Shown here: positions 1 through 64,000 of the stretch, piece by piece | Layout: each line of letters opens with the position of its first letter | How positions within the stretch are numbered: the stretch's first letter is position 1 | Assembly: GCA_002813105.2 (NCBI GenBank) | Contig: CP017966.2 | Span: 310,001 to 374,000, forward strand | Origin: Methanosarcinales archaeon Met12 | Lineage (GTDB): Archaea; Halobacteriota; UBA148; JAJOKI01 | DNA: 64,000 nt | Direction of reading: 5' to 3' | The notes under the pieces: model-generated | Told to the model about the DNA's origin: nothing | Database searches by the model: none | What the model saw: the letters and a program-made list of their open reading frames with translations, nothing else | Program-made: the position numbers and the translations under genes

Positions 1-215
1 ACAATGGTGTCTTCTGGACATGGAAGCGATGCAACGATCAACCTTATCGATAAACTAAGAGCGCATCCAGCGCATAATGGATGCTCCTCTATTGATTCTT
101 TAAAAGTGCCCAGGTCTTTTATTCTCAGATTTCGTCCATAGGAACCATCCTGAACGAGCTCCCGATACTCTACGGGCAATACATCCTCGAAACCAGGAGA
201 TATTTTAGGTATCAT
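1..215 (-). CDS. 2-oxoacid:ferredoxin oxidoreductase beta subunit (N-terminal part)
   Basis: The first ~71 residues of a TPP-binding beta subunit of a pyruvate/2-oxoacid:ferredoxin oxidoreductase; the rest lies outside the window. The ATG at 213-215 directly follows the TGA of the alpha-subunit gene, so the two are translationally linked. The translation carries the HPLCAGCALS segment (about residues 46-55), matching the conserved H-x-LC-x-GCG stretch that in this family begins a 4Fe-4S/TPP-binding region. The enzyme would oxidatively decarboxylate a 2-oxoacid to an acyl-CoA, or run in reverse, with ferredoxin in the cytoplasm. Substrate cannot be told from this fragment. Confidence 0.85.
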   Translation of the reverse strand, partial: MIPKISPGFEDVLPVEYRELVQDGSYGRNLRIKDLGTFKESIEEHPLCAGCALSLSIRLIVASLPCPEDTI

Positions 216-1361
216 TCATATCACTCTCGCGAGATTTTTTATTTCACTTAGTATGACTTCAGGAGGCATAGTCATGCCGCCAAATACTCTTGGACCTCCA
301 CAGACTTTTGTGTAATCTGTTCTCGACATGACCTCCCTCGCCAGCCACCCAACGATATTGTGCTCTGGGACCAAGATTGCCTTCGGATTTTCTGTCAGTT
401 CCCGAATTTCCTTATCTGGAAATGGCCTTATTACCTTGACCTTCACCAGCCCGGCATCGATGCCGTCCTTCTGTGCCCGCTCCACTGCCACTCTCGCCTG
501 CGCAGCCGCGGTGCCTGACGCCATCAACAGTATCTCTGCATCTGGATTGGTAACTTCGATGGAACTTCCCAGATATTTTGCAATATGCTTTCGGGAGCGT
601 TCTGCCGCAGCACGGACCTCTTGCTGCCAGCTGGCATGGGCATTATAGCTTATGTAATTGCTTTTCATGACGAACGGGTCTCTTATCTGCCTTATCGGCG
701 GCGTCTCCATGTCCATCGTAGGGCAGGGGGATTTAGATGGGTCATAGGGGGGCAGCATCTCGTCTTCTGGCGTTACCTCAACAATTTCCCTTGTATGCGT
801 GACAAAGAAGCCGTCTGCACACACGCCAACTGGTATGTGCACATCGGGTTGTTCGGCTATGACATATGCCTGAAGAAGCATATCAAAGAATTCCTGGGGG
901 TTCTCGGCATGAAATATCAGCATTCCCGTGTCCATCAGCCACCCAATCTCAATGTTATCTGGCTGAATGGTCAGTGGGGAATTCACGCCCCTGCACATAA
1001 ATGCACATACAATGGGCAATCTCGCACCCGCCCAGCAGGGAAACATCTCAAATGCCCTCAATGTGCCAGGTCCAGATGTAGCAGTGAAAGTTCTAGCGCC
1101 ACCCATTGCTGCACCCGCTACAGCAGCCATTGCGCCAAGTTCGTGTTCAGCCCGATAATAATCCTTCAGATACCCCTCTGCATAAATATCTCCTACTAAA
1201 TGCATGGCCTCGCTCTGCGGCGTAATGGGATATGAAACTCCTATGTCGACATTTGCCCGCTTCACCGCCTCGGCAACTGCCTCGTTTCCAATCAAAAATT
1301 TCTTTTCACGCGGAGCTTCTTTGAGCAGGTATTCGGGGTCCACCACCTTTCTTTCCTTCAT
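216..1361 (-). CDS. 2-oxoacid:ferredoxin oxidoreductase alpha subunit
   Basis: A 381-residue alpha subunit of the pyruvate/2-oxoacid:ferredoxin oxidoreductase family. Residues ~30-60 hold the GVSYPITPQSE motif, the substrate/TPP domain signature, followed by the AEHELGAMAAVAGAAMGGAR and TATSGPGTLRAFEM segments typical of the family; the C-terminal third is the transketolase-C-like domain. It overlaps the upstream CdhB-like gene by 4 bp (ATGA) and abuts the beta gene, so the three form an operon. No separate gamma or delta (ferredoxin) subunit is visible in the window; it may lie beyond the left edge. Pyruvate is the likeliest substrate, but aromatic or branched 2-oxoacids cannot be excluded. 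Confidence 0.88.
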   Translation of the reverse strand: MKERKVVDPEYLLKEAPREKKFLIGNEAVAEAVKRANVDIGVSYPITPQSEAMHLVGDIYAEGYLKDYYRAEHELGAMAAVAGAAMGGARTFTATSGPGTLRAFEMFPCWAGARLPIVCAFMCRGVNSPLTIQPDNIEIGWLMDTGMLIFHAENPQEFFDMLLQAYVIAEQPDVHIPVGVCADGFFVTHTREIVEVTPEDEMLPPYDPSKSPCPTMDMETPPIRQIRDPFVMKSNYISYNAHASWQQEVRAAAERSRKHIAKYLGSSIEVTNPDAEILLMASGTAAAQARVAVERAQKDGIDAGLVKVKVIRPFPDKEIRELTENPKAILVPEHNIVGWLAREVMSRTDYTKVCGGPRVFGGMTMPPEVILSEIKNLARVI

Positions 1362-2008
1362 TTCGACCCCTCTCTAAGTCTTTCAATGACCTTCGTCAAC
1401 CTTCGTATATCCTCGACATGGACATCTCTAAGAGATATCATCGCATCCTCGTGGCCTGGATTGGCACATAGCGCTATCGTATAACAATCGGTTCCGCCCC
1501 TGATGATCTTCAAAGCCAGGTTTGCATAATGGCAGTGAACCCCGGCAAAAACGCATACATCTATCTCGTTGTGCCATATCGTCAAGTTGGGGTGATTGGG
1601 ATTGATCTCCACCTCTGGATTGATCATCGGATACTTAGGTCTGTAATCTGGCATCGGTATGATTTTCATGCCTGGCACCGCTTTTACCATCTCCTGCAGT
1701 GCGACTGCCTTGGCTACCGCCTTTTCTGACACTGCCCACAACACATTTGGCCCAGGGAAAAACGTAGGATTTTTGGCGCCCAGTAATTTTTTGGCAATTG
1801 CCTCCATCGCCACCTTCTCGGACACGATCTGTCCCTCAATCAATCCCTGCCCTTTTTCAGGAAGCACTATGCCCATCGATGCGGCCGCTGGCGAGAGGTA
1901 TGCCTCGGGACCGGGGACGACCTTATAATCTTTTTGCGAACATATTGCTGATGCCATATGAGATTCCAGCCAGTTTTTCGTGAGGAAGAGAATAATAGGG
2001 AAATGCAT
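1358..2008 (-). CDS. CO dehydrogenase epsilon/beta-like (CdhB-family) subunit of the 2-oxoacid oxidoreductase operon
   Basis: A 216-residue protein resembling the small Rossmann-type CdhB (epsilon) subunit of archaeal CO dehydrogenase/acetyl-CoA synthase. Visible features: a KNPTFFPGPNVLWAVSE segment resembling the CdhB nucleotide-domain start, and IDVCVFAGVHCHYANLALK near residues 150-168. Relatives are often annotated 'carbon monoxide dehydrogenase beta subunit family' and sit beside 2-oxoacid oxidoreductases, as here. A role in assembling or tuning electron transfer of the neighbouring oxidoreductase is inference. The first ATG (2008) follows a GGGTGAG tightly; an internal ATG at residue 18 (MASAICSQ) is an alternative start. 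No CdhA/C/D/E genes are in the window. Confidence 0.6.
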   Translation of the reverse strand: MHFPIILFLTKNWLESHMASAICSQKDYKVVPGPEAYLSPAAASMGIVLPEKGQGLIEGQIVSEKVAMEAIAKKLLGAKNPTFFPGPNVLWAVSEKAVAKAVALQEMVKAVPGMKIIPMPDYRPKYPMINPEVEINPNHPNLTIWHNEIDVCVFAGVHCHYANLALKIIRGGTDCYTIALCANPGHEDAMISLRDVHVEDIRRLTKVIERLREGSK

Positions 2009-2088
2009 CTCACCCTTTTCACACGAATGATTGATAATGATTATGTGTGCGGAATATTTTATAGCGCATCATCATATATAAAATTTCG

Positions 2089-2136
2089 TCTTTTGACGAT
2101 GTTGATGCATATGGGTTCGAGACCGTAGAGGAAAGA
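2089..2136 (+). repeat. 48-bp direct repeat, copy 1 (flanks cation ATPase gene)
   Basis: Starts TCTTTTGACGATGTTGATGC. It matches the second copy at 4982-5029 at 46 of 48 positions. The two copies bracket the P-type ATPase gene almost exactly. In the plus strand both keep an open frame reading DDVDAYGFETVEER, so they may be remnants of a coding segment rather than a terminal repeat. Confidence 0.85.
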
Positions 2137-2155
2137 CCTCTTTCTTGAAGTGCTA

Positions 2156-4837
2156 TCATTTAGCCCTTACAACCTTGCGTATCTCGTCAACAATGATGAC
2201 CGAGAAAGCCGCTGCTGCAATCATCAACCAGTCAGAGGATGTTAAGGGAACTGTCCCGAATGCCACCCTGAGGGTCGGCACATATATTGCCGCCAGCATC
2301 AGGAGGAATGAACTCGCCATGGCAAGGATCAACCACTTGTTAGAGAATATCCCCAGCTTAAAAAGGGATGTATCAGCAGATTTGCAGTTCAGGGCATTCA
2401 TAAGCCTCATGGAGATGATTACTGCAAAAAATACCGTCATTGCCTCTTCGAGATTATCGCCTTGGAGGTTATAAATAAAAAGTCCGAACGCACATAAAGC
2501 GATCCATATTCCCATTAATGGAATAAATGCGAGTGCATGACGGTTAAAGATGCTTTCTTTGGGATTACGGGGAGGTTTTTTCATAACCCCGGGCTCTGGC
2601 GGCTCAACACTTAAGGCTACTGCAGGCGCACCGTCCATGAGGAGATTAATAAAGAGTATCTGGACAGCAGAAAGGGGCAGAGGCAGTCCAGCAAAGAGCG
2701 CTGCCACCATGCCGAATACCGAACCCGTATTGCCTGTAAGGAGATATACGAGGTATTTTCTGATATTTGCAAATATAGTTCTTCCCTCTTCTACTGCAGA
2801 GACTATGGATGTGAAATTGTCATCAAGGAGTATCATATGCGATGCCTCCTTTGAGACATCGGTTCCTGTAATGCCCATTGCTACTCCGATATCAGCCTGC
2901 TTTAATGCCGGTGCATCATTGACTCCATCACCTGTCATTGCAGCGATATGGCCGTTTTTCTGAAGCGCCTTAACTATCCTGATTTTGTGTTCAGGAGAGA
3001 CCCTGGCGTATATCTCTATTGTCTCCACTCTCTTTTCAAATTCCTCATCCGACATGCTGTCAAGGTCAATGCCGCTCACTGCCTCGCCAATCCTGAGGAT
3101 GCCCAGCTCCTTTCCAATTGCCATGGCTGTAATCTTATGGTCACCTGTAATCATAAGAGGTTTTATCCCTGCCTCTTCACATACCTTTACAGCCTCTTTT
3201 ACCTCCTCTCTCGGAGGGTCTATCATCCCGGCTAAGCCGGCGAAGACCATATCCTGTTCTATGTTTTCCTTGGGATAGGTCATTCCCGGCTCAATGACCT
3301 GATAGGACATGCCAACTACTCTCAATGCCTGAGAGGCCATCTCATGGGCTGCATTCAGGATTGCCTCCCTGTCTTCTTGGGTAAGGGCTCGCTCCTTAAG
3401 TCCATCAGAATATATATACTTGCATGTGCTCAGGATTACTTCAGGCGCTCCCTTACTATAGGCAAGTCTCTCACTGTCAGGTGTGGAATGGATGGTCGTC
3501 ATCCTTTTTCGTTCTGATGTAAATGGCACCTCGTCATCCCGCTTGTAATAGTTGTTAAGTTCAAACTGTTTTAAGCCTGCTTTTGCTGCTGCAACGGTAA
3601 GTGCGCCTTCTGTAGGGTCGCCTTTGATATTCCAGATACCTTCTTGCTCTTTGAATACAAGTTCAGCGTCATTGCACAGAGCGCCAATTCTTAAAAGGGA
3701 CTGAAGATGGGGGTCATTATGCGGGTAAGTCTTCCCATTAGCAAAAAATTCTCCTTCTGGTATGTAGCCGCTCCCTGAGACATCAATAAATTTGTTATTA
3801 GCCCAGAGCCTGCGCACCGTCATCTCATTTCTGGTAAGAGTGCCTGTCTTATCTGAACAGATATATGTCACACATCCCAGCGTTTCCACAGAGGAAAGTT
3901 TTCTTATGAGGGCGTGCTTTTTAACCATCCTTCTAACGCCGAGTGCAAGGCTTATGGTGACCACTGCCGGCAATGCCTCAGGAATTACGGCAACAGCTAA
4001 TGCGACACCCCAAACAAACATCTCCAATATGGGGTATCCCCTGAGGACGCCAAATATGGCGATAACTCCACAGAGTATTAAGGCAACGATACCAATAGAT
4101 TTGCTTATCCGGTCCATGTTGACCTGAAGAGGTGTTTTCTTTTCTTCTACCTCCTGGAGCATATCTGCTATCTTGCCGAACTCTGTCTGCATTCCTGTTG
4201 CGGTTACAACAAATTTGCCCCTGCCATAAGTGGCTATCGTGCCGAAAAATGCCATATTTTTCTGGTCCCCGGTTGCCACCTTTTCCTTTTCTATTGGATT
4301 TCCGGTCTTTTCAACAGGGACAGATTCGCCTGTTAAGGATGCTTCATCTGTCTTCAGGTTTATTGCCTCAGCAATACGGCCATCAGCAGGTATCTTATCA
4401 CCTGTCCTGAGGAGAACAATGTCCCCTGGCACAAGCTCACTCGCTGGTATATCCTCTTCTTTGCCTCCTCTTAAGACCTTTGCAATGGGTGCGGCCAGTC
4501 GCCTTAATGCCTCTAATGCCTTTTCTGCCCTGTATTCCTGAACAAAGCCGAGGACACCTGCCATAATGACTATTGCCATTATTGTGATAAACTCCACCTC
4601 CTTACCGAGAAATGCAGAGACCGCAGCCGCTATAATAAGGATTATTACGAGGAAGTTTGTAAATTGGGCAAGGAGCAGAAGAAGAGGGAATTCCCCTTTC
4701 TTTTTAACGAGTTCATTGTGGCCGAATTTTTCTAATCGCTGTCTCGCCTCTTCATGGCTTAACCCATGAAGGCTTGAACCCAGATTGGTCAACACACCTT
4801 CTATTGTCAGACTATAAGGTTGCTTGTCTTTTTCCAT
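2156..4837 (-). CDS. P-type cation-transporting ATPase (P2A, Ca2+-type)
   Basis: An 893-residue complete P-type ATPase. In order: N-terminal cation-ATPase domain, actuator domain with TGES (LTGESVPVEK), M4 with IPEALPAVVT, phosphorylation site CSDKTGTLTRNEM, nucleotide domain, hinge MTGDGVNDAPALK, and M5-M10. M6 carries NLLMDGAPAVALSVEPPE, close to the N-x4-D-G-PPA calcium-binding motif of SERCA/PMR1 pumps, so outward Ca2+ transport is most likely; Mn2+ or H+ are alternatives. It stands alone, minus strand, with GGTGGG before the ATG. The gene is bracketed by the 48-bp direct repeat and its style resembles bacterial homologues, so lateral acquisition is plausible. Confidence 0.92.
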   Translation of the reverse strand: MEKDKQPYSLTIEGVLTNLGSSLHGLSHEEARQRLEKFGHNELVKKKGEFPLLLLLAQFTNFLVIILIIAAAVSAFLGKEVEFITIMAIVIMAGVLGFVQEYRAEKALEALRRLAAPIAKVLRGGKEEDIPASELVPGDIVLLRTGDKIPADGRIAEAINLKTDEASLTGESVPVEKTGNPIEKEKVATGDQKNMAFFGTIATYGRGKFVVTATGMQTEFGKIADMLQEVEEKKTPLQVNMDRISKSIGIVALILCGVIAIFGVLRGYPILEMFVWGVALAVAVIPEALPAVVTISLALGVRRMVKKHALIRKLSSVETLGCVTYICSDKTGTLTRNEMTVRRLWANNKFIDVSGSGYIPEGEFFANGKTYPHNDPHLQSLLRIGALCNDAELVFKEQEGIWNIKGDPTEGALTVAAAKAGLKQFELNNYYKRDDEVPFTSERKRMTTIHSTPDSERLAYSKGAPEVILSTCKYIYSDGLKERALTQEDREAILNAAHEMASQALRVVGMSYQVIEPGMTYPKENIEQDMVFAGLAGMIDPPREEVKEAVKVCEEAGIKPLMITGDHKITAMAIGKELGILRIGEAVSGIDLDSMSDEEFEKRVETIEIYARVSPEHKIRIVKALQKNGHIAAMTGDGVNDAPALKQADIGVAMGITGTDVSKEASHMILLDDNFTSIVSAVEEGRTIFANIRKYLVYLLTGNTGSVFGMVAALFAGLPLPLSAVQILFINLLMDGAPAVALSVEPPEPGVMKKPPRNPKESIFNRHALAFIPLMGIWIALCAFGLFIYNLQGDNLEEAMTVFFAVIISMRLMNALNCKSADTSLFKLGIFSNKWLILAMASSFLLMLAAIYVPTLRVAFGTVPLTSSDWLMIAAAAFSVIIVDEIRKVVRAK

Positions 4838-4897
4838 AAGCGCATTCCCACCTTATTTTTAATCAAAAGAATTCCTCTATCTTATCGGTCAGGAGGA

Positions 4898-4980
4898 GCT
4901 TTGCTCCTAAATAGGTTTTGCTCCTAAACTCTCTCATCTGCTTCCAGAGTCGGTGAAAATTAGTACTTTAGGAGCAAAGC
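4898..4980. repeat. Inverted repeat in ATPase/sbtB intergenic region
   Basis: Arms GCTTTGCTCCTAAA (4898-4911) and TTTAGGAGCAAAGC (4967-4980) are exact reverse complements about 55 bp apart, with a third partial copy (TTTGCTCCTAAAC, ~4916-4928). It could be a terminator-like hairpin or a small mobile remnant. The 217-bp gap 4838-5054 otherwise holds only the direct repeat copy. Confidence 0.7.
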
Positions 4981-4981
4981 A

Positions 4982-5029
4982 TCTTTTGACGATGTTGATG
5001 CATATGGGTTCGAGATCGTAGAAGAAAGA
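4982..5029 (+). repeat. 48-bp direct repeat, copy 2
   Basis: Second copy of the element at 2089-2136, differing at two positions. It lies just downstream of the sbtB stop codon and upstream of the ATPase start. Confidence 0.85.
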
Positions 5030-5054
5030 TACAAAGACGTCCTAATATCCGTTT

Positions 5055-5375
5055 TCATTCAGGTACATGGAACTTTTTTGCCCGAATTATCTCTACATCT
5101 AACATGTAAACTATGCCGGCATAGTTTTTAAAGAACCTCTCCATCATTTCAACAGCTATTTTTTTGGCTACTTCTTCACTTGTTATGGTATCTATTCTGA
5201 CGTTCTTAAACAGACCGCTAAAACTATTTCCAGACCTTACGCCTCTTTCTCCTTTACCCGTAGCACTCTGTACGGTGTAACCATCGACCCCTAGTTCAGT
5301 CATCATTTCTATGACATCATCCAGTATGGATGCCTCTGTTACAATCACCACTTTTTTTGCTTTATGGAATTTCAT
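5055..5375 (-). CDS. sbtB: PII-like regulator of bicarbonate transporter (SbtB-like)
   Basis: A 106-residue PII-fold (ferredoxin-like) protein. The first strand KKVVIVTEASILDDVIEMMTELGVDGYTV and the loop GKGERGVRSGNSF are typical of SbtB-type PII-like proteins, which bind adenine nucleotides and set the activity of SbtA at the membrane. A good GGAGGTGA lies upstream of the ATG. It directly follows the sbtA gene (61 bp gap) on the same strand, which supports the pairing. It lacks the classical PII uridylylation-loop tyrosine context of GlnB, so nitrogen control is unlikely. Confidence 0.82.
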   Translation of the reverse strand: MKFHKAKKVVIVTEASILDDVIEMMTELGVDGYTVQSATGKGERGVRSGNSFSGLFKNVRIDTITSEEVAKKIAVEMMERFFKNYAGIVYMLDVEIIRAKKFHVPE

Positions 5376-5436
5376 GATGTTTCACCTCCCACTTTTCCTC
5401 TTGTTCATCATATATTTATACTATACACCATCTTGA

Positions 5437-6444
5437 CTAAAAACCAAAGACCATCTGGCCCAATGCCAGAAAAAGCGGGATGCAAACGGCGATTGCCACC
5501 GGCGTACCCAAACCCGTTGAGGTCCCGATATAAGCCGAAGGATTGGCAGTAGGTATCCCAGCCCTGATGGTCGGTGGCCCGGAGATATCAGAGTTTGAAG
5601 CAGCAATAACTGCCAACATAATCACGCCCCCTGGACTGAGACCGACCAGTAGATGGGCAACATAGCCCAACCCAAACCCCATTAAGCCGTGTACAATCGG
5701 ACCTACGAAGGCATAAGCGACGTACCAATGTGCAACTTTTGCCAAATCCTTTAAGTGCTTGTAGGCTTCTATGCCCAGAATCAACATCAACACTGATAAA
5801 AAGCCTCTAAAAAGCGGATCAAAAAACCCTTCGAAAACCTTTTCCGGCTTAGTGATTAATCCCAGCACGACCCCCATAATCAAAACCGTCAGCGCCGCTC
5901 CCTGAAGACAATCCTTGATGATCGGCCAGATAGCAACCTTGGCGCCAGCGCCGCCTTTTTCCTTACTCATGTATAAGTTGGCCAAAACAATTGCCGTAAC
6001 CAAGGCCGGGATGTCCATGAAGGGGTATAGTGCTGGCACCCATGCTTCGTAAAAAACCCCTGCTCCTTCCAGCATCATCAGTCCGGCCGCCAAGGTGGAA
6101 CCACTCACCGCACCAAATAACCCCAAGGTGGCAAAGGCATCGTCTTTCTTTATTCCCGGGAGCCGTGCAAACGTAATCGAGCCCAGTAAAACAATGCCGA
6201 TTCCCAGGATTGCACTAAAGACGGCCGGTAGCAACATCTCCACAATATTCGCATCTCGAATTGCCATGCCACCCTTTAAGCCGATTCTCATTAAAAGCAT
6301 AAATACGCAAAATTGATAGATAGCATCCGGGATGCGCAACTTGCTGTTAAAGGCGGCGATGACCATTCCGGCAATTAAAAAGGCCAACGTGGGTGATTGT
6401 ACTTGGGCAATGAACCTATTGAAAAACTCCAACAATATTTCCAT
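5437..6444 (-). CDS. sbtA: Sodium-dependent bicarbonate transporter (SbtA family)
   Basis: A 335-residue membrane protein of the SbtA family with about ten hydrophobic helices arranged as an inverted repeat; segments such as VSGSTLAAGLMMLEGAG and AASNSDISGPPTIRAG (C-terminal half) are characteristic. SbtA imports HCO3- with Na+. Start ATG is preceded by AGGAGGGTATAAC. The sbtB gene follows immediately. In an archaeal anaerobe the pair would feed carboxylating enzymes or balance internal bicarbonate; that use is inference. Confidence 0.88.
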   Translation of the reverse strand: MEILLEFFNRFIAQVQSPTLAFLIAGMVIAAFNSKLRIPDAIYQFCVFMLLMRIGLKGGMAIRDANIVEMLLPAVFSAILGIGIVLLGSITFARLPGIKKDDAFATLGLFGAVSGSTLAAGLMMLEGAGVFYEAWVPALYPFMDIPALVTAIVLANLYMSKEKGGAGAKVAIWPIIKDCLQGAALTVLIMGVVLGLITKPEKVFEGFFDPLFRGFLSVLMLILGIEAYKHLKDLAKVAHWYVAYAFVGPIVHGLMGFGLGYVAHLLVGLSPGGVIMLAVIAASNSDISGPPTIRAGIPTANPSAYIGTSTGLGTPVAIAVCIPLFLALGQMVFGF

Positions 6445-6531
6445 GTTATACCCTCCTATATTTCACCTAGTTTGCAAAATCATAATGATTATTAATTATA
6501 TATACCTTGCGGTTAAAATTAACAATGAAGA

Positions 6532-7023
6532 TTATCGCCCTGCCTCTAACTTCCTTGCTTTCTCTTCTACTTCTTCCCTCAATTTTTCTTTATACAATTT
6601 AACCTTTTTCCTGATTCCAGGATGCTTTACCCCGAGAATCTGCGCTGCAAGGATGCCTGCATTTTTTGCATTGTTTATCGCCACGGTGGCAACCGGCACC
6701 CCGGCCGGCATCTGCACGATAGAATAGAGGGAATCCGCTCCCTTTAGAGCAGACGTTTCGATGGGCACGCCGATTACAGGCAATGGGCTTATGGATGCCA
6801 CCATGCCCGGCAGGTGAGCGGCTCCGCCAGCCCCGGCGATTATGACCTCTATTCCTTTTTTTTCCGCCGTAGATGCGTATTCAAACATCCTATCTGGAGT
6901 TCTGTGCGCTGATACTATCGTGAGCTCATATTTTATGCCGAAATCATCTAATACCTCTGCCGCTGCCCTCATCACCGGCAAATCAGAGTCGCTGCCCATG
7001 ATGATTCCTACTAATTTTTCCAT
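6532..7023 (-). CDS. purE: N5-carboxyaminoimidazole ribonucleotide mutase
   Basis: A 163-residue class I Pur[11 protein letters not shown] at the N-terminus and [10 protein letters not shown] plus [15 protein letters not shown] form the active-site loops with the conserved Ser, His and Gly residues. It converts N5-CAIR to CAIR in purine synthesis. It lies 2 bp downstream of purK; the presence of PurK supports the two-step, class I route. The start is preceded by GGAGG. Confidence 0.95.
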
Positions 7024-7025
7024 TT

Positions 7026-8222
7026 TCAGACCTCCTTTGCCATCATTCTAAGAAAACTTCTTGCCCTATTTGCTTTTTCCATTGCCTTTTCAACATCCTC
7101 ATCTATAACCGTTATGTGCCCCATCTTTCTTCCAGGCTTCGTCATCGCCTTTCCATAGAAATGCAATGCTACGCCAGGAATTGATAAAGCTCCTTGTATT
7201 CCCTCTAAGATGGCGGGGCCCTCATATCCTTCTTCTCCGAGAATGTTTATCATAACTGCCGGGGTTAACAGTTCCGTCGAACCAAGCGGCAGCCCTGTTA
7301 CCGCACGAATATGCTGCTCAAATTGAGAAGTTACGCACGCCTCTATCGTGTAATGCCCGGAGTTGTGAGGCCTGGGTGCTATCTCGTTTATCAGCACCTC
7401 TCCATTTACGAGAAACATCTCTATTCCAAAAATCCCTGCGCCTTTGAGCGCCTTCATGGTTTTCATTGCAATCTCTCTTGCTTTGTTGTGAATATCTTCT
7501 CCAACCCTGGCAGGAGCGACCACTGTGTGGCAGATGTTATTTTTGTGCATGGTTTCCGCTACTGGATGACATCTGACCTCGCCCTGCGTGCCTCTCGCCA
7601 CCATCACCGCCAGCTCTTTTTCAAAACCAATGAGCTCCTCTACTATTAGCTCTTTATCTGAAAAATTTCTATAGAAATTTTTCTCTATAAATGAATGGAA
7701 TGCCGGTTCTATCTGCTCCCTGGTGTGAATCACATAGTTGCCCCGGCCATCATACCCTCCCTTACATGTTTTTAGAACGACCGGCAATCCTAACTCTTCA
7801 CCTGCCCGGATAAGGCAGTCCAAACTTTCCACTTTCTCATACCGTGGAATTGGTAGCCCTGCCTTCTTCAACAAATCCTTTTGCCATAGCCTGTTCTGGA
7901 TGGTTCTAAGGGTGTCTGGTGATGGATGTATTGTGTGCCCCTCACCTTCCAGCTCTTTTAAAACACCAGCGTTGATGTGCTCAATATCGTAGGTGGTGAC
8001 ATCGCTATCTGAAACAATTTCCCTTATTTTCTCCTCATCATAGAAACTTCCAACGATATGTCTGTCTGCAACCTGGGCAGCAGGACAATTGGGCGACGGG
8101 TCCAATATTGTGACATAGAATCCCATTTTCTTGGCTTCCTGGGTCATCATCTTTCCCAGCTGCCCTCCGCCGATTATGCCTATTTTTGTCGGCGGGCTTG
8201 ATGTTAGCGCCTCTATCACCAT
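7026..8222 (-). CDS. purK: N5-carboxyaminoimidazole ribonucleotide synthase
   Basis: A 398-residue ATP-grasp enzyme. The N-terminal [20 protein letters not shown] is the PurK biotin-carboxylase-like preATP fold; the ATP-grasp core has [27 protein letters not shown] and [33 protein letters not shown]. It makes N5-CAIR from AIR, ATP and bicarbonate, so it consumes the ion imported by SbtA nearby. Followed by purE, preceded by larB with a 1-bp gap, which points to a single operon. Confidence 0.95.
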
Positions 8223-8223
8223 G

Positions 8224-8985
8224 TTATATCCTCGACTGCTTGGCTACGATGGCAGCAAAAACACCGGCTCCGAAACCATTGTCTATGTTAACAACAGCCA
8301 GTCCTGGCGAACAGGTTTGGAGCATGGTCATAAGCCCTGCTATGCCATCTTTGCCCATCCCATATCCAACAGATGTTGGCACGCCAACCACCGGAACGTC
8401 AACGTGACTCGACACTACGATGGGCAGCACCGCATCCATACCGGCAACCACCACTATCGCGGCTACATTTTTTTCCAGCATCTCCGTCAGAGGTTCATAG
8501 AGCCGATGAATTCCTGCCACTCCGACGTCATATGCCTTTATCACTTCGCAGCCCATGACCTCGGCGGTCACCACCACCTCTTCCGCTACAGAAATGTCTG
8601 CCGTGCCCGCTGCCAGCACCCCAATCCTGCCAGCCTTTGGAAAAAGATGCCCCTCACGTTTGAGGATGACGGTCCTGGCCTTTTGGTTGCGTATCAGTTC
8701 ATAACCATCGGGCAAATTACCCTCAAGTTCAGCTACATCCTCCTCTTTCACACGGGTTATCAGAGCATATCCGTTCTCTTCTGCCATCGCCAGTGCAAGC
8801 CTTCGCACATCCTCGGGACGTTTGTCCTGCGCCAAAATCGCTTCTGGCGCCCCGGTCCTCTGTGCCCTGTTTACATCGAGTTTTGCAACATCTCCCACCC
8901 TTTTTATGTTCAGCACCCTCAGTTTATTCTTGGCGGTGGCTATGTCGATTTCTCCCCTCAAAAGTGCTCTTAAAACGTCTTCCAT
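8224..8985 (-). CDS. larB: LarB-family PurE-like carboxylase
   Basis: A ~253-residue protein with a C-terminal PurE-like domain (VLAAGTADISVAEEVVVTAE, VVVAGMDAVLPIVVSSHVDVPVVGVPTSVGYG). LarB carboxylates and hydrolyses nicotinic acid adenine dinucleotide in making the nickel-pincer cofactor of lactate racemase. I place the start at ATG 8985 (MEDVLRALLRG), 1 bp from the stop of the aldehyde oxidoreductase gene; the frame is open further upstream but that would overlap the neighbour. LarC and LarE are not in the window, and in archaea LarB-like genes often sit beside purine genes, so the actual substrate may differ. Confidence 0.82.
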   Translation of the reverse strand: MEDVLRALLRGEIDIATAKNKLRVLNIKRVGDVAKLDVNRAQRTGAPEAILAQDKRPEDVRRLALAMAEENGYALITRVKEEDVAELEGNLPDGYELIRNQKARTVILKREGHLFPKAGRIGVLAAGTADISVAEEVVVTAEVMGCEVIKAYDVGVAGIHRLYEPLTEMLEKNVAAIVVVAGMDAVLPIVVSSHVDVPVVGVPTSVGYGMGKDGIAGLMTMLQTCSPGLAVVNIDNGFGAGVFAAIVAKQSRI

Positions 8986-8986
8986 C

Positions 8987-10741
8987 CTAGATAACCTCCT
9001 TCTTGGCATGCTCGATCGCCTTGCGAATGAACTCCTCATCCAGCCTGCCGACAGGTGAAGAAATTTCGAGAATTCGTTTAGGTATACGCAGGTCATCCAG
9101 AGAAAAACCTTCTCGGGTCTTGAACCTATATTTCTCTCTGTGTATTTCCTTCCCAATCCTGTTCAAGTCCGCAGGGGAAATGTCAAAACCCGCTAAATGG
9201 AGTGCCTTTGAAACGACTTCCTGCGAGTATATGCTTCTGGCAAAAAAGCACACCACAATACTCGACAGAATCTGGCGCCAATGCTCTTCGGTCAACAGGG
9301 ATTGGACAAGTTCCTCTGGAGTGAGTTGCTTTTTAACAAGGGTCGTCTGATCAATGCTATAACCAGCATTGTCCAAGTGACTGTGCCTTGCGCCAATCAA
9401 AGCCCCGATATGCGACCCTGGTCCAGTATGATATCCAGGCATTTCGTTCCTGCCAAAACTCAGGGCAAAATCCTCTCCCCCATATATGGAGGCGGCTTGT
9501 TCTACTCCCTGTGCAAGCGCCCTGTAAAAGTCGTTCGGTTGCTCGATGATTAACTGGAGTGCGCCAATGTAGGCACTATAATCGCCCCAGCGAAATCTGA
9601 TGCCCATCGTCTCATCCTCTGAGATGATGCCGCGTTCTTGTGCTTCTGTAGCCCATGCCAATATCACTCCAGTACTTATTGCATCCATGCCCAACTTTTC
9701 CACCCTGTCCATCAATTTCAAGTAACCCTTGGCATCAGATATGCCCAACATGGAGCCTAACGCATAGATGGGTTCATAGTCGTAAGAAATCATGGAGGTC
9801 TTATAGAAATATAGCTTATCCTCATAAGGCTCCCTGAGCGCAGCAATATGTATGCATCCCACAGGACAGTGAGAACAGGCAAGCCGCCGACCCAAATATT
9901 CTTCGGCAAATGTTTCACCAGAAATCTCAGATGCCCCTTCGAATCTTGCCTCCTTGAGGTTTCTCGTTGGGAGCGCACCGAGCTCATTTAAGGGTAGAAC
10001 GTTCTCTGCCGTGCCGAGGTTATGGTATTTTTTCATCGCAGGAGAGTCTGTAGCCGCCTTGTAAATCTCGTCATATAATTTCCGATATTGCTTCATGTCG
10101 AATACGGGGAGCGAGCGTTTGCCCGAGACCACGACGGCCTTAAGCATCTTGCTACCGAAAACTGCCCCCAGACCAAGCCTGCCGAAATGCCTGTAGGTCT
10201 CCGTAGTTACGCATGCATACGAGACGAGTTTCTCGCCGGCTCTGCCGATTCGCATAATCGTTCTCAATCCTGCTCCCGACTCAGCCTCTCTGATGACCCT
10301 GCCCACCGTGAAGTTGCTGGCCATTCCCCACAAAGTAGATGCGTCCCTGAAATAAACTCGATTACCATGGATGGCGAGGTAAACCGGGACATCGCTGGCG
10401 CCGTTTATTACAATTGCACCATATCCTGCCATGCGGATGGCGATGGCGCTTCGTCCGCCACAGTGACTCTCACCCAGATTGCCTGTGTGGGGCGATTTAA
10501 ACATGGCGACCGTTTTCGAGGCAACAGGGAACAGAGCTGTCAGGGGACCTATGACAAATATGATCGGATTTTCAGCGCCGAGTGGGTCCGCTCCTTCGGG
10601 GCATTCCTCGTGAAGAAGCTGAGTGGCAACACCAGTACCGCCTATATACTTCTCAAAAAGGTCTTCCCTTTTTTTAACCCAGAAACGCTTCTTTGAAAGG
10701 TCGACGTAAAGAACATTTGCGAGAGTGTCATCTTTAAGCAT
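8987..10741 (-). CDS. Aldehyde ferredoxin oxidoreductase family (tungsten/molybdopterin)
   Basis: A ~584-residue AOR-family enzyme: N-terminal domain to residue ~210 with GAENPIIFVIGPLTALFPVASK, then the 4Fe-4S ligands CSHCPVGC (about residues 295-302) and a further Cys in the C-terminal third (VVCFFARSIYS). The family oxidises aldehydes to acids or reduces acids using a bis-pyranopterin tungsten cofactor and ferredoxin, in the cytoplasm. The ATG at 10741 has AAGGAGGAG upstream; a TTG two codons earlier is less likely. It overlaps the ferredoxin gene by 8 bp, so that protein is the probable electron partner. The aldehyde substrate cannot be read from sequence. Confidence 0.9.
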   Translation of the reverse strand: MLKDDTLANVLYVDLSKKRFWVKKREDLFEKYIGGTGVATQLLHEECPEGADPLGAENPIIFVIGPLTALFPVASKTVAMFKSPHTGNLGESHCGGRSAIAIRMAGYGAIVINGASDVPVYLAIHGNRVYFRDASTLWGMASNFTVGRVIREAESGAGLRTIMRIGRAGEKLVSYACVTTETYRHFGRLGLGAVFGSKMLKAVVVSGKRSLPVFDMKQYRKLYDEIYKAATDSPAMKKYHNLGTAENVLPLNELGALPTRNLKEARFEGASEISGETFAEEYLGRRLACSHCPVGCIHIAALREPYEDKLYFYKTSMISYDYEPIYALGSMLGISDAKGYLKLMDRVEKLGMDAISTGVILAWATEAQERGIISEDETMGIRFRWGDYSAYIGALQLIIEQPNDFYRALAQGVEQAASIYGGEDFALSFGRNEMPGYHTGPGSHIGALIGARHSHLDNAGYSIDQTTLVKKQLTPEELVQSLLTEEHWRQILSSIVVCFFARSIYSQEVVSKALHLAGFDISPADLNRIGKEIHREKYRFKTREGFSLDDLRIPKRILEISSPVGRLDEEFIRKAIEHAKKEVI

Positions 10742-11147
10742 CTCCAATCTCCTCCTTTTCTAATTCCAACACCCCATATGGGCAGAATCTGGCACAATAA
10801 CCACAGTATATACAAATCATCGGTTTGTTTATCTCATCGTCCCAAAAAATCGCACCTATGATACAGGCATCACGGCAATGGCCACACCCTATACATTTGT
10901 CGATGTCAAAATGCACGCCTCCGTCCGTATCTCTGGGTTTAAGGGCGCCCGTGGGGCACACTTTCTCACAGGGCGGGTCGTCACAGGCTCTGCAAACTAC
11001 CACGACAAATCCGCGCTCCATGCCACCGGCGGACCTCACGCCTATACAAGATCTGGCCAGCCCTGTTTCATCCTGTCGCCTCGTACATGCGAACATACAA
11101 CTCTGACAACCAACGCATCTTTCTGTGTCAACTACTGCTAATCTCAT
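10734..11147 (-). CDS. 4Fe-4S ferredoxin-type electron transfer subunit of AOR
   Basis: A ~137-residue polyferredoxin of the HycB/DMSO-reductase-B type. Cysteine motifs in order: CVGCQSCMFAC, CRACDDPPCEKVC, CIGCGHCRDAC, CIYCGYCARFC, so four 4Fe-4S clusters are expected. It is the first gene of the AOR-larB-purK-purE run and overlaps AOR. The likely start is ATG 11147 (MRLAVVDTERC), preceded by AAGGAAG; an upstream ATG at 11198 would add 17 unconserved residues. Confidence 0.88.
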   Translation of the reverse strand: MRLAVVDTERCVGCQSCMFACTRRQDETGLARSCIGVRSAGGMERGFVVVVCRACDDPPCEKVCPTGALKPRDTDGGVHFDIDKCIGCGHCRDACIIGAIFWDDEINKPMICIYCGYCARFCPYGVLELEKEEIGDA

Positions 11148-11329
11148 GGTTTGTTCTTCCTTTTTTACTTTTGAATCTGCCCAAGCTCTAAAATCCATAT
11201 TTTTACATATCAGTTCTAGTTGTTTAAATTCGACCCTTGTTCATATCTGGATAGACTGTTTATAAAATTTATGTCTCGAAGCCCACCTAAAATAAAACAA
11301 TTTATAAACTTGAGAAACAACATGAGATT

Positions 11330-12016
11330 ATGAACATTGAAGAAACAAAAAAAATTGCAGATAAAGCTGAAGGTTGGCTTACTGATGAAGAAGGAAAAAC
11401 GTTATACAATCTTGCAAAAAGCTGCAAAGGAAAAGGAGTAATTGTTGAAATTGGTTCTTGGAAAGGAAAATCTACTATCTGTCTTGGTAATGGCTCCAAA
11501 GAAGGAGACAAAATTAAAATTTTTGCCATCGATCCACACACGGGCTCCTCTGAACAACAAAAAATGTTTGGCAAGGTTGATACGTTTGAAGAATTTAAGA
11601 AGAATATTAAAAATGCAAAAGTAGGTGATATAATTCTCCCACTTGTTAAAACTTCTGAAGAAGCCGCAAATAATTTTGACAAACCAGTTGAATTTGGTTT
11701 TATTGATGGCGCTCATGAATATAATTTTGTTAAATTAGATTTTGATTTATGGTTTCCCAAAGTAATGAACGGCGGAGTTTTGGCTTTCCATGATTCTTGG
11801 CACTTTATTGGCTCGAATTTAGCAACAGCAATTCCTCTACTTTTTTCATCTAAAATTAAAAATCCGCGATTAGTTGATACCATCACATATTTTGAAAAAG
11901 TGGAGAAAAATTCTTCATTCGATCGTTTTAGAAATATTTGCTTTTTCATATATTGCACATTGTTTGGTATTAACGGAGCTTTAAGATTAAAATATCAAAG
12001 TGGTAAAGTTATTTGA
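11330..12016 (+). CDS. Class I SAM-dependent methyltransferase (cassette-like gene A)
   Basis: A 228-residue protein of the Methyltransf_24 type. Motif I is VIVEIGSWKGKSTICLG (residues ~37-53), then KIFAIDPHTGSSE with the motif II acid, and EFGFIDGAHEYNFVKLDFDLWFPKVMNGGVLAFHDSW containing the metal/substrate-region acids. Substrate is unknown; relatives modify sugars or small molecules. It is distinctly more AT-rich than its neighbours, stands alone between two housekeeping operons, and is followed about 100 bp later by an attC-like inverted repeat. An AT-rich TATA-like stretch (GTTTATAAAATTTATG) lies upstream. Probably acquired laterally. Confidence 0.8.
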   Translation: MNIEETKKIADKAEGWLTDEEGKTLYNLAKSCKGKGVIVEIGSWKGKSTICLGNGSKEGDKIKIFAIDPHTGSSEQQKMFGKVDTFEEFKKNIKNAKVGDIILPLVKTSEEAANNFDKPVEFGFIDGAHEYNFVKLDFDLWFPKVMNGGVLAFHDSWHFIGSNLATAIPLLFSSKIKNPRLVDTITYFEKVEKNSSFDRFRNICFFIYCTLFGINGALRLKYQSGKVI

Positions 12017-12115
12017 ATTATTGGAAAAAAATTGTTAAAGGATTACACTAAAATTGTTGGCGGGCTTCGGGCAACTCTGCGGCACTTCGTGCCTTGCCTC
12101 GCTGTCGCTCGGGTC

Positions 12116-12210
12116 ACTTAACAGCGGACATACGGCTCGCTTCGTTCACCCAAAAAATTCCATATGAATTTTTGTTCGCAAAAACTTCGTATATGCTGAA
12201 AACGTTATAC
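12116..12210 (+). other. attC-like recombination site A (imperfect inverted repeat)
   Basis: Begins with ACTTAACAGCGGACATACG and ends with CGTATATGCTGAAAACGTTATAC (split here: CGTATATGCTG then AAAACGTTATAC). The terminal segments CAGC..ATACG and CGTAT..GCTG pair imperfectly around a second inverted pair, as attC sites do. The left end fits the RYYYAAC core; the right end GTTATAC departs from GTTRRRY at one base. Related sites lie at 20960 and 29035. No integrase gene is in the window. Shared segments are the TAACAG start, a CGGCT-CACT/CGTTC stretch, CCAAAA/T and GAACTTC-like text. Confidence 0.55.
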
Positions 12211-12278
12211 CCAATCACTTCACCACTATTGCGCCAAGCAGAAAGATATATTTCTCGATACGATAGTCTTAACATCAA

Positions 12279-13172
12279 ATGAACCTGACGACCAACCTAA
12301 CGGGCTTAGAACTGAAAAACCCAACCATATTAGCCGCTGGAATTCTGGGAACAACCGCTGCCTCACTAAAAAGAGTGATGCAAGGCGGCGCAGGCGCAGT
12401 CGTGACCAAATCCATCGGCTCAGCGCCGAGAACAGGGCATCCTGGACCGGTCGTGACCGAACGAGAATACAGCATTTTAAATGCTATGGGGTTGCCCAAT
12501 CCGTCTTATCGCGAGTTCGTCAGCGAGTTGGCGCTTGCAAAAGGAGACGTGCCTGTCATCGTTAGTATATTCGGTGCAAATGCCTCTGAATTTCAGGAGG
12601 TTGCCCGTGGATTAAATGATGCGGAACCCGATGGCTTTGAACTTAATGTTAGCTGCCCGCATGCCAATGGCTATGGTGCCTCAATTGCCTCTAATCCAGA
12701 TGCAATTCGAGAAACAACAGAGGCGGTGAAAGATGCCGTCGAGGTGCCTGTGTGGGTTAAACTTGCGCCACTCACAAACATAGTCGAAATGGGATTGGCT
12801 GCTCAAAAGGGGGGCGCAGATGCAGTGGTCGCTATCAACACGGTTCCGGCTATGGCGATAGATATAGAATCGGGATTCCCTCTCCTCGGCAATAAGGTCG
12901 GAGGAATATCAGGGCCTGCCATAAAGCCGATTGCTTTGAAATGTGTATATGAGCTGTATTCTGCATTGAACATCGATGTCATAGGGGTCGGCGGCATCAC
13001 AAATTGGAGAGATGCAATCGAGTTCATCATGGCTGGCGCCAAAGCCGTCCAAATCGGGTCGGCCGTCTACAACGACATAGGTGTGTTTAAAGATATTTCC
13101 GATGGGGTGGCGCGACATCTTAAAGAGAATCGACGCAGTTTGAAAAGTATCAGAGGAGTGGCACATAAATGA
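12279..13172 (+). CDS. pyrD: Dihydroorotate dehydrogenase, class 1B catalytic subunit
   Basis: A 297-residue TIM-barrel flavoprotein. The active-site loop NVSCPHANGYGASIASNPD has the catalytic cysteine of class 1B (NAD-linked) enzymes, and the C-terminal VGVGGITNWRDAIEFIMAGAKAVQIGSAV binds FMN phosphate. It oxidises dihydroorotate to orotate in pyrimidine synthesis. It overlaps pyrK by 4 bp, and the PyrD-PyrK heterotetramer is the expected form. Confidence 0.95.
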   Translation: MNLTTNLTGLELKNPTILAAGILGTTAASLKRVMQGGAGAVVTKSIGSAPRTGHPGPVVTEREYSILNAMGLPNPSYREFVSELALAKGDVPVIVSIFGANASEFQEVARGLNDAEPDGFELNVSCPHANGYGASIASNPDAIRETTEAVKDAVEVPVWVKLAPLTNIVEMGLAAQKGGADAVVAINTVPAMAIDIESGFPLLGNKVGGISGPAIKPIALKCVYELYSALNIDVIGVGGITNWRDAIEFIMAGAKAVQIGSAVYNDIGVFKDISDGVARHLKENRRSLKSIRGVAHK

Positions 13173-13939
13173 TGGCGACGAACGTCAGAATAACGGATAT
13201 CGTAGAGGAGACTCCGTCCACCAAGACGTTTTTTTTAGATGCGTCCTTGGACTATATCCCGGGGCAGTACGTAATGGTATGGATTCATGGAGTAGATGAG
13301 ATACCGATGAGCCTGTCGTATCCGAATGCCATCACCGTCCAAAAAGTAGGAGACGCCACTTCCGCTCTGTTTAAACTGAAGGCTGGCGATCGGATTGGGG
13401 TCAGAGGACCTCTTGGAAATGGGTTTGTACTCAAAGGCAAATCAATCCTGTTAGTTGGCGGCGGTGTTGGAACTGCACCGTTGGCGCCACTGGCAGAAAA
13501 GGCGAAAAATAAGAATATAAGTGTAAAGGCATTAATCGGTGCCAAAACAGATAGAGAATTGTTGTTCGTGGAACGATTTGAAAAAAGTGGAGATATATCC
13601 ATCGCTACAGATGATGGATCCAGAGGATATAAGGGAACCATCATCGAAGTTGTGAGCAAACTTGACCTCCAAGAATTCGAAGGGATATATTCCTGCGGAC
13701 CTGAAAGGATGATGTCCCAGGTGTTGAATATTGCAAAAAATACAGGCATGACGAGGATGGCGCAGTTCAGCCTCCATCGCTATATCAAGTGTGGGATTGG
13801 TGTCTGCGGGTCGTGCTGCATCGACCCGTCTGGACTGAGGGTCTGCAGAGATGGCCCCGTGTTTAACGGAGAACAGCTGATGGATTCGGAATTTGGCAAA
13901 TATATGAGGGATGGAAGCGGACGGAGGATACTGATTTGA
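13169..13939 (+). CDS. pyrK: Dihydroorotate dehydrogenase electron-transfer subunit
   Basis: A 256-residue FAD/2Fe-2S protein: beta-barrel FAD domain (PGQYVMVWIHGVDEIPMSLSY), NAD-binding domain (LLVGGGVGTAPLAPLAEKA), and the C-terminal cluster CGIGVCGSCCIDPSGLRVC with the four cysteine ligands. It passes electrons from PyrD to NAD+ or another acceptor. Its end overlaps the valS start. Confidence 0.93.
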   Translation: MMATNVRITDIVEETPSTKTFFLDASLDYIPGQYVMVWIHGVDEIPMSLSYPNAITVQKVGDATSALFKLKAGDRIGVRGPLGNGFVLKGKSILLVGGGVGTAPLAPLAEKAKNKNISVKALIGAKTDRELLFVERFEKSGDISIATDDGSRGYKGTIIEVVSKLDLQEFEGIYSCGPERMMSQVLNIAKNTGMTRMAQFSLHRYIKCGIGVCGSCCIDPSGLRVCRDGPVFNGEQLMDSEFGKYMRDGSGRRILI

Positions 13940-16566
13940 TAGGACGTTTCAGCTTGCCAAAAGAATATGACCCAACTGTCATTGAACCCAAATGGCAAGA
14001 AAGATGGGAAGAATCGGAGCAGTACCGCTTTGACCCAGATGCAGATGGCCAGGTATATGTCCTCGATACTCCCCCTCCATTTACATCGGGCTCCCTCCAC
14101 ATAGGACATGTACTCAATCACACCTGGATAGATATTGTCGCCAGATATAAACGCATGCGGGGTTACAACGTTTTGCTCCCCCAGGGCTTTGACTGCCACG
14201 GTCTGCCCACTGAGCTGGCCGTCGAAGAGAGAGTTTCCAAGCGCGATATAGCAAAATTTCGTAGCGCATGTGTGGATTGGACCTCGCACTGCATCGACAG
14301 GATGAAGGAGCAGTTCAGAAAACTAGGATATTCTGCCGATTGGTCCCGAGAGTACCGAACCATGTCCCCCAAGTATATCACCAAAGTCCAATACTCTTTG
14401 CTCAAGTTCAACGAGTTAGGATTGGTTTACAGAAAACGCCACCCGATTCATTATTGTTGGAACTGCAGGACTGCACTTGCAAAAGCAGAACTCGGATATA
14501 AAGATGAAAAAGGCAATCTTACGCACATACAGTTGAAAGTCGATGGAGACCATTTGACGATCGCTACGACCAGACCAGAATTGATGTGCGCCTGCGTTGC
14601 AGTCATGGTGCATCCCGGTGACAAGAGGTACAACAAATACGTTGGAAAAACCGCATGGCTGCCCCTCTACGATAGAGATGTACCGGTCATCGCAGATGAG
14701 GATGTCGACCCCAAATTTGGTACTGGCGCAGTGTATGTCTGTACATATGGCGATGAACAGGATATGGCATGGCAGCAGAAATATTCACTGCCCATGGTCG
14801 TCGCAATTGATCAAAACGGGTTGATGAAAGAAGTTGCCGGCAGATACAGCGGCATGAGCATGTCTGAATGTCAGAAACACATTATAGCAGACCTAAAGGC
14901 GATGGGTGCCATCACAAGGCAAAATACAATAGAACACAGAGTATTGGTCCACTCGGAACGCTCCAGTTGCCAGAAACCTGTCGAACTGATTCCGACACCA
15001 CAGTGGTTCATCAGGGTCAAAGACCGGGCTGATGATGTTATTAAAGCCGCCAAGGAGATGGACTGGTATCCCCAGTATATGTTCCAGCGGCTCGTCGACT
15101 GGGCAGAGTCACTTGAATGGGACTGGGTAATCTCAAGACAGAGAGTGTTTGGAACGCCCATTCCGTTCTGGTACTGCGAGAAATGCGACAATGTGATTGC
15201 CCCGGTGGTTAATGACCTCCCTGTAAACCCGGCGATAGATAAAGCACCGGTTGATGCGTGCCCCTGCTGTGGCTCAAAAGACATAAAAGGCAGCATAGAT
15301 GTGTGCGACTGTTGGGTCGACAGTTCGATAACCCCCCTCATAGCCAGCGATTGGCTCGGTGACGAGTTTGATAAGCTCTATCCCACGTCGATCAGACCAC
15401 AAGGGTATGAAATCATTCGAACCTGGCTGTTCTACACGATATACCGCTGTCTCGTTTTGACTGGAAAACCACCGTTCGGGGATGTTTTGGTCAATGGGAT
15501 GGTGCAAGGAGAAGATGGCAAGAAGATGAGCAAAAGTATGGGCAACGTCATCGAGCCGGATGAAATTATCGCTGAGTTCGGCGTGGACCCGATCAGGCAA
15601 TGGGCTGCTACCGCCTCGCTGGGAGAGGATTATCCATTCGAGTGGAAGGAGGTCGTGTATGGGAAACGATTCCTGACGAAGATGTGGAACATCGTTCGGT
15701 TCAGCATTCCTCATTATTCTGCTACAACCCCAAAAAAACTGAGCATCATCGACCAGTGGATGCTTAGCAAGCTAAACAGATTGGTCCGGGAAGTCACAGC
15801 CGATTTAGATAAATATGAGTTCAAGACGCTCCAGAAGATCAGGGATTTTGCTTGGAGCGACCTGGCAGATAACTACATTGAGATGATAAAGCACCGACTA
15901 TACGGCGATGACCCGAATGCAAAAATAGCTGCGCAACATACGCTGAGGACTGTCATCAATACGATGGTGTTGATGTTGGCGCCGTTTATCCCCCATTTTG
16001 CCGAGGAGGTGCATCCTTACTGTTCCAACTCCAGGGGCAGCATCCACCTGTGTAAGTGGCCAGAGGCGGATGAGTCACTAATAGACCATGATGCCGAGGT
16101 GTGCGGTGATTTGATCAGGGATGTGACAGGTGCAATCAGGAGATATAAAGCCGAGCAGGGTATGCCACTCAACGCCGAACTGGAGAGAATCGAGATATAT
16201 GCCGGCAATGGACTTGAACAGGGCATCGACGACATCAAGGGAACGACCTGTGCAAAGAACGTCGACATCGTGAAGGGAGCTCCGGAATTCGATGAGAGAA
16301 TAGTCGACATCAAGCCCAACATGAGTGTCCTTGGACCGCTGTACAGGGGGAAGGTCGGCGCGATAATGGAAGCGCTGAAGAACGACCTCCCAAGAGTTGC
16401 AGAACAGGTCAAAGCCGGCACCATATCGATAGAAGTGGATGGCGAAACGATAGAACTGGACGCAGGGAGCATCGAGATAAAGAAGGAGTTCATCTCAAAA
16501 GGAAGGGCTGTCGATGTGCTCCAGGTTGGGGATGTGGTGATTGCGATTACAAAACCAAAATGTTAA
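13936..16566 (+). CDS. valS: Valyl-tRNA synthetase
   Basis: An 876-residue class I synthetase. HIGH motif in GSLHIGHVLNH (about residue 53), long editing domain with TIATTRPELMCACVAVMVHP, zinc-ribbon-like FWYCEKCDNVIAP and CPCCGSKDIKG, KMSKS in GKKMSKSMGN, then the anticodon-binding domain. Archaeal ValRS proteins start in the same way (SLPKEYDP). The start appears to be TTG overlapping the pyrK stop; no upstream ATG fits. Confidence 0.95.
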   Translation: MIGRFSLPKEYDPTVIEPKWQERWEESEQYRFDPDADGQVYVLDTPPPFTSGSLHIGHVLNHTWIDIVARYKRMRGYNVLLPQGFDCHGLPTELAVEERVSKRDIAKFRSACVDWTSHCIDRMKEQFRKLGYSADWSREYRTMSPKYITKVQYSLLKFNELGLVYRKRHPIHYCWNCRTALAKAELGYKDEKGNLTHIQLKVDGDHLTIATTRPELMCACVAVMVHPGDKRYNKYVGKTAWLPLYDRDVPVIADEDVDPKFGTGAVYVCTYGDEQDMAWQQKYSLPMVVAIDQNGLMKEVAGRYSGMSMSECQKHIIADLKAMGAITRQNTIEHRVLVHSERSSCQKPVELIPTPQWFIRVKDRADDVIKAAKEMDWYPQYMFQRLVDWAESLEWDWVISRQRVFGTPIPFWYCEKCDNVIAPVVNDLPVNPAIDKAPVDACPCCGSKDIKGSIDVCDCWVDSSITPLIASDWLGDEFDKLYPTSIRPQGYEIIRTWLFYTIYRCLVLTGKPPFGDVLVNGMVQGEDGKKMSKSMGNVIEPDEIIAEFGVDPIRQWAATASLGEDYPFEWKEVVYGKRFLTKMWNIVRFSIPHYSATTPKKLSIIDQWMLSKLNRLVREVTADLDKYEFKTLQKIRDFAWSDLADNYIEMIKHRLYGDDPNAKIAAQHTLRTVINTMVLMLAPFIPHFAEEVHPYCSNSRGSIHLCKWPEADESLIDHDAEVCGDLIRDVTGAIRRYKAEQGMPLNAELERIEIYAGNGLEQGIDDIKGTTCAKNVDIVKGAPEFDERIVDIKPNMSVLGPLYRGKVGAIMEALKNDLPRVAEQVKAGTISIEVDGETIELDAGSIEIKKEFISKGRAVDVLQVGDVVIAITKPKC

Positions 16567-16577
16567 TCTGCGATGAT

Positions 16578-17285
16578 TTATGGTCCCCTCATTCGCAGAT
16601 ATTTAAGAATCTTTCCGACCACCTCTTTCTCTATTTCGTCTATCCCCTTTTCTGCATCGACCTTTACAAAACGCTCTGGCTCCTCATCATATAGCTTGAG
16701 AAAGTTATCCTGCACTTTTTGCAGAAACTCGAGGTTCTCGAACTTAGATTTCGACATGTCGCAGTTTGGAAAACTGCGAGAGTTGTAATCCTTTCTGGAT
16801 TTCGACTGCATGCTCCTTTGATTGCACCGATTTAGTGCGATGTCCGGAGCGACAATAAATAAAAATGTCAAATTGGGAGTTATCGTCCAACCTTCGTGGA
16901 GCATTTTAATCCATTGCATGGGGTCGTCGAATCTGTTCACCTGCTGTGCAAATTTGGCAAGAGTAACACCCTGATATGCATATCTGCTATCAGAATAACG
17001 GTCGGATATTATGATTTTCCCTTCGTCCAAAGCCGGCTTAACGACCTTAGCAATGTGTTCTGCATGGTCTGCCATAAAAAGAAAGAATTCTGCCAATGGG
17101 TCGGCATCAAAGGATGTCGAACGCCTGACCACATTCCCTATCCAGGTATGAGTTGGCTCTGTGGTGAGCAAAACGTCATACTCGTCGTGCAAGCGTGCTA
17201 CGACCTTTTTCGCTATGGTACTCTTTCCAGACCCATCGATGCCCTCAAACGTGATGAGAACGCCCTTTTGCATGTGTCTTTTCAT
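16578..17285 (-). CDS. tmk: Thymidylate kinase
   Basis: A 235-residue P-loop kinase. Walker A FEGIDGSGKSTIAKK, the dTMP-binding DR(Y) loop IIISDRYSDSRYAYQG, and a basic lid region near NRCNQRSMQSKSRKDYNSR. It makes dTDP. It is ~25 residues longer than common Tmk, the excess lying in the lid region. It overlaps the upstream HisA-like gene by 4 bp. Confidence 0.9.
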   Translation of the reverse strand: MKRHMQKGVLITFEGIDGSGKSTIAKKVVARLHDEYDVLLTTEPTHTWIGNVVRRSTSFDADPLAEFFLFMADHAEHIAKVVKPALDEGKIIISDRYSDSRYAYQGVTLAKFAQQVNRFDDPMQWIKMLHEGWTITPNLTFLFIVAPDIALNRCNQRSMQSKSRKDYNSRSFPNCDMSKSKFENLEFLQKVQDNFLKLYDEEPERFVKVDAEKGIDEIEKEVVGKILKYLRMRGP

Positions 17286-17980
17286 TTAAGCTCTCTCCTT
17301 ATCGCATCCAGCGGTATGGAGTTGTTGTGAATCGCGGTTGCGACAATCGCTCCTTTAGCGCCCAGCTCCTTTAAGATTTCTAAATCTCTCAACGCACCGA
17401 CCCCTCCTCCTAGCAGGACAGGATGGTCGGAAAGTTCGATAATGTCCCTAAGGAGAGCCGTATCTGGACCTGAGCCCGTCCCGACCCGATCCATATCTAA
17501 AATGATGACCTCGTCAAAGTGTATATCGTTTAATTCACGAATCAGCGCAACTGGAGAGACCCTGAGTGCTGGGTCGGACGAAAGAACTTTGCCGTGTTTG
17601 ATGTCGATGCTCACGCAAGTCCTCTCTGGTGCCGCCTTGAGTATATCAAGAGAGGCCGTTTCAGTTCCAAGAACTACCTTATCTGCAATCTGAAGTCCCA
17701 AAGATATGTCGTCCATGGTTTTTACACCCAAATCGAGCATTGCACGAGAAACCGATGCGATTCGCACTGCGACATCGAGATTGTCGCCCTTGTTCATCAA
17801 TCGATTCAAATCCGCAACATAGACCTCCATGGGCCTCAATCGGTTTACGACTTCTACTGGATCTGATGAACGACATATATGGCTAACACTATCAATGGGC
17901 GCATATTTATGCCGCTCTCCTCTGACGGCGTGGACGACCTTGCCGTCGAGTATGTCAAGCGCCAAAATAATTCGAAACAT
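17282..17980 (-). CDS. HisA/HisF-like TIM-barrel protein
   Basis: A ~232-residue phosphate-binding TIM barrel related to HisA. FRIILALDILDGKVVHAVRGERHKY at the N-terminus, an acidic D in the second half (IILDMDRVGTGSGPD) and HPVLLGGGVGALRDLEIL near the C-terminus show the fold. Such proteins in methanogens and H4MPT-using methylotrophs are distinct from true HisA and occur near C1-cofactor genes. Here it sits divergently next to mfnB, which suggests a cofactor role (inference). Start chosen at ATG 17980; the longer frame begins with TTG. Confidence 0.78.
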   Translation of the reverse strand: MFRIILALDILDGKVVHAVRGERHKYAPIDSVSHICRSSDPVEVVNRLRPMEVYVADLNRLMNKGDNLDVAVRIASVSRAMLDLGVKTMDDISLGLQIADKVVLGTETASLDILKAAPERTCVSIDIKHGKVLSSDPALRVSPVALIRELNDIHFDEVIILDMDRVGTGSGPDTALLRDIIELSDHPVLLGGGVGALRDLEILKELGAKGAIVATAIHNNSIPLDAIRRELK

Positions 17981-18030
17981 CTTTAACGCTATAGTTAGGT
18001 ATTTTATGGCATAAAAGTATTTTAGTTCCA

Positions 18031-18732
18031 ATGAAATTGCTGATCAGTCCAATCGATATAGAAGAGGCGAAAGATGCCGAGGCAGGTGGAGCAGATATCA
18101 TCGACGTGAAGAATCCAAAAGAGGGTTCGCTTGGTGCAAATTTCCCATGGGTAATCAGCGCGGTTAAAAAAGTGGTGTCAAAACCGCTGAGTGCAACCAT
18201 CGGAGATTTTGGATTTAAGCCAGGTACCGCTTCGCTATCCGCACTTGGTGCCGCTGTTGCTGGTGCGGATTTCATCAAGATCGGCTTGTTCGATATCAGT
18301 ACAAAAGAACAGGCGTTGACTTTGCTCCAAAACGTCAAAAAAGCTGTTAAGGACTATGATTCCTCAAAAAAAGTCGTGGCAGCAGCATACGCCGACTTTG
18401 AAAGGCTGAACACACTCTCTCCGTTTGATTTGCCTGATGTCGGACAAAAAGCAGGCATCGACATCGTCATGATCGACACTGGCATCAAAGATGGCAGAGG
18501 CATATTTGATTTTCTGTCCAAAGGACAGGTTGCTGAATTTACATCAAGCGCCAAGGAGGTTGGACTTGGTACTGCACTGGCTGGGTCGCTCGGGTGGGGA
18601 GATATAAAAACCATCCATCGCATCTCCCCTGACATTATCGGGATACGGGGGCTTGTGTGCGGTGGTGATCGAAACAGAAGGATACAGCAAAAGGAAGTGG
18701 AACGGCTTAAAAAGATGATATGTAGCATTTAA
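18031..18732 (+). CDS. mfnB: (5-formylfuran-3-yl)methyl phosphate synthase
   Basis: A 233-residue MfnB. The N-terminal MKLLISPIDIEEAKDAEAGGADIIDVKNPKEGSLGANFPW contains the catalytic lysine (Lys27 of the Methanocaldococcus enzyme, in DVKNPKEG) and FIKIGLFD holds the second conserved Lys. It condenses two glyceraldehyde 3-phosphates to the furan precursor of methanofuran, marking a C1-pathway archaeon. Confidence 0.93.
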   Translation: MKLLISPIDIEEAKDAEAGGADIIDVKNPKEGSLGANFPWVISAVKKVVSKPLSATIGDFGFKPGTASLSALGAAVAGADFIKIGLFDISTKEQALTLLQNVKKAVKDYDSSKKVVAAAYADFERLNTLSPFDLPDVGQKAGIDIVMIDTGIKDGRGIFDFLSKGQVAEFTSSAKEVGLGTALAGSLGWGDIKTIHRISPDIIGIRGLVCGGDRNRRIQQKEVERLKKMICSI

Positions 18733-18800
18733 CCTCGGTGAACAAAAACTTCATTAAGAGTCAAGTTGTATAGACCAAAAAAGGTGTAGTGGTGAAAGAA

Positions 18801-20351
18801 ATGTTTGTAGATAAACTCAATGTCCCCTCAGGAATTACTTTTGATGATGTTTTGCTTTTGCCATGCAAATCCAATGTCGAACCAGATCAAGTAGACGTAA
18901 CGTCACGCATGTCAAAAAATGTTTCCCTCAACATTCCAATCGTAAGCGCGGCAATGGACACCGTGACCGAGGCCGATATGGCAATTGCCATGGCGCACGA
19001 AGGCGGCATCGGCGTGATTCATCGAAACATGAGCAGGGAACGACAGGTAAACGAAATTCGTGAGGTAAAAAGAGCCGATGAACTGCTGGTACGAGACGTG
19101 GTGACGATTGCGCCCAACACCTCCGTCCAGGCCGTGTGGCACCTTATGACAAAGGAAAAGGTCAGTGGAATTCCCGTTGTTGGAATCTCCAAGAGATTAC
19201 CAACTCCGTCTAAATCTTCGGATTTAGTCGGTGTTGAAGTCCCGCTTCCGAAGGAATTGTCCGATGGAAAACTAATAGGTATCGTCAGTCGACGGGACAT
19301 TCGACCTATTGTCGAATCGAATCCAACAAAAAAAGTTGAAAAGGTGATGACGAAGGATTTGATCACAGGGCATGAAGGCATTCCACTCGATGACGCGCTT
19401 GAGCGAATGTACGAGCATAAAATAGAGCGTTTGCCAATCGTGGACAAAAAAGGTAATCTCAAAGGCATGATATCTATGCAGGATATCCTGCACCGGCATC
19501 AGCACCCCAGGGCGATCAGGGATGAAGAAGGACGCCTCATGGTGGCAGCTGCAGTGGGCCCTTTTGACGTAGAAAGGGCGGTTGCACTGGATGCCGCAGG
19601 AGCCGATGTGCTCGTGGTGGACTGTGCACACGCACATAATATGAACGTGGTGAATTCTGCCAAGGTGATTAAGAAAAAAGTCGGTGCCGACGTCGTGGTG
19701 GGGAACATCGCGACGGCAGAGGCTGCAGAAGAATTGGTCGGTTTTGTAGACGGCATCAAAGTTGGTGTTGGTCCTGGGTCTATCTGTACCACACGGATAG
19801 TGACCGGGGTCGGCGTCCCACAATTAACTGCAATCGCTTCAGTTGTAGACGTGGCCAGAAAACATAAAGTGCCGGTAATCGCTGACGGCGGGATGAAGTA
19901 TTCTGGCGATATCGCAAAGGCCATAGCAGTAGGAGCAAACTCAGTCATGGTTGGCAACCTCATTGCAGGCACGGATGAAGCGCCAGGTAGGACCATGACC
20001 ATCAAAGGGCGGCGATACAAGCAGTACAGGGGCATGGGCTCACTCGGCGCCATGAGTGGCGGAGAGAGTTCAGATCGATATTTCCAAGAAAAAAGAGGGG
20101 GGCTTGGCAGCACCAAGTTCGTGCCAGAAGGGGTTGAGGGGGCCATACCATACAGCGGCACCGTTAAAGATGTGACACATCAGTTAGTTGGGGGGTTGAA
20201 ATCTGCAATGGGGTATATAGGCGCGCAAAATATCGGAGAGATGCATAAAAAGGCAAGATTTATCAAGATTACGCCATCCGGATATAAGGAGGGGCATCCA
20301 CATGATGTCTTGATTACGGATGAGGCTCCGAATTACCCGATAGACGAGTGA
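18801..20351 (+). CDS. guaB: IMP dehydrogenase
   Basis: A ~516-residue IMPDH: catalytic barrel split by two CBS domains ([17 protein letters not shown] and [34 protein letters not shown]). The active-site loop [20 protein letters not shown] has the catalytic Cys, and [17 protein letters not shown] the C-terminal segment. It makes XMP. Two GTG codons precede ATG 18801; I choose the ATG because GGTG lies at proper distance. A linker [23 protein letters not shown] within the first CBS domain is longer than usual. Confidence 0.93.
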
Positions 20352-20388
20352 GCGCGATATGATGTTTGGGGGATAGTAAGGAGAATAA

Positions 20389-20955
20389 ATGAATGCATTC
20401 GAAAACATAATAACACAATATTTAGAGGCAGAAGGCTACTGGGTTAGACAGTCTGTTAAAGTTGAAATATCAAAGGATGATAAAAAGGCGATCGGTTTGC
20501 CTACCATGCCCAGACCAGAGATAGACCTTGTGGCATTAAATATGAAGGAAAACGAGCTATTGTTGGTAGAGGTTAAGTCTTATCTTGATTCTTATGGTGT
20601 TTATTATGGAGCAGTTTCTGACGAAGTTTTTAAGAAATATGAAGAAGAAGATGTAAAACGTTACAGGTTGTTTAATGATAATAAATTTAGGGAAATTGTA
20701 ACTAAACGATTACGCGAAGAATATCTGAAGCAAGGCCTTATAAATGAAAGCACTAAAATAAATTACGCACTAGCCGCTGGGAATATTCATTCACCAAAGG
20801 ATGAGGCCGATATAAGAACCCATTTCTCGAAGAAAGGGTGGAAATTATTCTCTCCACAACAAATCAGGGACAAAGTAAAAGAACTGGCCGAAAAAGGATG
20901 GGAGGATAATCTGGTCACGATAACTGCAAAGTTAATATTAAGGGATGAAAAATAA
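20389..20955 (+). CDS. PD-(D/E)XK-like nuclease fold protein (cassette-like gene B)
   Basis: A 188-residue protein of unknown function. An N-terminal helix (FENIITQYLEAEGYWVRQSVKVE) is followed by RPEIDLVALNMKENELLLVEVKSYLDS, which fits the E..D-x(n)-(E)VK pattern of restriction-endonuclease-like folds (residues ~48-66). It could be a stray nuclease or a defence component. It is AT-rich compared with its housekeeping neighbours guaB and cdc48, sits alone on the plus strand, has AAGGAG upstream, and an attC-like site begins 4 bp after its stop. Confidence 0.65.
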   Translation: MNAFENIITQYLEAEGYWVRQSVKVEISKDDKKAIGLPTMPRPEIDLVALNMKENELLLVEVKSYLDSYGVYYGAVSDEVFKKYEEEDVKRYRLFNDNKFREIVTKRLREEYLKQGLINESTKINYALAAGNIHSPKDEADIRTHFSKKGWKLFSPQQIRDKVKELAEKGWEDNLVTITAKLILRDEK

Positions 20956-20959
20956 CGTC

Positions 20960-21036
20960 ACCTAACAGCATGTTTGCGGTTCGCTTCACTCATCCAAATT
21001 CCACCTACAGAACTTCACATTCCGATAGGTTGGCTG
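20960..21036 (+). other. attC-like site B (degenerate)
   Basis: Begins ACCTAACAGCATG and shares CGGTTCGCTTCACTC, CCAAATTCC and GAACTTC with sites A and C. The right end is eroded: AGGTTGGCTG replaces GCTG..CGTTAT. The left core ACCTAAC pairs with the right AGGTTGG only partly. It directly follows cassette-like gene B. Confidence 0.45.
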
Positions 21037-21098
21037 TTTTTTAAGATGTGGCAGTAAACTTCATAATGAAGCAAATGAGAGATTAGGTAAGAAAGAAA

Positions 21099-23261
21099 AT
21101 GCCAGAAGAAATAACATTGCGGGTTGCGGAAGCATACCATAGAGATGCTGGAAGGGGCATCGCCAGAATCGATATAAAAGACATGGATAACCTCGGGGTG
21201 GTGAGCGGAGATATAATCGAAATTCATGGTAAACAAACGGCTGCGGCGATTATCTGGCCAGGATATCCGGAAGATGGAGAGGGCATAATACGGATAGATG
21301 GCAACATCAGGAGTAATGTCGGAGTTGGCATAGGCGACAAGATCGGAATAAGGAGAGTGGAGGCTAAACATGCCAAGAGTCTCATAATCGCTCCAACACA
21401 ACCGGTGAGAATCGTCGGTGGCGAGCAATATTTGGCGCGGGTGCTTGATGGACGCCCAGTATTCAAAGGGCAAAAAATGAGAATAGATTTAATGCCTGGC
21501 AATCCGCTTACTTTTATAATCACAGGAACTCGGCCAGCTGGAACCGTGATCTGCACGAAGAACACGGAGATCGTTTTGAAGGAGAAGCCGGTTGAAGAGG
21601 GGCGTCTGGTTCCCCAAATCGCGTATGAGGATATCGGCGGATTAAAACGTGAGATCGCCCTTGTAAGAGAGATGATAGAGCTTCCATTGAGACACCCAGA
21701 GCTGTTCCAGAAGCTGGGCATAGAACCGCCCAAGGGGATTTTGTTGCATGGGCCACCAGGAACTGGAAAGACGCTCATCGCAAAAGCGGTCGCCAGCGAA
21801 ACAGATGCCAATTTTACACATATCAGTGGTCCCGAGATCATGAGTAAATACTATGGCGAGAGCGAGCAGCGCCTTCGTGAAGTGTTCGAGGAGGCACGCG
21901 AAGATGCTCCATCGATAATATTCATCGATGAGATCGACTCGATTGCACCCAAGAGGGAGGAAGTGACCGGGGAGGTCGAACGCAGGGTCGTTGCGCAGTT
22001 ATTGTCCCTGATGGATGGGTTGGAAGCAAGGGGAGAAGTCATAGTAATCGCTGCTACGAACAGACCAAATGCCATCGATGAGGCACTCAGACGCGGGGGA
22101 CGATTTGACAGAGAGATTGAAATCGGCATCCCGGATAGAACTGGGCGACTTGAAGTCCTGCAGGTACACACGAGAGGGATGCCTCTGGCAGAGGAAGTTG
22201 ACCTTAAGGAAATAGCAGATATCACACATGGATTCGTGGGTGCAGACATGGCCGCTCTGTGTAAAGAGGCGGCAATGCACGCACTGCGCAGAATCCTTCC
22301 TGAAATCGATATCGAGGAGGAGATACCTCCAGAGATTATGGAAAAGCTACAGATAACAAGGGGTGATTTCTACGAAGCTCTGAAGAACATCGAGCCGAGC
22401 GCACTGAGAGAGGTGTTCGTGGAGGTGCCGCATGTAGAGTGGAACGATGTCGGCGGATTAGACGAAGTAAAACAGGAGATTATAGAGGCAGTAGAATGGC
22501 CACTCAAATATCATGAGGCATTTGAGGAGATTAACATCACTCCACCAAAAGGTATTTTATTACATGGTCCGCCAGGAACTGGAAAGACGCTCCTCGCAAA
22601 AGCCATAGCAAATAAGAGCGAATCTAATTTCATCAGCATCAAAGGACCTGAACTGTTGAGCAAATATGTCGGGGAGTCGGAGAAGGCCGTGAGAGAGACT
22701 TTCAGGAAGGCAAAACAAGCTGCACCTACGATCATATTCTTCGATGAGATCGACGCGATCACCCCTATCCGGGGCGGAAGTTTTGGGGATTCCCATGTAA
22801 CCGAACGAGTGGTAAGCCAGATATTGACGGAGTTGGACGGTCTTGAAGAACTTAAAGATGTAATCGTAATCGCTGCAACCAACAGGCCCGACATGATCGA
22901 TCCGGCGTTATTGCGACCGGGCAGGATAGATAAATTAATATATGTTCCACCCCCAAATGAGGATGCGCGCAAAGATATATTTGCTGTCCATCTAAAAGGC
23001 AAACCAATTGATGGTAATGTAAATCTGAATTCGCTCGCAGAAGCCACGGAAGGATATGTTGGTGCTGACATTGAAGCGATATGTCGAGGGGCATCCATGT
23101 TGGCACTCAAGGAGATTATACAATCAAATATGGGCCAAAAAGCCGTAAAGGATGGTGTCAAGAGGATTAAAATCAAGAAGGAGCATTTTGATGAGGCCAT
23201 GAAACAAATTAAAGCGAGCGCAGAAAAAGTCACATTTAAAAAAGGAGTTGATAAGATATGA
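21099..23261 (+). CDS. CDC48/VAT family AAA ATPase
   Basis: A 720-residue double-AAA unfoldase. Residues ~1-180 form the CDC48 N-domain (double-psi barrel). D1 has [16 protein letters not shown] and the arginine-finger region [14 protein letters not shown]2 has a second [16 protein letters not shown] and [15 protein letters not shown]. It acts with the proteasome in protein quality control. The next gene encodes a small heat-shock protein and overlaps by 4 bp, giving a proteostasis operon. No C-terminal hydrophobic-tyrosine tail is obvious. Confidence 0.95.
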
Positions 23262-23755
23262 GAAGAAAAAGAAGAGATAGAAGAAACCCATTCGATATGT
23301 TCAGCAATTTCGATGAGATATTCGAGCACCTATTAGAAGGTATGACGTCTACCGATGAACAAGAGCCATTTATCTATGGATTCTCAATGACCCATAGACT
23401 AGGAGAGGAACCGGTGATACGAGAGTTCGGAAACATACGGCCGCATTGTGGAGGCTTTGATATAGGCGAGCGGAAACTCATCATCGATGTGTTTGAATCA
23501 GAGGATGAAATCCAGGTAGTAGCCGAAATACCTGGTGTCGAGAAGGAAAATATCAAACTTGATGCGACCGAGACGTCACTGGGCATCAACGCCAAGACCG
23601 AGGATCGCGAGTATTCTGAACATGTCAACCTTCCTGCAAAAGTAGACCCAAATAGTGCAAAGGCCAGCTACAGGAATGGCGTGCTCGAAGTAATCCTCAA
23701 GCGGGTTGAACCAGTTGAACTAAAAGAGAGACGGAAATCCATTAACGTAGAGTAA
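23258..23755 (+). CDS. Small heat-shock protein Hsp20
   Basis: A 165-residue alpha-crystallin-domain chaperone. Basic N-terminus [15 protein letters not shown], then the crystallin domain from ~residue 70 ([32 protein letters not shown]) ending with [12 protein letters not shown]. It holds unfolding proteins. Co-transcribed with the AAA ATPase gene. The G-x-L motif is present as NGVLEV. Confidence 0.9.
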
Positions 23756-23842
23756 TGGTTTCAAAACCCGTGTCCTACACTCGCTCCGCTCGATAGGACT
23801 ATTCCGTAGACAATCATGGTATAGTAAATTGGGTCAGCCAGA

Positions 23843-24045
23843 TAGCGGGGAATGGATTTGAACCATTGGTCTACGGGTCCCTCTCCCACAACCTGCAAAG
23901 CAGGAGCCAACTTTTATTAAAAAGTTTGGTTTCGTTTTTTGTTCAAACTTTTTATTAAAAAGTTTGGTTTCGTTTTTTGTTCAAACTTTTTATTAAAAAG
24001 TTTGGTTATGAGCCCGTCGGGATTTCCTGACTACCCTACCCCGCT
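23843..24045 (-). tRNA. Initiator tRNA-Met (CAU) with 128-nt intron
   Basis: Mature ends pair AGCGGGG with CCCCGCT, discriminator A; the anticodon stem has the three G:C pairs (GGG:CCC) and loop CTCATAA typical of archaeal initiator tRNA. Intron 23879-24006 sits between positions 37 and 38. A bulge-helix-bulge can be drawn with one A-A mismatch in the central helix. The first pair is A1-T72, as in initiators. Mature length is about 75 nt. Confidence 0.93.
23879..24006 (-). repeat. tRNA-iMet intron with tandem palindromic repeats
   Basis: The 128-nt intron contains three 38-bp direct repeats (units starting near 23907, 23945 and 23983). Each unit holds AAACTTTTT-ATT-AAAAAGTTT, a 9-bp hairpin, followed by GGTTTCGTTTTTTGTTC. 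A further hairpin CCTGC-TTT-GCAGG lies near the 3' splice side. The intron encodes no protein. Confidence 0.85.
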
Positions 24046-24058
24046 AAGGATATCACAC

Positions 24059-24370
24059 CTAATTTTCGACGTGTTCTCGTTTGCTTAATATATCCTGAAC
24101 CTCATCGAGCAATTCGTCCTCGGTCTTGCCCTCTGTTTCGATTCCAAGTCCTTTTGCCATTTTATGGACCTTATCCTTTTTTTCGTGGGGAGTGACGCTG
24201 TCTTTGATAGAGCGTTCAAATTCGCTCAATTTTATTTCCGATTCTTTCTGCGCCTTTTTAAATTCGCCCACGGACTTGCCAAGAGAGCGTGCTAGCTCTG
24301 GGATTTTGGACGCGCCGAACAGCAATATAATGATTACGCCTATAATTATCAACTCATGTGGCCCTATCAT
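24059..24370 (-). CDS. tatA: Twin-arginine translocase subunit TatA/E
   Basis: A ~103-residue TatA: one N-terminal transmembrane helix (ELIIIGVIIILLFG), the hinge ASKIPELARSLGKSVGEFKKAQKE amphipathic helix, and a charged tail. It forms the pore for folded, twin-arginine-signal proteins. ATG 24370 follows TGAG; a GTG three codons earlier is possible. A paralogue lies immediately upstream, sharing the tail GIETEGKTEDELLDEVQ. Confidence 0.9.
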   Translation of the reverse strand: MIGPHELIIIGVIIILLFGASKIPELARSLGKSVGEFKKAQKESEIKLSEFERSIKDSVTPHEKKDKVHKMAKGLGIETEGKTEDELLDEVQDILSKREHVEN

Positions 24371-24406
24371 CAGTCTCACTCATATTCAATTATCACGTTA
24401 ACAGTC

Positions 24407-24721
24407 TTAAACGTTCTGCTTCTTGGCTACCGATTGTTTACTCAATGTCTGTTGAACCTCATCGAGCAATTCGTCTTCGGTCTTGCCCTCTGTTTCGATT
24501 CCAAGGTCTTTTGCCAGTTTCTGTATTCTAATGATTTTTGCCTGGTCTGCGGCTTTCTTCGAATGCTGGAACTCGCTCAATTCATACTCTGCCTCTTTCT
24601 GCGCCTTTTTAAATTCGCCCATGAATTGGCCAAGAGAACGTGCCAACTCTGGCAGTTTGTTTGCACCGAATAGCAACAGCACCAATGTAAATATCACCAG
24701 AAGCTCTTGCATTCCTATCAT
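24407..24721 (-). CDS. tatA: Twin-arginine translocase subunit TatA/E (paralogue)
   Basis: A ~104-residue TatA: membrane helix LLVIFTLVLLLFG, then ANKLPELARSLGQFMGEFKKAQKEAE. It is a tandem duplicate of the next gene, with the same C-terminal ETEGKTEDELLDEVQ sequence. No tatC is in the window. GGTGA precedes ATG 24721. The two may play TatA and TatB roles, but sequence does not decide. Confidence 0.9.
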   Translation of the reverse strand: MIGMQELLVIFTLVLLLFGANKLPELARSLGQFMGEFKKAQKEAEYELSEFQHSKKAADQAKIIRIQKLAKDLGIETEGKTEDELLDEVQQTLSKQSVAKKQNV

Positions 24722-24774
24722 CAATGTCACCCCATATCCGCAGAGGAGGGTTCACGAAGAGAAAGGAGGGGAGT

Positions 24775-24915
24775 TCACCCCCCAATTCTAAATACCTTGG
24801 TGCTGCAACTTGGACAGGTGCCCTTGGTCGCCTTTCTATTATTTTTCATGGTTACCTGCTGCGGGTTTTTCATCGTTATTTTCTTTCTACATTTTACGCA
24901 ATATGCTTCGGTCAT
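24775..24915 (-). CDS. Small zinc-ribbon protein (DUF5679-like), 46 aa
   Basis: Short gene with AAGGAGG seven bases before ATG 24915. Translation begins MTEAYCVKCRKKITMKN and continues to GTCPSCSTKVFRIGG. Two CxxC pairs (residues 6/9 and 34/37) make a zinc ribbon. The pattern matches the DUF5679 family of small archaeal proteins of unknown role. It lies 53 bp upstream of tatA and may share its transcript. Confidence 0.8.
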   Translation of the reverse strand: MTEAYCVKCRKKITMKNPQQVTMKNNRKATKGTCPSCSTKVFRIGG

Positions 24916-24960
24916 TAAATTCCTCCTTTTTATTTCCTTGAGTTTGAATTGTATTGCTCG

Positions 24961-26310
24961 TTAAAAAAGGTTTGGTTGACGTGGCGATTTTTGCCCTCGA
25001 ATGAGCTGAATGACCTTTTTCTTTTTTCGTGCCGCGTTCCTTGTCGCTTCATCTATTTTAACCCTCATTTCAGATATATCAACGTCAGCGAGCTCCCCCA
25101 CTACTTTTTTGATGGGCGTATAAGCGGATTCTCTAAATTTCAGAGTCAAATCGTGATATTTTCCGTCTTTGAAGAGCTGGACACCGGACCCTTTTTCAAC
25201 ACGCCCCACGACATCGGCCGCGATATCACATCTCCTCAGCGATTCCAATATATCGCCTGCTATACTCCGTGGTGCGATGATCAAAAGCGCATCCAGTGAA
25301 ACTCCCAGATAATCGATGTCCAACTTATCCAGCATGCGGAGCACGATGGGGTTGACCAGTGCACGTATTTTTTCTTCCTCAAAAATGAGTTTTGCGCCAG
25401 CGGTTTTCGAAATTTCCGCCGCATCCCCCCTGATGCCGCCGTTTGTGACATCGGTCATCGCATCTATCTCGGCTGTCAATCCATCCTCATACAATATTTC
25501 GCATGCCCTAAGGAATTTAATATTAAGCGTCTCTCGAACCACCTCGGACATTCCAAAATAAAGAGCAGTAGCGGATATCGTACCGCCGCCAGCGCCTTCG
25601 GTCATCAAAATGACGTCCCCTGCCCGTGCGTCTTTCTTAGCTATAAGGAAGTTCGCGATGCCCACCGCACCTACGCAACCAGTCATCCTGTCGCCAATCA
25701 CCATATCTCCCCCTATGCGGAGCGTGCTCCCCGTGACCAGTGGAACGTTCATTAACTCGGATATGGCAGCAATGCCAGCCGTGTATTCAAAAATCTTGGC
25801 GACGTCGCCATCATCTGCTATATGAATGTCGGAGAGGAGTGCAATCGGCTGCGCTCCCATGACGTAGATATCGCGCAGTGCGGCTCTCGCCACGTGAAAA
25901 CCTGCCAAAAATGGGAAATCACTCAACCTAGAGTGCATGCCGTCAACCGTGAGTACAATGTAATTTCCATTTGCTCGAACGGCCCCTGAATCATCCAGAT
26001 GGCTTGAATCTATGACTGCGCTAGTGCTCCCGATTACTTCTGCAATCTTTTGATGTACGTAAAAATCACCTTCTCCCCTGGAGCCAACGCCAAATCCCCC
26101 CATCGTGATAGAAGATGGTGCGAACGTTATCAGGTCGTCTGTCAGATCTGAGGTTGCCATAACCTCCCGTAAAACCGCACAGGCTAAATCGCGAGCCCTA
26201 CTTCGCGAGATATCCTTTATCTCAAGGATGCGATTCGTTAAATTGTGTAGAGTGTCGTCGTAGCTCTTGCCCCTGCGCAGGGCGAGTCTTGTATAACCCT
26301 CAAGGTCCAT
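24961..26310 (-). CDS. AIR synthase (PurM)-related protein
   Basis: A 449-residue protein with a PurM-like ATP-binding core (GVGSRGEGDFYVHQ, HLDDSGAVRANGNYIVLTVDGMHSRLSDFPFLAG, GDRMTGCVGAVGIANF, DVTNGGIRGDAAEISK) plus N- and C-terminal extensions. Relatives are conserved in methanogens and annotated only as 'AIR synthase-related'; they are not true PurM. It may act on an amide or phosphate of a C1-cofactor precursor, unproven. ATG 26310 overlaps the hisH stop by one base, so the pair is coupled. C-terminal tail is lysine-rich. Confidence 0.85.
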   Translation of the reverse strand: MDLEGYTRLALRRGKSYDDTLHNLTNRILEIKDISRSRARDLACAVLREVMATSDLTDDLITFAPSSITMGGFGVGSRGEGDFYVHQKIAEVIGSTSAVIDSSHLDDSGAVRANGNYIVLTVDGMHSRLSDFPFLAGFHVARAALRDIYVMGAQPIALLSDIHIADDGDVAKIFEYTAGIAAISELMNVPLVTGSTLRIGGDMVIGDRMTGCVGAVGIANFLIAKKDARAGDVILMTEGAGGGTISATALYFGMSEVVRETLNIKFLRACEILYEDGLTAEIDAMTDVTNGGIRGDAAEISKTAGAKLIFEEEKIRALVNPIVLRMLDKLDIDYLGVSLDALLIIAPRSIAGDILESLRRCDIAADVVGRVEKGSGVQLFKDGKYHDLTLKFRESAYTPIKKVVGELADVDISEMRVKIDEATRNAARKKKKVIQLIRGQKSPRQPNLF

Positions 26311-26912
26311 CAACACATCCCCACGAAATTCTCGAGCATCCTCAAGCCAACGTCTCCGCTCTTCTCCGGATGAAACTGGGTTCCAATGACATTATCCTTC
26401 ATCATAATGGCTGGAAATTCCCGTCCATAGTCAGATGTGGCCAGCATATATTGCAGATCCGTGACCGCATAGTACGAATGAACGAAGTATGCATATGAGC
26501 CATTCGGTACGCCTTCGACGAATTGATGGTCTTTCTTTATCTTAAGTGAATTCCATCCCATATGCGGTACTTTTAGGCCCTTGTGGGCAAATCGAACGGC
26601 CTTCCCTGGGATTGTATCAAGTCCTTTAATCATGCCGCCCTCTTCGCTTTCAGTCAATAGTATCTGCATGCCAAGACAGATGCCCAACAATGGTGTACCA
26701 TCGGCGACCGCACCATAAATCGCATCCTGAATATTTTTTATCTCGTTCATTGCACTTTTGAATGCTCCCACTCCAGGCAGTACAAGTCCACCTGCCTGTT
26801 TGATCTGCGATGGTTTCTTAGATATGATGATGTCGGCGCCAGCGCATTGAAGCCCCTTTTGTACACTCCTCAGATTTCCAAGTCCATAATCTATGATGAT
26901 GATTTTTTTCAT
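26310..26912 (-). CDS. hisH: Imidazole glycerol phosphate synthase glutaminase subunit
   Basis: A 200-residue class I glutamine amidotransferase. Nucleophile Cys in LLGICLGMQIL, catalytic His/Glu in IGTQFHPEKSGDVG, N-terminal IIDYGLGNLRSVQKGL. It feeds ammonia to HisF in histidine synthesis. hisF is not nearby; the gene is joined to the AIR synthase-related gene. Confidence 0.93.
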   Translation of the reverse strand: MKKIIIIDYGLGNLRSVQKGLQCAGADIIISKKPSQIKQAGGLVLPGVGAFKSAMNEIKNIQDAIYGAVADGTPLLGICLGMQILLTESEEGGMIKGLDTIPGKAVRFAHKGLKVPHMGWNSLKIKKDHQFVEGVPNGSYAYFVHSYYAVTDLQYMLATSDYGREFPAIMMKDNVIGTQFHPEKSGDVGLRMLENFVGMC

Positions 26913-26928
26913 AACCAGTTCTACAATA

Positions 26929-27047
26929 TGCTCCGATGGGGATTTGAACCCCAGTCGCAGGAGTTCTCCAAGCTTTTGGTTTTTGAGAGTCCTGCATGAA
27001 TAGCCTTCAGTTCTTAGCTGAATTTGGCCGAACTACACTATCGGAGC
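26929..27047 (-). tRNA. tRNA-Glu (CUC) with two introns
   Basis: Ends pair GCTCCGA with TCGGAGC, discriminator A; T arm GGGG-TTCAAAT-CCCC; anticodon loop CTCTCAA. Intron 1 (27000-27023, 24 nt) lies in the D loop: central helix GGCC/GGCT between bulges AAA and ATT, with intron hairpin TTCAG/CTGAA, a standard bulge-helix-bulge. Intron 2 (26963-26982, 20 nt, ends uncertain by one base) lies by the anticodon, helix TCTC/GAGA. The spliced tRNA is 75 nt. Confidence 0.92.
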
Positions 27048-27136
27048 AATCATTCAAAAGTTATTGAATGATATTAATCTTTTGTCCAAAAAGTTTTATA
27101 TGATGTAGAAATGAGACTGTCAGTGAGGATAAGATA

Positions 27137-27412
27137 ATGGCAAAACCGATATTGATGGACTTTTATGCCGACTGGTGTGGACCTTGCAAAACACAGAACC
27201 CAATCATAGATGAGCTTAAAGGCAAATTCGGCGATAAAGTTGAGTTCAAAAAAATCAATATCGACAAAAATCATGAATTGGCGAGGAAATACGGCGTGCT
27301 CAGCATTCCGACATTGATTATAGAAGTCGAAAATAAAATAGTTCAACGGTTCACGGGAGTTACGCAGGCTAACGTACTGGGTGATGCGCTAAATAAGATA
27401 TTAAAATCTTAG
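27137..27412 (+). CDS. Thioredoxin
   Basis: A 90-residue thioredoxin fold with redox motif WCGPC (ADWCGPCKTQNP, residues 14-18) and the cis-proline segment VLSIPTLII. It reduces disulfides in the cytoplasm. A short GTGAGG stands before the ATG. Slightly shorter than bacterial thioredoxins (~105), as usual in archaea. It stands alone; partner reductase is not in the window. Confidence 0.93.
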   Translation: MAKPILMDFYADWCGPCKTQNPIIDELKGKFGDKVEFKKINIDKNHELARKYGVLSIPTLIIEVENKIVQRFTGVTQANVLGDALNKILKS

Positions 27413-27461
27413 AGATGGAATACATTTATATGTCTCGAGATATAACTTCCATCAGAGGGGA

Positions 27462-28508
27462 GTGGGAGCGTTTTTGAAAAGGTTGATTGACCTGGGCATA
27501 TTGCCAATACGCAGAAAAAGTCCAAGAGGATATACGCCACATCTGTCAATTCTGTTCAGGTCAGATGGCCAACATTTGTTCGGGATAGATACTTCTCGCA
27601 CTAACGGAACGATGGACTCTCACGTTTTTTTGATAACACACGCACATTCAGACCATTATGGAAATTCGGCGATGCTTTCCCAGAAGTCTGTAGCATCCGA
27701 AAAAACTGCGAAAGCTCTTGAAATTAGATATGAGCGCAAGTTTGCAGGAACGACGTTTAAAATTGGAGAGCCCATAAACATCGATGGCGTTATGGTTCGC
27801 ACCCATCCCACTGGACATACCATTGGCGCAACAGCTTTTTCCTGGAAGAACGAAGTTGGAACGACCATTTTGGCGACAGGGGACGTCAAGGATGCATCAC
27901 GCCTCCCTAAATGCGACGTTTTGATCACGGAGGCGAATTACGGAAACCCTGCTGACCCGCAATGCAGATTTGAAGAGGAAGTCGACTTATTCAAGGAGGC
28001 TATCGAAGAAGACGTCGCATTTGGTGCGTATGTGTTTGGCAAAGCACAGCGTGCTGTCGAATTGGTAAGAAATTTTGGCTATCATGATGAAATCGAGATG
28101 GAGCACAAAGCGTTGGAATTGACCAGAGGGCTGATGGACCAGGTTGAGCCGCTGGTCGGTTTGAACGGAAATATGGGAGGGGTCATTATTGTGCCGCCGC
28201 GGGATTTGTATCGCCTACCAAAGCGATTCGACAAATTTGTTTTGACTGGACAAAGGCAATATCGACACCAGCAAATCAGGATAAGCGACCATCTTGATGT
28301 CGATGCTCTGACGGACATGGTAAAAAAATGCAATCCTGATGTAACGATAGTATATCATCCCAATGGGGACAACCCAATAAAATTCGCACGGTATTTAGAT
28401 GAAAATGGATTCGCAGCGATTGCCCTTGATGATATTACAAACGTGATAGACGAAATGCTCACTTCGGGGCGCAAGATTAAAAAACCAATAATAAAATTAA
28501 GAAGGTAG
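27462..28508 (+). CDS. Metallo-beta-lactamase fold nuclease (beta-CASP/mRNA 3'-end-processing-like)
   Basis: A 348-residue MBL-fold hydrolase. The zinc motif THAHSDHYGN (HxHxDH) is at ~residues 55-63, further ligands in HPTGHTIGATAFSW and ATGDVKD. The C-terminal half (FGKAQRAVELVRNFG, KFVLTGQRQYRHQQIRISDHLD) matches the beta-CASP-type RNA/DNA-specificity region of archaeal putative exonucleases. The start is GTG 27462 with GAGGGGA before it. The cassette-like gene C begins 4 bp after its stop. Confidence 0.85.
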   Translation: MGAFLKRLIDLGILPIRRKSPRGYTPHLSILFRSDGQHLFGIDTSRTNGTMDSHVFLITHAHSDHYGNSAMLSQKSVASEKTAKALEIRYERKFAGTTFKIGEPINIDGVMVRTHPTGHTIGATAFSWKNEVGTTILATGDVKDASRLPKCDVLITEANYGNPADPQCRFEEEVDLFKEAIEEDVAFGAYVFGKAQRAVELVRNFGYHDEIEMEHKALELTRGLMDQVEPLVGLNGNMGGVIIVPPRDLYRLPKRFDKFVLTGQRQYRHQQIRISDHLDVDALTDMVKKCNPDVTIVYHPNGDNPIKFARYLDENGFAAIALDDITNVIDEMLTSGRKIKKPIIKLRR

Positions 28509-28511
28509 AAA

Positions 28512-29040
28512 ATGCGGCTAGAAAATATCTACAAGGAAAAGATTCTCTCAAAATGGATAACGGTTATGTTATCCGTAATTACAATAGGTCTTTTCTTTAT
28601 ATTGGTTTATCAGATTTTGATAGGACCTATTGGCACTCGTCCAGCACCAAATTGGTTTTTCTTAGCCATGTTTCTATTGTTCCTAGGATTGACAGTCAAC
28701 TTTAGTAATCTAAACATTAAGATGACACCTCGATATATCTCCGTAGGATATGGAATTTTTAAGCATAACATTCCTTGGGAAAATATTGAAGATTGTTATT
28801 TAGATGAGGCTTCAGCCATTAGATATGGTGGTTGGGGCATACGCATAGGAAGAGTTAAAGGAAAATGGAGATTAGTCTACAATGTTATTGGCGGACCTCG
28901 TGTTGTGCTTATCTTTAAAGGGGAAAAGATTTTATAAAGAATTTGTGTTCTCCACTAACAATCCCCAAAAAGTGATAGAAATAGTAAAACAAAAAGTCGA
29001 TGAAACAAAAAGATTGCCTTTCGTTCGCACTATCGCCTAA
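28512..29040 (+). pseudogene. Two-helix membrane protein, frameshifted (cassette-like gene C)
   Basis: An uninterrupted frame of 141 codons (28512-28937) begins with two transmembrane helices (about residues 15-37 and 48-65) followed by a PH-like beta domain (ISVGYGIFKHNIPWENIEDCYLDE). The frame stops at TAA after KGEKIL, but another frame goes on with FVFSTNNPQKVIEIVKQKVDE and stops at 29038-29040, which looks like the natural C-terminus of the same domain. A single-base slip near 28920-28935 explains this. The true stop lies inside the attC-like core GCCTAAC. AT-rich and plus-strand alone. Function unknown. Confidence 0.7.
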
Positions 29041-29122
29041 CAGAGCGTATCTGGCTTCGGCTCACTCCGTTCGCCCAAATCCCGCCTTCGGTGGAACTTC
29101 TTTTATGCTGGGAACGTTATAT
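29035..29122 (+). other. attC-like site C
   Basis: Begins GCCTAACAGAGCG (left core GCCTAAC fits RYYYAAC), has inner text CGGCTCACTCCGTTCGCCC and CGCCTTCGGTGG hairpin, and ends ATGCTGGGAACGTTATAT. It overlaps the stop of gene C, as in many integron cassettes. On the other strand it is followed by the 3' end of the DUF116 gene. Confidence 0.55.
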
Positions 29123-29207
29123 GAAATGGCGATATCACCCATACCAAGTCCATCATAAAAAACGTCCCAGTCCAGAGTAGTGGAGATACATCCCTCTTTG
29201 TCCAGTA

Positions 29208-29771
29208 CTATGCCGAGGGTGGCACATTAAACCTGTGACAGAGTTCCATGCCACCTTTTATCTCGGTAGCACAGCCAATGCCCACGATAGCCTTTGGCGC
29301 ATATTTCATTATCATCCGCTTGATAAAACTTGACCCTGGAACGATAAAGACAGTATAACCCTGTTCCTCCAGAATTTTCTTCGCCGCCCCTATCTCGCAC
29401 CGGTCGCAATGTACACACTGAATGCCCTCGGGAGATAATTTTGCTATACAATCTATGGAGCGCAAACACTGGGGAAAAAATATTGCCTTCTCGGTTGGTG
29501 GGTGTGCATTAAATTGTCTCGACGAAATTTTGTTTTGAAGCTGTATCGCCACCTTATCTATGATGGAATCATCCAGCCCCGCCAGTCGGAAAAATGCCTT
29601 GACGAATCCCTCTAAAACCAATAAACCAGATAGCAACACATTTGGGGTGGGAGAATCTCCAGTTTTAAAATAATAAAGCGCCAGCATCGCAATGACGATG
29701 GTGGCAATTAGGATTATGAAAAATAGATAAACGACTATTTGTCCGATTATCGGATAGAGCTGTTCAAGCAT
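29208..29771 (-). CDS. DUF116 family membrane-anchored protein (C-terminal frameshift)
   Basis: A 187-residue protein: N-terminal membrane helix (residues ~8-30), then a cysteine-rich DUF116 domain (FFPQCLRSIDCIAKLSPEGIQCVHCDRCEIGAA, VPGSSFIKRMIMKYAPKAIVGIGCATEIKGGMEL). The frame stops after VPPSA, yet the +1 frame continues with IVLDKEGCISTTLDWD, which looks like the normal DUF116 C-terminus. One A is probably missing at ~29208. The shifted frame then runs into attC-like site C. DUF116 proteins have no proven function; a lipoate or iron-sulfur link has been suggested only by context elsewhere. ATG 29771. Confidence 0.78.
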   Translation of the reverse strand: MLEQLYPIIGQIVVYLFFIILIATIVIAMLALYYFKTGDSPTPNVLLSGLLVLEGFVKAFFRLAGLDDSIIDKVAIQLQNKISSRQFNAHPPTEKAIFFPQCLRSIDCIAKLSPEGIQCVHCDRCEIGAAKKILEEQGYTVFIVPGSSFIKRMIMKYAPKAIVGIGCATEIKGGMELCHRFNVPPSA

Positions 29772-29862
29772 ACGACATGCTTAAAAGTTATAAACATTTA
29801 TACTTTGTCAGTATATCAGTGTATCAATCCAACACGTGTAAAACAACACAGGAGAATGTCGA

Positions 29863-30696
29863 TTGCACAAGATAATCACTAAAAAAGAAATAGCCCCAGC
29901 TGTCAAGCTATTTGAAATTAAAGCTCCACTGGTCGCCAAAAAAGCCAGAGCAGGGCAATTTGTGGTCCTGCGAATAGACGAAAAGGGGGAAAGGATACCT
30001 CTGACCATTTCCGACTTTGATGCACAAAGAGGGTCCATTACCATCATATTTCGTGAGGTTGGCAAGACTACAAAGCAGTTGGGAAGCTTGAATGAGGGAG
30101 ATTGTATTGCAGACCTGGTTGGTCCGCTTGGAAACGCCATGGAGAGCAAAAAATACGGCACCGTCGTTTGTATCGGCGGGGGCGTGGGAATCGCACCCAT
30201 TTATCTCAAGATTAAAGCCTTTAAAAAGGCAGGGAACGAGGTTATCTCCATAATCGGGGCGAGGTGCAAAGAATTATTGATTCTGGAAGAAGAAATACGA
30301 AAGATAAGTGATGAACTCTACATCGCCACTGATGATGGTTCAAAAGGGCATCACGGCTTTGTCACCGATGTTCTGCAAGAGCTGATAGACGCACAAAAAA
30401 ATATCGACCTGGTGCTGGCTGTTGGGCCCGTCGTGATGATGAAGGCAGTAAGCAATGTAACAAAGCGCTACGACATAAAGACAATAGTCAGTCTGAATCC
30501 CATCATGATAGATGGAACTGGCATGTGCGGCGCCTGCAGGGTAACGATAGATGGCAAGAGCAGATTTGCCTGCGTGGATGGACCGGAATTCGATGCGCAT
30601 CTCGTCGATTTTGAAGAACTTATGAACCGACAGCAGATTTACCTGGATAAAGAAGAAGTCGCCTTACAAAAGTTCGGAGAGCACAAATGTCATTGA
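29863..30696 (+). CDS. FAD/NAD-binding subunit of NfnAB / sulfide dehydrogenase-type complex
   Basis: A 277-residue PyrK-like flavoprotein: FAD barrel (RAGQFVVLRIDEKGERIPLTI), NAD-binding VVCIGGGVGIAPIYLKIK, and the 2Fe-2S cluster CGACRVTIDGKSRFAC near the C-terminus. It forms a complex with the next gene product, as in NfnAB (electron-bifurcating transhydrogenase) or sulfide dehydrogenase SudAB. The start is TTG with GGAGA upstream; the ATG in the RBS region is out of frame. Genes overlap by 10 bp. Confidence 0.9.
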   Translation: MHKIITKKEIAPAVKLFEIKAPLVAKKARAGQFVVLRIDEKGERIPLTISDFDAQRGSITIIFREVGKTTKQLGSLNEGDCIADLVGPLGNAMESKKYGTVVCIGGGVGIAPIYLKIKAFKKAGNEVISIIGARCKELLILEEEIRKISDELYIATDDGSKGHHGFVTDVLQELIDAQKNIDLVLAVGPVVMMKAVSNVTKRYDIKTIVSLNPIMIDGTGMCGACRVTIDGKSRFACVDGPEFDAHLVDFEELMNRQQIYLDKEEVALQKFGEHKCH

Positions 30697-32063
30697 GACC
30701 GTCAATGCCAGAACTGGATGTAAAAAGACGCAGACATAATTTTGATGAAGTGGCCCTGGGCTATGGTGCAAAACAGGCAATAGCTGAGGCAAAAAGGTGT
30801 CTCCAGTGTCGAGATGCCAAAGCAGGATGCGTGCAGGGATGTCCCACCGAGATAAATATACCACGATTTGTTAAATACGTCTCAGAGGGCGATTTTGACT
30901 CTGCAATCGAAGTTATCAAAGAGAGGAACGCCCTCCCTGCGATTTGTGGGCGGGTGTGCCCATATGAGAATCAATGCGAGAAAATGTGCGTACTGAGCAA
31001 AAAAGGAGAGGCGCTTGCAATAGGCAGGCTCGAGAGATTTGTGGCAGACCACGAAAGGAAAAGGGGCATAAAGGCGTCTAAAAAAGCAGAAACATCTGGC
31101 AAAAGAGTTGCAGTTATTGGCTCTGGACCTGCTGGGCTCGCAGCGGCGGCAGATTTGGCTAAACTTGGTCATGACGTGACCATCTACGAGGCGCTGCACG
31201 AAGTGGGCGGCGTGCTTATGTACGGCATCCCAGAATTCAGACTGCCAAAGGATATAGTTCAAGCAGAGGTCGAGTACGTAAAACAATTGGGCGTTTCCAT
31301 TCAAACAAACGTGGTCATTGGAAAGTCGCTCGGAGTTGAAAAACTTCTTCGACAATTCGATGCGGTGTTTATCGGAACTGGTGCTGGACTGCCGCGTTTC
31401 CTGAACATACCAGGCGAAAACCTGAATGGAGTATATTCTTCCAATGAATTTCTGATAAGGACGAATCTGATGAAGGCATATAAATTCCCTGAATACGACA
31501 CTCCCCTCAAAGTCGGCAAAAAGGTGGCAGTAATCGGTGCGGGCAACGTCGCCATAGATTCGGCAAGAGTGGCATTGAGGCTCGGTGGCGAGGACGTATA
31601 TATCATCTACCGCCGGTCAGAGAAGGAGATGCCTGCCAGATTAGAAGAAATAGAGCGTGCCAGAGAGGAGGGGGTTCGATTTAAACTTCTCACCGATCCC
31701 GTCAGGATAATAGGCGACGAAGGTGGTTGGGTGAAACAGATAGAGTGCGTCAAGATGGAACTGGGCGATTTCGATAAGTCAGGGCGGAGAACACCGATTC
31801 CAATAGAGGGCTCTGAATTTACCTTAGATGTCGACACGGTGATAGTAGCCATCGGGCAAAGTCCAAATCCATTGATTTCAAAGATGACAAAGGGGCTAAA
31901 GACGACAGAAGACGGCGCCATCGAGGTCGATGAAAATGGCATGACGTCCATAGATGGGGTTTTCGCGGGTGGCGACATAACGCCGGGGACGGCAACGGTA
32001 ATCGAAGCCATGAGCGCAGGAAAGAGGGCTGCGAGGACAATTCATGAGTATATCTCGCGATGA
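30687..32063 (+). CDS. NADPH-dependent glutamate synthase small-subunit-like / NfnB oxidoreductase
   Basis: A 458-residue GltD-like flavoprotein. The N-terminal part has cysteines CLQCRDAKAGCVQGCP and CGRVCPYENQCEKMC for two 4Fe-4S clusters. Then FAD site VAVIGSGPAGLAAAADLAKLGHDV, NADPH site VAVIGAGNVAIDSARVALRLG, and IDGVFAGGDITPGTATVIEAMSAGKRAA. Together with the preceding gene it is probably NfnAB/SudAB, coupling ferredoxin, NADH and NADPH. There is no large glutamate synthase subunit nearby, so the glutamate-synthase name is only a family label. Confidence 0.9.
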   Translation: MSLRPSMPELDVKRRRHNFDEVALGYGAKQAIAEAKRCLQCRDAKAGCVQGCPTEINIPRFVKYVSEGDFDSAIEVIKERNALPAICGRVCPYENQCEKMCVLSKKGEALAIGRLERFVADHERKRGIKASKKAETSGKRVAVIGSGPAGLAAAADLAKLGHDVTIYEALHEVGGVLMYGIPEFRLPKDIVQAEVEYVKQLGVSIQTNVVIGKSLGVEKLLRQFDAVFIGTGAGLPRFLNIPGENLNGVYSSNEFLIRTNLMKAYKFPEYDTPLKVGKKVAVIGAGNVAIDSARVALRLGGEDVYIIYRRSEKEMPARLEEIERAREEGVRFKLLTDPVRIIGDEGGWVKQIECVKMELGDFDKSGRRTPIPIEGSEFTLDVDTVIVAIGQSPNPLISKMTKGLKTTEDGAIEVDENGMTSIDGVFAGGDITPGTATVIEAMSAGKRAARTIHEYISR

Positions 32064-32307
32064 TGATGGGATGTTCATTGCTGAATGTCCTTCTTTGCCA
32101 GGATGTATTTCGCAGGGAAAAACTAGAGGAGAAGCCCTAGAAAATATAAAAGACGCCACTCGAGGATACTTGGAGAGCTTGAAAAAGCATAATGAGCCCA
32201 TACCTCCTTCTAAAACCTTATGCACGGGATTTTTATCTCGAATGGATCGTAAGTTTTTCTTTTTGTCTTTGTTATTTTCTTTTGCTTTTTGTTTTAATTC
32301 CAAGTAA
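32044..32307 (+). pseudogene. HicB-like antitoxin fragment
   Basis: An 87-codon frame whose first 60 residues match the HicB fold (DGMFIAECPSLPGCISQGKTRGEALENI). It lacks the first beta-strand, starts inside the end of the upstream oxidoreductase gene, and its last ~20 residues (KFFFLSLLFSFAFCF) are the translation of a T-rich terminator. No HicA is adjacent. Likely a truncated remnant, though a short product cannot be ruled out. Confidence 0.6.
32253..32298 (+). terminator. T-rich transcription terminator after the NfnAB-like operon
   Basis: A run of plus-strand T tracts (TTTTTCTTTTTGTCTTTGTT and continuing TTTTCTTTTGCTTTTT) fits an archaeal oligo-T terminator. It lies inside the HicB-like frame. 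The stretch 32308-32429 shows nothing else. Confidence 0.6.
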
Positions 32308-32429
32308 TCTCTTTGTTTCTGATAGACTCTTGGTACCTTTGAGCCTATTACATTGTCTGTGAGCTATCTTTACATTAGAAAGATTTGTTGCCTCACCTTT
32401 TGAATTTTAATTTTGATATGCTCATCTTA

Positions 32430-32645
32430 TCAGCGACAAGATTTGTTTAACTCTTCAAGCAAACCTTTGATATCGAGACCATACCTCTTTGCAACGTCTC
32501 CAATCCTCAGCATGTTAATCTCATAAGCAGACATCGGGCAGTGCAAACATGGCAATTTATATTTTGCGAGTATTTCACTTGCCTTTGGATGCTTCAAAAT
32601 ATCAGCCAATATTGTATCGTCCGTAATTTTTGGTATATTTTCCAC
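32430..32645 (-). CDS. DUF1858 domain protein
   Basis: A 71-residue helical protein: ITDDTILADILKHPKASEILAKYKLPCLHCPMSAYE, the DUF1858 hallmark with a CxxC. Found widely in anaerobes, sometimes fused to hybrid cluster or other iron-sulfur proteins; likely a metal or cofactor-binding partner. Function unknown. Preceded by GGAGGTG. Confidence 0.85.
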   Translation of the reverse strand: MENIPKITDDTILADILKHPKASEILAKYKLPCLHCPMSAYEINMLRIGDVAKRYGLDIKGLLEELNKSCR

Positions 32646-32724
32646 CTCCGTCCCTATGACCTATGGCTTCCTATTTCAATATAATGGTGTATAAATTTAA
32701 CTTGTTGGCTTTTATAATGCAGTT

Positions 32725-33336
32725 ATGAAGATGATGGACATTTACAACAAACTCCTAAAGATACTAGGAGAACAAAGATGGTGGCCAGCAAAAACTCCTT
32801 TTGAGGTTGTCGTCGGTGCAATTCTAACGCAACAGACCAGATGGAATAATGTAGCGAAAGCAATCCACGAACTTGAAAAGAACGATTTGTTATGCCCTGA
32901 TGTGCTGTCCAACGTGAATAGAAATAAACTGGAATCGTTGATCAAGTGCACTGGATTCTACAAGCAAAAGGCCGAGCGACTCCAAATTGCTTCACGATAT
33001 TTCGCTAAAAATGACATGACATCGCTCTCTGAGATGCCCATTGAGGTTCTACGGAGGGAGCTGCTTTCGCTAAAGGGCATCGGAAAGGAAACCGCAGACA
33101 GTATTTTGCTCTATGCGCTGAACAAACCAAGATTTGTCATCGACGCATACACTATGCGAATATGCAAATGTCTGGGCATATCAGGAGGATATGATCGGTT
33201 GCAGAGAAAATTCGAGAATGAGCTGCCAAAGGATGTCACGCTCTTCAAGGAATTTCATGCGCTTATCGTGGAGTATGGAAAGCAGTATTGTAACAAGAAA
33301 AGATGTGAGGATTGTATTCTTGATGTCAAAAAGTAA
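32725..33336 (+). CDS. Endonuclease III-like DNA glycosylase
   Basis: A 203-residue HhH-GPD protein. The helix-hairpin-helix LLSLKGIGKETADSIL carries the motif lysine, and NKPRFVIDAYTMRICKCLG the catalytic aspartate. C-terminal CNKKRCEDCIL provides three cysteines, fewer than the four-Cys cluster of true Nth, so it may resemble the 'Mig'/MBD4-like or a weak-cluster branch. It excises damaged bases or mismatched T/U. Start ATG 32725; an ATG three codons on is possible. Confidence 0.87.
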   Translation: MKMMDIYNKLLKILGEQRWWPAKTPFEVVVGAILTQQTRWNNVAKAIHELEKNDLLCPDVLSNVNRNKLESLIKCTGFYKQKAERLQIASRYFAKNDMTSLSEMPIEVLRRELLSLKGIGKETADSILLYALNKPRFVIDAYTMRICKCLGISGGYDRLQRKFENELPKDVTLFKEFHALIVEYGKQYCNKKRCEDCILDVKK

Positions 33337-33346
33337 TTTCGAAATT

Positions 33347-33862
33347 TTATTCTTCAGTCCTTTCCAACAATTCCATGAACTCCAGATATCGCTCGTGTCT
33401 GATTCTCCAACCCTTCTTGATCATTTCATCTACTTTGTTTTTGGCTTCTTTCTTGCTCAATTTTCCTTTTTTAACCATTGAGAAAATAAGATAGAAGGTA
33501 CCATGAGTTTTAATACCAAGAATGTCTCCGACCTCTCTTGCTATACTCTCATCAAAGATGGCGATGGCGCCCTTAGCACTCGCCAATGCTAAGACGTCAA
33601 TTTCTCCGGGGTGCAGCTCTGCGTTTAATCCTTCAAACGTTCTTTTGAACTCGCTGGCCACCTCCACAACATTTATGATTTTATCCTTGACCAACTCATC
33701 TATGACAAATGCGTCAGCATCTCCCCTTTTCTTTCCCTTTGTAACCACTTCTTCGAAAACAGTTTTTGGAATCAGCATCTCCACGGGAAGCTCTTTGAAA
33801 ATCCAAGAAAGACCAACCTTACTCAGATAAATGAGTGGTGTTGAGTCGAAAACCAAGGTCAT
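33347..33862 (-). CDS. DUF3368 PIN-like toxin
   Basis: A 171-residue protein of the DUF3368 / PIN-like superfamily: MTLVFDSTPLIYLSK at the N-terminus carries the first acidic residue, and GEIDVLALASAKGAIAIFDESIAREV the second acidic cluster. Such proteins are ribonuclease toxins paired with UPF0175 antitoxins, as here (4-bp overlap with the upstream gene). Confidence 0.85.
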   Translation of the reverse strand: MTLVFDSTPLIYLSKVGLSWIFKELPVEMLIPKTVFEEVVTKGKKRGDADAFVIDELVKDKIINVVEVASEFKRTFEGLNAELHPGEIDVLALASAKGAIAIFDESIAREVGDILGIKTHGTFYLIFSMVKKGKLSKKEAKNKVDEMIKKGWRIRHERYLEFMELLERTEE

Positions 33863-34158
33863 GAGGTCGCTGCCTCAAAATCTTTTTTGATGTCCTCGGC
33901 GGAGACGTGTAGTGGCAAGTTTCTTTCATTGATTAATCCTAACATTTCCCTGATAGAAACGCCAGCGATCTCAGCTGCTTTACCGACGGAGACTTTATTT
34001 TTAGCAAACAAATTGAGAGCGTGTTCTTTCAGCTTCTCTTGTATGCCAATATCAATGAGTTCTCTCACTAAGGAAGACCTCTCCATGTGCCTGATCTCGG
34101 CCAAATCCTCTAACTTCTTTTTCATCTCTTTTGTTGGCCTAATCGATATGACGTCCAT
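33859..34158 (-). CDS. UPF0175 family antitoxin
   Basis: A ~99-residue UPF0175 protein. MDVISIRPTKEMKKKLEDLAEIRHMERSSLVRELIDIG resembles a ribbon-helix-helix DNA-binding part, and VSVGKAAEIAGVSIREMLGLINERNLPLH is the UPF0175 helix-turn-helix. It should bind and neutralise the DUF3368 toxin and repress the operon. I set the start at ATG 34158; the frame is open further up but is not conserved. Confidence 0.82.
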   Translation of the reverse strand: MDVISIRPTKEMKKKLEDLAEIRHMERSSLVRELIDIGIQEKLKEHALNLFAKNKVSVGKAAEIAGVSIREMLGLINERNLPLHVSAEDIKKDFEAATS

Positions 34159-34250
34159 GTATACATACTCGTTTTTAGTATACTTAAGACTTTTGGTGTG
34201 TTTTGTGGCACTCAATAACAAAAAACATAATGGATAAGGAGCATATTTAG

Positions 34251-35228
34251 ATGGGTGAAAGTAGAATGTCCAAAAATCAATTCATCAAGTACCTTAAAAA
34301 TGGAGATGTTGTAGATAGCATCTTCGCGGTCAAGTACAAAAAGCCGCCAAAGCCATATAGGTATGGCTTCTATTTTGAGTTCAGGGTTAGCGATAAAACA
34401 GGTGAGATGACGGCAAAATACTGGGGGGACGGAAACGAGGGCAGCATAAAAGAGGTCTACGAGAGGTTTCAGACGGGAGACGTCATTCACATTACCGGCG
34501 AGATTGGAGAGTTCAAAGATAAATTAGAAGTTGCGCTGGATACCGCAAGCACTGTGAGGAAATGCGCGCCGACCGAATACAACATCGAGGACTTTGTGGC
34601 AAAGACAGATAAAAACGTGGAGCAGATGATGAGCGAGCTCATGAGCATCGTCAATTCCATTGAGAATTCGCACCTGAGCGCACTTCTGAATTCATTTTTC
34701 CTGGATACAAATTTCGTCGAGAAATTCAAGGACTGCCCTTGTTCGATACAACGTCATCAGAACTATATCGGCGGCTTGCTCGAACACACGCTGAACGTGG
34801 TTAAATTATGCGATGCGATGGGTGCCATACACCCTCTACTGGACAGGGGCCTGCTCCTGACTGGCGCGATGCTACACGATATAGGGAAGATAGAGGAATA
34901 CGCAGTGACGACGAGTATTGACATCTCCGAGGAGGGGATGTTGAGAGGGCACCTGATCATAGGCGAGCAGATGGTGCTGAATAAGATAAAAGGGCTGGAG
35001 GAGTTTCCAGAAACCCTCAGGATGAAGATGGCACACATCATACTGAGCCATCATGGATTGAACGAGTATGGCTCACCAAAAGAGCCGCAGTTCCCGGAGG
35101 CGCTCGCCATCTACTACGCAGATGAATGCGATGCCAAAGTAGACTATTCCATCAGGCTGAAAAAAGAGGCAGAGACAGAAGACCTCTGGATTTACACCAA
35201 GGATTTTGGGCATATTTATTTGCGGTAA
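34251..35228 (+). CDS. OB-fold/HD-domain 3'-5' exoribonuclease (YhaM-like)
   Basis: A 325-residue protein: N-terminal OB fold (residues ~20-105, GKT/TGEMTAKYWG), then an HD domain (LLTGAMLHDIGKIEEY, RGHLIIGEQM, HIILSHHGLNEYG) with the metal-binding H..HD. Matches the YhaM-type exoribonuclease or a related nucleic-acid phosphohydrolase. It converges on the thymidylate synthase gene (13 bp overlap). Confidence 0.82.
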   Translation: MGESRMSKNQFIKYLKNGDVVDSIFAVKYKKPPKPYRYGFYFEFRVSDKTGEMTAKYWGDGNEGSIKEVYERFQTGDVIHITGEIGEFKDKLEVALDTASTVRKCAPTEYNIEDFVAKTDKNVEQMMSELMSIVNSIENSHLSALLNSFFLDTNFVEKFKDCPCSIQRHQNYIGGLLEHTLNVVKLCDAMGAIHPLLDRGLLLTGAMLHDIGKIEEYAVTTSIDISEEGMLRGHLIIGEQMVLNKIKGLEEFPETLRMKMAHIILSHHGLNEYGSPKEPQFPEALAIYYADECDAKVDYSIRLKKEAETEDLWIYTKDFGHIYLR

Positions 35229-35878
35229 TCATCAACATCCAAAATAACGCCAACATTATCCCAGTCATGCCCATATATATGCGCCGAGATGCTGACGCTG
35301 GTCAATTTGCCTGGTTTAGCGCCTATCTTATCTGCGACATATTCCATCAACTTGGATAAGCCATACCAGTTGCTCGGCGCCGCGCCATAGAAATCGTGCG
35401 ACCTGAACACGACGGTTAGATTGAGGCATCCATTTCTTAGCTTGAAATCCAGGAGTATCATGCATGGTATTTCCTGTGACACGGTGTCCTTTGAAGGCAT
35501 CCATGTGACGCACGTCGCTCGACGGGAATTGGGATTTTTCTTAAGCTTGTCGATCACGTATTTTACCTGGTCTATGCCCTCAGCACCCCAGTCACGTAAA
35601 CGCTGCCCATAGGTATACTCAAAGTCCTGTGCATTCTCGCCGGTGATCAATTGCCTGGCATACTCGTCCAATCGTTCTATGTTCCATGAACTATGCTCCG
35701 GTATCTGGTCTTTATATGGGTTCCCTATTACGACCACTAAATTTAGCAGTTCCCTGGTCTCGCTCCCGCGCTCATCCCTCAGAGTCTCACCGTGATGCCA
35801 TATCAGGTCCAGCCCCCGATACCATCCGTCGCTTATCGTAGATGCCCTGATAAGCCTTCCAATTCTCATTTCATTCAT
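35216..35878 (-). CDS. Thymidylate synthase, archaeal (methanogen) type
   Basis: A 220-residue ThyA-fold enzyme. SQEIPCMILLDFK holds the nucleophilic cysteine, VVFRSHDFYGAAPSNWYGLSKLMEYVA the dUMP-binding loop. The shorter archaeal family uses a methanopterin-type C1 donor instead of folate. It overlaps the MetE gene by 8 bp and so belongs to a methyl/methylene-C1 operon. Start ATG 35878; ATG 35869 is an alternative. Confidence 0.88.
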   Translation of the reverse strand: MNEMRIGRLIRASTISDGWYRGLDLIWHHGETLRDERGSETRELLNLVVVIGNPYKDQIPEHSSWNIERLDEYARQLITGENAQDFEYTYGQRLRDWGAEGIDQVKYVIDKLKKNPNSRRATCVTWMPSKDTVSQEIPCMILLDFKLRNGCLNLTVVFRSHDFYGAAPSNWYGLSKLMEYVADKIGAKPGKLTSVSISAHIYGHDWDNVGVILDVDDYRK

Positions 35879-36800
35879 TCAGTGATGCCCCCATGTTTTT
35901 AGCTGCCTGAACCATATTGGATAATTTGGCGAATGCGGACTCCCTTGTCAAATTTCGCAGTCCGCAGTCCGGGTCAATCCATATGTTTTTGGCGCCCAAT
36001 TTCTCAACTGCGGCCAGTATTCTTTTCTCGATTACTTCGACTGGCTCTACCTCCATCGAATTTGAGTCAACGCACCCATAGCCTATATGCACATCATGCG
36101 CTTCAATTATCTCTCTCTCCATAACCTCGAGGTTTGCGGTATTCGTGAACTCATGGTCCAACACGCTTACGTTCAGTTCAAGAAGTTTTTTGAAGATGCT
36201 GCGTATATCCCCGCACACATGAACCACCGGCACCTTTACCCCTTTTATCACCCCATTCAAGGCCGGTATAGCTGTTTCTAAGTCCATCCCAACGGAGAAA
36301 ACTGGCTCGTCGATCTGAACGACCTTTGCTCCTGCCTTTATCAGTGCCATGATTTCCATCGCCTGCGCCCCTGCGATGTCATAAATCAACTCCGGGTCAT
36401 CGTTGGACTTATATGGCGCCTTTTCGTCAACAACACTCGCATACGCCAGTGTAGACGGTCCCGTGACGATGCCCTTTACCTCACATTTCGTAATGCTCTT
36501 GGCAAAAATATAGTCATCTACGGCCACTGGCTTCTCTGGAGGAGTAACATAATCCACTATATTCGGGCGCCCGCCCTTAACCTTAAAACCAGGAATATTC
36601 CCTGCAAACAAAGTGACAAAATCTGCCCTGACCTGTCCGTCTGAAATCAACTGCACGCCAGCTTTTGTCTGGTCATTCACAGCCACCTCTATCGCTGAAC
36701 GAACAGGGTCTTTCGCGCCCCTCATCAGCGCATATATATCGGTGATATCGAGTTTTGGGGGATAGCTTCCCACAACAGTTGTCATCAGGTGACCGTTCAT
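35871..36800 (-). CDS. Core-MetE methionine synthase (methylcobamide:homocysteine methyltransferase)
   Basis: A 309-residue MetE C-terminal-type barrel with zinc ligands VVHVCGDIRS (His, Cys) and IWIDPDCGLRN (Cys). It lacks the N-terminal folate-binding half of bacterial MetE; archaeal versions use methyl-corrinoid donors, in methanogens the MtrA protein. mtrH and mtrA lie 2 kb upstream on the same strand, supporting that link. It overlaps marker 14 by 4 bp. N-terminal MTTVVGSYPP (from residue 6). Confidence 0.88.
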   Translation of the reverse strand: MNGHLMTTVVGSYPPKLDITDIYALMRGAKDPVRSAIEVAVNDQTKAGVQLISDGQVRADFVTLFAGNIPGFKVKGGRPNIVDYVTPPEKPVAVDDYIFAKSITKCEVKGIVTGPSTLAYASVVDEKAPYKSNDDPELIYDIAGAQAMEIMALIKAGAKVVQIDEPVFSVGMDLETAIPALNGVIKGVKVPVVHVCGDIRSIFKKLLELNVSVLDHEFTNTANLEVMEREIIEAHDVHIGYGCVDSNSMEVEPVEVIEKRILAAVEKLGAKNIWIDPDCGLRNLTRESAFAKLSNMVQAAKNMGASLNE

Positions 36801-38116
36801 TGTTCACGCCTCCGTAACTCCATAATGCATCCACCGCCGCTCACGCCACCAAGCGGGTTTTTTGGGGTGCCAAGAGAGTGCAGGCATCTGGCAAGCACGG
36901 CTGCCCCCCTCGCCAGTCCATCATCCACAAAGACCACATCGAATTCGCCCAATTTTTCCCTGATCATATCGGGTTTGAAGCCGGTGATTGCTCCCCTTCC
37001 CGTGATTCCGATTGTGCCATACAATCCATATTCATGCGTCTTGTCGATAATTCTTTTCACCAGTTCAGATGCTACATGATCTATTAGCCCCATCACATGT
37101 GATGCTCCCGCCTCCAGCAGTAACTCCTCTCCGATATCGGTTAAACAACTCAGCCTATCTCCATTTGTCCCAACGTCCACCCCTATGAGGACCATGTCCG
37201 ATTCTTTCAGCCCTTTCGGATTTACAGGTACTGTGCCGCATTTTTTTTCTGTAGTTACTCGTTTAACGATGATCATGCTCATCACGTCCTCGATATAGCT
37301 CTCTGGGATATCCATATCCGGTTGGACGGTCAATTGAAGTGCAGTTTCTGCGGCAGAAAACGCAATCGCATCGAAAATCGCGCCAGCCAGTCCGCAGTAG
37401 CTTCCGACTACGTTTGCGTATGGCAACTCGCCATCGGTCACCCTGCCAGATAGGGTCGTTCCAAAGTCAATGCCGATACACGGATTTCTGAAATCGATAT
37501 GGGTCCATTTGGCGCCTTCCTTGATGCCAGCGAGAGCCAATTCGCCTTCCATTTCATTTGCGACAATTGGCGTTTTGATGCATTTTACACTAGCTACTGC
37601 ACCATCGAACGCTACATAATCGATAAACGAATATTTTTGTAGTGGTCTGGACAAATTGGATTTCTGCAGGGCGCCGGTCATCTTGCGTGGAGGTATCCCT
37701 GCCATGAGACAACCATCCGCCAGTGCTCGGATGACATCGTCCACCTCTTCGGGAGAGTTTAGCCCGGCCACCACGCCTGTTGACCTGACCACAAAATCCA
37801 GATCGCGAACGCTTATTTTCGCCTTCGTGAGCGAGCGAATGAGAATCTTTTTGACTGCCACGGATATGGCATCGCGTGACAATGGTTGCCCTTTAACCGT
37901 CCATCCAAACACATCTTCCCCTCTTTCAGGGAGGCGAATGGATGCCGTGAGCTCGACGGTTTTGTCCAGAAAATATGTCCTCCCTTTTTCCAGGTCGGTG
38001 GCGGTCAGTATGGATTTAATCGTCGTATTCCCGAGCTCGACAGATGCAACTACGTACACGCTTTCCTTCAGGGCAAACGAGGCGTCTACAAAAGTTCCCT
38101 TTGTGATTTCTACCAT
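36797..38116 (-). CDS. Methanogenesis marker protein 14
   Basis: A 439-residue ASKHA-fold protein of the marker-14 family (TIGR03285). Phosphate loops are visible in VVASVELGNTTIKSI, PCIGIDFGTTLSGRV, VLIGVDVGTNGDR and ITGRGAITGFKPD. Such folds resemble the ATPase domain of corrinoid-reducing activators (RACE/RamA), but no iron-sulfur motif is evident. Coupled to core-MetE and near mtrAH, a role in activating the corrinoid methyltransferases is a reasonable guess. Confidence 0.85.
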   Translation of the reverse strand: MVEITKGTFVDASFALKESVYVVASVELGNTTIKSILTATDLEKGRTYFLDKTVELTASIRLPERGEDVFGWTVKGQPLSRDAISVAVKKILIRSLTKAKISVRDLDFVVRSTGVVAGLNSPEEVDDVIRALADGCLMAGIPPRKMTGALQKSNLSRPLQKYSFIDYVAFDGAVASVKCIKTPIVANEMEGELALAGIKEGAKWTHIDFRNPCIGIDFGTTLSGRVTDGELPYANVVGSYCGLAGAIFDAIAFSAAETALQLTVQPDMDIPESYIEDVMSMIIVKRVTTEKKCGTVPVNPKGLKESDMVLIGVDVGTNGDRLSCLTDIGEELLLEAGASHVMGLIDHVASELVKRIIDKTHEYGLYGTIGITGRGAITGFKPDMIREKLGEFDVVFVDDGLARGAAVLARCLHSLGTPKNPLGGVSGGGCIMELRRREQ

Positions 38117-38201
38117 TCCATCAAATTGTAATGTGATTGCCCTATTTAATATCCTCCGATGTAAAATCGATAGATTTAAATCTTTTATATCATATTGTCA
38201 A

Positions 38202-38339
38202 ATGATTATGGACCAAATAGAATTTTTTCAAGAGATGCATGATTTTGAGCAACAGAGGGAAGAGAACCTTCGAAGACTGAAGCAGGAATTGGGTGAGTGG
38301 ATGGCAGCTGAATATTATGCTCCTCACCAAGCATCATGA
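38202..38339 (+). CDS. Small acidic helical protein, 45 aa
   Basis: Reads MIMDQIEFFQEMHDFEQQ then REENLRRLKQELGEWMAAE. Predicted one amphipathic helix, possible coiled coil. Just downstream lies the zinc-finger gene on the same strand, and a TATA-like TAGATTTAAATCTTTTATAT precedes it. Not recognised. Alternative start ATG 38208. Confidence 0.5.
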   Translation: MIMDQIEFFQEMHDFEQQREENLRRLKQELGEWMAAEYYAPHQAS

Positions 38340-38372
38340 GAGTTTTGTGAGAGCATTATCGTAGAGCATGAT

Positions 38373-38543
38373 ATGGTCGAAATTGCAGGTATCTGCGCTA
38401 TCTGTGAAGGTGCCTGGAAGAAAATGCATACGTGTTCACTCTGTGGCAACATCGTATGCGCTAATTGTTTGACTCGGGATGGCATCTGCATACGGTGTTC
38501 GCGCGGCAGAGCCTCCAGCAATTCAGAATTAGGGATGGCATAA
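38373..38543 (+). CDS. Small multi-CxxC zinc-finger protein, 56 aa
   Basis: Too short for most gene callers. CAIC (8-11), CSLC (21-24), CANC (29-32) and CIRC (39-42) give four CxxC-like pairs, as in a B-box/RING-like treble-clef fold binding two zinc ions. ATG 38373 comes 34 bp after the previous small gene. Function unknown; such proteins may mediate protein contacts. The serine-rich tail is unstructured. Confidence 0.7.
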   Translation: MVEIAGICAICEGAWKKMHTCSLCGNIVCANCLTRDGICIRCSRGRASSNSELGMA

Positions 38544-38547
38544 GCCT

Positions 38548-38745
38548 TTATCCTTCGGTCCAAACAACAGTTCTTTGGATTTCGTGGCGTCTTATGCATA
38601 TGCTGGCGTCCCACTTACCGCCCCCCATTCGCCAAATGCTCTGCCATATGTTTATTATAGCCGAGCCGCGCTCTTTGCAGGATACTATCAGCTTTCTCAG
38701 TTTGCGCGTGCGCATCTTCTTAATTATATTCATGATTACGTCCAT
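38548..38745 (-). CDS. Possible small basic protein, 65 aa (doubtful)
   Basis: An uninterrupted frame starting 16 bp after the mtrH stop, reading MDVIMNIIKKMRTRKLRKL. It is strongly basic, without a membrane helix, so it is not MtrF or MtrG. Its GC pattern is not convincing. Kept only because of its operon position. Confidence 0.25.
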   Translation of the reverse strand: MDVIMNIIKKMRTRKLRKLIVSCKERGSAIINIWQSIWRMGGGKWDASICIRRHEIQRTVVWTEG

Positions 38746-38761
38746 TGTAGCTTTTTCAACC

Positions 38762-39697
38762 TCACACCAACTTATTTATCGGATGCCCCTCTTCTGGGAT
38801 GCCATCAAAATCAGCCGACGCCTCGGCTATCATAATATCGCCCATCGCAGTCATCGGAAATGCATATGGCGCACTCTCGATAGGCCCATATAATATAAAA
38901 TCTCCAGCAGCCATCTGTTGCAATCCAATCGAGCCGATGTCGCACGTTTTGAAGACCATGTCGTCTTTCTTCCTTTTGTTTCTCAACCAGTCCCAGGATA
39001 ATGGCGCATTATGAACCCCTGAGCCCACTGGATGTCCCCATTTTGCCTTTGCAACCAGGGTCATCCTGAGCGCGATGCCAGCTCCGTTTCCGAGAGGGGT
39101 TATCGATGGATCGATCAGGATTTTTGAGATTCCGCAATCTTCCTCTGCGATTGCAAGCAGTCCTTTATCCGAGACGTTGCCACCAGTTTCCAAGAGAGCC
39201 ATACGTCCACTTAATGATGAGTCCATCGCATTAAATCCAAGTACGATCGATGCATCGACGTCCGAGTTTTTCAATATATCCATCTCTTCTTTGGTGATGC
39301 CCATGTTGATGGAGTTGTTGATCGCCCGGTCAGCGAGACCTATCTCTGTTACATATTGAGCTCCACATATGCGCACCTTCGATTCGGTAGAATCGATCAG
39401 AAATGGTGCCTCTGTGAGTTCACTGACGAAGTCAATGTATTTCTTTATACTCGTCTCGCTGCCACCAAAGATGTGGACTATATGGGGGTTTCCGGTTTCT
39501 TCGGCGCATGTAACCTGTCTATTGATGAGCATCTCCGCTTTTCTCTCATCGAAAACACCTTTGTTTTTATCCTCGACGATAGTATGGTTTGGATAGAAGA
39601 TGGTGCCAGCCAATACCGTGGACCGCTCGCCTGGCTGTCCTCCGATTTTTACGCCGGCGATGTTTACTATTTTTTGTTCTTTTTGAAATCTAAACAT
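38762..39697 (-). CDS. mtrH: Tetrahydromethanopterin S-methyltransferase subunit H
   Basis: A ~311-residue MtrH. The N-terminus MFRFQKEQKIVNIAGVKIGGQPGE matches MtrH; the TIM barrel has KAEMLINRQ, SPAPFLIDST-like LTEAPFLIDSTESKV, and GNGAGIALRMTLVAKAKWGHPVGSGVHNAP. MtrH transfers the methyl of methyl-H4MPT to the corrinoid of MtrA. I place the start at ATG 39697, not the longer TTG/other start that would run into mtrA. The neighbouring mtrA lies 10 bp upstream. Other mtr subunit genes (E, D, C, B, F, G) are not present. Confidence 0.92.
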   Translation of the reverse strand: MFRFQKEQKIVNIAGVKIGGQPGERSTVLAGTIFYPNHTIVEDKNKGVFDERKAEMLINRQVTCAEETGNPHIVHIFGGSETSIKKYIDFVSELTEAPFLIDSTESKVRICGAQYVTEIGLADRAINNSINMGITKEEMDILKNSDVDASIVLGFNAMDSSLSGRMALLETGGNVSDKGLLAIAEEDCGISKILIDPSITPLGNGAGIALRMTLVAKAKWGHPVGSGVHNAPLSWDWLRNKRKKDDMVFKTCDIGSIGLQQMAAGDFILYGPIESAPYAFPMTAMGDIMIAEASADFDGIPEEGHPINKLV

Positions 39698-39707
39698 GAT
39701 ACCACAT

Positions 39708-40295
39708 TTACGTGATAATTCCACTAACAGAATCCAGTGATACGTCCCCAGATATTATGATATCTCCTTCGCCACATACCACCATCTTTTCCTTCTTTCG
39801 TTTTCTTTTAACGGTTTGAATGACCATCGGAGGCTCTGGAAATGCTTCTCCTTTTTTGTAATGCTCCTCTACTGTTCGCAGTATGCTCTCGAGATCGGTT
39901 TCGCCGATGTGTTCGATGATATTGACCTGCGCCCTGAATCTCTCGATAGCATCGTTCGGCAGATTCTCAATGAAGGGTATTGCACCATCAGAATCGATTA
40001 TTTTGCCACTCTCATCAATGCCAGTAGCATGGATTGCCGCAAGTGTCTGTCCACTTTTATGCCCTCGTGATTCCTCTCCACAGACCAATATAAACCGTAT
40101 ATTTGGATTCGAAATCGTATTCGCTATAATCTTTTCTATTCCGAGATTCTCGGTGTGACATGGGCCGATGAGTGCGACTTTTTTCATTTCCTCTGGCGGC
40201 AGTTCAAAATGGCTTGAAAGCGTGACTATGCAAATCCTGGACTCCTTGTTTCCAATTCGATAATCGCCTTTTACGACTGGCCATTCTTCATCCAT
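39708..40295 (-). CDS. mtrA: Soluble MtrA-like corrinoid protein
   Basis: A 195-residue corrinoid-binding MtrA. VALIGPCHTENLGIEKIIANTISNP and RFILVCGEESRGHKSGQTLAAIHATG hold the histidine of the cobalt-coordinating motif. The C-terminal transmembrane helix of canonical MtrA is missing; instead there is a basic linker VKRKRKKEKMV and a beta-rich tail GDIIISGDVSLDSVSG. So it is likely a cytosolic partner of MtrH, shuttling methyl groups to core-MetE or other enzymes. Start ATG 40295. Confidence 0.88.
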   Translation of the reverse strand: MDEEWPVVKGDYRIGNKESRICIVTLSSHFELPPEEMKKVALIGPCHTENLGIEKIIANTISNPNIRFILVCGEESRGHKSGQTLAAIHATGIDESGKIIDSDGAIPFIENLPNDAIERFRAQVNIIEHIGETDLESILRTVEEHYKKGEAFPEPPMVIQTVKRKRKKEKMVVCGEGDIIISGDVSLDSVSGIIT

Positions 40296-40356
40296 ATGAC
40301 TCCACTTAGGAAGATAAACTTAATCTACTTATTGCTTGCGTACTATGTATATAGTG

Positions 40357-41691
40357 ATGGATAGAACCCAATGGACTGAAAAGTATCGTCCGAAAACGCT
40401 GACCGAAGTACGCAGCAATGATAAAGCGATCGGCGAGCTGAAGGAATGGGCAGAAAAATGGGATAAAAAAGCAGCAATCCTGTATGGCCCCCCTGGCATT
40501 GGCAAGACATCTGCTGCCTATGCACTGGCGAATGACATGGGCTGGGATACCATCGAGCTTAACGCCAGCGACCAGCGGACTGCGGATATAATCAAAAAAA
40601 TAGCTGGCTCGGCTGCGCAGACCGGTACTTTCGAGGGCACAACAGGCCGCAGGTTGGTCATCCTGGACGAGGCTGACAACATTTATGGCAATGTGGACAA
40701 GGGGGGCACCAAAGCGATAGCAGATGTCATTAAAAAGACAAAACACCCCCTCATCCTGATCGCAAACGAATATTACGAGATGCCCAAAGCCCTCAGAGCC
40801 CTGTGCAGGCCAATCCAGTTCAGGACCGTCCAAAGTAAATCCATCATTCGAGTATTAAAAAAGATATGTGACCAGGAGAAAATCGAATGTGATATCGTGG
40901 CGCTGAATCACATCGCCGAGAATGCACCTGATTTTAGGTCCGCCGTCAACGACCTCCAGGCCATCGCACAGGGGCGGACAAAATTTGACATGACAGATGT
41001 CGCTGTCGGGCTGCGGGATACTCGAGAGTCAATTTTCAAGGTTTTGGCGAAGATATTTAAAAGCTATGACCTAAAGGGGGCACTACACGCCTCATATGCA
41101 TTAGACGAGAGTCCAGAGGATTTCATTCACTGGATAGATGAGAACATAGCCCGAGAATACGAGGGCAGTGTTCTTGTCGACGCCTTTGAATGTCTCTCGC
41201 GGGCAGATATATTTCTTGGTAGGGTGCGCCGCCGGCAAAACTACGGCCTTTGGCGATATGCGGGTGAAATGATGGTATGCGGGGTTCAGCATGCTAAAAT
41301 AGAGCCACGCCGTGAATACATTCCCTACAAACCGCCCGCCACATGGAAGAGAATGGGGCTTGGCAGGTCGATGAAAAGCGTACGCGACTCGGTGGCGGCA
41401 AAAATTGGGAAGCACTGTCACGTCTCGCAACAATATGCACGCTCTAACTTAATTCCATTCTTAAGGATGCTTTTTAAGGATCACGAATGTGCGGTTGAAA
41501 TCTCAGCACTGCTATGCCTCGACATCACGGAAATCGCTTTCTTGCTTAACGTGAGGGCGGACTCCAAGAAGGCGCAAAAAGTCCATGGGATATCCCAAGA
41601 ACATATTGCACGAGAGACGGAGCATGCCATCAAAATTTTTGGCGGTTTTACTTCAACAAGCACAAATCAATATAAACTATCTGAATTTTGA
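40357..41691 (+). CDS. rfcL: Replication factor C large subunit
   Basis: A ~444-residue clamp-loader ATPase: Walker A YGPPGIGKTSAAYALA, Walker B LVILDEADNIYG, sensor/arginine regions, C-terminal collar domain. The last residues NQYKLSEF resemble a PIP box (QxxLxxF) for PCNA binding. Works with RfcS (not in window). Start ATG 40357 (MDRTQWTEKYRPK) is the family start; ATG 40345 is an alternative. It converges on truA. Confidence 0.93.
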   Translation: MDRTQWTEKYRPKTLTEVRSNDKAIGELKEWAEKWDKKAAILYGPPGIGKTSAAYALANDMGWDTIELNASDQRTADIIKKIAGSAAQTGTFEGTTGRRLVILDEADNIYGNVDKGGTKAIADVIKKTKHPLILIANEYYEMPKALRALCRPIQFRTVQSKSIIRVLKKICDQEKIECDIVALNHIAENAPDFRSAVNDLQAIAQGRTKFDMTDVAVGLRDTRESIFKVLAKIFKSYDLKGALHASYALDESPEDFIHWIDENIAREYEGSVLVDAFECLSRADIFLGRVRRRQNYGLWRYAGEMMVCGVQHAKIEPRREYIPYKPPATWKRMGLGRSMKSVRDSVAAKIGKHCHVSQQYARSNLIPFLRMLFKDHECAVEISALLCLDITEIAFLLNVRADSKKAQKVHGISQEHIARETEHAIKIFGGFTSTSTNQYKLSEF

Positions 41692-42515
41692 TGCCCCATA
41701 CTATCCCTCATACCTCTAACCACCTCTGCCATGGTGCCATGCCATATGAATTGGTCTCGAAGGGTTTTTGCCGCTGCTTTTTTTGCATATTCGTCTTCTA
41801 TAAATTTAATCCCATTGTAGTTAACTTTTTTCAGGGTCAGGCCAAAAGATGGTGCTGATTTTAGTACATCCACATATTTATCCGGCTTCAGCATACTTCT
41901 CAGCCAGAGGAGGTCCCTGCTCCCCCTGCCCACCATACTGAGCCCGGTCACGATTTTCCGAACCATATTCCATGTGAAGCTGTCAGCGGTGATGTCGAGT
42001 GTTATAAATGGGTCGCTTATCCTTATTTCGATGCGCTTCACCGTGCGCTTTGTGCTCTTTTCCGCATCCCTTGTCGAAAAATTCGCAAAGTCATGAGTGC
42101 CCACCAATAATGTGGATGCTATCCGCATCTTCGAGATGTCCAAACCCCCCCTATAGAGAAGGTACCTGTACTCTCTGCTGTTCGCCTTTCGTCGTGGGTC
42201 AAATGCTTTTGACACCTCAGCCCTTCCCCACACCCATATATCGTCTGGAAGTTTGCTGTTTAATATTCTGGGCATCGTCAGCTCTGGCTTATCAGTATTA
42301 AATGCGATAACCTGTCCAAGCGCATGCACCCCCCTATCGGTCCGTCCGGCAGCAGAGTATTTTGCATTTTTTGGATTATCTATTATCCCCAAATGTTCCA
42401 GTGCCTTGAATAATTTGCCCTCGATAGTAGGGACCAGGGGCTGGATTTGGAAACCGTGATACCTGTTTCCCAAATAGCCTAATTGAAGAGCAATTCGCAA
42501 ATTAAATTCTCCCAC
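41667..42515 (-). CDS. truA: tRNA pseudouridine(38-40) synthase
   Basis: A 282-residue TruA: catalytic aspartate in SAAGRTDRGVHALGQ, tRNA-binding RKANSREYRYLLY and the C-terminal SFTWNMVRKIVTGLSMVGRG. It isomerises uridines in the anticodon arm. The start looks like GTG (VGEFNLRIALQLGYLG) with GGTGGG before it. Its 3' end overlaps rfcL by 25 bp. Confidence 0.92.
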   Translation of the reverse strand: MGEFNLRIALQLGYLGNRYHGFQIQPLVPTIEGKLFKALEHLGIIDNPKNAKYSAAGRTDRGVHALGQVIAFNTDKPELTMPRILNSKLPDDIWVWGRAEVSKAFDPRRKANSREYRYLLYRGGLDISKMRIASTLLVGTHDFANFSTRDAEKSTKRTVKRIEIRISDPFITLDITADSFTWNMVRKIVTGLSMVGRGSRDLLWLRSMLKPDKYVDVLKSAPSFGLTLKKVNYNGIKFIEDEYAKKAAAKTLRDQFIWHGTMAEVVRGMRDSMGHQNSDSLY

Positions 42516-42611
42516 CCATCTTTCATGCTTAGTTTTATCCTAAGATATCCAAATATTATATCTACTCCAGAGTATTAAAGCGAGACTCCGAAAGAGTTTC
42601 AAGGGGACAAT

Positions 42612-43685
42612 ATGAAGGCAGTATTAGGACTTGAAGATGGAACGGTGGTCAAAGGAAAGGGATTTGGAGCAGAGGGCATCGCTCAGGGGGAATTGGTTTT
42701 TGCGACGCCTTTCACTGGCTATGAAGAAGCGTTGACTGACCCCTCCTACAAAGGCCAGATTTTAATGTTCACATATCCGCTCATTGGGAACTACGGCGTG
42801 AGTTACGAGAATTTTCAATCCGATGGGATAAAGGCAAACGGTTTCGTCGTCAGGGAGATTTGTGACCATCCGTCTCACCATAAATCAAAGGGCACGATTC
42901 ATAGCTTCCTGAAAGGAGAGGGAATACCTGGCATCAGCAGCATCGATACGAGAATGCTGACCATCCTCACACGAAAGGAGGGGACTCTGCGCGCAACGTT
43001 GATTACGGGAGATGACGACGGAGAAGAGGCGGTGCGACTCGCCAAGGAGCAGCCCACCATATCCGAACTGGATCTGATAGGAGAGGTGACATCTGCGAAG
43101 CCATATCAGATTGAAGGGACTGGAAAACGGTTCGTCGTGATGGACCTCGGAGTTAAACAAAACATCTTATCCTGTTTGAGCAAGAGAGACGTCGACATCG
43201 TGGTCGTTCCAGCAGGCACATCTTCAAGACAAATTCAAGAGTATGAGCCGGATGCGTTACTGCTGTCCAACGGGCCGGGAGACCCTCTTCAGGCGAAAAA
43301 TGCCATTTCCGTCGTCAGGGAGCTGGCTGAAGAGATGCCAGTATTCGGCATCTGCCTCGGGCATCAGGTCATCGCTTTGGCGCTTGGAGCCCGAACATAC
43401 AAGCTCAAGTTTGGGCACAGGGGCGCCAATCAGCCGGTAAAGGATTTACGCACGGGGATAGTGCACATCACCTCACAGAATCATGGCTTTGCCGTGGACC
43501 CCGATTCCTTGAGCGGAACCGGTTTGCACATTACATATATCAATGTAAATGATAACACGGTCGAGGGATTTAAGCACGAATCATTGCCGATTCTAAGTGT
43601 TCAGTATCATCCCGAGGCGTCGCCTGGTCCAAGGGATACCGAGTTTTTGTTTGATATTTTTGTAAAAACCGTGGAGGATGCCTAA
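42612..43685 (+). CDS. carA: Carbamoyl-phosphate synthase small subunit
   Basis: A 357-residue glutaminase subunit. N-terminal MKAVLGLEDGTVVKGKGFG; catalytic Cys in PVFGICLGHQVIALALGARTYKLKFGHRGAN and C-terminal SVQYHPEASPGPRDTEFLFD. Supplies ammonia to CarB for pyrimidine and arginine synthesis. AGGGGACA precedes the start. Ends by overlapping carB start by one base (TAATG). Confidence 0.95.
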   Translation: MKAVLGLEDGTVVKGKGFGAEGIAQGELVFATPFTGYEEALTDPSYKGQILMFTYPLIGNYGVSYENFQSDGIKANGFVVREICDHPSHHKSKGTIHSFLKGEGIPGISSIDTRMLTILTRKEGTLRATLITGDDDGEEAVRLAKEQPTISELDLIGEVTSAKPYQIEGTGKRFVVMDLGVKQNILSCLSKRDVDIVVVPAGTSSRQIQEYEPDALLLSNGPGDPLQAKNAISVVRELAEEMPVFGICLGHQVIALALGARTYKLKFGHRGANQPVKDLRTGIVHITSQNHGFAVDPDSLSGTGLHITYINVNDNTVEGFKHESLPILSVQYHPEASPGPRDTEFLFDIFVKTVEDA

Positions 43686-46600
43686 TGCCAAAGCACCCGG
43701 ATATCAATAAGGTCCTGTTAATCGGGTCGGGACCAATCCAGATAGGGCAGGCGGCAGAGTTCGATTTCTCGGGCACTCAAGCATGTAAATCGTTGCGGGA
43801 GGAGGGTGTCAGCGTCGTGTTGGTCAATTCGAACCCGGCGACGATAATGACCGATCCGGATATAGCGGATACCACCTACATAGAGCCAATCAACTCAGAC
43901 ATTATCGCAGAGATAATCGCCAAAGAAAGGCCTGACGGCATAGTGGCAGGATTTGGTGGACAAACTGGATTGAACATTACCACCGAACTTGCGGAAAAAG
44001 GCGTTCTCGATAAATATGGGATTCGGGTGCTTGGCACGCCATTGGAGGCGATATATAACGCAGAAGACAGGAACAGGTTCAAGCATCTGATGGAGCGAAT
44101 CGGCGAGAGGGTCCCAAGGAGCAAAGCGGTTTCTTCGATAAAAGATGCCGTGAAGGCCATGGAGGAGCTTCATCTCCCCCTGATTATCAGACCGGCATAC
44201 ACACTGGGCGGATTTGGCGGAGGAATCGCCAGGACCAAATCCGAGCTGGAGAGTATCGTTGAAAGGGGATTAAACCGTTCCAGGATTCAACAGGTATTGG
44301 TCGAAGAAAGCGTGCTCGGTTGGAAGGAGTTCGAGTACGAGGTCATGCGGGATGCAAACGATACCTGCATCACGATATGCAACATGGAAAACTTCGACCC
44401 GATGGGCGTTCATACTGGTGAATCTATCGTCGTAACGCCTGCGCAGACGCTTTCTGACAGAGACCATCAAACATTGCGGAGCGCTGCCATCAAAATCATC
44501 CGGGCGCTTGGCATCGAAGGCGGGTGTAACATCCAATTTGCGGTTAGAGGTGATGAATACTATGTCATCGAGGTCAATCCAAGAGTTTCACGTTCGTCAG
44601 CGCTTGCATCCAAAGCGACAGGATACTCCATTGCAAGGGTGGCAGCCAAAATAGCGATTGGGCTTACGCTCGATGAGATACCAAATGGTGTGACAAAGGA
44701 GACGCCTGCATCGTTTGAGCCCACTGTAGATTATGTCGTGCTCAAGATACCGAGATGGCCGTTCGATAAATTCACCACTGCGGACAAAACGCTCACCACA
44801 GCCATGAAGAGCACAGGAGAGGTAATGGCGATCGGGAGGACTCTGGAAGAAGCGATACATAAAGCCGTACGCTCGCTCGATATAGGGATGCGATTTGGCG
44901 AATGGAGGGGCAGTGAAATAGAAGAACTACTCCGGACCCCAACCGATGAGCGACTGTTTGTCATATATCATGCATTGCGCCATGGATTCAAGAGCGAAAA
45001 AATTGCTGAGATGACTTCCATCGACCCGTTCTTCATCAAGAAGATCCAGAACATCATCGATATGGAGGAGCGTTTGAGGAAACGCATGTCCATCGATGAT
45101 CTGCGGATGGCCAAGCGCATGGGCTTTACCGATGAGCGCATCGCAGAACTGACCGAAAAGAGACGAGAGGACATTAACGACTTGCGTCGGAAGGCCGACA
45201 TCAAACATACGTATAAGATGGTCGATACATGTGCAGCCGAGTTTGAGGCAAAGACGCCATATTACTACTCGACATACGAGACGCAATGTGAGGCGAATCC
45301 ATCTGATCGAAGAAAGGTGCTGATATTGGGCGCAGGACCTATCAGGATTGGACAGGGTATCGAGTTCGACTACTGTACGGTACACGCAGTACTTGCCCTG
45401 CGCGAAGAGGGGATCGAAACCCATATCATAAATAATAATCCTGAGACGGTTTCAACTGACTATGATATATCTGATAAACTATTTTTTGAGCCGCTGACGC
45501 TTGAAGATGTGATGAACGTCATTGAGACCGAACGCCCGTATGGGGTGGCGGTTCAGTTTGGAGGGCAGACCTCGGTGAATCTCGCGATTCCATTGGAAAA
45601 AGAGCTTAAGCGCAGATCTGACCTCGATACAGTAATCCTTGGCACCTCTCCAGAATCAATCAACATCGCAGAGGATAGATATCTATTTAGCAACCTTCTC
45701 AAGAAATTGGATATTCCCCAGCCGGATAATGGGTCTGCTACCTCGGTAGAGGATGCGAAGGGTGTCGCAAAACGGATTGGTTATCCCATACTGGTCAGAC
45801 CATCATATGTATTGGGCGGCAGGGCGATGGAAATCGTCTACGATGAGAAAGACCTCGACAGATATGTGCGCGAAGCTGTAAAAGTATCACATGAACATCC
45901 CGTGTTGATAGATAGTTTCCTGCGGGGTGCAACCGAGATAGACGTGGATGCGGTTTCAGATGGGAAGAATGTACTGATAGGCGCCATAATGGAACACATC
46001 GAAGAGGCGGGCATCCACTCAGGAGACTCGGCCTGTGTGATACCTCCGCAGTCGCTTGGTGATGATGTCCTGCAAACCGTGCGAGATTATACTAAACGGA
46101 TTGCACTGGCGTTGCAGGTAAAGGGCTTGATCAATCTTCAGATGGCCGCAAAAGATGGCAAGGTATATGTGTTCGAGGCAAATCCACGGTCGAGCAGGAC
46201 CATTCCGTATGTATGCAAGACCGTGGGCATCCCGCTGGCGAAAATCGCCGCCAAGGTGATGATCGGGCACAGCCTCGAGGAACTTGGATATGCAGATGTC
46301 CCGGATATTCCCTATGTTTCGGTGAAGGAGGTAGTGCTTCCATTCGATAAACTGCCAGGTGCAGATTCGATATTGGGTCCAGAGATGAGAAGCACAGGAG
46401 AAGTGATGGGAATCGACCGTGACTTTGCCATGGCATTCTTTAAGGCAGAGTTGAGCGCTGACAATGCCCTGCCGACCGAAGGAACGGTATTCATTTCAGT
46501 GCAGGATGATGACAAACCAGCGATGGTCAGCATCACCAGGAAGATGCAGGATGCAGGTCTCAAACTCGTAGGCACGGCTGGTACTGCACGTTACCTGAAA

Positions 46601-46882
46601 GAACATGGGATTCAAATAGACGTTATCAAGAAGATATACGAGGGCAGTCCGAACATAATTGGTATGATGCGGGGAAAAGAAGTACATCTGGTCATCAATA
46701 CGCCCACTTCCAAACTATCTCTCAAAGATGGCTACGATATGAGGCGCGCCGCTGTGGATTTCAACATTCCCTACATCACAACCATACAGGCAGCTAAAGC
46801 AGCAGCGGATGCGATTAATATGGCTAAAAAAGGAAAGATGACGATCAACCCGATACAGGACTATCAACGAGAATTAGTATAG
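43685..46882 (+). CDS. carB: Carbamoyl-phosphate synthase large subunit
   Basis: A 1065-residue CarB with two ATP-grasp halves: N-half VLLIGSGPIQIGQAAEFDFSG and RPAYTLGGFGGGIARTK; C-half VLILGAGPIRIGQGIEFDYC and RPSYVLGGRAMEIVYDEKD; then an MGS-like allosteric domain (SITRKMQDAGLKLVGTAGTA). Full length, translationally coupled to carA. Joins bicarbonate, ammonia and ATP. Confidence 0.96.
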   Translation: MPKHPDINKVLLIGSGPIQIGQAAEFDFSGTQACKSLREEGVSVVLVNSNPATIMTDPDIADTTYIEPINSDIIAEIIAKERPDGIVAGFGGQTGLNITTELAEKGVLDKYGIRVLGTPLEAIYNAEDRNRFKHLMERIGERVPRSKAVSSIKDAVKAMEELHLPLIIRPAYTLGGFGGGIARTKSELESIVERGLNRSRIQQVLVEESVLGWKEFEYEVMRDANDTCITICNMENFDPMGVHTGESIVVTPAQTLSDRDHQTLRSAAIKIIRALGIEGGCNIQFAVRGDEYYVIEVNPRVSRSSALASKATGYSIARVAAKIAIGLTLDEIPNGVTKETPASFEPTVDYVVLKIPRWPFDKFTTADKTLTTAMKSTGEVMAIGRTLEEAIHKAVRSLDIGMRFGEWRGSEIEELLRTPTDERLFVIYHALRHGFKSEKIAEMTSIDPFFIKKIQNIIDMEERLRKRMSIDDLRMAKRMGFTDERIAELTEKRREDINDLRRKADIKHTYKMVDTCAAEFEAKTPYYYSTYETQCEANPSDRRKVLILGAGPIRIGQGIEFDYCTVHAVLALREEGIETHIINNNPETVSTDYDISDKLFFEPLTLEDVMNVIETERPYGVAVQFGGQTSVNLAIPLEKELKRRSDLDTVILGTSPESINIAEDRYLFSNLLKKLDIPQPDNGSATSVEDAKGVAKRIGYPILVRPSYVLGGRAMEIVYDEKDLDRYVREAVKVSHEHPVLIDSFLRGATEIDVDAVSDGKNVLIGAIMEHIEEAGIHSGDSACVIPPQSLGDDVLQTVRDYTKRIALALQVKGLINLQMAAKDGKVYVFEANPRSSRTIPYVCKTVGIPLAKIAAKVMIGHSLEELGYADVPDIPYVSVKEVVLPFDKLPGADSILGPEMRSTGEVMGIDRDFAMAFFKAELSADNALPTEGTVFISVQDDDKPAMVSITRKMQDAGLKLVGTAGTARYLKEHGIQIDVIKKIYEGSPNIIGMMRGKEVHLVINTPTSKLSLKDGYDMRRAAVDFNIPYITTIQAAKAAADAINMAKKGKMTINPIQDYQRELV

Positions 46883-47066
46883 TTCAAATATGTTTAGTAT
46901 ATGCTTAATATACGTTCTTCTTCGACCAATACTTTCCGAAGGTCAAATTATACGACCAAATCGATGATGAGTAGTAAGATAAATTTAGCTTTTAAATTTA
47001 GTAAGAATCTTTTTATGGAGCGGTTTAGATATAAGTAGTTAGGCAAAATTGAAAAGGAGGTTCACA

Positions 47067-47253
47067 ATGAGAGGTATTGAATACATTATCGATGATAGAG
47101 GACAGAAAGTGCGGCAGTAATCGACTTCGATGTTTACGGTTCCCTATGGGAAGATATTCACGATATTCTCGTGGTAGAGTCACGAAAAATGGAGCCGAGA
47201 GTAAAGTGGGAAATGCCAAGAAAAGGCTGCATGAGGAAAAAGACTATAGATGA
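47067..47253 (+). pseudogene. Decayed antitoxin gene (RelB/Phd-like)
   Basis: AAGGAGG before ATG 47067, then MRGIEYIIDDRGQKV followed by a stop after a one-base shift near 47112. The shifted frame continues AAVIDFDVYGSLWEDIHDI and ends near 47253 with KKRLHEEKDYR, like small antitoxins. Next to a RelE-like start. Dead unless the shift is a sequencing error. Confidence 0.6.
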
Positions 47254-47312
47254 TAGAATACGAAATAACGCTTGCCTCTTTAGCTGAAAAGGAAATCAAT
47301 TTTAAAAATTAA
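47250..47312 (+). pseudogene. RelE-like toxin remnant (N-terminal 20 codons)
   Basis: ATG 47250 overlaps the antitoxin stop. Translation MIEYEITLASLAEKEINFKN resembles the start of RelE/ParE toxins. It terminates with TAA at 47310-47312, one base before a stand-alone CRISPR repeat (47314). The rest of the toxin is lost at that junction. The region 46883-47066 upstream is AT-rich with no gene. Confidence 0.55.
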
Positions 47313-47313
47313 G

Positions 47314-47343
47314 ATTTCAATCCCACTATGGTCTGATTTTAAT
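47314..47343 (+). repeat. Orphan CRISPR repeat, 30 bp
   Basis: Identical to the array repeats at 51249-52011 (starts ATTTCAATCCCACTATGGTC, ends TGATTTTAAT). It stands alone 3.9 kb left of the array in the same orientation. Right of it lies the rubredoxin gene, left of it the broken RelE gene. Confidence 0.95.
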
Positions 47344-47362
47344 TCATGATTATCTCCTCCTT

Positions 47363-47500
47363 TTATTTTATTTTTTCAAAGGCATCCTTTGGCGCATTGC
47401 ATACCGGGCATTTCCAGTCATCAGGGAGCTGTTCAAACGGAGTCCCCTCTACTGCTTCATCGTATTCGTAACCACATACCGTGCATCTCCAGACAGACAT
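47363..47500 (-). CDS. Rubredoxin, 45 aa
   Basis: Starts [19 protein letters not shown] and ends [19 protein letters not shown]. Two CxxC pairs (residues 6/9 and 31/34) bind one iron. Shorter than common 52-residue rubredoxins but complete in fold. Donor of electrons to FprA, the adjacent gene 11 bp upstream. Confidence 0.93.
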
Positions 47501-47511
47501 TATTTTCCTCC

Positions 47512-48729
47512 TCACTCAAATTTCTTATGATACTCCTTAACCTTTTTCGCAAACTCCCTGCCGAATTCATAGCACTTTGTTTCATCCTCCAAAGATGGTC
47601 TGTAGAGTATTTGCAGCCCCGGCTCAACCGTCTCAAGCCCCATGCGTTTAAACTCTTCATAAGCCTCTTTTACTGCCCCTCCGCCCCAGCCATAACTTCC
47701 GAAGGCGCCGACGAGCCTGTTTTTTGGTCTCAGTCCTCTCAGATGCGTTAAGATCTCAGCAACAGACGGAAACATGATATTGTTTAATGTAGGCGTTCCG
47801 ATAAGTGTCCCCCTTGATTTCCAGAACTCTTTAATCGCAGCGCTCATGGGAGATGCCCTCAGTTTAATCACCTTGCAGTCAACTCCTTCATCTTTTATTC
47901 CCTGCATGATAGATAATGTCATATGTTCTGTGCCGTGCCACATGGTGTCATAGATAATTGATACGCTTAGGTTTGCCCTGCCATTTGCCATATCAAGATA
48001 CATCTGAAGAACTTTCCCTGGATTTGCCTTCCAAATAACCCCGTGATCAGGCGCAATCATATCAATCTCCAGTCCAAGTTTTTGAATCTCTGCTATTTTA
48101 TTCTTTATAAGTTGCCCGAAAGGCATGAGGATATTTGCATAGTAGTCCACAACTGCATCTTCAAGTTCTGACATTGACTCGCAGGTTACATACTCGTCGT
48201 CAAACCTTGCTGTTGAGGCTATATGCTGCCCGAATGCATCCTGGCTGATAAGGATTTTGTCTTCCTTTATATACGTCATCATGGAATCAGGCCAATGAAG
48301 CATCGGGGTTTCAATAAAAAGCAGGGTTCTTTTGCCTATGTTCAGTGTATCTCCAGTCTTAACAACCCTGATATTCCATTTTGATATATCAAAAAACCTC
48401 TCAAGTCCTTTTTTCCCTCTCTCTGTTATATAAATGGTTGCCGTTGGGGTTAATTCCATTATCCTGTCAATGCTCGTTACATGGTCATTTTCAATGTGAT
48501 TTATGACAACATGTTTTATTTTTGAAGGATCAACAACAGATCGTATGCTTTTGATGGTGATGTCGGAGAAATCATACTTAACAGTATCCAGCAGGGTGAT
48601 TTCATCATCCATTATGAGATAATTGTTATAAGTCGTGCCGCGGGGTGTTACATACCCATGGAAATCCCTCACAGCCCAGTCAATAGCTCCTACCCAGTAT
48701 ATGCCATTTTTCAGTTCAATAGCCTTCAT
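47512..48729 (-). CDS. fprA: Flavodiiron protein (F420H2/rubredoxin:oxygen oxidoreductase)
   Basis: A 405-residue A-type flavoprotein: MBL-like di-iron domain with [13 protein letters not shown] (a variant H-x-E-x-D-H motif) and [16 protein letters not shown] flavodoxin domain ([41 protein letters not shown]). It reduces O2 to water (or NO). First gene of the pair with rubredoxin; AGGAGGCTGC before ATG. Confidence 0.93.
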
Positions 48730-48927
48730 GCAGCCTCCTTATTGTCAAGCAAGTATTGTCAAAACTTTTTAAGCAAAAATGCTTAATCCCCTTGATTTTC
48801 AATATGTTGTTTATATTTTGCTTGCCTCCCCCCTGTTTTTTAAATTCCCCTTTTAATAAATGGGGGAACTTATTAACCTTTTTCATGAAACTTTTGACAC
48901 TACCGTCAAGCAATCATCAAGATAATC
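48730..48927 (-). promoter_or_regulatory. fprA upstream region with possible bacterial-type promoter elements
   Basis: 198 bp with no gene. It carries GCTTGAC-like boxes twice (RC of GTCAAGCAA near 48743 and 48905) and A/T stretches, plus an imperfect palindrome TTCCCCTTTTAATAAATGGGGGAA (about 48845-48870). These could be promoter or operator elements of the stress genes. Assignment is tentative. Confidence 0.35.
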
Positions 48928-49074
48928 TCAACACGCTACGCACTTGCAATCAAACCCTTCTCCAATGACTTCCATTGGCTGTCCGCAGCAGACGAGTTCT
49001 CCAGCGCCTGCATTTGTTACAACCACCTCATTGCCGCATATATTACATTTGTATTTTTGTCCTGCCTTTGTCAT
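48928..49074 (-). CDS. Desulforedoxin-domain protein, 48 aa
   Basis: [17 protein letters not shown] then [17 protein letters not shown]. Cysteines 10, 13, 29 and 30 match the Fe(Cys)4 site of desulforedoxin / the N-terminal domain of desulfoferrodoxin. The tail KCVAC adds two more cysteines, unusual. Starts right at the end of the bacterioferritin-like gene (no gap). A further truncated copy is at 49504. Confidence 0.85.
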
Positions 49075-49491
49075 TTAATCCTCCAATAGATTGCTGAATG
49101 TATTGTGATGGTTTTCTTCATCTGCAAGAATCTGCTCAAATAATTTCTTGGTGGTGTAGTCATCTTCTTTTTCAGCAAGCTTTATGATGTTTTTATACAT
49201 TGCAATTGCATCCTCCTCAGCCTTTTTATTTATCTGCAGCATCTCCTTAGCATTCTTGCCTATCTCAATAGGTGTTGACTTTGTAGTGGGTTCACCGCCG
49301 AGGTAATCAAGTCTCTCGGCGATAGCCTCTGCGTGCTTCATTTCTGTGATTGCAATGCCTTTGAAAACACCGCCGACGGATTCAGCATTGATACCCCTGA
49401 TCATAACATGCTGCCACATATACTGGATGCTTACTTGAATTTCCCTCGCTATTGCGTCGTTCAACTTTTCCATCAATTCCTTGCTCTCCAT
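49075..49491 (-). CDS. Ferritin-like di-iron protein (bacterioferritin/rubrerythrin-like)
   Basis: A 138-residue four-helix protein with ferroxidase motifs: EIQVSIQYMWQHV, AITEMKHAEAIAERLDYLGG (ExxH), and ILADEENHHNTFSN (ExxHH). It stores iron or scavenges peroxide. The desulforedoxin gene follows with no gap, so it may be its electron donor. Start ATG 49491. Confidence 0.87.
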   Translation of the reverse strand: MESKELMEKLNDAIAREIQVSIQYMWQHVMIRGINAESVGGVFKGIAITEMKHAEAIAERLDYLGGEPTTKSTPIEIGKNAKEMLQINKKAEEDAIAMYKNIIKLAEKEDDYTTKKLFEQILADEENHHNTFSNLLED

Positions 49492-49503
49492 AAAGACCTC
49501 CTT

Positions 49504-49581
49504 TTAGTGTATTATATTTTCGTTTTGAAAGATTGTATTGCCGCAGATATTGCACTTATATTTCTGTCCAAGACTTGTCAT
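49504..49581 (-). pseudogene. Truncated desulforedoxin-like gene
   Basis: Good RBS (AAGGAGGAGAGC) before ATG 49581. Reads [19 protein letters not shown] and stops after 25 codons, lacking the second CC pair. The first 15 residues nearly match the intact copy at 48928. A duplicate that has lost its 3' half at the junction with the bacterioferritin-like gene's upstream region. Confidence 0.65.
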
Positions 49582-49617
49582 GCTCTCCTCCTTGTTTTAC
49601 ATGCCGTATTGTCCTGT

Positions 49618-51150
49618 TTATTTCGTCTCCGAATACGTTTCCTGCGCTGTTGCCTTTGCCCGCTCATCCTGGGACATATTCGCAAGGCGCTCGACTTCCT
49701 TCACATCGAGATTGAGTCCCTTTGCCACTCTGCGGCCGTAATCCGGGTCTGCCTTGAAGAAGACGGCGGTCTGGCGATACTGGATGCGTTTTTGAGCATT
49801 ACACAGGTGTGATACGATGTTGCCGATCAGATGATCTCGATCCGTATCTGTCATTACCTTACGGTAGAGATCCCCGGACTGCACGAAATCATCGTTGGGG
49901 TGTATATATTTCTGGCGTCCAGCCTTGCCTGAAACATCAAAGGCAGGCTCGGCTGCTTTTGGGTCCGGTTCAGGCCCGCCAAAGCTGTTCGGGTAATAAT
50001 TGGGACTGCCGCCGCCATTGTTATCAAATCGCATAAATCCGTCTCTTTGGTAGTTGTTCACAGGGCAGCCCTTTGCCGAGTTTACAGGCAATAAATGATA
50101 GTTTGGTCCAAGCCTGTGACGATGGGTGTCATGGTAACTGAAAAGGCGACCCTGCAGCATCTTGTCTGGAGAGGCAGCAATCCCCGGCACAAAGTTGGCA
50201 GGGGAGAAAGCGGACTGTTCAACCTCCGCAAAGTAGTTTTCCGGGTTGCGGTTAAGCACCATGCGGCCTATTGTGATAGGCGGATAGTCTGCGTGAGGCC
50301 AGACCTTGGTAATGTCAAAGGGGTCAAAACGATAGCTCTCTGCTTCCTCGGGTGTCATGATCTGCACTTCCAGCCTCCATGATGGGTATTCGCCTCGCTC
50401 AATAGCATTATGCAGGTCACGGGTGGCGTGGTCTGGGTCTTTGCCTTTCATGATTTCAGCTTCTTCTCGGGTAAGGTTCTGAATACCCTGCTCTGTTTTG
50501 AAGTGGTATTGCACCCAAAAATACTCGCCATTGTCGTTATACCACTTGAAGGCATGGCTGCTGTAACCGTTCATATTGCGGTAAGTTTTGGGCGTGCCCC
50601 TATCTGAAAAAAGGATTGTAACCTGATGGATGGATTCAGGCGTCAGAGACAGAAAATCCCAGAACATGTCAGGGTCCTTCAGATTGGTTACAGGATTCCG
50701 CTTTTGCGTATGGATGAAATCGGGGAACTTCAGCGGATCGCGGATGAAGAACACGGGGGTGTTGTTCCCCACCATGTCGTAGTTCCCTTCCTCGGTGTAA
50801 AACTTTACAGCGAATCCACGCGGGTCTCTCTCGGCATCTGCAGAACCCTTCTCGCCGCCCACTGTTGAGAAACGGATGAAAACCTCTGTGCGTTTGCCAA
50901 CCTGAGACAGAAACTTGGCCTTGGTGTACTTTGTCACATCAGCAGTTACTTCAAAATAGCCATAAGCGCCGGACCCTTTTGCATGCACAACGCGCTCAGG
51001 GATGCGCTCCCTGTCGAAGTGTGCCAGTTTCTCCAGCAGGTGGACATCCTGCATCAATACTGGACCTGGATTACCGGCTGTTAGGGAGTTTTGATCATCA
51101 TCGACCGGTGCGCCAAAGTTAGTCGTAAGTATTTTTTTTCCTTTTTCCAT
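49618..51150 (-). CDS. kat: Monofunctional haem catalase
   Basis: A 510-residue clade 3-type catalase. Active-site His in [18 protein letters not shown], Asn region [18 protein letters not shown], haem tyrosine in [22 protein letters not shown]. Destroys H2O2 in the cytoplasm. RBS AGGAGGG before ATG 51150. Its AT/GC pattern and promoter region look bacterial, pointing to lateral gain. Uncommon in strict anaerobic archaea but known in some methanogens. Confidence 0.95.
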
Positions 51151-51161
51151 GATACCCTCCT

Positions 51162-51257
51162 GTTAAATTAGTTTTGTAGTTTATTTCAATCTTTTTATTA
51201 GTTTTTCGATACTATCTGCCCAAAGCCGTTAAATTAGTTTTGTAGTTTATTTCAATC
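51162..51257 (-). repeat. Duplicated trailer segment with degenerate CRISPR repeat
   Basis: A 30-bp string starting GTTAAATTAGTTTTGTAGTT occurs twice, at 51162-51191 and 51228-51257, exactly 66 bp apart, the period of the array. The right copy runs into the first full repeat. The left copy keeps only the first ~10 bases of the repeat (ATTTCAATC). So an eroded unit sits at the trailer end. Confidence 0.75.
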
Positions 51258-52011
51258 CCACTATGGTCTGATTTTAATTCGACATATAAATCGATTGCGT
51301 TGCCACCTAACGTATTTCAATCCCACTATGGTCTGATTTTAATTTTAAAAAGCAAGAGCGTTGATGGGGTGTGTCGTTTTAATTTCAATCCCACTATGGT
51401 CTGATTTTAATTTATTAGTTACTTACATATATAGCTTCGTATTCAACATTTCAATCCCACTATGGTCTGATTTTAATCTGCTAGGGATGCCGTTCCATTG
51501 TTGCTGCATGTATCATTTCAATCCCACTATGGTCTGATTTTAATAGACCATCGATGACGAGATGTTGGGGGGGTTACCATGATTTCAATCCCACTATGGT
51601 CTGATTTTAATTAGGCGAGGGAATATCAGCTCCCCGACAGGCAGATAAATTTCAATCCCACTATGGTCTGATTTTAATTCTACCTATGAAACAAAAGATA
51701 TGTCCGGATCCAGTATTTCAATCCCACTATGGTCTGATTTTAATAGGCATATGCACGTTATAATCACGCGATATATTCCGAATTTCAATCCCACTATGGT
51801 CTGATTTTAATTGCACCGTGTGTGGTCGCATGAAAAAAGCCAAACTGCATTTCAATCCCACTATGGTCTGATTTTAATGTTTTTGGAAGGATAACATCAC
51901 CAGATGGCAACATAATTTCAATCCCACTATGGTATGATTTTAATTAGCTTCTGTGTTTCGGTATCCATATGAAGATATTTTATTTCAATCCCACTATGGT
52001 CTGATTTTAAT
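51249..52011 (-). CRISPR. CRISPR array, 12 repeats of 30 bp
   Basis: Repeats begin at 51249, 51314, 51382, 51448, 51515, 51582, 51649, 51715, 51782, 51849, 51915 and 51982; 11 spacers of 35-38 bp. Plus-strand repeat starts ATTTCAATCCCACTATGG; the transcribed strand is minus, giving the 3' repeat end GGGATTGAAAT and an 8-nt ATTGAAAT handle, typical of type I-B. The repeat at 51915 has one base change (ATG for CTG in GGTCTG). Leader end is at the cas2 side. Confidence 0.97.
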
Positions 52012-52148
52012 CCAGCCGCCACGCTCGATTGAATATTGCTACTACGCTCCAATAATAGATAAATTCGTTCAGATATTTAAAGTGTTACCTATATTTTTCG
52101 TGGTTCTTTATAAATGAGCTACAAAATGAGATATCCCCGAAAATGTCT
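52012..52148 (-). promoter_or_regulatory. CRISPR leader
   Basis: 137 bp between the cas2 stop and the first leader-side repeat, read on the minus strand. It has AT-rich stretches such as CATTTATAAAG and TTTAAATATC that could serve as TATA boxes. It is short for a leader. Confidence 0.65.
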
Positions 52149-52412
52149 TCATATGATTTCAGAGATTTCTACTTTACTCGTTCCTAACTCTATAGTTTGC
52201 AGAAATTTATCACTTCTCAAAATGTAAATTCTCACCGAATCTTCGTCCTGATCGATCAAATCTTTAACGCTACCTTCTATAGTTTTTAATTCCACCTTTG
52301 TTAGTTCTCCCTCGAAGACGGAATTCTGAACCCAATTCAGGTATTGCTTAAGAAAAATTCTGACCTTATTCACTCGATCCACGTTCACGTCATACACAGC
52401 GATTACGTACAT
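52149..52412 (-). CDS. cas2: CRISPR-associated endoribonuclease/integrase subunit Cas2
   Basis: An 87-residue ferredoxin-fold Cas2: MYVIAVYDVNVDRVNKVRIFLKQYLNWVQNSVFEGELT, with the conserved Asp in YDV. It pairs with Cas1 in spacer acquisition. It follows cas1 by 1 bp and sits next to the leader. Confidence 0.95.
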   Translation of the reverse strand: MYVIAVYDVNVDRVNKVRIFLKQYLNWVQNSVFEGELTKVELKTIEGSVKDLIDQDEDSVRIYILRSDKFLQTIELGTSKVEISEII

Positions 52413-52413
52413 C

Positions 52414-53403
52414 TTACCACCACATCACAAGAGGCTTGTACTCCTGAGCTCCCAATACGTGCTTCACCAACTTATATAGCTCCAATCGGATGAGCCGTTG
52501 ATACGAAACTTCTCTACCAAGACCTTTGTGTTTGATGGTCGTCGATAATCTATCGTGATAATTTTGGAGAAATAGCTTCCTTCCAGTATCTGACAGAAGC
52601 ATATCACCTAACTCTCCGACAAAATGCGAGTCATCGAGCATCTTCTTGTTGACGAGTTTGAAGATGACTCTGTCAACGATGATTGGCTTGAAGATTTCCG
52701 CAACATCTAATGAAAGCGAGAATCTTCTCACAAATGGCTCATGAAGGTATGATATCGTTGGATTGAGCTGTGTGTTATAAATCTCTGTAAGTACTGTTGA
52801 ATACATCAGAGAATTGCCGAAAGATATGAGGGTGTTCGTCTTATTGTTCGGTGGTCGCTTTACTCTTTCACCTATCCTAAATTCCTCGGGAAAGATCTCA
52901 TCAAGGGCACTGTAATATGTGTCGCGTATGTGCCCTTCAACACTCATAAGTTGGGGAATATCGGTGTATCCCTCAATTTTTGGAAGTTCTTTTTCGATTC
53001 TCCCGATGTATTTCTCAATCGACGAATTTGAGCTACAATAATACTTGAGATTCTTCAGGATGTTTTGCGTCGCTCCTTCGATGAATCTTCTTGCGAGATA
53101 AAGACGTTTATCGGCATCAAGATGGTGCTCTGCCTGATGAATGGTAACATCGCCAGATATCAGCGTTTCCCTTGGGTACAAACTCCCTTCGTAGAAGCCA
53201 TAATTGTTGAAGAAGTGAATTGGCACACCTTTTTGTGATAGATATGACGCCACGCCAGACGTAAAAGACAAATTGCCGTAGGCATATATCGCATATATTT
53301 TACTTATTGGCAGAGCACGTTTCTCCTCTTTATTGATGAAGTACACGGTGTTCTCTTTCCTTCTTAGAACGCCATCCTTTGTGAGGTAATAGTTGGTTTT
53401 CAT
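52414..53403 (-). CDS. cas1: CRISPR-associated integrase Cas1 (Cas1b type)
   Basis: A 329-residue Cas1. Metal-binding residues are visible: Glu in [13 protein letters not shown], His in [13 protein letters not shown], Asp in [11 protein letters not shown]. Sits between cas4 and cas2. Inserts new spacers at the leader end. Confidence 0.96.
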
Positions 53404-53441
53404 TCTGTCACCGAATTGGGAATCTGTGAGAGTTGCAACTC

Positions 53442-53945
53442 TTAAGGAGTTTCAACACCTCCAAAGCAGAATTCGACATAGCTACATCTTCTGCATAACC
53501 TGCGTTTGATTGGTGGGGACATCTTCCCGGAAACAATTGTGAATATATCCTTCATTATTTGCTCGATGTTTTTAAAGTCGTCATCAGTAGGCTTAACAAT
53601 CTCTTTTTTATTCAACAATGGATAGTTCAATACTCCTATTGCCTTGACGCCCTTTTGATACAGGTAATACAAATAATAGATGAGCTGCCATCTGTGTGCC
53701 TCTTCCATCTTCCTCGACTTCTTGATGTCGTGCACCTCTATGATGTCGCCCTTCTTAACAAAATCAATCGACATCACATTGTCAATGACAACATCCTTTT
53801 TCATCCTCCTATATCTAGATTCGTGTATGAGTTTGCCCATGAGAACGTCCTCCGATTCACGTTCCATCTGGATGTTATGGGAGAAAAGCCAGAGCTTCGT
53901 ATGACAGATGAAATAGTATGCGACCTTCACGCCCGTGATGGTCAT
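53442..53945 (-). CDS. cas4: CRISPR-associated nuclease Cas4
   Basis: A ~167-residue PD-(D/E)XK nuclease. N-terminal cysteine in [14 protein letters not shown], HxxR-like [27 protein letters not shown] catalytic core, C-terminal cluster [11 protein letters not shown]. Sets spacer length and PAM in acquisition. Start at ATG 53945 (MTITGVKV) fits the family; the frame extends further up. Confidence 0.92.
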
Positions 53946-53980
53946 GGGTTTGATAGTGGTTTGCAATATCATCGCCTTTT

Positions 53981-54163
53981 TTAATGGGGAGCAAATATTT
54001 CTTCCATTTGATTCAGATCGAACGTTAGAATTTTGTTTTCTTTATAGTATTTCAGACAGGATTTCCTTTTGCCACGTATATCACTATAAACTGGGGCTTT
54101 TTTCTTGTACTCCCCCTCTATAAAATTCAGCTCCTGCCCCCTATCTATAAACTTTATACTCAT
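53981..54163 (-). pseudogene. Remnant of archaeal AAA-type ATPase gene
   Basis: MSIKFIDRGQELNFIEGEYK is the typical N-terminus of archaeal ATPases of the DUF234/AAA_14 group, but the expected P-loop (GRRRVGKT) is missing and the rest reads as unrelated sequence ending at EIFAPH. So the gene is a fragment. Confidence 0.5.
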
Positions 54164-54221
54164 GAGTATAATAATCGTAAGTATATTTCGCTTAAAGCTT
54201 TCTACTAATCCACAAACATCG

Positions 54222-54659
54222 TTATGCATCAGAAGGCAGAATAATACACATTACTCTTCCGTCCATCGAGATTCTCTCAAGCTCCAACAATGATGTATCA
54301 AATGTCACCATCTTTTCAATACCATTTAATAGAAAATTTGCCAGTATCAGTGAGTCCCTGCCACCTAAAGCATACTCCATACCAAGAGATAACCCTATCT
54401 TCGTGATTTCTTTCGTCTGATTTAAGAACAGCGTCGTGTCCAAGTAATCGACCAAAACGTCTGTTGCTTGATTTCTGTCCCACTTTTGTGCGTACACGAG
54501 GGTATGATAGGCTTCATGAATGATGGTTGGGTTGGTTGCAGTGTGTGCGTCACCCAATCTACTTGCATCCTTGTGGTCAGGGTGCTCAGCATCCAAGAAC
54601 GATACTAATACGTTTGTGTCTACTCCCAGATGCTCTTTATCTCCTCTGGCGTCGCCCAT
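54222..54659 (-). CDS. PIN-domain toxin (VapC-like)
   Basis: A 145-residue PIN protein. First acidic residue in HLGVDTNVLVSFLD, middle acidic near TNPTIIHEAYHTLVYA, and GGRDSLILANFLLNG/MVTFDTSLLELER carry the others. Ribonuclease toxin. The ATG at 54659 lies within the antitoxin gene (40 bp overlap); no better start is seen. Confidence 0.85.
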   Translation of the reverse strand: MGDARGDKEHLGVDTNVLVSFLDAEHPDHKDASRLGDAHTATNPTIIHEAYHTLVYAQKWDRNQATDVLVDYLDTTLFLNQTKEITKIGLSLGMEYALGGRDSLILANFLLNGIEKMVTFDTSLLELERISMDGRVMCIILPSDA

Positions 54660-54856
54660 CTTGGTTCCCCCGTCCTTTTTGGGTGAATTCCCCTCAGCTC
54701 TCTCAGACTGGTTCTTTTCTTCCGCAAGGGCTTGAGAATTAAATCCCCATCCTTCCTCTCAAAGGATACTACCATACCTTCCTTAATTCTGCACTGCTTC
54801 CTGAGAGGCGCCGGGATCAATATCCTGCCCTTGTCATCCACAACCGCTTCTGCCAT
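54620..54856 (-). CDS. AbrB/MazE-type antitoxin (VapB-like)
   Basis: A ~78-residue swapped-hairpin DNA-binding protein: MAEAVVDDKGRILIPAPLRKQCRIKEGMVVSFE. C-terminal tail ends with RWATPEEIKSIWE, which should wrap the PIN toxin. TATA box and an inverted repeat lie 35-65 bp upstream. Start chosen at ATG 54856. Confidence 0.85.
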   Translation of the reverse strand: MAEAVVDDKGRILIPAPLRKQCRIKEGMVVSFERKDGDLILKPLRKKRTSLRELRGIHPKRTGEPRWATPEEIKSIWE

Positions 54857-54888
54857 GAGTTCTTCCCTATATCTAATGCGCATCCGCC

Positions 54889-54919
54889 ATATTTAAATGT
54901 TCCCACATGATGGTGGGAA
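54889..54919 (-). promoter_or_regulatory. TATA box and palindromic operator of the AbrB/PIN pair
   Basis: On the minus strand, TTCCCACC-ATCA-TGTGGGAA (54900-54919) is an inverted repeat next to ATTTAAAT (54891-54898). The box is about 40 bp before the antitoxin start. A similar arrangement precedes the nucleotidyltransferase gene (56076-56108). Confidence 0.55.
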
Positions 54920-54988
54920 GATGTAGATATACAGAAATCTCTGCGAGAGATGCAGAAAAGAGGTTGGAGGGAGGGTAGGCACAAGCAA

Positions 54989-55425
54989 TTATAAAAACCC
55001 ATCTCTTGTCAAGGTTTCTTTTATTTTTTCCACAAATTCTCTTGCCCATTTTACTGAATTATTCGCCTCTGTTTTAGATACGAAGCCAACCTTGCCATAC
55101 ACCACCATGTGCCTCTTGCGCCTCATCCTGTCAAAAACAAGAACCCCGTCCGCAAAGTTCCTCCCAAAAATCTCTTCGATAAATCTCAACACTGATACAT
55201 GCTGTGCATTACCTGCAGGCCTATAGCCTCTGGAAAACGTTATCGCTCTTGCAGCCTGTAACATGGCATTATAAGATATCGAGAATGCCCAGTCACAGTC
55301 CTCGCCCAGAATCTTCTCGGCGATCTTCAGATCTCTTTTGCAAGTTCAAAAGATTCTATAACCTTTTTCTTGTCCACGGGCAACTTCTTTATCAATCCTT
55401 CCCGCTCCATCTCTTCAAATTTCAT
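54989..55425 (-). pseudogene. HEPN-domain toxin partner, frameshifted
   Basis: ATG 55425 overlaps the end of the nucleotidyltransferase gene. It reads MKFEEMEREGLIKKLPVDKK to SFELAK, then needs a one-base shift near 55345 to continue RDLKIAEKILGEDCDWAF and onward. Residues MRRKRHMVVYG carry the R-x4-6-H motif of HEPN ribonucleases. Downstream frame ends at 54989. Partner of an MNT antitoxin. Confidence 0.75.
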
Positions 55426-55984
55426 CAATGTCACCTATAAGTGCGATCTTCTTTTCTTTCAACACGTTCTTAACAAAGGGCTCTTCTTCTTTTCTCCGTT
55501 TTTCAAATTGCCATGGAGTGAGAACGATATAGTTTATCTCCCTACAAAAGCGTTCTTCCAACCCTCTGATGACTTTTATCAAATCTTTCTCATCGATTTT
55601 TCCAACCACCATCAAATCTACATCGCTTTTCAGACTTTCCTCGCCCTTCGCAAAGGAGCCATAGATAAATGCTGCTTTTATCTCTCCAAGTTTCGAGAGT
55701 TCCTCCTTCAGCACCCCGCCTATGCCCTCGACCTTGAGGAACATGCCCCTCAACTCTTCATATATCGGCATCTTCCTATCTACAACATAGTATTTCATAT
55801 TCCCTTCGACACTGCTCGTCAGTATCCCTATATCCTCAAGCCTCTGCAGCTCTCTTCGCACAGAGTTGATGTTTTCGCCCGTTTTCCTCATAAGCTCACG
55901 AACGTAAAACTTCCTGTCAGGGTTTAGCAAGAACAGCGTGAGTATCTTCACTCTCGTTTTCGAGCCCATAATCGCTTCAAGCAT
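55415..55984 (-). CDS. wHTH-nucleotidyltransferase (MNT antitoxin-like)
   Basis: A ~189-residue protein: N-terminal winged helix (KILTLFLLNPDRKFYVRELMRKTGENINSVRRELQRLEDIGIL), then a minimal nucleotidyltransferase with GSFAKGEESLKSDVDLMVVG. Such proteins AMPylate and silence HEPN toxins and may regulate their own operon. Pairs with the HEPN gene downstream. Start set at ATG 55984. Confidence 0.85.
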   Translation of the reverse strand: MLEAIMGSKTRVKILTLFLLNPDRKFYVRELMRKTGENINSVRRELQRLEDIGILTSSVEGNMKYYVVDRKMPIYEELRGMFLKVEGIGGVLKEELSKLGEIKAAFIYGSFAKGEESLKSDVDLMVVGKIDEKDLIKVIRGLEERFCREINYIVLTPWQFEKRRKEEEPFVKNVLKEKKIALIGDIDEI

Positions 55985-56075
55985 ATGAATACATATTGTA
56001 TCTAATAGGATAAAAAAGTTATTCAAGAGAGTGGCTGGAGTGGTGTTAAAGTTGAGTTTGGGTGTACGTCCACTG

Positions 56076-56108
56076 TATTTAAATATTCCCATGTGGGGGT
56101 GGGGAGAA
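56076..56108 (-). promoter_or_regulatory. TATA box and operator-like palindrome before the MNT gene
   Basis: Contains TATTTAAATATT and, adjoining it, TTCCCATGTGGGGGTGGGGA. It matches the layout and core of the 54889-54919 site. The gap 56109-56175 holds nothing else. Confidence 0.5.
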
Positions 56109-56175
56109 GGCGTTTTACATGTCGGTATCGGGTGAGAGATTAGATTGTGTTAGTGAGGCTGGTTTTGATGATTTT

Positions 56176-58698
56176 TTAAATAATAGTATCTAAATCTTGC
56201 AACCCAAATTCAAAAGTATAAGGCCGATTTCCAATTCTGATGAACTTATAAGATCCTATAAGATCCTCTTTACCATGGTTTATAGAGAAATACCTCCAAG
56301 GGGAGATTTTTAGTAAATATTTTGATATTTCATTAATACCATCAGTATTTAATTTACCGTTTTTTGCAAATTTGTCGTCAGCATGTACCTTTTGAATAAA
56401 ATTTTCTGCTGATATTTCTTTGTTTTCGTACTTGAATATTTGAGGTAATACGTCAAATTTTTGTCTATCTATTCTTCTTGTCCTAATTCTCATACGCCCA
56501 CCGTTTTCTTCATCTCTAAACGGTTTTTTTCCAAAGATAATATCTTCTTTGTATGGTTCCCAAAAGCTCACAGAAGGATTAAAACCTTTAAACAAATTTT
56601 CATTTTTGTATACATTATTCATCATCTTTATCCCACTCTCAAATGTATAAACTGGCTCAGAACCAATCTCCCTCCTAGTACCATCTATAATCTCGCCGAT
56701 CAATTCATTCTCTTTTGATTTTTCTTTTGTATAATATGGATAACACAGCGTTCCCGTGTCGAATATATGGAAATGGTATTCATGATCCGAATCAAGTCTT
56801 TGACACTGCTCACAATTACATTTCTTAGCGGTAAAATTGCTATGCCTTCTATGTAACCTGCCACCCCTTTGAATTAAAGAATCCATAGGTGCCAAATCAG
56901 AAATCAATAAATCAAAGGATATATTTAGGCTTATTTCTGCCACTTGCGTTCCAACAAAGATGATACTTTCATTTGTATTAAAACCGAACTTTTTACAATA
57001 TTCTATTTCATCATTTTTTAGTTGCTTGGTTATGCCTTTACCAAATAATCTTAAAATCTTCTCTTTGATTGGTCTATCTTTGCGCATGAATTCAGAGTTA
57101 TAGAGCAATATCTGCCGTCTAGGGAATTTTGATTTTAACTCGTTAAATATTTCCTTCGATTCTCTAACGGTGTTAACGATGATGCCAATGTTGAGGCTTG
57201 GCGAGTTGCATATTAAATCAAAAAGAGCATTGGAACAAACGTTGTTTGTTAAATCATATATTGGTTCTTTGTGATATCTAAACCTATACGGTTGTTTTTT
57301 ATTGTTGTTTGCATCTAGTCCCTTGCTCTTTATTTTTACATATTTCACCTCAAACTTTTCTTTTATTTGTTTTGGTATAGTTGCACTCATAAGTATATGA
57401 GGAATTTTTAGTCTTCTCAATATCTTACAGAGACATTCAATCATCCCAATCGTGTGTGTGTCATAATAATGGAGCTCATCTATCACAACCAAGCTTGTTT
57501 GTATATTCCCAAATGCCCTAGGCGCGTATTTATAGCCATTAACGAGAGACAACAAAAGATGATCTATCGTTGAAATGTTGAACGGTTTTGAATAGAAAAC
57601 ACTCCAATATTTTTGATTACTGATAGGAAAAGCATCTCCAGAGTTATCCTCTCCTTCTCCTTTTTCTATTAAGAAACTCATTACCTCTGAGTGGTATATT
57701 CCAATCCACTCTGATGGAATGTCATACTCTTTCTCAAATTCGTAAAACATGTTATTGGTTGTTGTTTGTGTAGGAAGGACAAAAATAACCCTGTTAATTA
57801 GCCCATTTTTGAAAAGTTCTTTTGCATACATTAAAGCGGTCAGTGTTTTTCCTTCACCACAAGGAGCCTCAATTCTTAGTGGTTTTATGCCTTCGTTTAA
57901 ATACGAAGGTGAAGAAAACAAATCCAAAATGTCTTTTTGTATACCAGTTAATTCCTTTTTTCCCTCGACATTTTTGATTTTCTCATAAATCATTTTTGGC
58001 GATGGAAACCATTCCTTTAATTTATTGGTTCTTTTAGAGCCTCGTATCTGCTCCTCTTCAAATTTACTAGCGATACCATCGGATGTTACTAACAAGGAAA
58101 GCATGAGGCAATATTTCGCCTTAAATGTTGTATTTATTTGCTTATTTTCGTCCCATAAAGTTCTAAAGGTTGGGCGCTGACAGTCCTTTTGATATTCTTT
58201 AAGCTGTTTAAAATAATCACTCTGGGAAAGATTTAAGGGGGGCAAAGTAAAATTAGATTTTTCGTTAAATTCTTTCAGATATTCCAAAAGGAACTCAGAA
58301 GGATACCCTAAAGTGCTCCAAGAAGATTCCGTGAGCAGTGAATGATGCGAAATGGCTGTAAGAAGAGGAGTCTCATCACTCAACTCGTATTTATTATCCT
58401 GAATTAGAAAATATCCGGAGTATGGTGCATGTGGGGGGAGATTTGGCTTTTCTTTTCTTGCTTCTTCTTGCCACTTTCTCGTAACTTTGCCGAAATCGTG
58501 ATAGTGCATTGCTAATCTTGTTCCTGATTGAAATTTACCAAAAGCTATCTTATTCCGATTACACCATTTCTTTAGTACCTCTTTGTTTGTTGAAAGCAAG
58601 TAGTTAAGTACAAATTCACAATCTTTAGAGTGCTGGTCAAATGTTGTGCGTCCATCACTTTTTGCTAAAACTTCATAGAAAGACAATATATTCACCAC
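56176..58698 (-). CDS. cas3: CRISPR-associated helicase-nuclease Cas3
   Basis: An 840-residue Cas3 with N-terminal HD nuclease (HYHDFGKVTRKWQEE, ending ~residue 240) and SF2 helicase: Walker A APCGEGKTLTALMYA, DExH box VVIDELHYYD, motif III ILMSATIP, motif VI QRGGRLHRRH. Degrades target DNA after Cascade binding. Start is GTG (no ATG fits), overlapping cas5 by 26 bp. Full length. Confidence 0.94.
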   Translation of the reverse strand: MVNILSFYEVLAKSDGRTTFDQHSKDCEFVLNYLLSTNKEVLKKWCNRNKIAFGKFQSGTRLAMHYHDFGKVTRKWQEEARKEKPNLPPHAPYSGYFLIQDNKYELSDETPLLTAISHHSLLTESSWSTLGYPSEFLLEYLKEFNEKSNFTLPPLNLSQSDYFKQLKEYQKDCQRPTFRTLWDENKQINTTFKAKYCLMLSLLVTSDGIASKFEEEQIRGSKRTNKLKEWFPSPKMIYEKIKNVEGKKELTGIQKDILDLFSSPSYLNEGIKPLRIEAPCGEGKTLTALMYAKELFKNGLINRVIFVLPTQTTTNNMFYEFEKEYDIPSEWIGIYHSEVMSFLIEKGEGEDNSGDAFPISNQKYWSVFYSKPFNISTIDHLLLSLVNGYKYAPRAFGNIQTSLVVIDELHYYDTHTIGMIECLCKILRRLKIPHILMSATIPKQIKEKFEVKYVKIKSKGLDANNNKKQPYRFRYHKEPIYDLTNNVCSNALFDLICNSPSLNIGIIVNTVRESKEIFNELKSKFPRRQILLYNSEFMRKDRPIKEKILRLFGKGITKQLKNDEIEYCKKFGFNTNESIIFVGTQVAEISLNISFDLLISDLAPMDSLIQRGGRLHRRHSNFTAKKCNCEQCQRLDSDHEYHFHIFDTGTLCYPYYTKEKSKENELIGEIIDGTRREIGSEPVYTFESGIKMMNNVYKNENLFKGFNPSVSFWEPYKEDIIFGKKPFRDEENGGRMRIRTRRIDRQKFDVLPQIFKYENKEISAENFIQKVHADDKFAKNGKLNTDGINEISKYLLKISPWRYFSINHGKEDLIGSYKFIRIGNRPYTFEFGLQDLDTII

Positions 58699-59626
58699 AA
58701 ACGTTAATGCAAGAGACTTCCTCCCCTATATCGCCATAAGGAACGGAACATAATAGTTTATGTTTTTCACTTGAGTCGTATCTCAGTTTTACAGGCATCT
58801 TCACCAATTGGGAGTTTTGATATACGCCAGGTAGCACAGAGGATATTTGTGATGAAGCATCATTCTCATCTTCGACTTCAACTAAGCCATCCCCCTCAAT
58901 TCCTACATCAACTATGCCATCGCTTTCGCCTAGATATAATAGCCTTTTAGGAGTTCTTAGATGAAATGAGAGATTGTTCAGAGAATAATCACCAGAGCCG
59001 TCTAAAGAGTGGATGTAAATAGTATATCTCGGTCGTATCAGTCTCTGTCGATTAACCTGGCTTCTTAGCCAATATTTACGTATCTCGTATTTTACTTTCT
59101 CTGGTAATCCCCTCCAATGTTGTTTAATGAAATCAAAGAGTTCATTTGTTTCTTTGACAGTCGCTCCTTTTTGTTTTAGTGTATCCATAATGTTTTTTAA
59201 ATCGTCATTCTTTATATTTTGTCTCTTCAATTCATTTGCGATTTTATTAACCTCTTGTTTCTTCATATCTAAATTACCAAACAACTCGATTTTTTTTGTT
59301 ATTTCACCTTCTAAATTGGCTTCTTCTTCTTCGATTTTTCTATTTCCTTTCAAAATATTCAAATAGTCATCGATTTTTTCTCCCATGTCTCGTACAACTA
59401 TCGAAAATCGTAACTTAGAGTAATCGCACAGGTATTCCTTAATAAGCCATTGCTTTGCATTAGTATCATCAATTGTATGCACCGCTGGTTTTCCCAACGC
59501 ATTCAATATCATTCCAAATATTGTTGGCGGGGGCGGGAATGGATACGTCTGTTGTATATTCATCGTTCCGTATTCTGCAAATGAGCACCAGAACGGAATG
59601 TTCAGATCAATTTTTAGCAATTTCAT
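58673..59626 (-). CDS. cas5: CRISPR Cascade subunit Cas5
   Basis: A 317-residue Cas5. N-terminal MKLLKIDLNIPFWCSFAEYG and TYPFPPPPTIFGMILNALG are typical RAMP/Cas5t sequences; C-terminal half IRPRYTIYIHSLDGSG. It is 60-80 residues longer than usual because of a charged helical insert (about residues 84-175, with EEEEANLEGEITKKIELFG). Caps the crRNA 5' handle. Confidence 0.88.
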   Translation of the reverse strand: MKLLKIDLNIPFWCSFAEYGTMNIQQTYPFPPPPTIFGMILNALGKPAVHTIDDTNAKQWLIKEYLCDYSKLRFSIVVRDMGEKIDDYLNILKGNRKIEEEEANLEGEITKKIELFGNLDMKKQEVNKIANELKRQNIKNDDLKNIMDTLKQKGATVKETNELFDFIKQHWRGLPEKVKYEIRKYWLRSQVNRQRLIRPRYTIYIHSLDGSGDYSLNNLSFHLRTPKRLLYLGESDGIVDVGIEGDGLVEVEDENDASSQISSVLPGVYQNSQLVKMPVKLRYDSSEKHKLLCSVPYGDIGEEVSCINVCGEYIVFL

Positions 59627-59628
59627 TT

Positions 59629-60681
59629 TTAGGTTCCGCTGTTGAATAGTTTGATTGTTTCTTGGATTGCCTCTCTCGGTGTGTTACACAAAACTAAACC
59701 CTTCTTCTTCATATTTTCATCTTTGAGAATTGCTATTATATCCTTCTCGTTGTTGATGATACCAGATATCAGCCCGGCATAAATTTTTGTTTGGGGTATG
59801 GCTAAGCAATCTTCCAATATCTCCTTAAACATTTTAGGATTTATGCATCCTTTTTCATCCATTTGCAGAGCAGAAGATAGTCTATGGTTGTATCGCCCCT
59901 GAACACTCAGCAATATCACGTCTGGTGTAGCGTTTGTCAATTCCCGGCTCTGACTTGCGAAGTCGCTGATGTCAGAGATAGCACTTAAAATAGCTTTAAT
60001 TCTTTCTTTCCTTTCAGATTCACTGTTTTCTCCATACAAATCTTTGCGATTGATCCCGTTTATTTTAGCATTCGTGCCTTCACCTTCAATTATCGGTACT
60101 TCTTCCACGCCCAATGCATCTATATCTATGGATACACTAACCCTGTAAATATTCTCTATGAGCTGTTTGTATGCAATAGCCTGTCTTATGTCATAAGGAG
60201 CTCCAAACTCTTTTTTACATTTGGGGCATTTAAGGTTCGCTCCTTCTTTAATCTCTTTCTTTCCTTCTTCCCTTGCCCAGTATGGATTTATCTTTTCATG
60301 ACATTCAGGACATTCTATATCACTTACCAATCTGAGAATCATATCGGTCACAATCGAACTTCTAATTTGACCCATTGCGGGAGATGCTTTTATCGGGCTC
60401 CATCGCTTCGATCCCTTGCTGGGCACCAGATATCCAAACATATCGCAGAGCCAGCAGTTTTTTATATCCTCACACTGGGACTCAACAGTACACCTGAATT
60501 TATCTGGATACTCTCTCCGAATTGCTTTTCTCAACGCATGCCTTACGGATTGTCCTGAAATGTAGGGTAATCCATTTTTGTACGTTTTTAGTTCTTTTAG
60601 GTTACTACTTCCTTCTCCGGCGTTCAGATTTGATAGGTCGGTCTTGAACAACCAAGTCGCATCGATGCATTTTTCCTTCAT
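59629..60681 (-). CDS. cas7: CRISPR Cascade backbone Cas7 (Cst2/DevR type)
   Basis: A ~350-residue RAMP. GLPYISGQSVRHALRKAIRREYP is the typical DevR/Cst2 N-terminal region; FASQSRELTNATPDVILLSVQGRYNHRLSSALQ the C-terminal core. A zinc-ribbon insert CPECHEKINPYWAREEG... CPKCKKEFG and CDMFGYL add cysteines. Start ATG 60681 has AAGGAGGTAAATGAT before it. Overlaps the end of cas8 region. Confidence 0.9.
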   Translation of the reverse strand: MKEKCIDATWLFKTDLSNLNAGEGSSNLKELKTYKNGLPYISGQSVRHALRKAIRREYPDKFRCTVESQCEDIKNCWLCDMFGYLVPSKGSKRWSPIKASPAMGQIRSSIVTDMILRLVSDIECPECHEKINPYWAREEGKKEIKEGANLKCPKCKKEFGAPYDIRQAIAYKQLIENIYRVSVSIDIDALGVEEVPIIEGEGTNAKINGINRKDLYGENSESERKERIKAILSAISDISDFASQSRELTNATPDVILLSVQGRYNHRLSSALQMDEKGCINPKMFKEILEDCLAIPQTKIYAGLISGIINNEKDIIAILKDENMKKKGLVLCNTPREAIQETIKLFNSGT

Positions 60682-60682
60682 A

Positions 60683-62395
60683 TCATTTACCTCCTTGTGT
60701 TTTTCTGTTTTTATAGTTCTCCGAAAGTGTATAGACACTCATGAATGACACAAAATAGTTTTTAATGTCATCAAATTTTGCTCTTTCCAGAGATCCCAAA
60801 AATATCTCCATGCTCTCTTTATCCAACCAATAGTTTTTATCTTTATTTAATGCACTTATTTTGGCAAGTCTAAATGACGCATCTGCCATAGCACTTCTAA
60901 AATCTTCTGGACTTGAAGCATATGCAAACTTTGTCATCATGCCAACATCTTCGCTAAAACCTTTTCCTATGGTTTCCGCCACTTCTTTACATGCTTTTCT
61001 TACATTTTCCTCCAACATTGTCGATACCTCCATTATTTTATCTAAAAACACTTCCCTAAATAGATAGAGTGGTGGACTTCCCTGCGCCCTAGACCCCATC
61101 CGAATTCTGTCTGATTTAGAAATACTTTCCTTTGCCATCTTGAATAAACCGTTTGAAATTTTTTTGGCATCGAATTTTAAAATTCCATTATATAATCTTT
61201 CCATCTCATTTTCATCAAATATGTCAAACGAAAAGTTACAAAGGACATCTGGAACTAAATAAACATCATCATTGTTTGTGGGGTCTTTATGGGGTTTTAA
61301 TATTTCGTAAACTTTTTCATTTGCTCGTCTATGGAAAATTGAATGTGAATTTTTTGAAATGAATAGCCATTCGACCATGTCTACAAATTTCTCTTTTGTA
61401 ACCTCTATAAAAGGGGAAATAGTTAACTCCTCTGGATCTTTCTCGGAATATCTATTTTTTATGTTATGTAACAAAGTAAGCATGGATGCAGATTTGGATT
61501 TATGTGGTAAAAATCTGATATTGGTGGAATAGGAAGTGCATCGGGAACCAGAAAAATCGACATATTGCCCTTTTAAAGAAAGGTTATTGTTTATTATTCG
61601 CAGCGTTTCTATATTTACTGTATTTGGAATTGCCAAATAAGTCTCTTTCCCGGGGATATAGAAAAAAGGAATGTAGTAGTCGAATAGAGAGAAATAAGAC
61701 AAAATAATGCACTTTGGGCATGATTTTACCTTCTTTCTAATATCGGTGCTGAAACCTTCAACAATATTGTTGTGGTGTTCACTTGATAATGGATTAAAAA
61801 ATTGTTTCATTTCGATGAGGGTACTTGTGGCCATTCCACATACTGGGCAGATTTCATTTCCGTCCTTAAGTTCTCTTAACTTCTTAAAATCTCCATGGTT
61901 TTTAAGATTCAGTCCTATTCCCAGATAGTTGTCTTCGCTTCCTAAATAATTCATTCGCATCTTCCAAATTTGTTGTCTCTTTCCGTCAGAGTGATTTTTA
62001 TCTTTCAGTATTTTTCTTTCAGAATCCAAAATTCCCATTGTATTTTTTACCTCGCCTTTAAGAGCAGGGTATTCTTTAGGGGGGGCATAACTCGCATTTG
62101 ACTCTTTGTTTATAATTTTAAATGCCGTAGAGAAGTTGTATGTACCTTTTGCTGCGATGTTGTGAAGCGCTTGAGAGATGCACCCGTATAAACTCTCACT
62201 GTCCTCTGAAGATATTAGAATATGCCCCTCATTAAGTTCTATATTTGTCTCATCCTCAGAGAGTTCATTTATCTTACGTACTTCCTGAACAAGGGCAATT
62301 AAACCGTTATTTACCCATGAGTTGTTGGTGGAATTTAAGATTAGTGTTTTATTCTGATTTCCAATATTTATTTCTAAGCTTATGTCGTCCCTCAT
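60683..62395 (-). CDS. cas8: CRISPR Cascade large subunit Cas8 (Cst1-like, type I-B)
   Basis: A 570-residue protein with a CPVCGMATSTLIEM ... KSCPKCIILSYFS zinc-finger (CxxC...CxxC) region, as in Cst1/Cas8a1 type proteins. Large subunit that reads the PAM and contacts Cas3. Sits first in the cas8-cas7-cas5-cas3 run. Start ATG 62395. Confidence 0.82.
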   Translation of the reverse strand: MRDDISLEINIGNQNKTLILNSTNNSWVNNGLIALVQEVRKINELSEDETNIELNEGHILISSEDSESLYGCISQALHNIAAKGTYNFSTAFKIINKESNASYAPPKEYPALKGEVKNTMGILDSERKILKDKNHSDGKRQQIWKMRMNYLGSEDNYLGIGLNLKNHGDFKKLRELKDGNEICPVCGMATSTLIEMKQFFNPLSSEHHNNIVEGFSTDIRKKVKSCPKCIILSYFSLFDYYIPFFYIPGKETYLAIPNTVNIETLRIINNNLSLKGQYVDFSGSRCTSYSTNIRFLPHKSKSASMLTLLHNIKNRYSEKDPEELTISPFIEVTKEKFVDMVEWLFISKNSHSIFHRRANEKVYEILKPHKDPTNNDDVYLVPDVLCNFSFDIFDENEMERLYNGILKFDAKKISNGLFKMAKESISKSDRIRMGSRAQGSPPLYLFREVFLDKIMEVSTMLEENVRKACKEVAETIGKGFSEDVGMMTKFAYASSPEDFRSAMADASFRLAKISALNKDKNYWLDKESMEIFLGSLERAKFDDIKNYFVSFMSVYTLSENYKNRKTQGGK

Positions 62396-62397
62396 TC

Positions 62398-62452
62398 ACA
62401 ACCTCCACACATCCAAAGCCCATCGCATTCTTCATATCTCTATTCCTTCTTT
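62398..62452. repeat. 55-bp direct repeat, copy 1
   Basis: Matches 63587-63641 at 52 of 55 positions (shares CCCATCGCATTCTTCATATC). Lies right at the 5' end of cas8; the second copy covers the 3' end of the MNT gene at 63621. It suggests duplication of the DNA between or around these genes. Confidence 0.85.
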
Positions 62453-62474
62453 TCAATTTTCTCCAATTGAATGT

Positions 62475-62660
62475 TCATCTCTCTCGCTTCTTTTTGAGCT
62501 CAATTAGCCAAACTCCCAAATCATTTGCACCAAACTTCAAGATAGCTTTATCCGTCTCCAGCGTAAAAATCTGATCCACGCTTTCTTCTATGGTGAACTT
62601 CACGATCTTTTGCCCCACTATTTCATCGAAATACGATTATATATTCTTATCGCCTTCCAT
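62475..62660 (-). pseudogene. Small ORF with in-frame stop after HEPN gene
   Basis: ATG 62660 overlaps the HEPN gene's stop. It reads MEGDKNI, then TAA, then a clean 53-codon frame (SYFDEIVGQKIVKFTIEES to LIELKKKRER). The region has no other ORF. A damaged third partner of the HEPN gene, or a protein that starts at an internal GTG. The rest of the gap 62453-62474 shows nothing. Confidence 0.5.
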
Positions 62661-62992
62661 CATCTACATCCTCTCATCCCACTAATTACAGCATCGGCCA
62701 GTTTCAATGCCCTCTCTGCGTCGATGATTTGCATACTGACATGCATATCATAATCCGATGAATTTCTGAGCCTCCTCAATGAATGCAGCTTATTCGCAAT
62801 TAAGGGATTGGCACCATACAAACTCTCAATTAATTTACGGTGAACATCCGGGGCTCTCAACCTCAATCCAAGTTTATCCCTTGTGATGAGGAAAGACGCA
62901 TAGTATGCCCTGCCTATAGAGGTCCTTATGCTCGCCTCATCCTCATTTATAAGCTCCTTAGCCAGATGAAAGAAATCAATGGGATCAAACAT
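62660..62992 (-). CDS. HEPN-domain protein
   Basis: A ~110-residue helical HEPN protein: SIRTSIGRAYYASFLITRDKLG and LHSLRRLRNSSDYDMHVSM, resembling the RNase HEPN group with an R..N..D/Y core. Start ATG 62992 (MFDPIDFFHLAKEL). Overlaps the 123-aa gene by 8 bp. Confidence 0.8.
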   Translation of the reverse strand: MFDPIDFFHLAKELINEDEASIRTSIGRAYYASFLITRDKLGLRLRAPDVHRKLIESLYGANPLIANKLHSLRRLRNSSDYDMHVSMQIIDAERALKLADAVISGMRGCR

Positions 62993-63356
62993 GCTCAAAC
63001 TCCAGTAGCACTTTTACAGCATCCTTCGAATCTACCTTTGAATATACATCCATGATAAGCAGATCACAAACCTCGCTGAAGAGCTCTTTTCTAACATCTA
63101 ACTTTATTTTAACCACAACGTACTTCCACGACTCGATCTCCGGGTCCTGTTCGATTTTTAGATCGACAAACTTAAACGGTATGGAGAGTTCTGTAAGCTT
63201 TTCAAGTAAACGCGAGATAATCTTTTTTGCTATCTCTTCGAAACCGTTTGCTCTGCTTACAAGATCGGCCAGCGTGGTCTTATAGAAGGGATAACTGATT
63301 ACCAATTCTCTATTTGGAATGAAGATGCTCGGCTCCTTAGACACGACGATCGACAA
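62985..63356 (-). CDS. Hypothetical protein, 123 aa (HEPN partner)
   Basis: Unrecognised 123-residue alpha/beta protein. First part VSKEPSIFIPNRELVISYPFYKTTLADLV, later YVVVKIKLDVRKELFSEVCDLLI. No cysteine or metal motif. It overlaps the HEPN gene and follows the 60-aa gene with no gap, so may be its antitoxin or structural partner. It is not Cas6. Confidence 0.6.
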   Translation of the reverse strand: MSIVVSKEPSIFIPNRELVISYPFYKTTLADLVSRANGFEEIAKKIISRLLEKLTELSIPFKFVDLKIEQDPEIESWKYVVVKIKLDVRKELFSEVCDLLIMDVYSKVDSKDAVKVLLEFEHV

Positions 63357-63521
63357 TCAAATCTCCTCGATTTTCTTTTTCAATGTGACCTTAATTTCCC
63401 CATTCTTATTGCAAACCCCTATCAACAAGCCCCTCTTCTCATCATAGATAAGACCGCATTCGTCTGGTTTTAGTGTTTTGATTTTTTCACTTTTCAAAAA
63501 CTCCTCTAGTTCTTTGTCCAC
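63357..63521 (-). CDS. Small hypothetical protein, ~54 aa
   Basis: GTG 63521 (GGTGAG before it) gives MDKELEEFLKSEKIKTLKP then DECGLIYDEKRGLLIGVCN. The frame is open to 63539. Unknown, perhaps an antitoxin for the HEPN pair. Stops directly next to the 123-aa gene. Confidence 0.55.
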   Translation of the reverse strand: MDKELEEFLKSEKIKTLKPDECGLIYDEKRGLLIGVCNKNGEIKVTLKKKIEEI

Positions 63522-63586
63522 ATTCTCACCTCTACACACAACTTTCGGCTCATTCGTTATTATCGTTTCTCCCGCCTCTATTTCCT

Positions 63587-63641
63587 ACAACCCCCACATA
63601 TCCAAAACCCATCGCATTCTTCATATCTCTATTCCTTCTTT
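63587..63641. repeat. 55-bp direct repeat, copy 2
   Basis: Second copy of the 62398-62452 repeat. It overlaps the last seven codons of the MNT gene (63621-63929). Confidence 0.85.
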
Positions 63642-63929
63642 CACCGCCTCTCTCACGATCGTAATCTCTTTCTTCTTTTTCTCGAATTCTTCTGGAGTGT
63701 AGCAAAGGAAGTCCACAGGATAGCCGAGATCCCATTCAAGATAAAACGGCACAGGTCTTTTGAGAGCACTCTTTCCTTCAAACTCCTCGCTGACCAGAAT
63801 CACATCTAAGTCGCTGAACTCCCTTGACTCGCCTCTTGCAACAGAGCCAAAAAGTATCGCTTTTTTCACTCCATGTTTTTTTATGAAATCTTTGAGCCTG
63901 CTCAGAATCTCAGCTTTTTCTTTGTCCAT
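63621..63929 (-). CDS. Nucleotidyltransferase (MNT antitoxin-like), 102 aa
   Basis: A 102-residue minimal nucleotidyltransferase: GVKKAILFGSVARGESREFSDLDVILVSEEFEG (the GS-x-ARG-x-SDLDV motif). Forms a pair with the HEPN gene upstream (28 bp overlap). Start ATG 63929. Confidence 0.88.
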   Translation of the reverse strand: MDKEKAEILSRLKDFIKKHGVKKAILFGSVARGESREFSDLDVILVSEEFEGKSALKRPVPFYLEWDLGYPVDFLCYTPEEFEKKKKEITIVREAVKEGIEI

Positions 63930-64000
63930 TTCAGCACCTCCTTAGCCGAGTGGATGATTTCTTCTACTTCGCCTTTATCAAAATCTGAAGCTACATCAGG
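63902..64000 (-). CDS. HEPN-domain protein (C-terminal end, partial)
   Basis: The last 32 codons of an open frame entering from the right edge, reading FDKGEVEEIIHSAKEVLKW and ending KKKLRF at TGA 63902. The sequence and coupling to the MNT gene match HEPN toxins. Rest lies outside the window. Confidence 0.65.
   Translation of the reverse strand, partial: PDVASDFDKGEVEEIIHSAKEVLKWTKKKLRF

Follow-up and report, generated by a model that had tools for sequence, protein, structure and literature searches.

The window (G000:C1:310001-374000), which is the whole stretch of 64,000 nt that was analysed, belongs to a single-contig genome of 1.07 Mb that is 97% complete. No tRNA was called in the window by ARAGORN or by Rfam at curated cut-offs. 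A tRNA-Glu(CUC) gene with two introns was located on the minus strand at exactly 26929-27047, the position given in the preliminary description; when the genome was searched with Rfam under relaxed settings, this locus scored only 20.1 bits, below the 29-bit cut-off. The features of this locus are as follows.

26929..27047, minus strand: tRNA-Glu(CUC) gene with a 119-nt precursor whose 5' end is at 27047 (ARAGORN on the spliced sequence, and orthologues)
27024..27047, minus strand: exon 1, GCTCCGATAGTGTAGTTCGGCCAA, tRNA positions 1-21 (alignment with the intronless orthologue G008)
27000..27023, minus strand: D-loop intron of 24 nt between positions 21 and 22, ATTCAGCTAAGAACTGAAGGCTAT (presence/absence in relatives, and core fold)
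26984..26999, minus strand: exon 2, TCATGCAGGACTCTCA, positions 22-37 with anticodon CTC (alignment and ARAGORN)
26964..26983, minus strand: canonical 37/38 intron of 20 nt, AAAACCAAAAGCTTGGAGAA (missing from all four orthologues that have the D-loop intron; helix 4/4)
26929..26963, minus strand: exon 3, positions 38-73, to the acceptor end (alignment and ARAGORN)

When both inserts were taken out, 75 nt remained, and ARAGORN called this sequence cleanly as tRNA-Glu(CTC), every stem being intact, as had been proposed for the spliced cloverleaf. The spliced tRNA was identical to that of G004 (D-loop intron removed) at 71/75 positions and to the intronless tRNA of G008 at 66/75 positions. It is encoded by the sole gene for that anticodon found in the 1.07-Mb genome. 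In a genome search for Glu-type D-arms with up to two mismatches, the only other hit was Glu(UUC), a gene with an uninterrupted D loop and a 37/38 intron.

Orthologues within the same order were used to define the empty site. The tRNA-Glu(CUC) genes of G002, G004, G006 and G010 carry a D-loop insert (23 nt) without the anticodon intron, and those of G008, G003 and G005 carry neither insert. Given that relatives exist with the D-loop intron only and with neither intron, both junctions are fixed to the base, and the 24-nt and 20-nt introns first read from the window stand unaltered. The anticodon loop of the four orthologues with a D-loop intron is CTCTCAC (read as CTCTCACTCCTG), identical to the predicted splice product here, and the spliced tRNA agrees with the orthologues base for base across the joins. 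A gene of the metallo-beta-lactamase fold adjoins tRNA-Glu(CUC) in this genome, in the relatives with the D-loop intron and in the intronless G008, and this common neighbour indicates that the intron-bearing and empty sites are orthologous. The locus has been maintained in at least two families. The anatomy of the gene and its intron junctions are considered secure, and splicing of both introns in the cell is considered very likely.

The D-loop intron had originally been described as a strict bulge-helix-bulge (BHB), and this applies to its intron side. The exon GGCC pairs with the intron GGCT in a 4-bp central helix, segments of 3 nt lie at both cuts (5' bulge AA|A, 3' AT|T), and the intron itself closes in a hairpin of 5 perfectly paired bp (TTCAG:CTGAA). 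The 4-bp and 5-bp helices occurred jointly in 1e-5 of shuffled inserts and are therefore above chance. On the exon side, the ATT lies opposite six unpaired D-loop bases (TAGTTC) that are closed by the D stem alone, and the test for a strict hBHBh' motif at this site found no exon-side helix adjoining a true 3-nt bulge. Given the missing helix beside the ATT, the site is relaxed (HBh'-like) rather than strict. Among the D-loop introns of the relatives, the intron strand is GGCC or GGTC with the pairing always kept, and the hairpin contains one G-U pair in one case. Folding of the full-length precursor favored an alternative D-arm structure by 0.4 kcal/mol (-41.2 vs -40.8 kcal/mol for the BHB fold), and the minimum-energy fold was the BHB fold in all four relatives with the D-loop intron. 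The pairs of the helix had a probability of approximately 0.27 in this precursor and 0.47 in that of G010, against 0.79-1.0 in the remaining three relatives. The 37/38 intron, with a complete CTCT:GGAG helix (4/4), is of the ordinary canonical type and shows no notable difference from canonical archaeal 37/38 BHB introns.

In total, 45 tRNA genes were assembled from loci in this genome, and exact removal of introns restored a cloverleaf in every one (45/45 called by ARAGORN with the anticodon assigned to them). Introns were present in 28 of the 45 genes, with 31 introns overall. The 37/38 site holds 24 of these (15-366 nt) and the D loop holds six (Glu CUC, Ser GGA, Ser TGA, Leu GAG, Leu CAA and a chimeric Leu CAG). 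The remaining one, 30 nt long, belongs to tRNA-Arg(CCT) (L028, G000:C1 548936-549040) and interrupts its anticodon stem at about position 29/30. Two introns each are found in Glu(CUC), Ser(GGA) and Ser(TGA), and tRNA-Leu(TAG) is intronless, so the D-loop site is not filled everywhere.

Several introns share sequence with one another. The Leu(GAG) D-loop intron matches the Ile(GAT) 37/38 intron (85% over 188 nt), and the His(GTG) 37/38 intron matches the Leu(CAG) D-loop intron (93% over 96 nt). When the genome was searched with one shared intron, 19 matches were obtained, and those that were located lie either inside tRNA introns or immediately next to tRNA genes. Related sequences at the D-loop and anticodon sites of different tRNAs imply intron transposition, and related introns in different tRNAs are taken as the signature of this process in Thermoproteales (PMC4033280). 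The Glu(CUC) introns, both short (24 and 20 nt), had no match to the other introns by BLAST (E 1e-3), and the D-loop one does not belong to the shared modular introns. The translocatable introns of Thermoproteales (Fujishima et al. 2010), as summarized in PMC4033280, resemble those described here in that noncanonical introns are many, several tRNAs have two introns and related introns occur in different tRNAs. Within the scope of that summary, the present case differs by its phylum and enzyme type, by introns that are modular and reach 366 nt, and by Glu(CUC) introns that matched no other intron at the E-value applied.

In order to examine D-loop introns more broadly, ten relatives from the order (MAGs labelled Methanocellales) were searched using a tRNA-Leu/Ser D-arm pattern, which matched 27 places in 9/10 of them. 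A Leu/Ser pattern that allowed short gaps matched none of the relatives, whose introns exceed those gaps. Every place in the ten relatives that could be read as a complete tRNA-Leu gene has a D-loop insert after GGTCAA, and across the order nearly all tRNA-Leu genes that were read contain D-loop introns (31-253 nt). Combining the Leu/Ser D-loop introns of this genome, the order and G155, the GGTC helix is complete (4/4) in 28/29, and GGTC is partnered by six different 3' intron sequences. The 29th intron is from Ser(TGA), a gene holding two introns, and when it is read with both its helix is also 4/4. At slid positions, used as a control, the helix was found in 3.3% (73/2209).

D-loop introns had been called rare in Euryarchaeota/Halobacteriota. 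This stands for the phylum sample, where a narrower tRNA-Leu pattern run on 394 genomes found D-loop introns outside the order in G155 only (a lower bound, with long introns missed). It does not stand within the order, where they are the rule in tRNA-Leu, and there is a precedent in the tRNA-Glu of Methanopyrus kandleri (PMC3695527). G155 belongs to a different family and has two tRNA-Leu genes with D-loop introns (L162, L167) and the same GGTC:GGCT helix. A match to G334 in the phylum survey proved to be an intronless tRNA-Leu. Two false leads from a pattern scan for D-loop introns were also set aside: L079, which has a 37/38 intron only, and L083 (JASHNZ010000058.1, Nitrososphaerales MAG), which is without a D-loop intron. 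The L083 tRNA-Glu has a 37/38 insert and an apparent second insert in the T arm. In a Nanoarchaeota MAG (L078, JAUYDG010000035.1), tRNA-Glu(UUC) resembles the present gene in having a D-loop intron (~30 nt) at the corresponding place, after GGTCAA. It differs in isoacceptor and sequence, with 3/4 helix pairs by inspection, and its intron is probably independent in origin.

The tRNA-Glu isoacceptors of M. kandleri were reportedly described by Marck and Grosjean in 2003. Like the gene described here, this euryarchaeal tRNA-Glu has a canonical intron plus a second one in the D loop, and its D-loop intron is reported to be removed after the canonical one (PMC3695527). In M. kandleri the splicing endonuclease (EndA) is an (alpha beta)2 enzyme of constrained broad specificity (PMC6379350), whereas a single-gene alpha' enzyme is encoded here. 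In contrast to the M. kandleri tRNA-Glu isoacceptors, the D-loop intron is found here in the CUC isoacceptor alone, plus Leu and Ser tRNAs.

EndA of this genome contains two PF01974 domains in one frame of 385 codons (352 aa from the likely start). From that start it is full length against NCBIfam NF006795 (520.8 bits, cut-off 501) and aligns along the alpha' EndA of A. fulgidus. The two tandem repeats thus lie in one polypeptide with the catalytic Y/H/K in the C-terminal repeat, as in alpha'2 enzymes. The same single-gene, two-repeat alpha' EndA is present in 10/10 relatives from the order, and three further phylum members likewise have two domains in one ORF. No separate beta subunit or three-unit epsilon protein was found in this genome or in each of the 13 others, all of which have only two PF01974 domains in one ORF. 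Judged by its sequence, EndA is of the alpha' type with a single gene and two repeats, and by homology with A. fulgidus EndA we infer that it is homodimeric. An alpha2beta2 or epsilon2 endonuclease, which the preliminary description expected, therefore appears to be absent.

Under the reading favored here, tRNA-Glu(CUC) would be a functional gene whose precursor has two archaeal-type introns, both cut by EndA (probability roughly 0.85). Each intron would be released by EndA cleavage at its two ends, after which the exons would be joined by a ligase, expected to be RtcB. At the D loop, the 4-bp helix of exon GGCC and intron GGCT would present AAA and ATT at the cut sites, and given that an exon-side helix is not formed beside the bulge, the enzyme would have to accept a relaxed (HBh'-like) site. 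The gene is one case of an expansion seen throughout the order, in which D-loop introns have multiplied at GGYCAA sites, above all in tRNA-Leu and tRNA-Ser, and are presumably handled by the alpha'2 homodimeric EndA. It is likely that this enzyme alone removes them.

How an alpha'2 enzyme might do so could lie in the loop at the position where broad-specificity enzymes bear a CSL or ASL loop with a key Lys, which here has a 5-residue insertion relative to A. fulgidus (GSFFGTLLHEKMLQLS vs GSEKGDLVTLS). A slightly longer loop could give the alpha'2 EndA of the broader group a mild broad specificity. This loop is about equally long in G011, G012 and G018, which belong to the phylum but not to the order, and the sampled tRNA-Glu D loops of these genomes are intronless, so loop length does not track with D-loop introns and we regard the explanation as unlikely. 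An order-specific EndA loop as the cause of D-loop introns was dropped because these outgroups have the same loop length.

Alternatively, the D-loop sites may be cut by a separate unrecognized endonuclease of broad specificity, or by way of an accessory subunit, rather than by alpha'2 EndA alone. The sites are relaxed on the exon side, and published descriptions of alpha'2 enzymes give them a narrow specificity confined to the canonical BHB (PMC6379350, PMC4033280, PMC4090602). At 97% completeness a second endonuclease could be absent from the assembly, and a non-homologous enzyme is conceivable. The relatives, too, show just two PF01974 domains each in one ORF, which makes this explanation rather improbable.

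Were CUC dispensable, tRNA-Glu(CUC) might be a decaying pseudogene: Glu(UUC) could read GAG by wobble, and the chimeric tRNA-Leu(CAG) indicates that tRNA genes in this genome do get damaged. We consider this very improbable given that all stems are intact, that the compared exons are near-identical to those of relatives (as in the G004 comparison), and that the locus persists in more than one family. That the D-loop insert is not an intron and is kept in the mature tRNA as an expanded D arm is scarcely credible despite its folding into a stable hairpin, as orthologues in the same neighborhood lack exactly that insert, dozens of D-loop inserts (23-253 nt) keep the splice-site pairing and mature tRNAs could not accommodate all of them, and late removal during maturation is reported for the D-loop intron of M. 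kandleri tRNA-Glu (PMC3695527).

For splicing by the alpha'2 EndA, the wider context is set by reviews in which the range of spliceable introns is determined by enzyme type (PMC4090602, PMC4033280). Where EndA is of the alpha4 or alpha2 type, euryarchaeal tRNA genes are said to contain introns in <10% of cases, never more than one per gene and at the canonical site only (PMC4090602), and Methanothermobacter and Korarchaeum, listed with multiple-intron tRNAs, are earlier exceptions (PMC4033280). Here, 28/45 intron-bearing tRNA genes, six of them with D-loop introns, are found alongside an alpha' enzyme, in contrast to this rule, and the order's departure from it seems far more extensive than that of the earlier exceptions. 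We tentatively propose, at somewhat short of even odds, that in this uncultured methanogen-related order mobile tRNA introns may be spreading between anticodon-loop and D-loop sites (mainly entering Leu, Ser and Glu tRNAs at GGYCAA D loops), spliced by a broad-specificity alpha'2 EndA without a CSL/ASL loop, which would break the proposed link between enzyme type and intron diversity. If splicing were confirmed, intron position would not be limited by EndA subunit type. Given its related introns at two sites and its empty orthologous sites, the order would then also be a natural test of tRNA intron spread. Taken singly, the tRNA-Glu(CUC) gene is only modestly interesting, since M. kandleri offers a precedent; the interest lies in the lineage-wide pattern. 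No report of tRNA introns in the UBA148 lineage was found in the openly accessible literature that was searched. Standard finders (ARAGORN and Rfam) overlook many of these tRNA genes.

Additional observations were made at other tRNA loci of the genome. An initiator tRNA-Met gene lies at 23843-24045 of the window (minus strand) and was overlooked there by ARAGORN and Rfam; its 37/38 intron is 128 nt long and includes a 38-nt tandem repeat in 2.5 perfect copies. The D-loop intron of the chimeric tRNA-Leu(CAG) (L133, G000:C1 701.7-702.2 kb) measures 253 nt, and the acceptor sequence at the 3' end of this gene fits tRNA-Thr(TGT) rather than its own 5' end. The gene is followed by two direct repeats with this tRNA-Thr(TGT)-like 3' end, an arrangement that resembles the outcome of recombination or insertion events at the 3' ends of tRNAs. 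Directly after tRNA-Ser(GCT) is an array of tRNA-intron modules (L004, G000:C1 1053.19-1053.43 kb) bounded by a direct repeat of the tRNA end, CTCGGCGTC. Finally, a second copy of the tRNA-Gly(CCC) 3' end (L089, G000:C1 417072-417092) was observed ~125 nt downstream of that gene.
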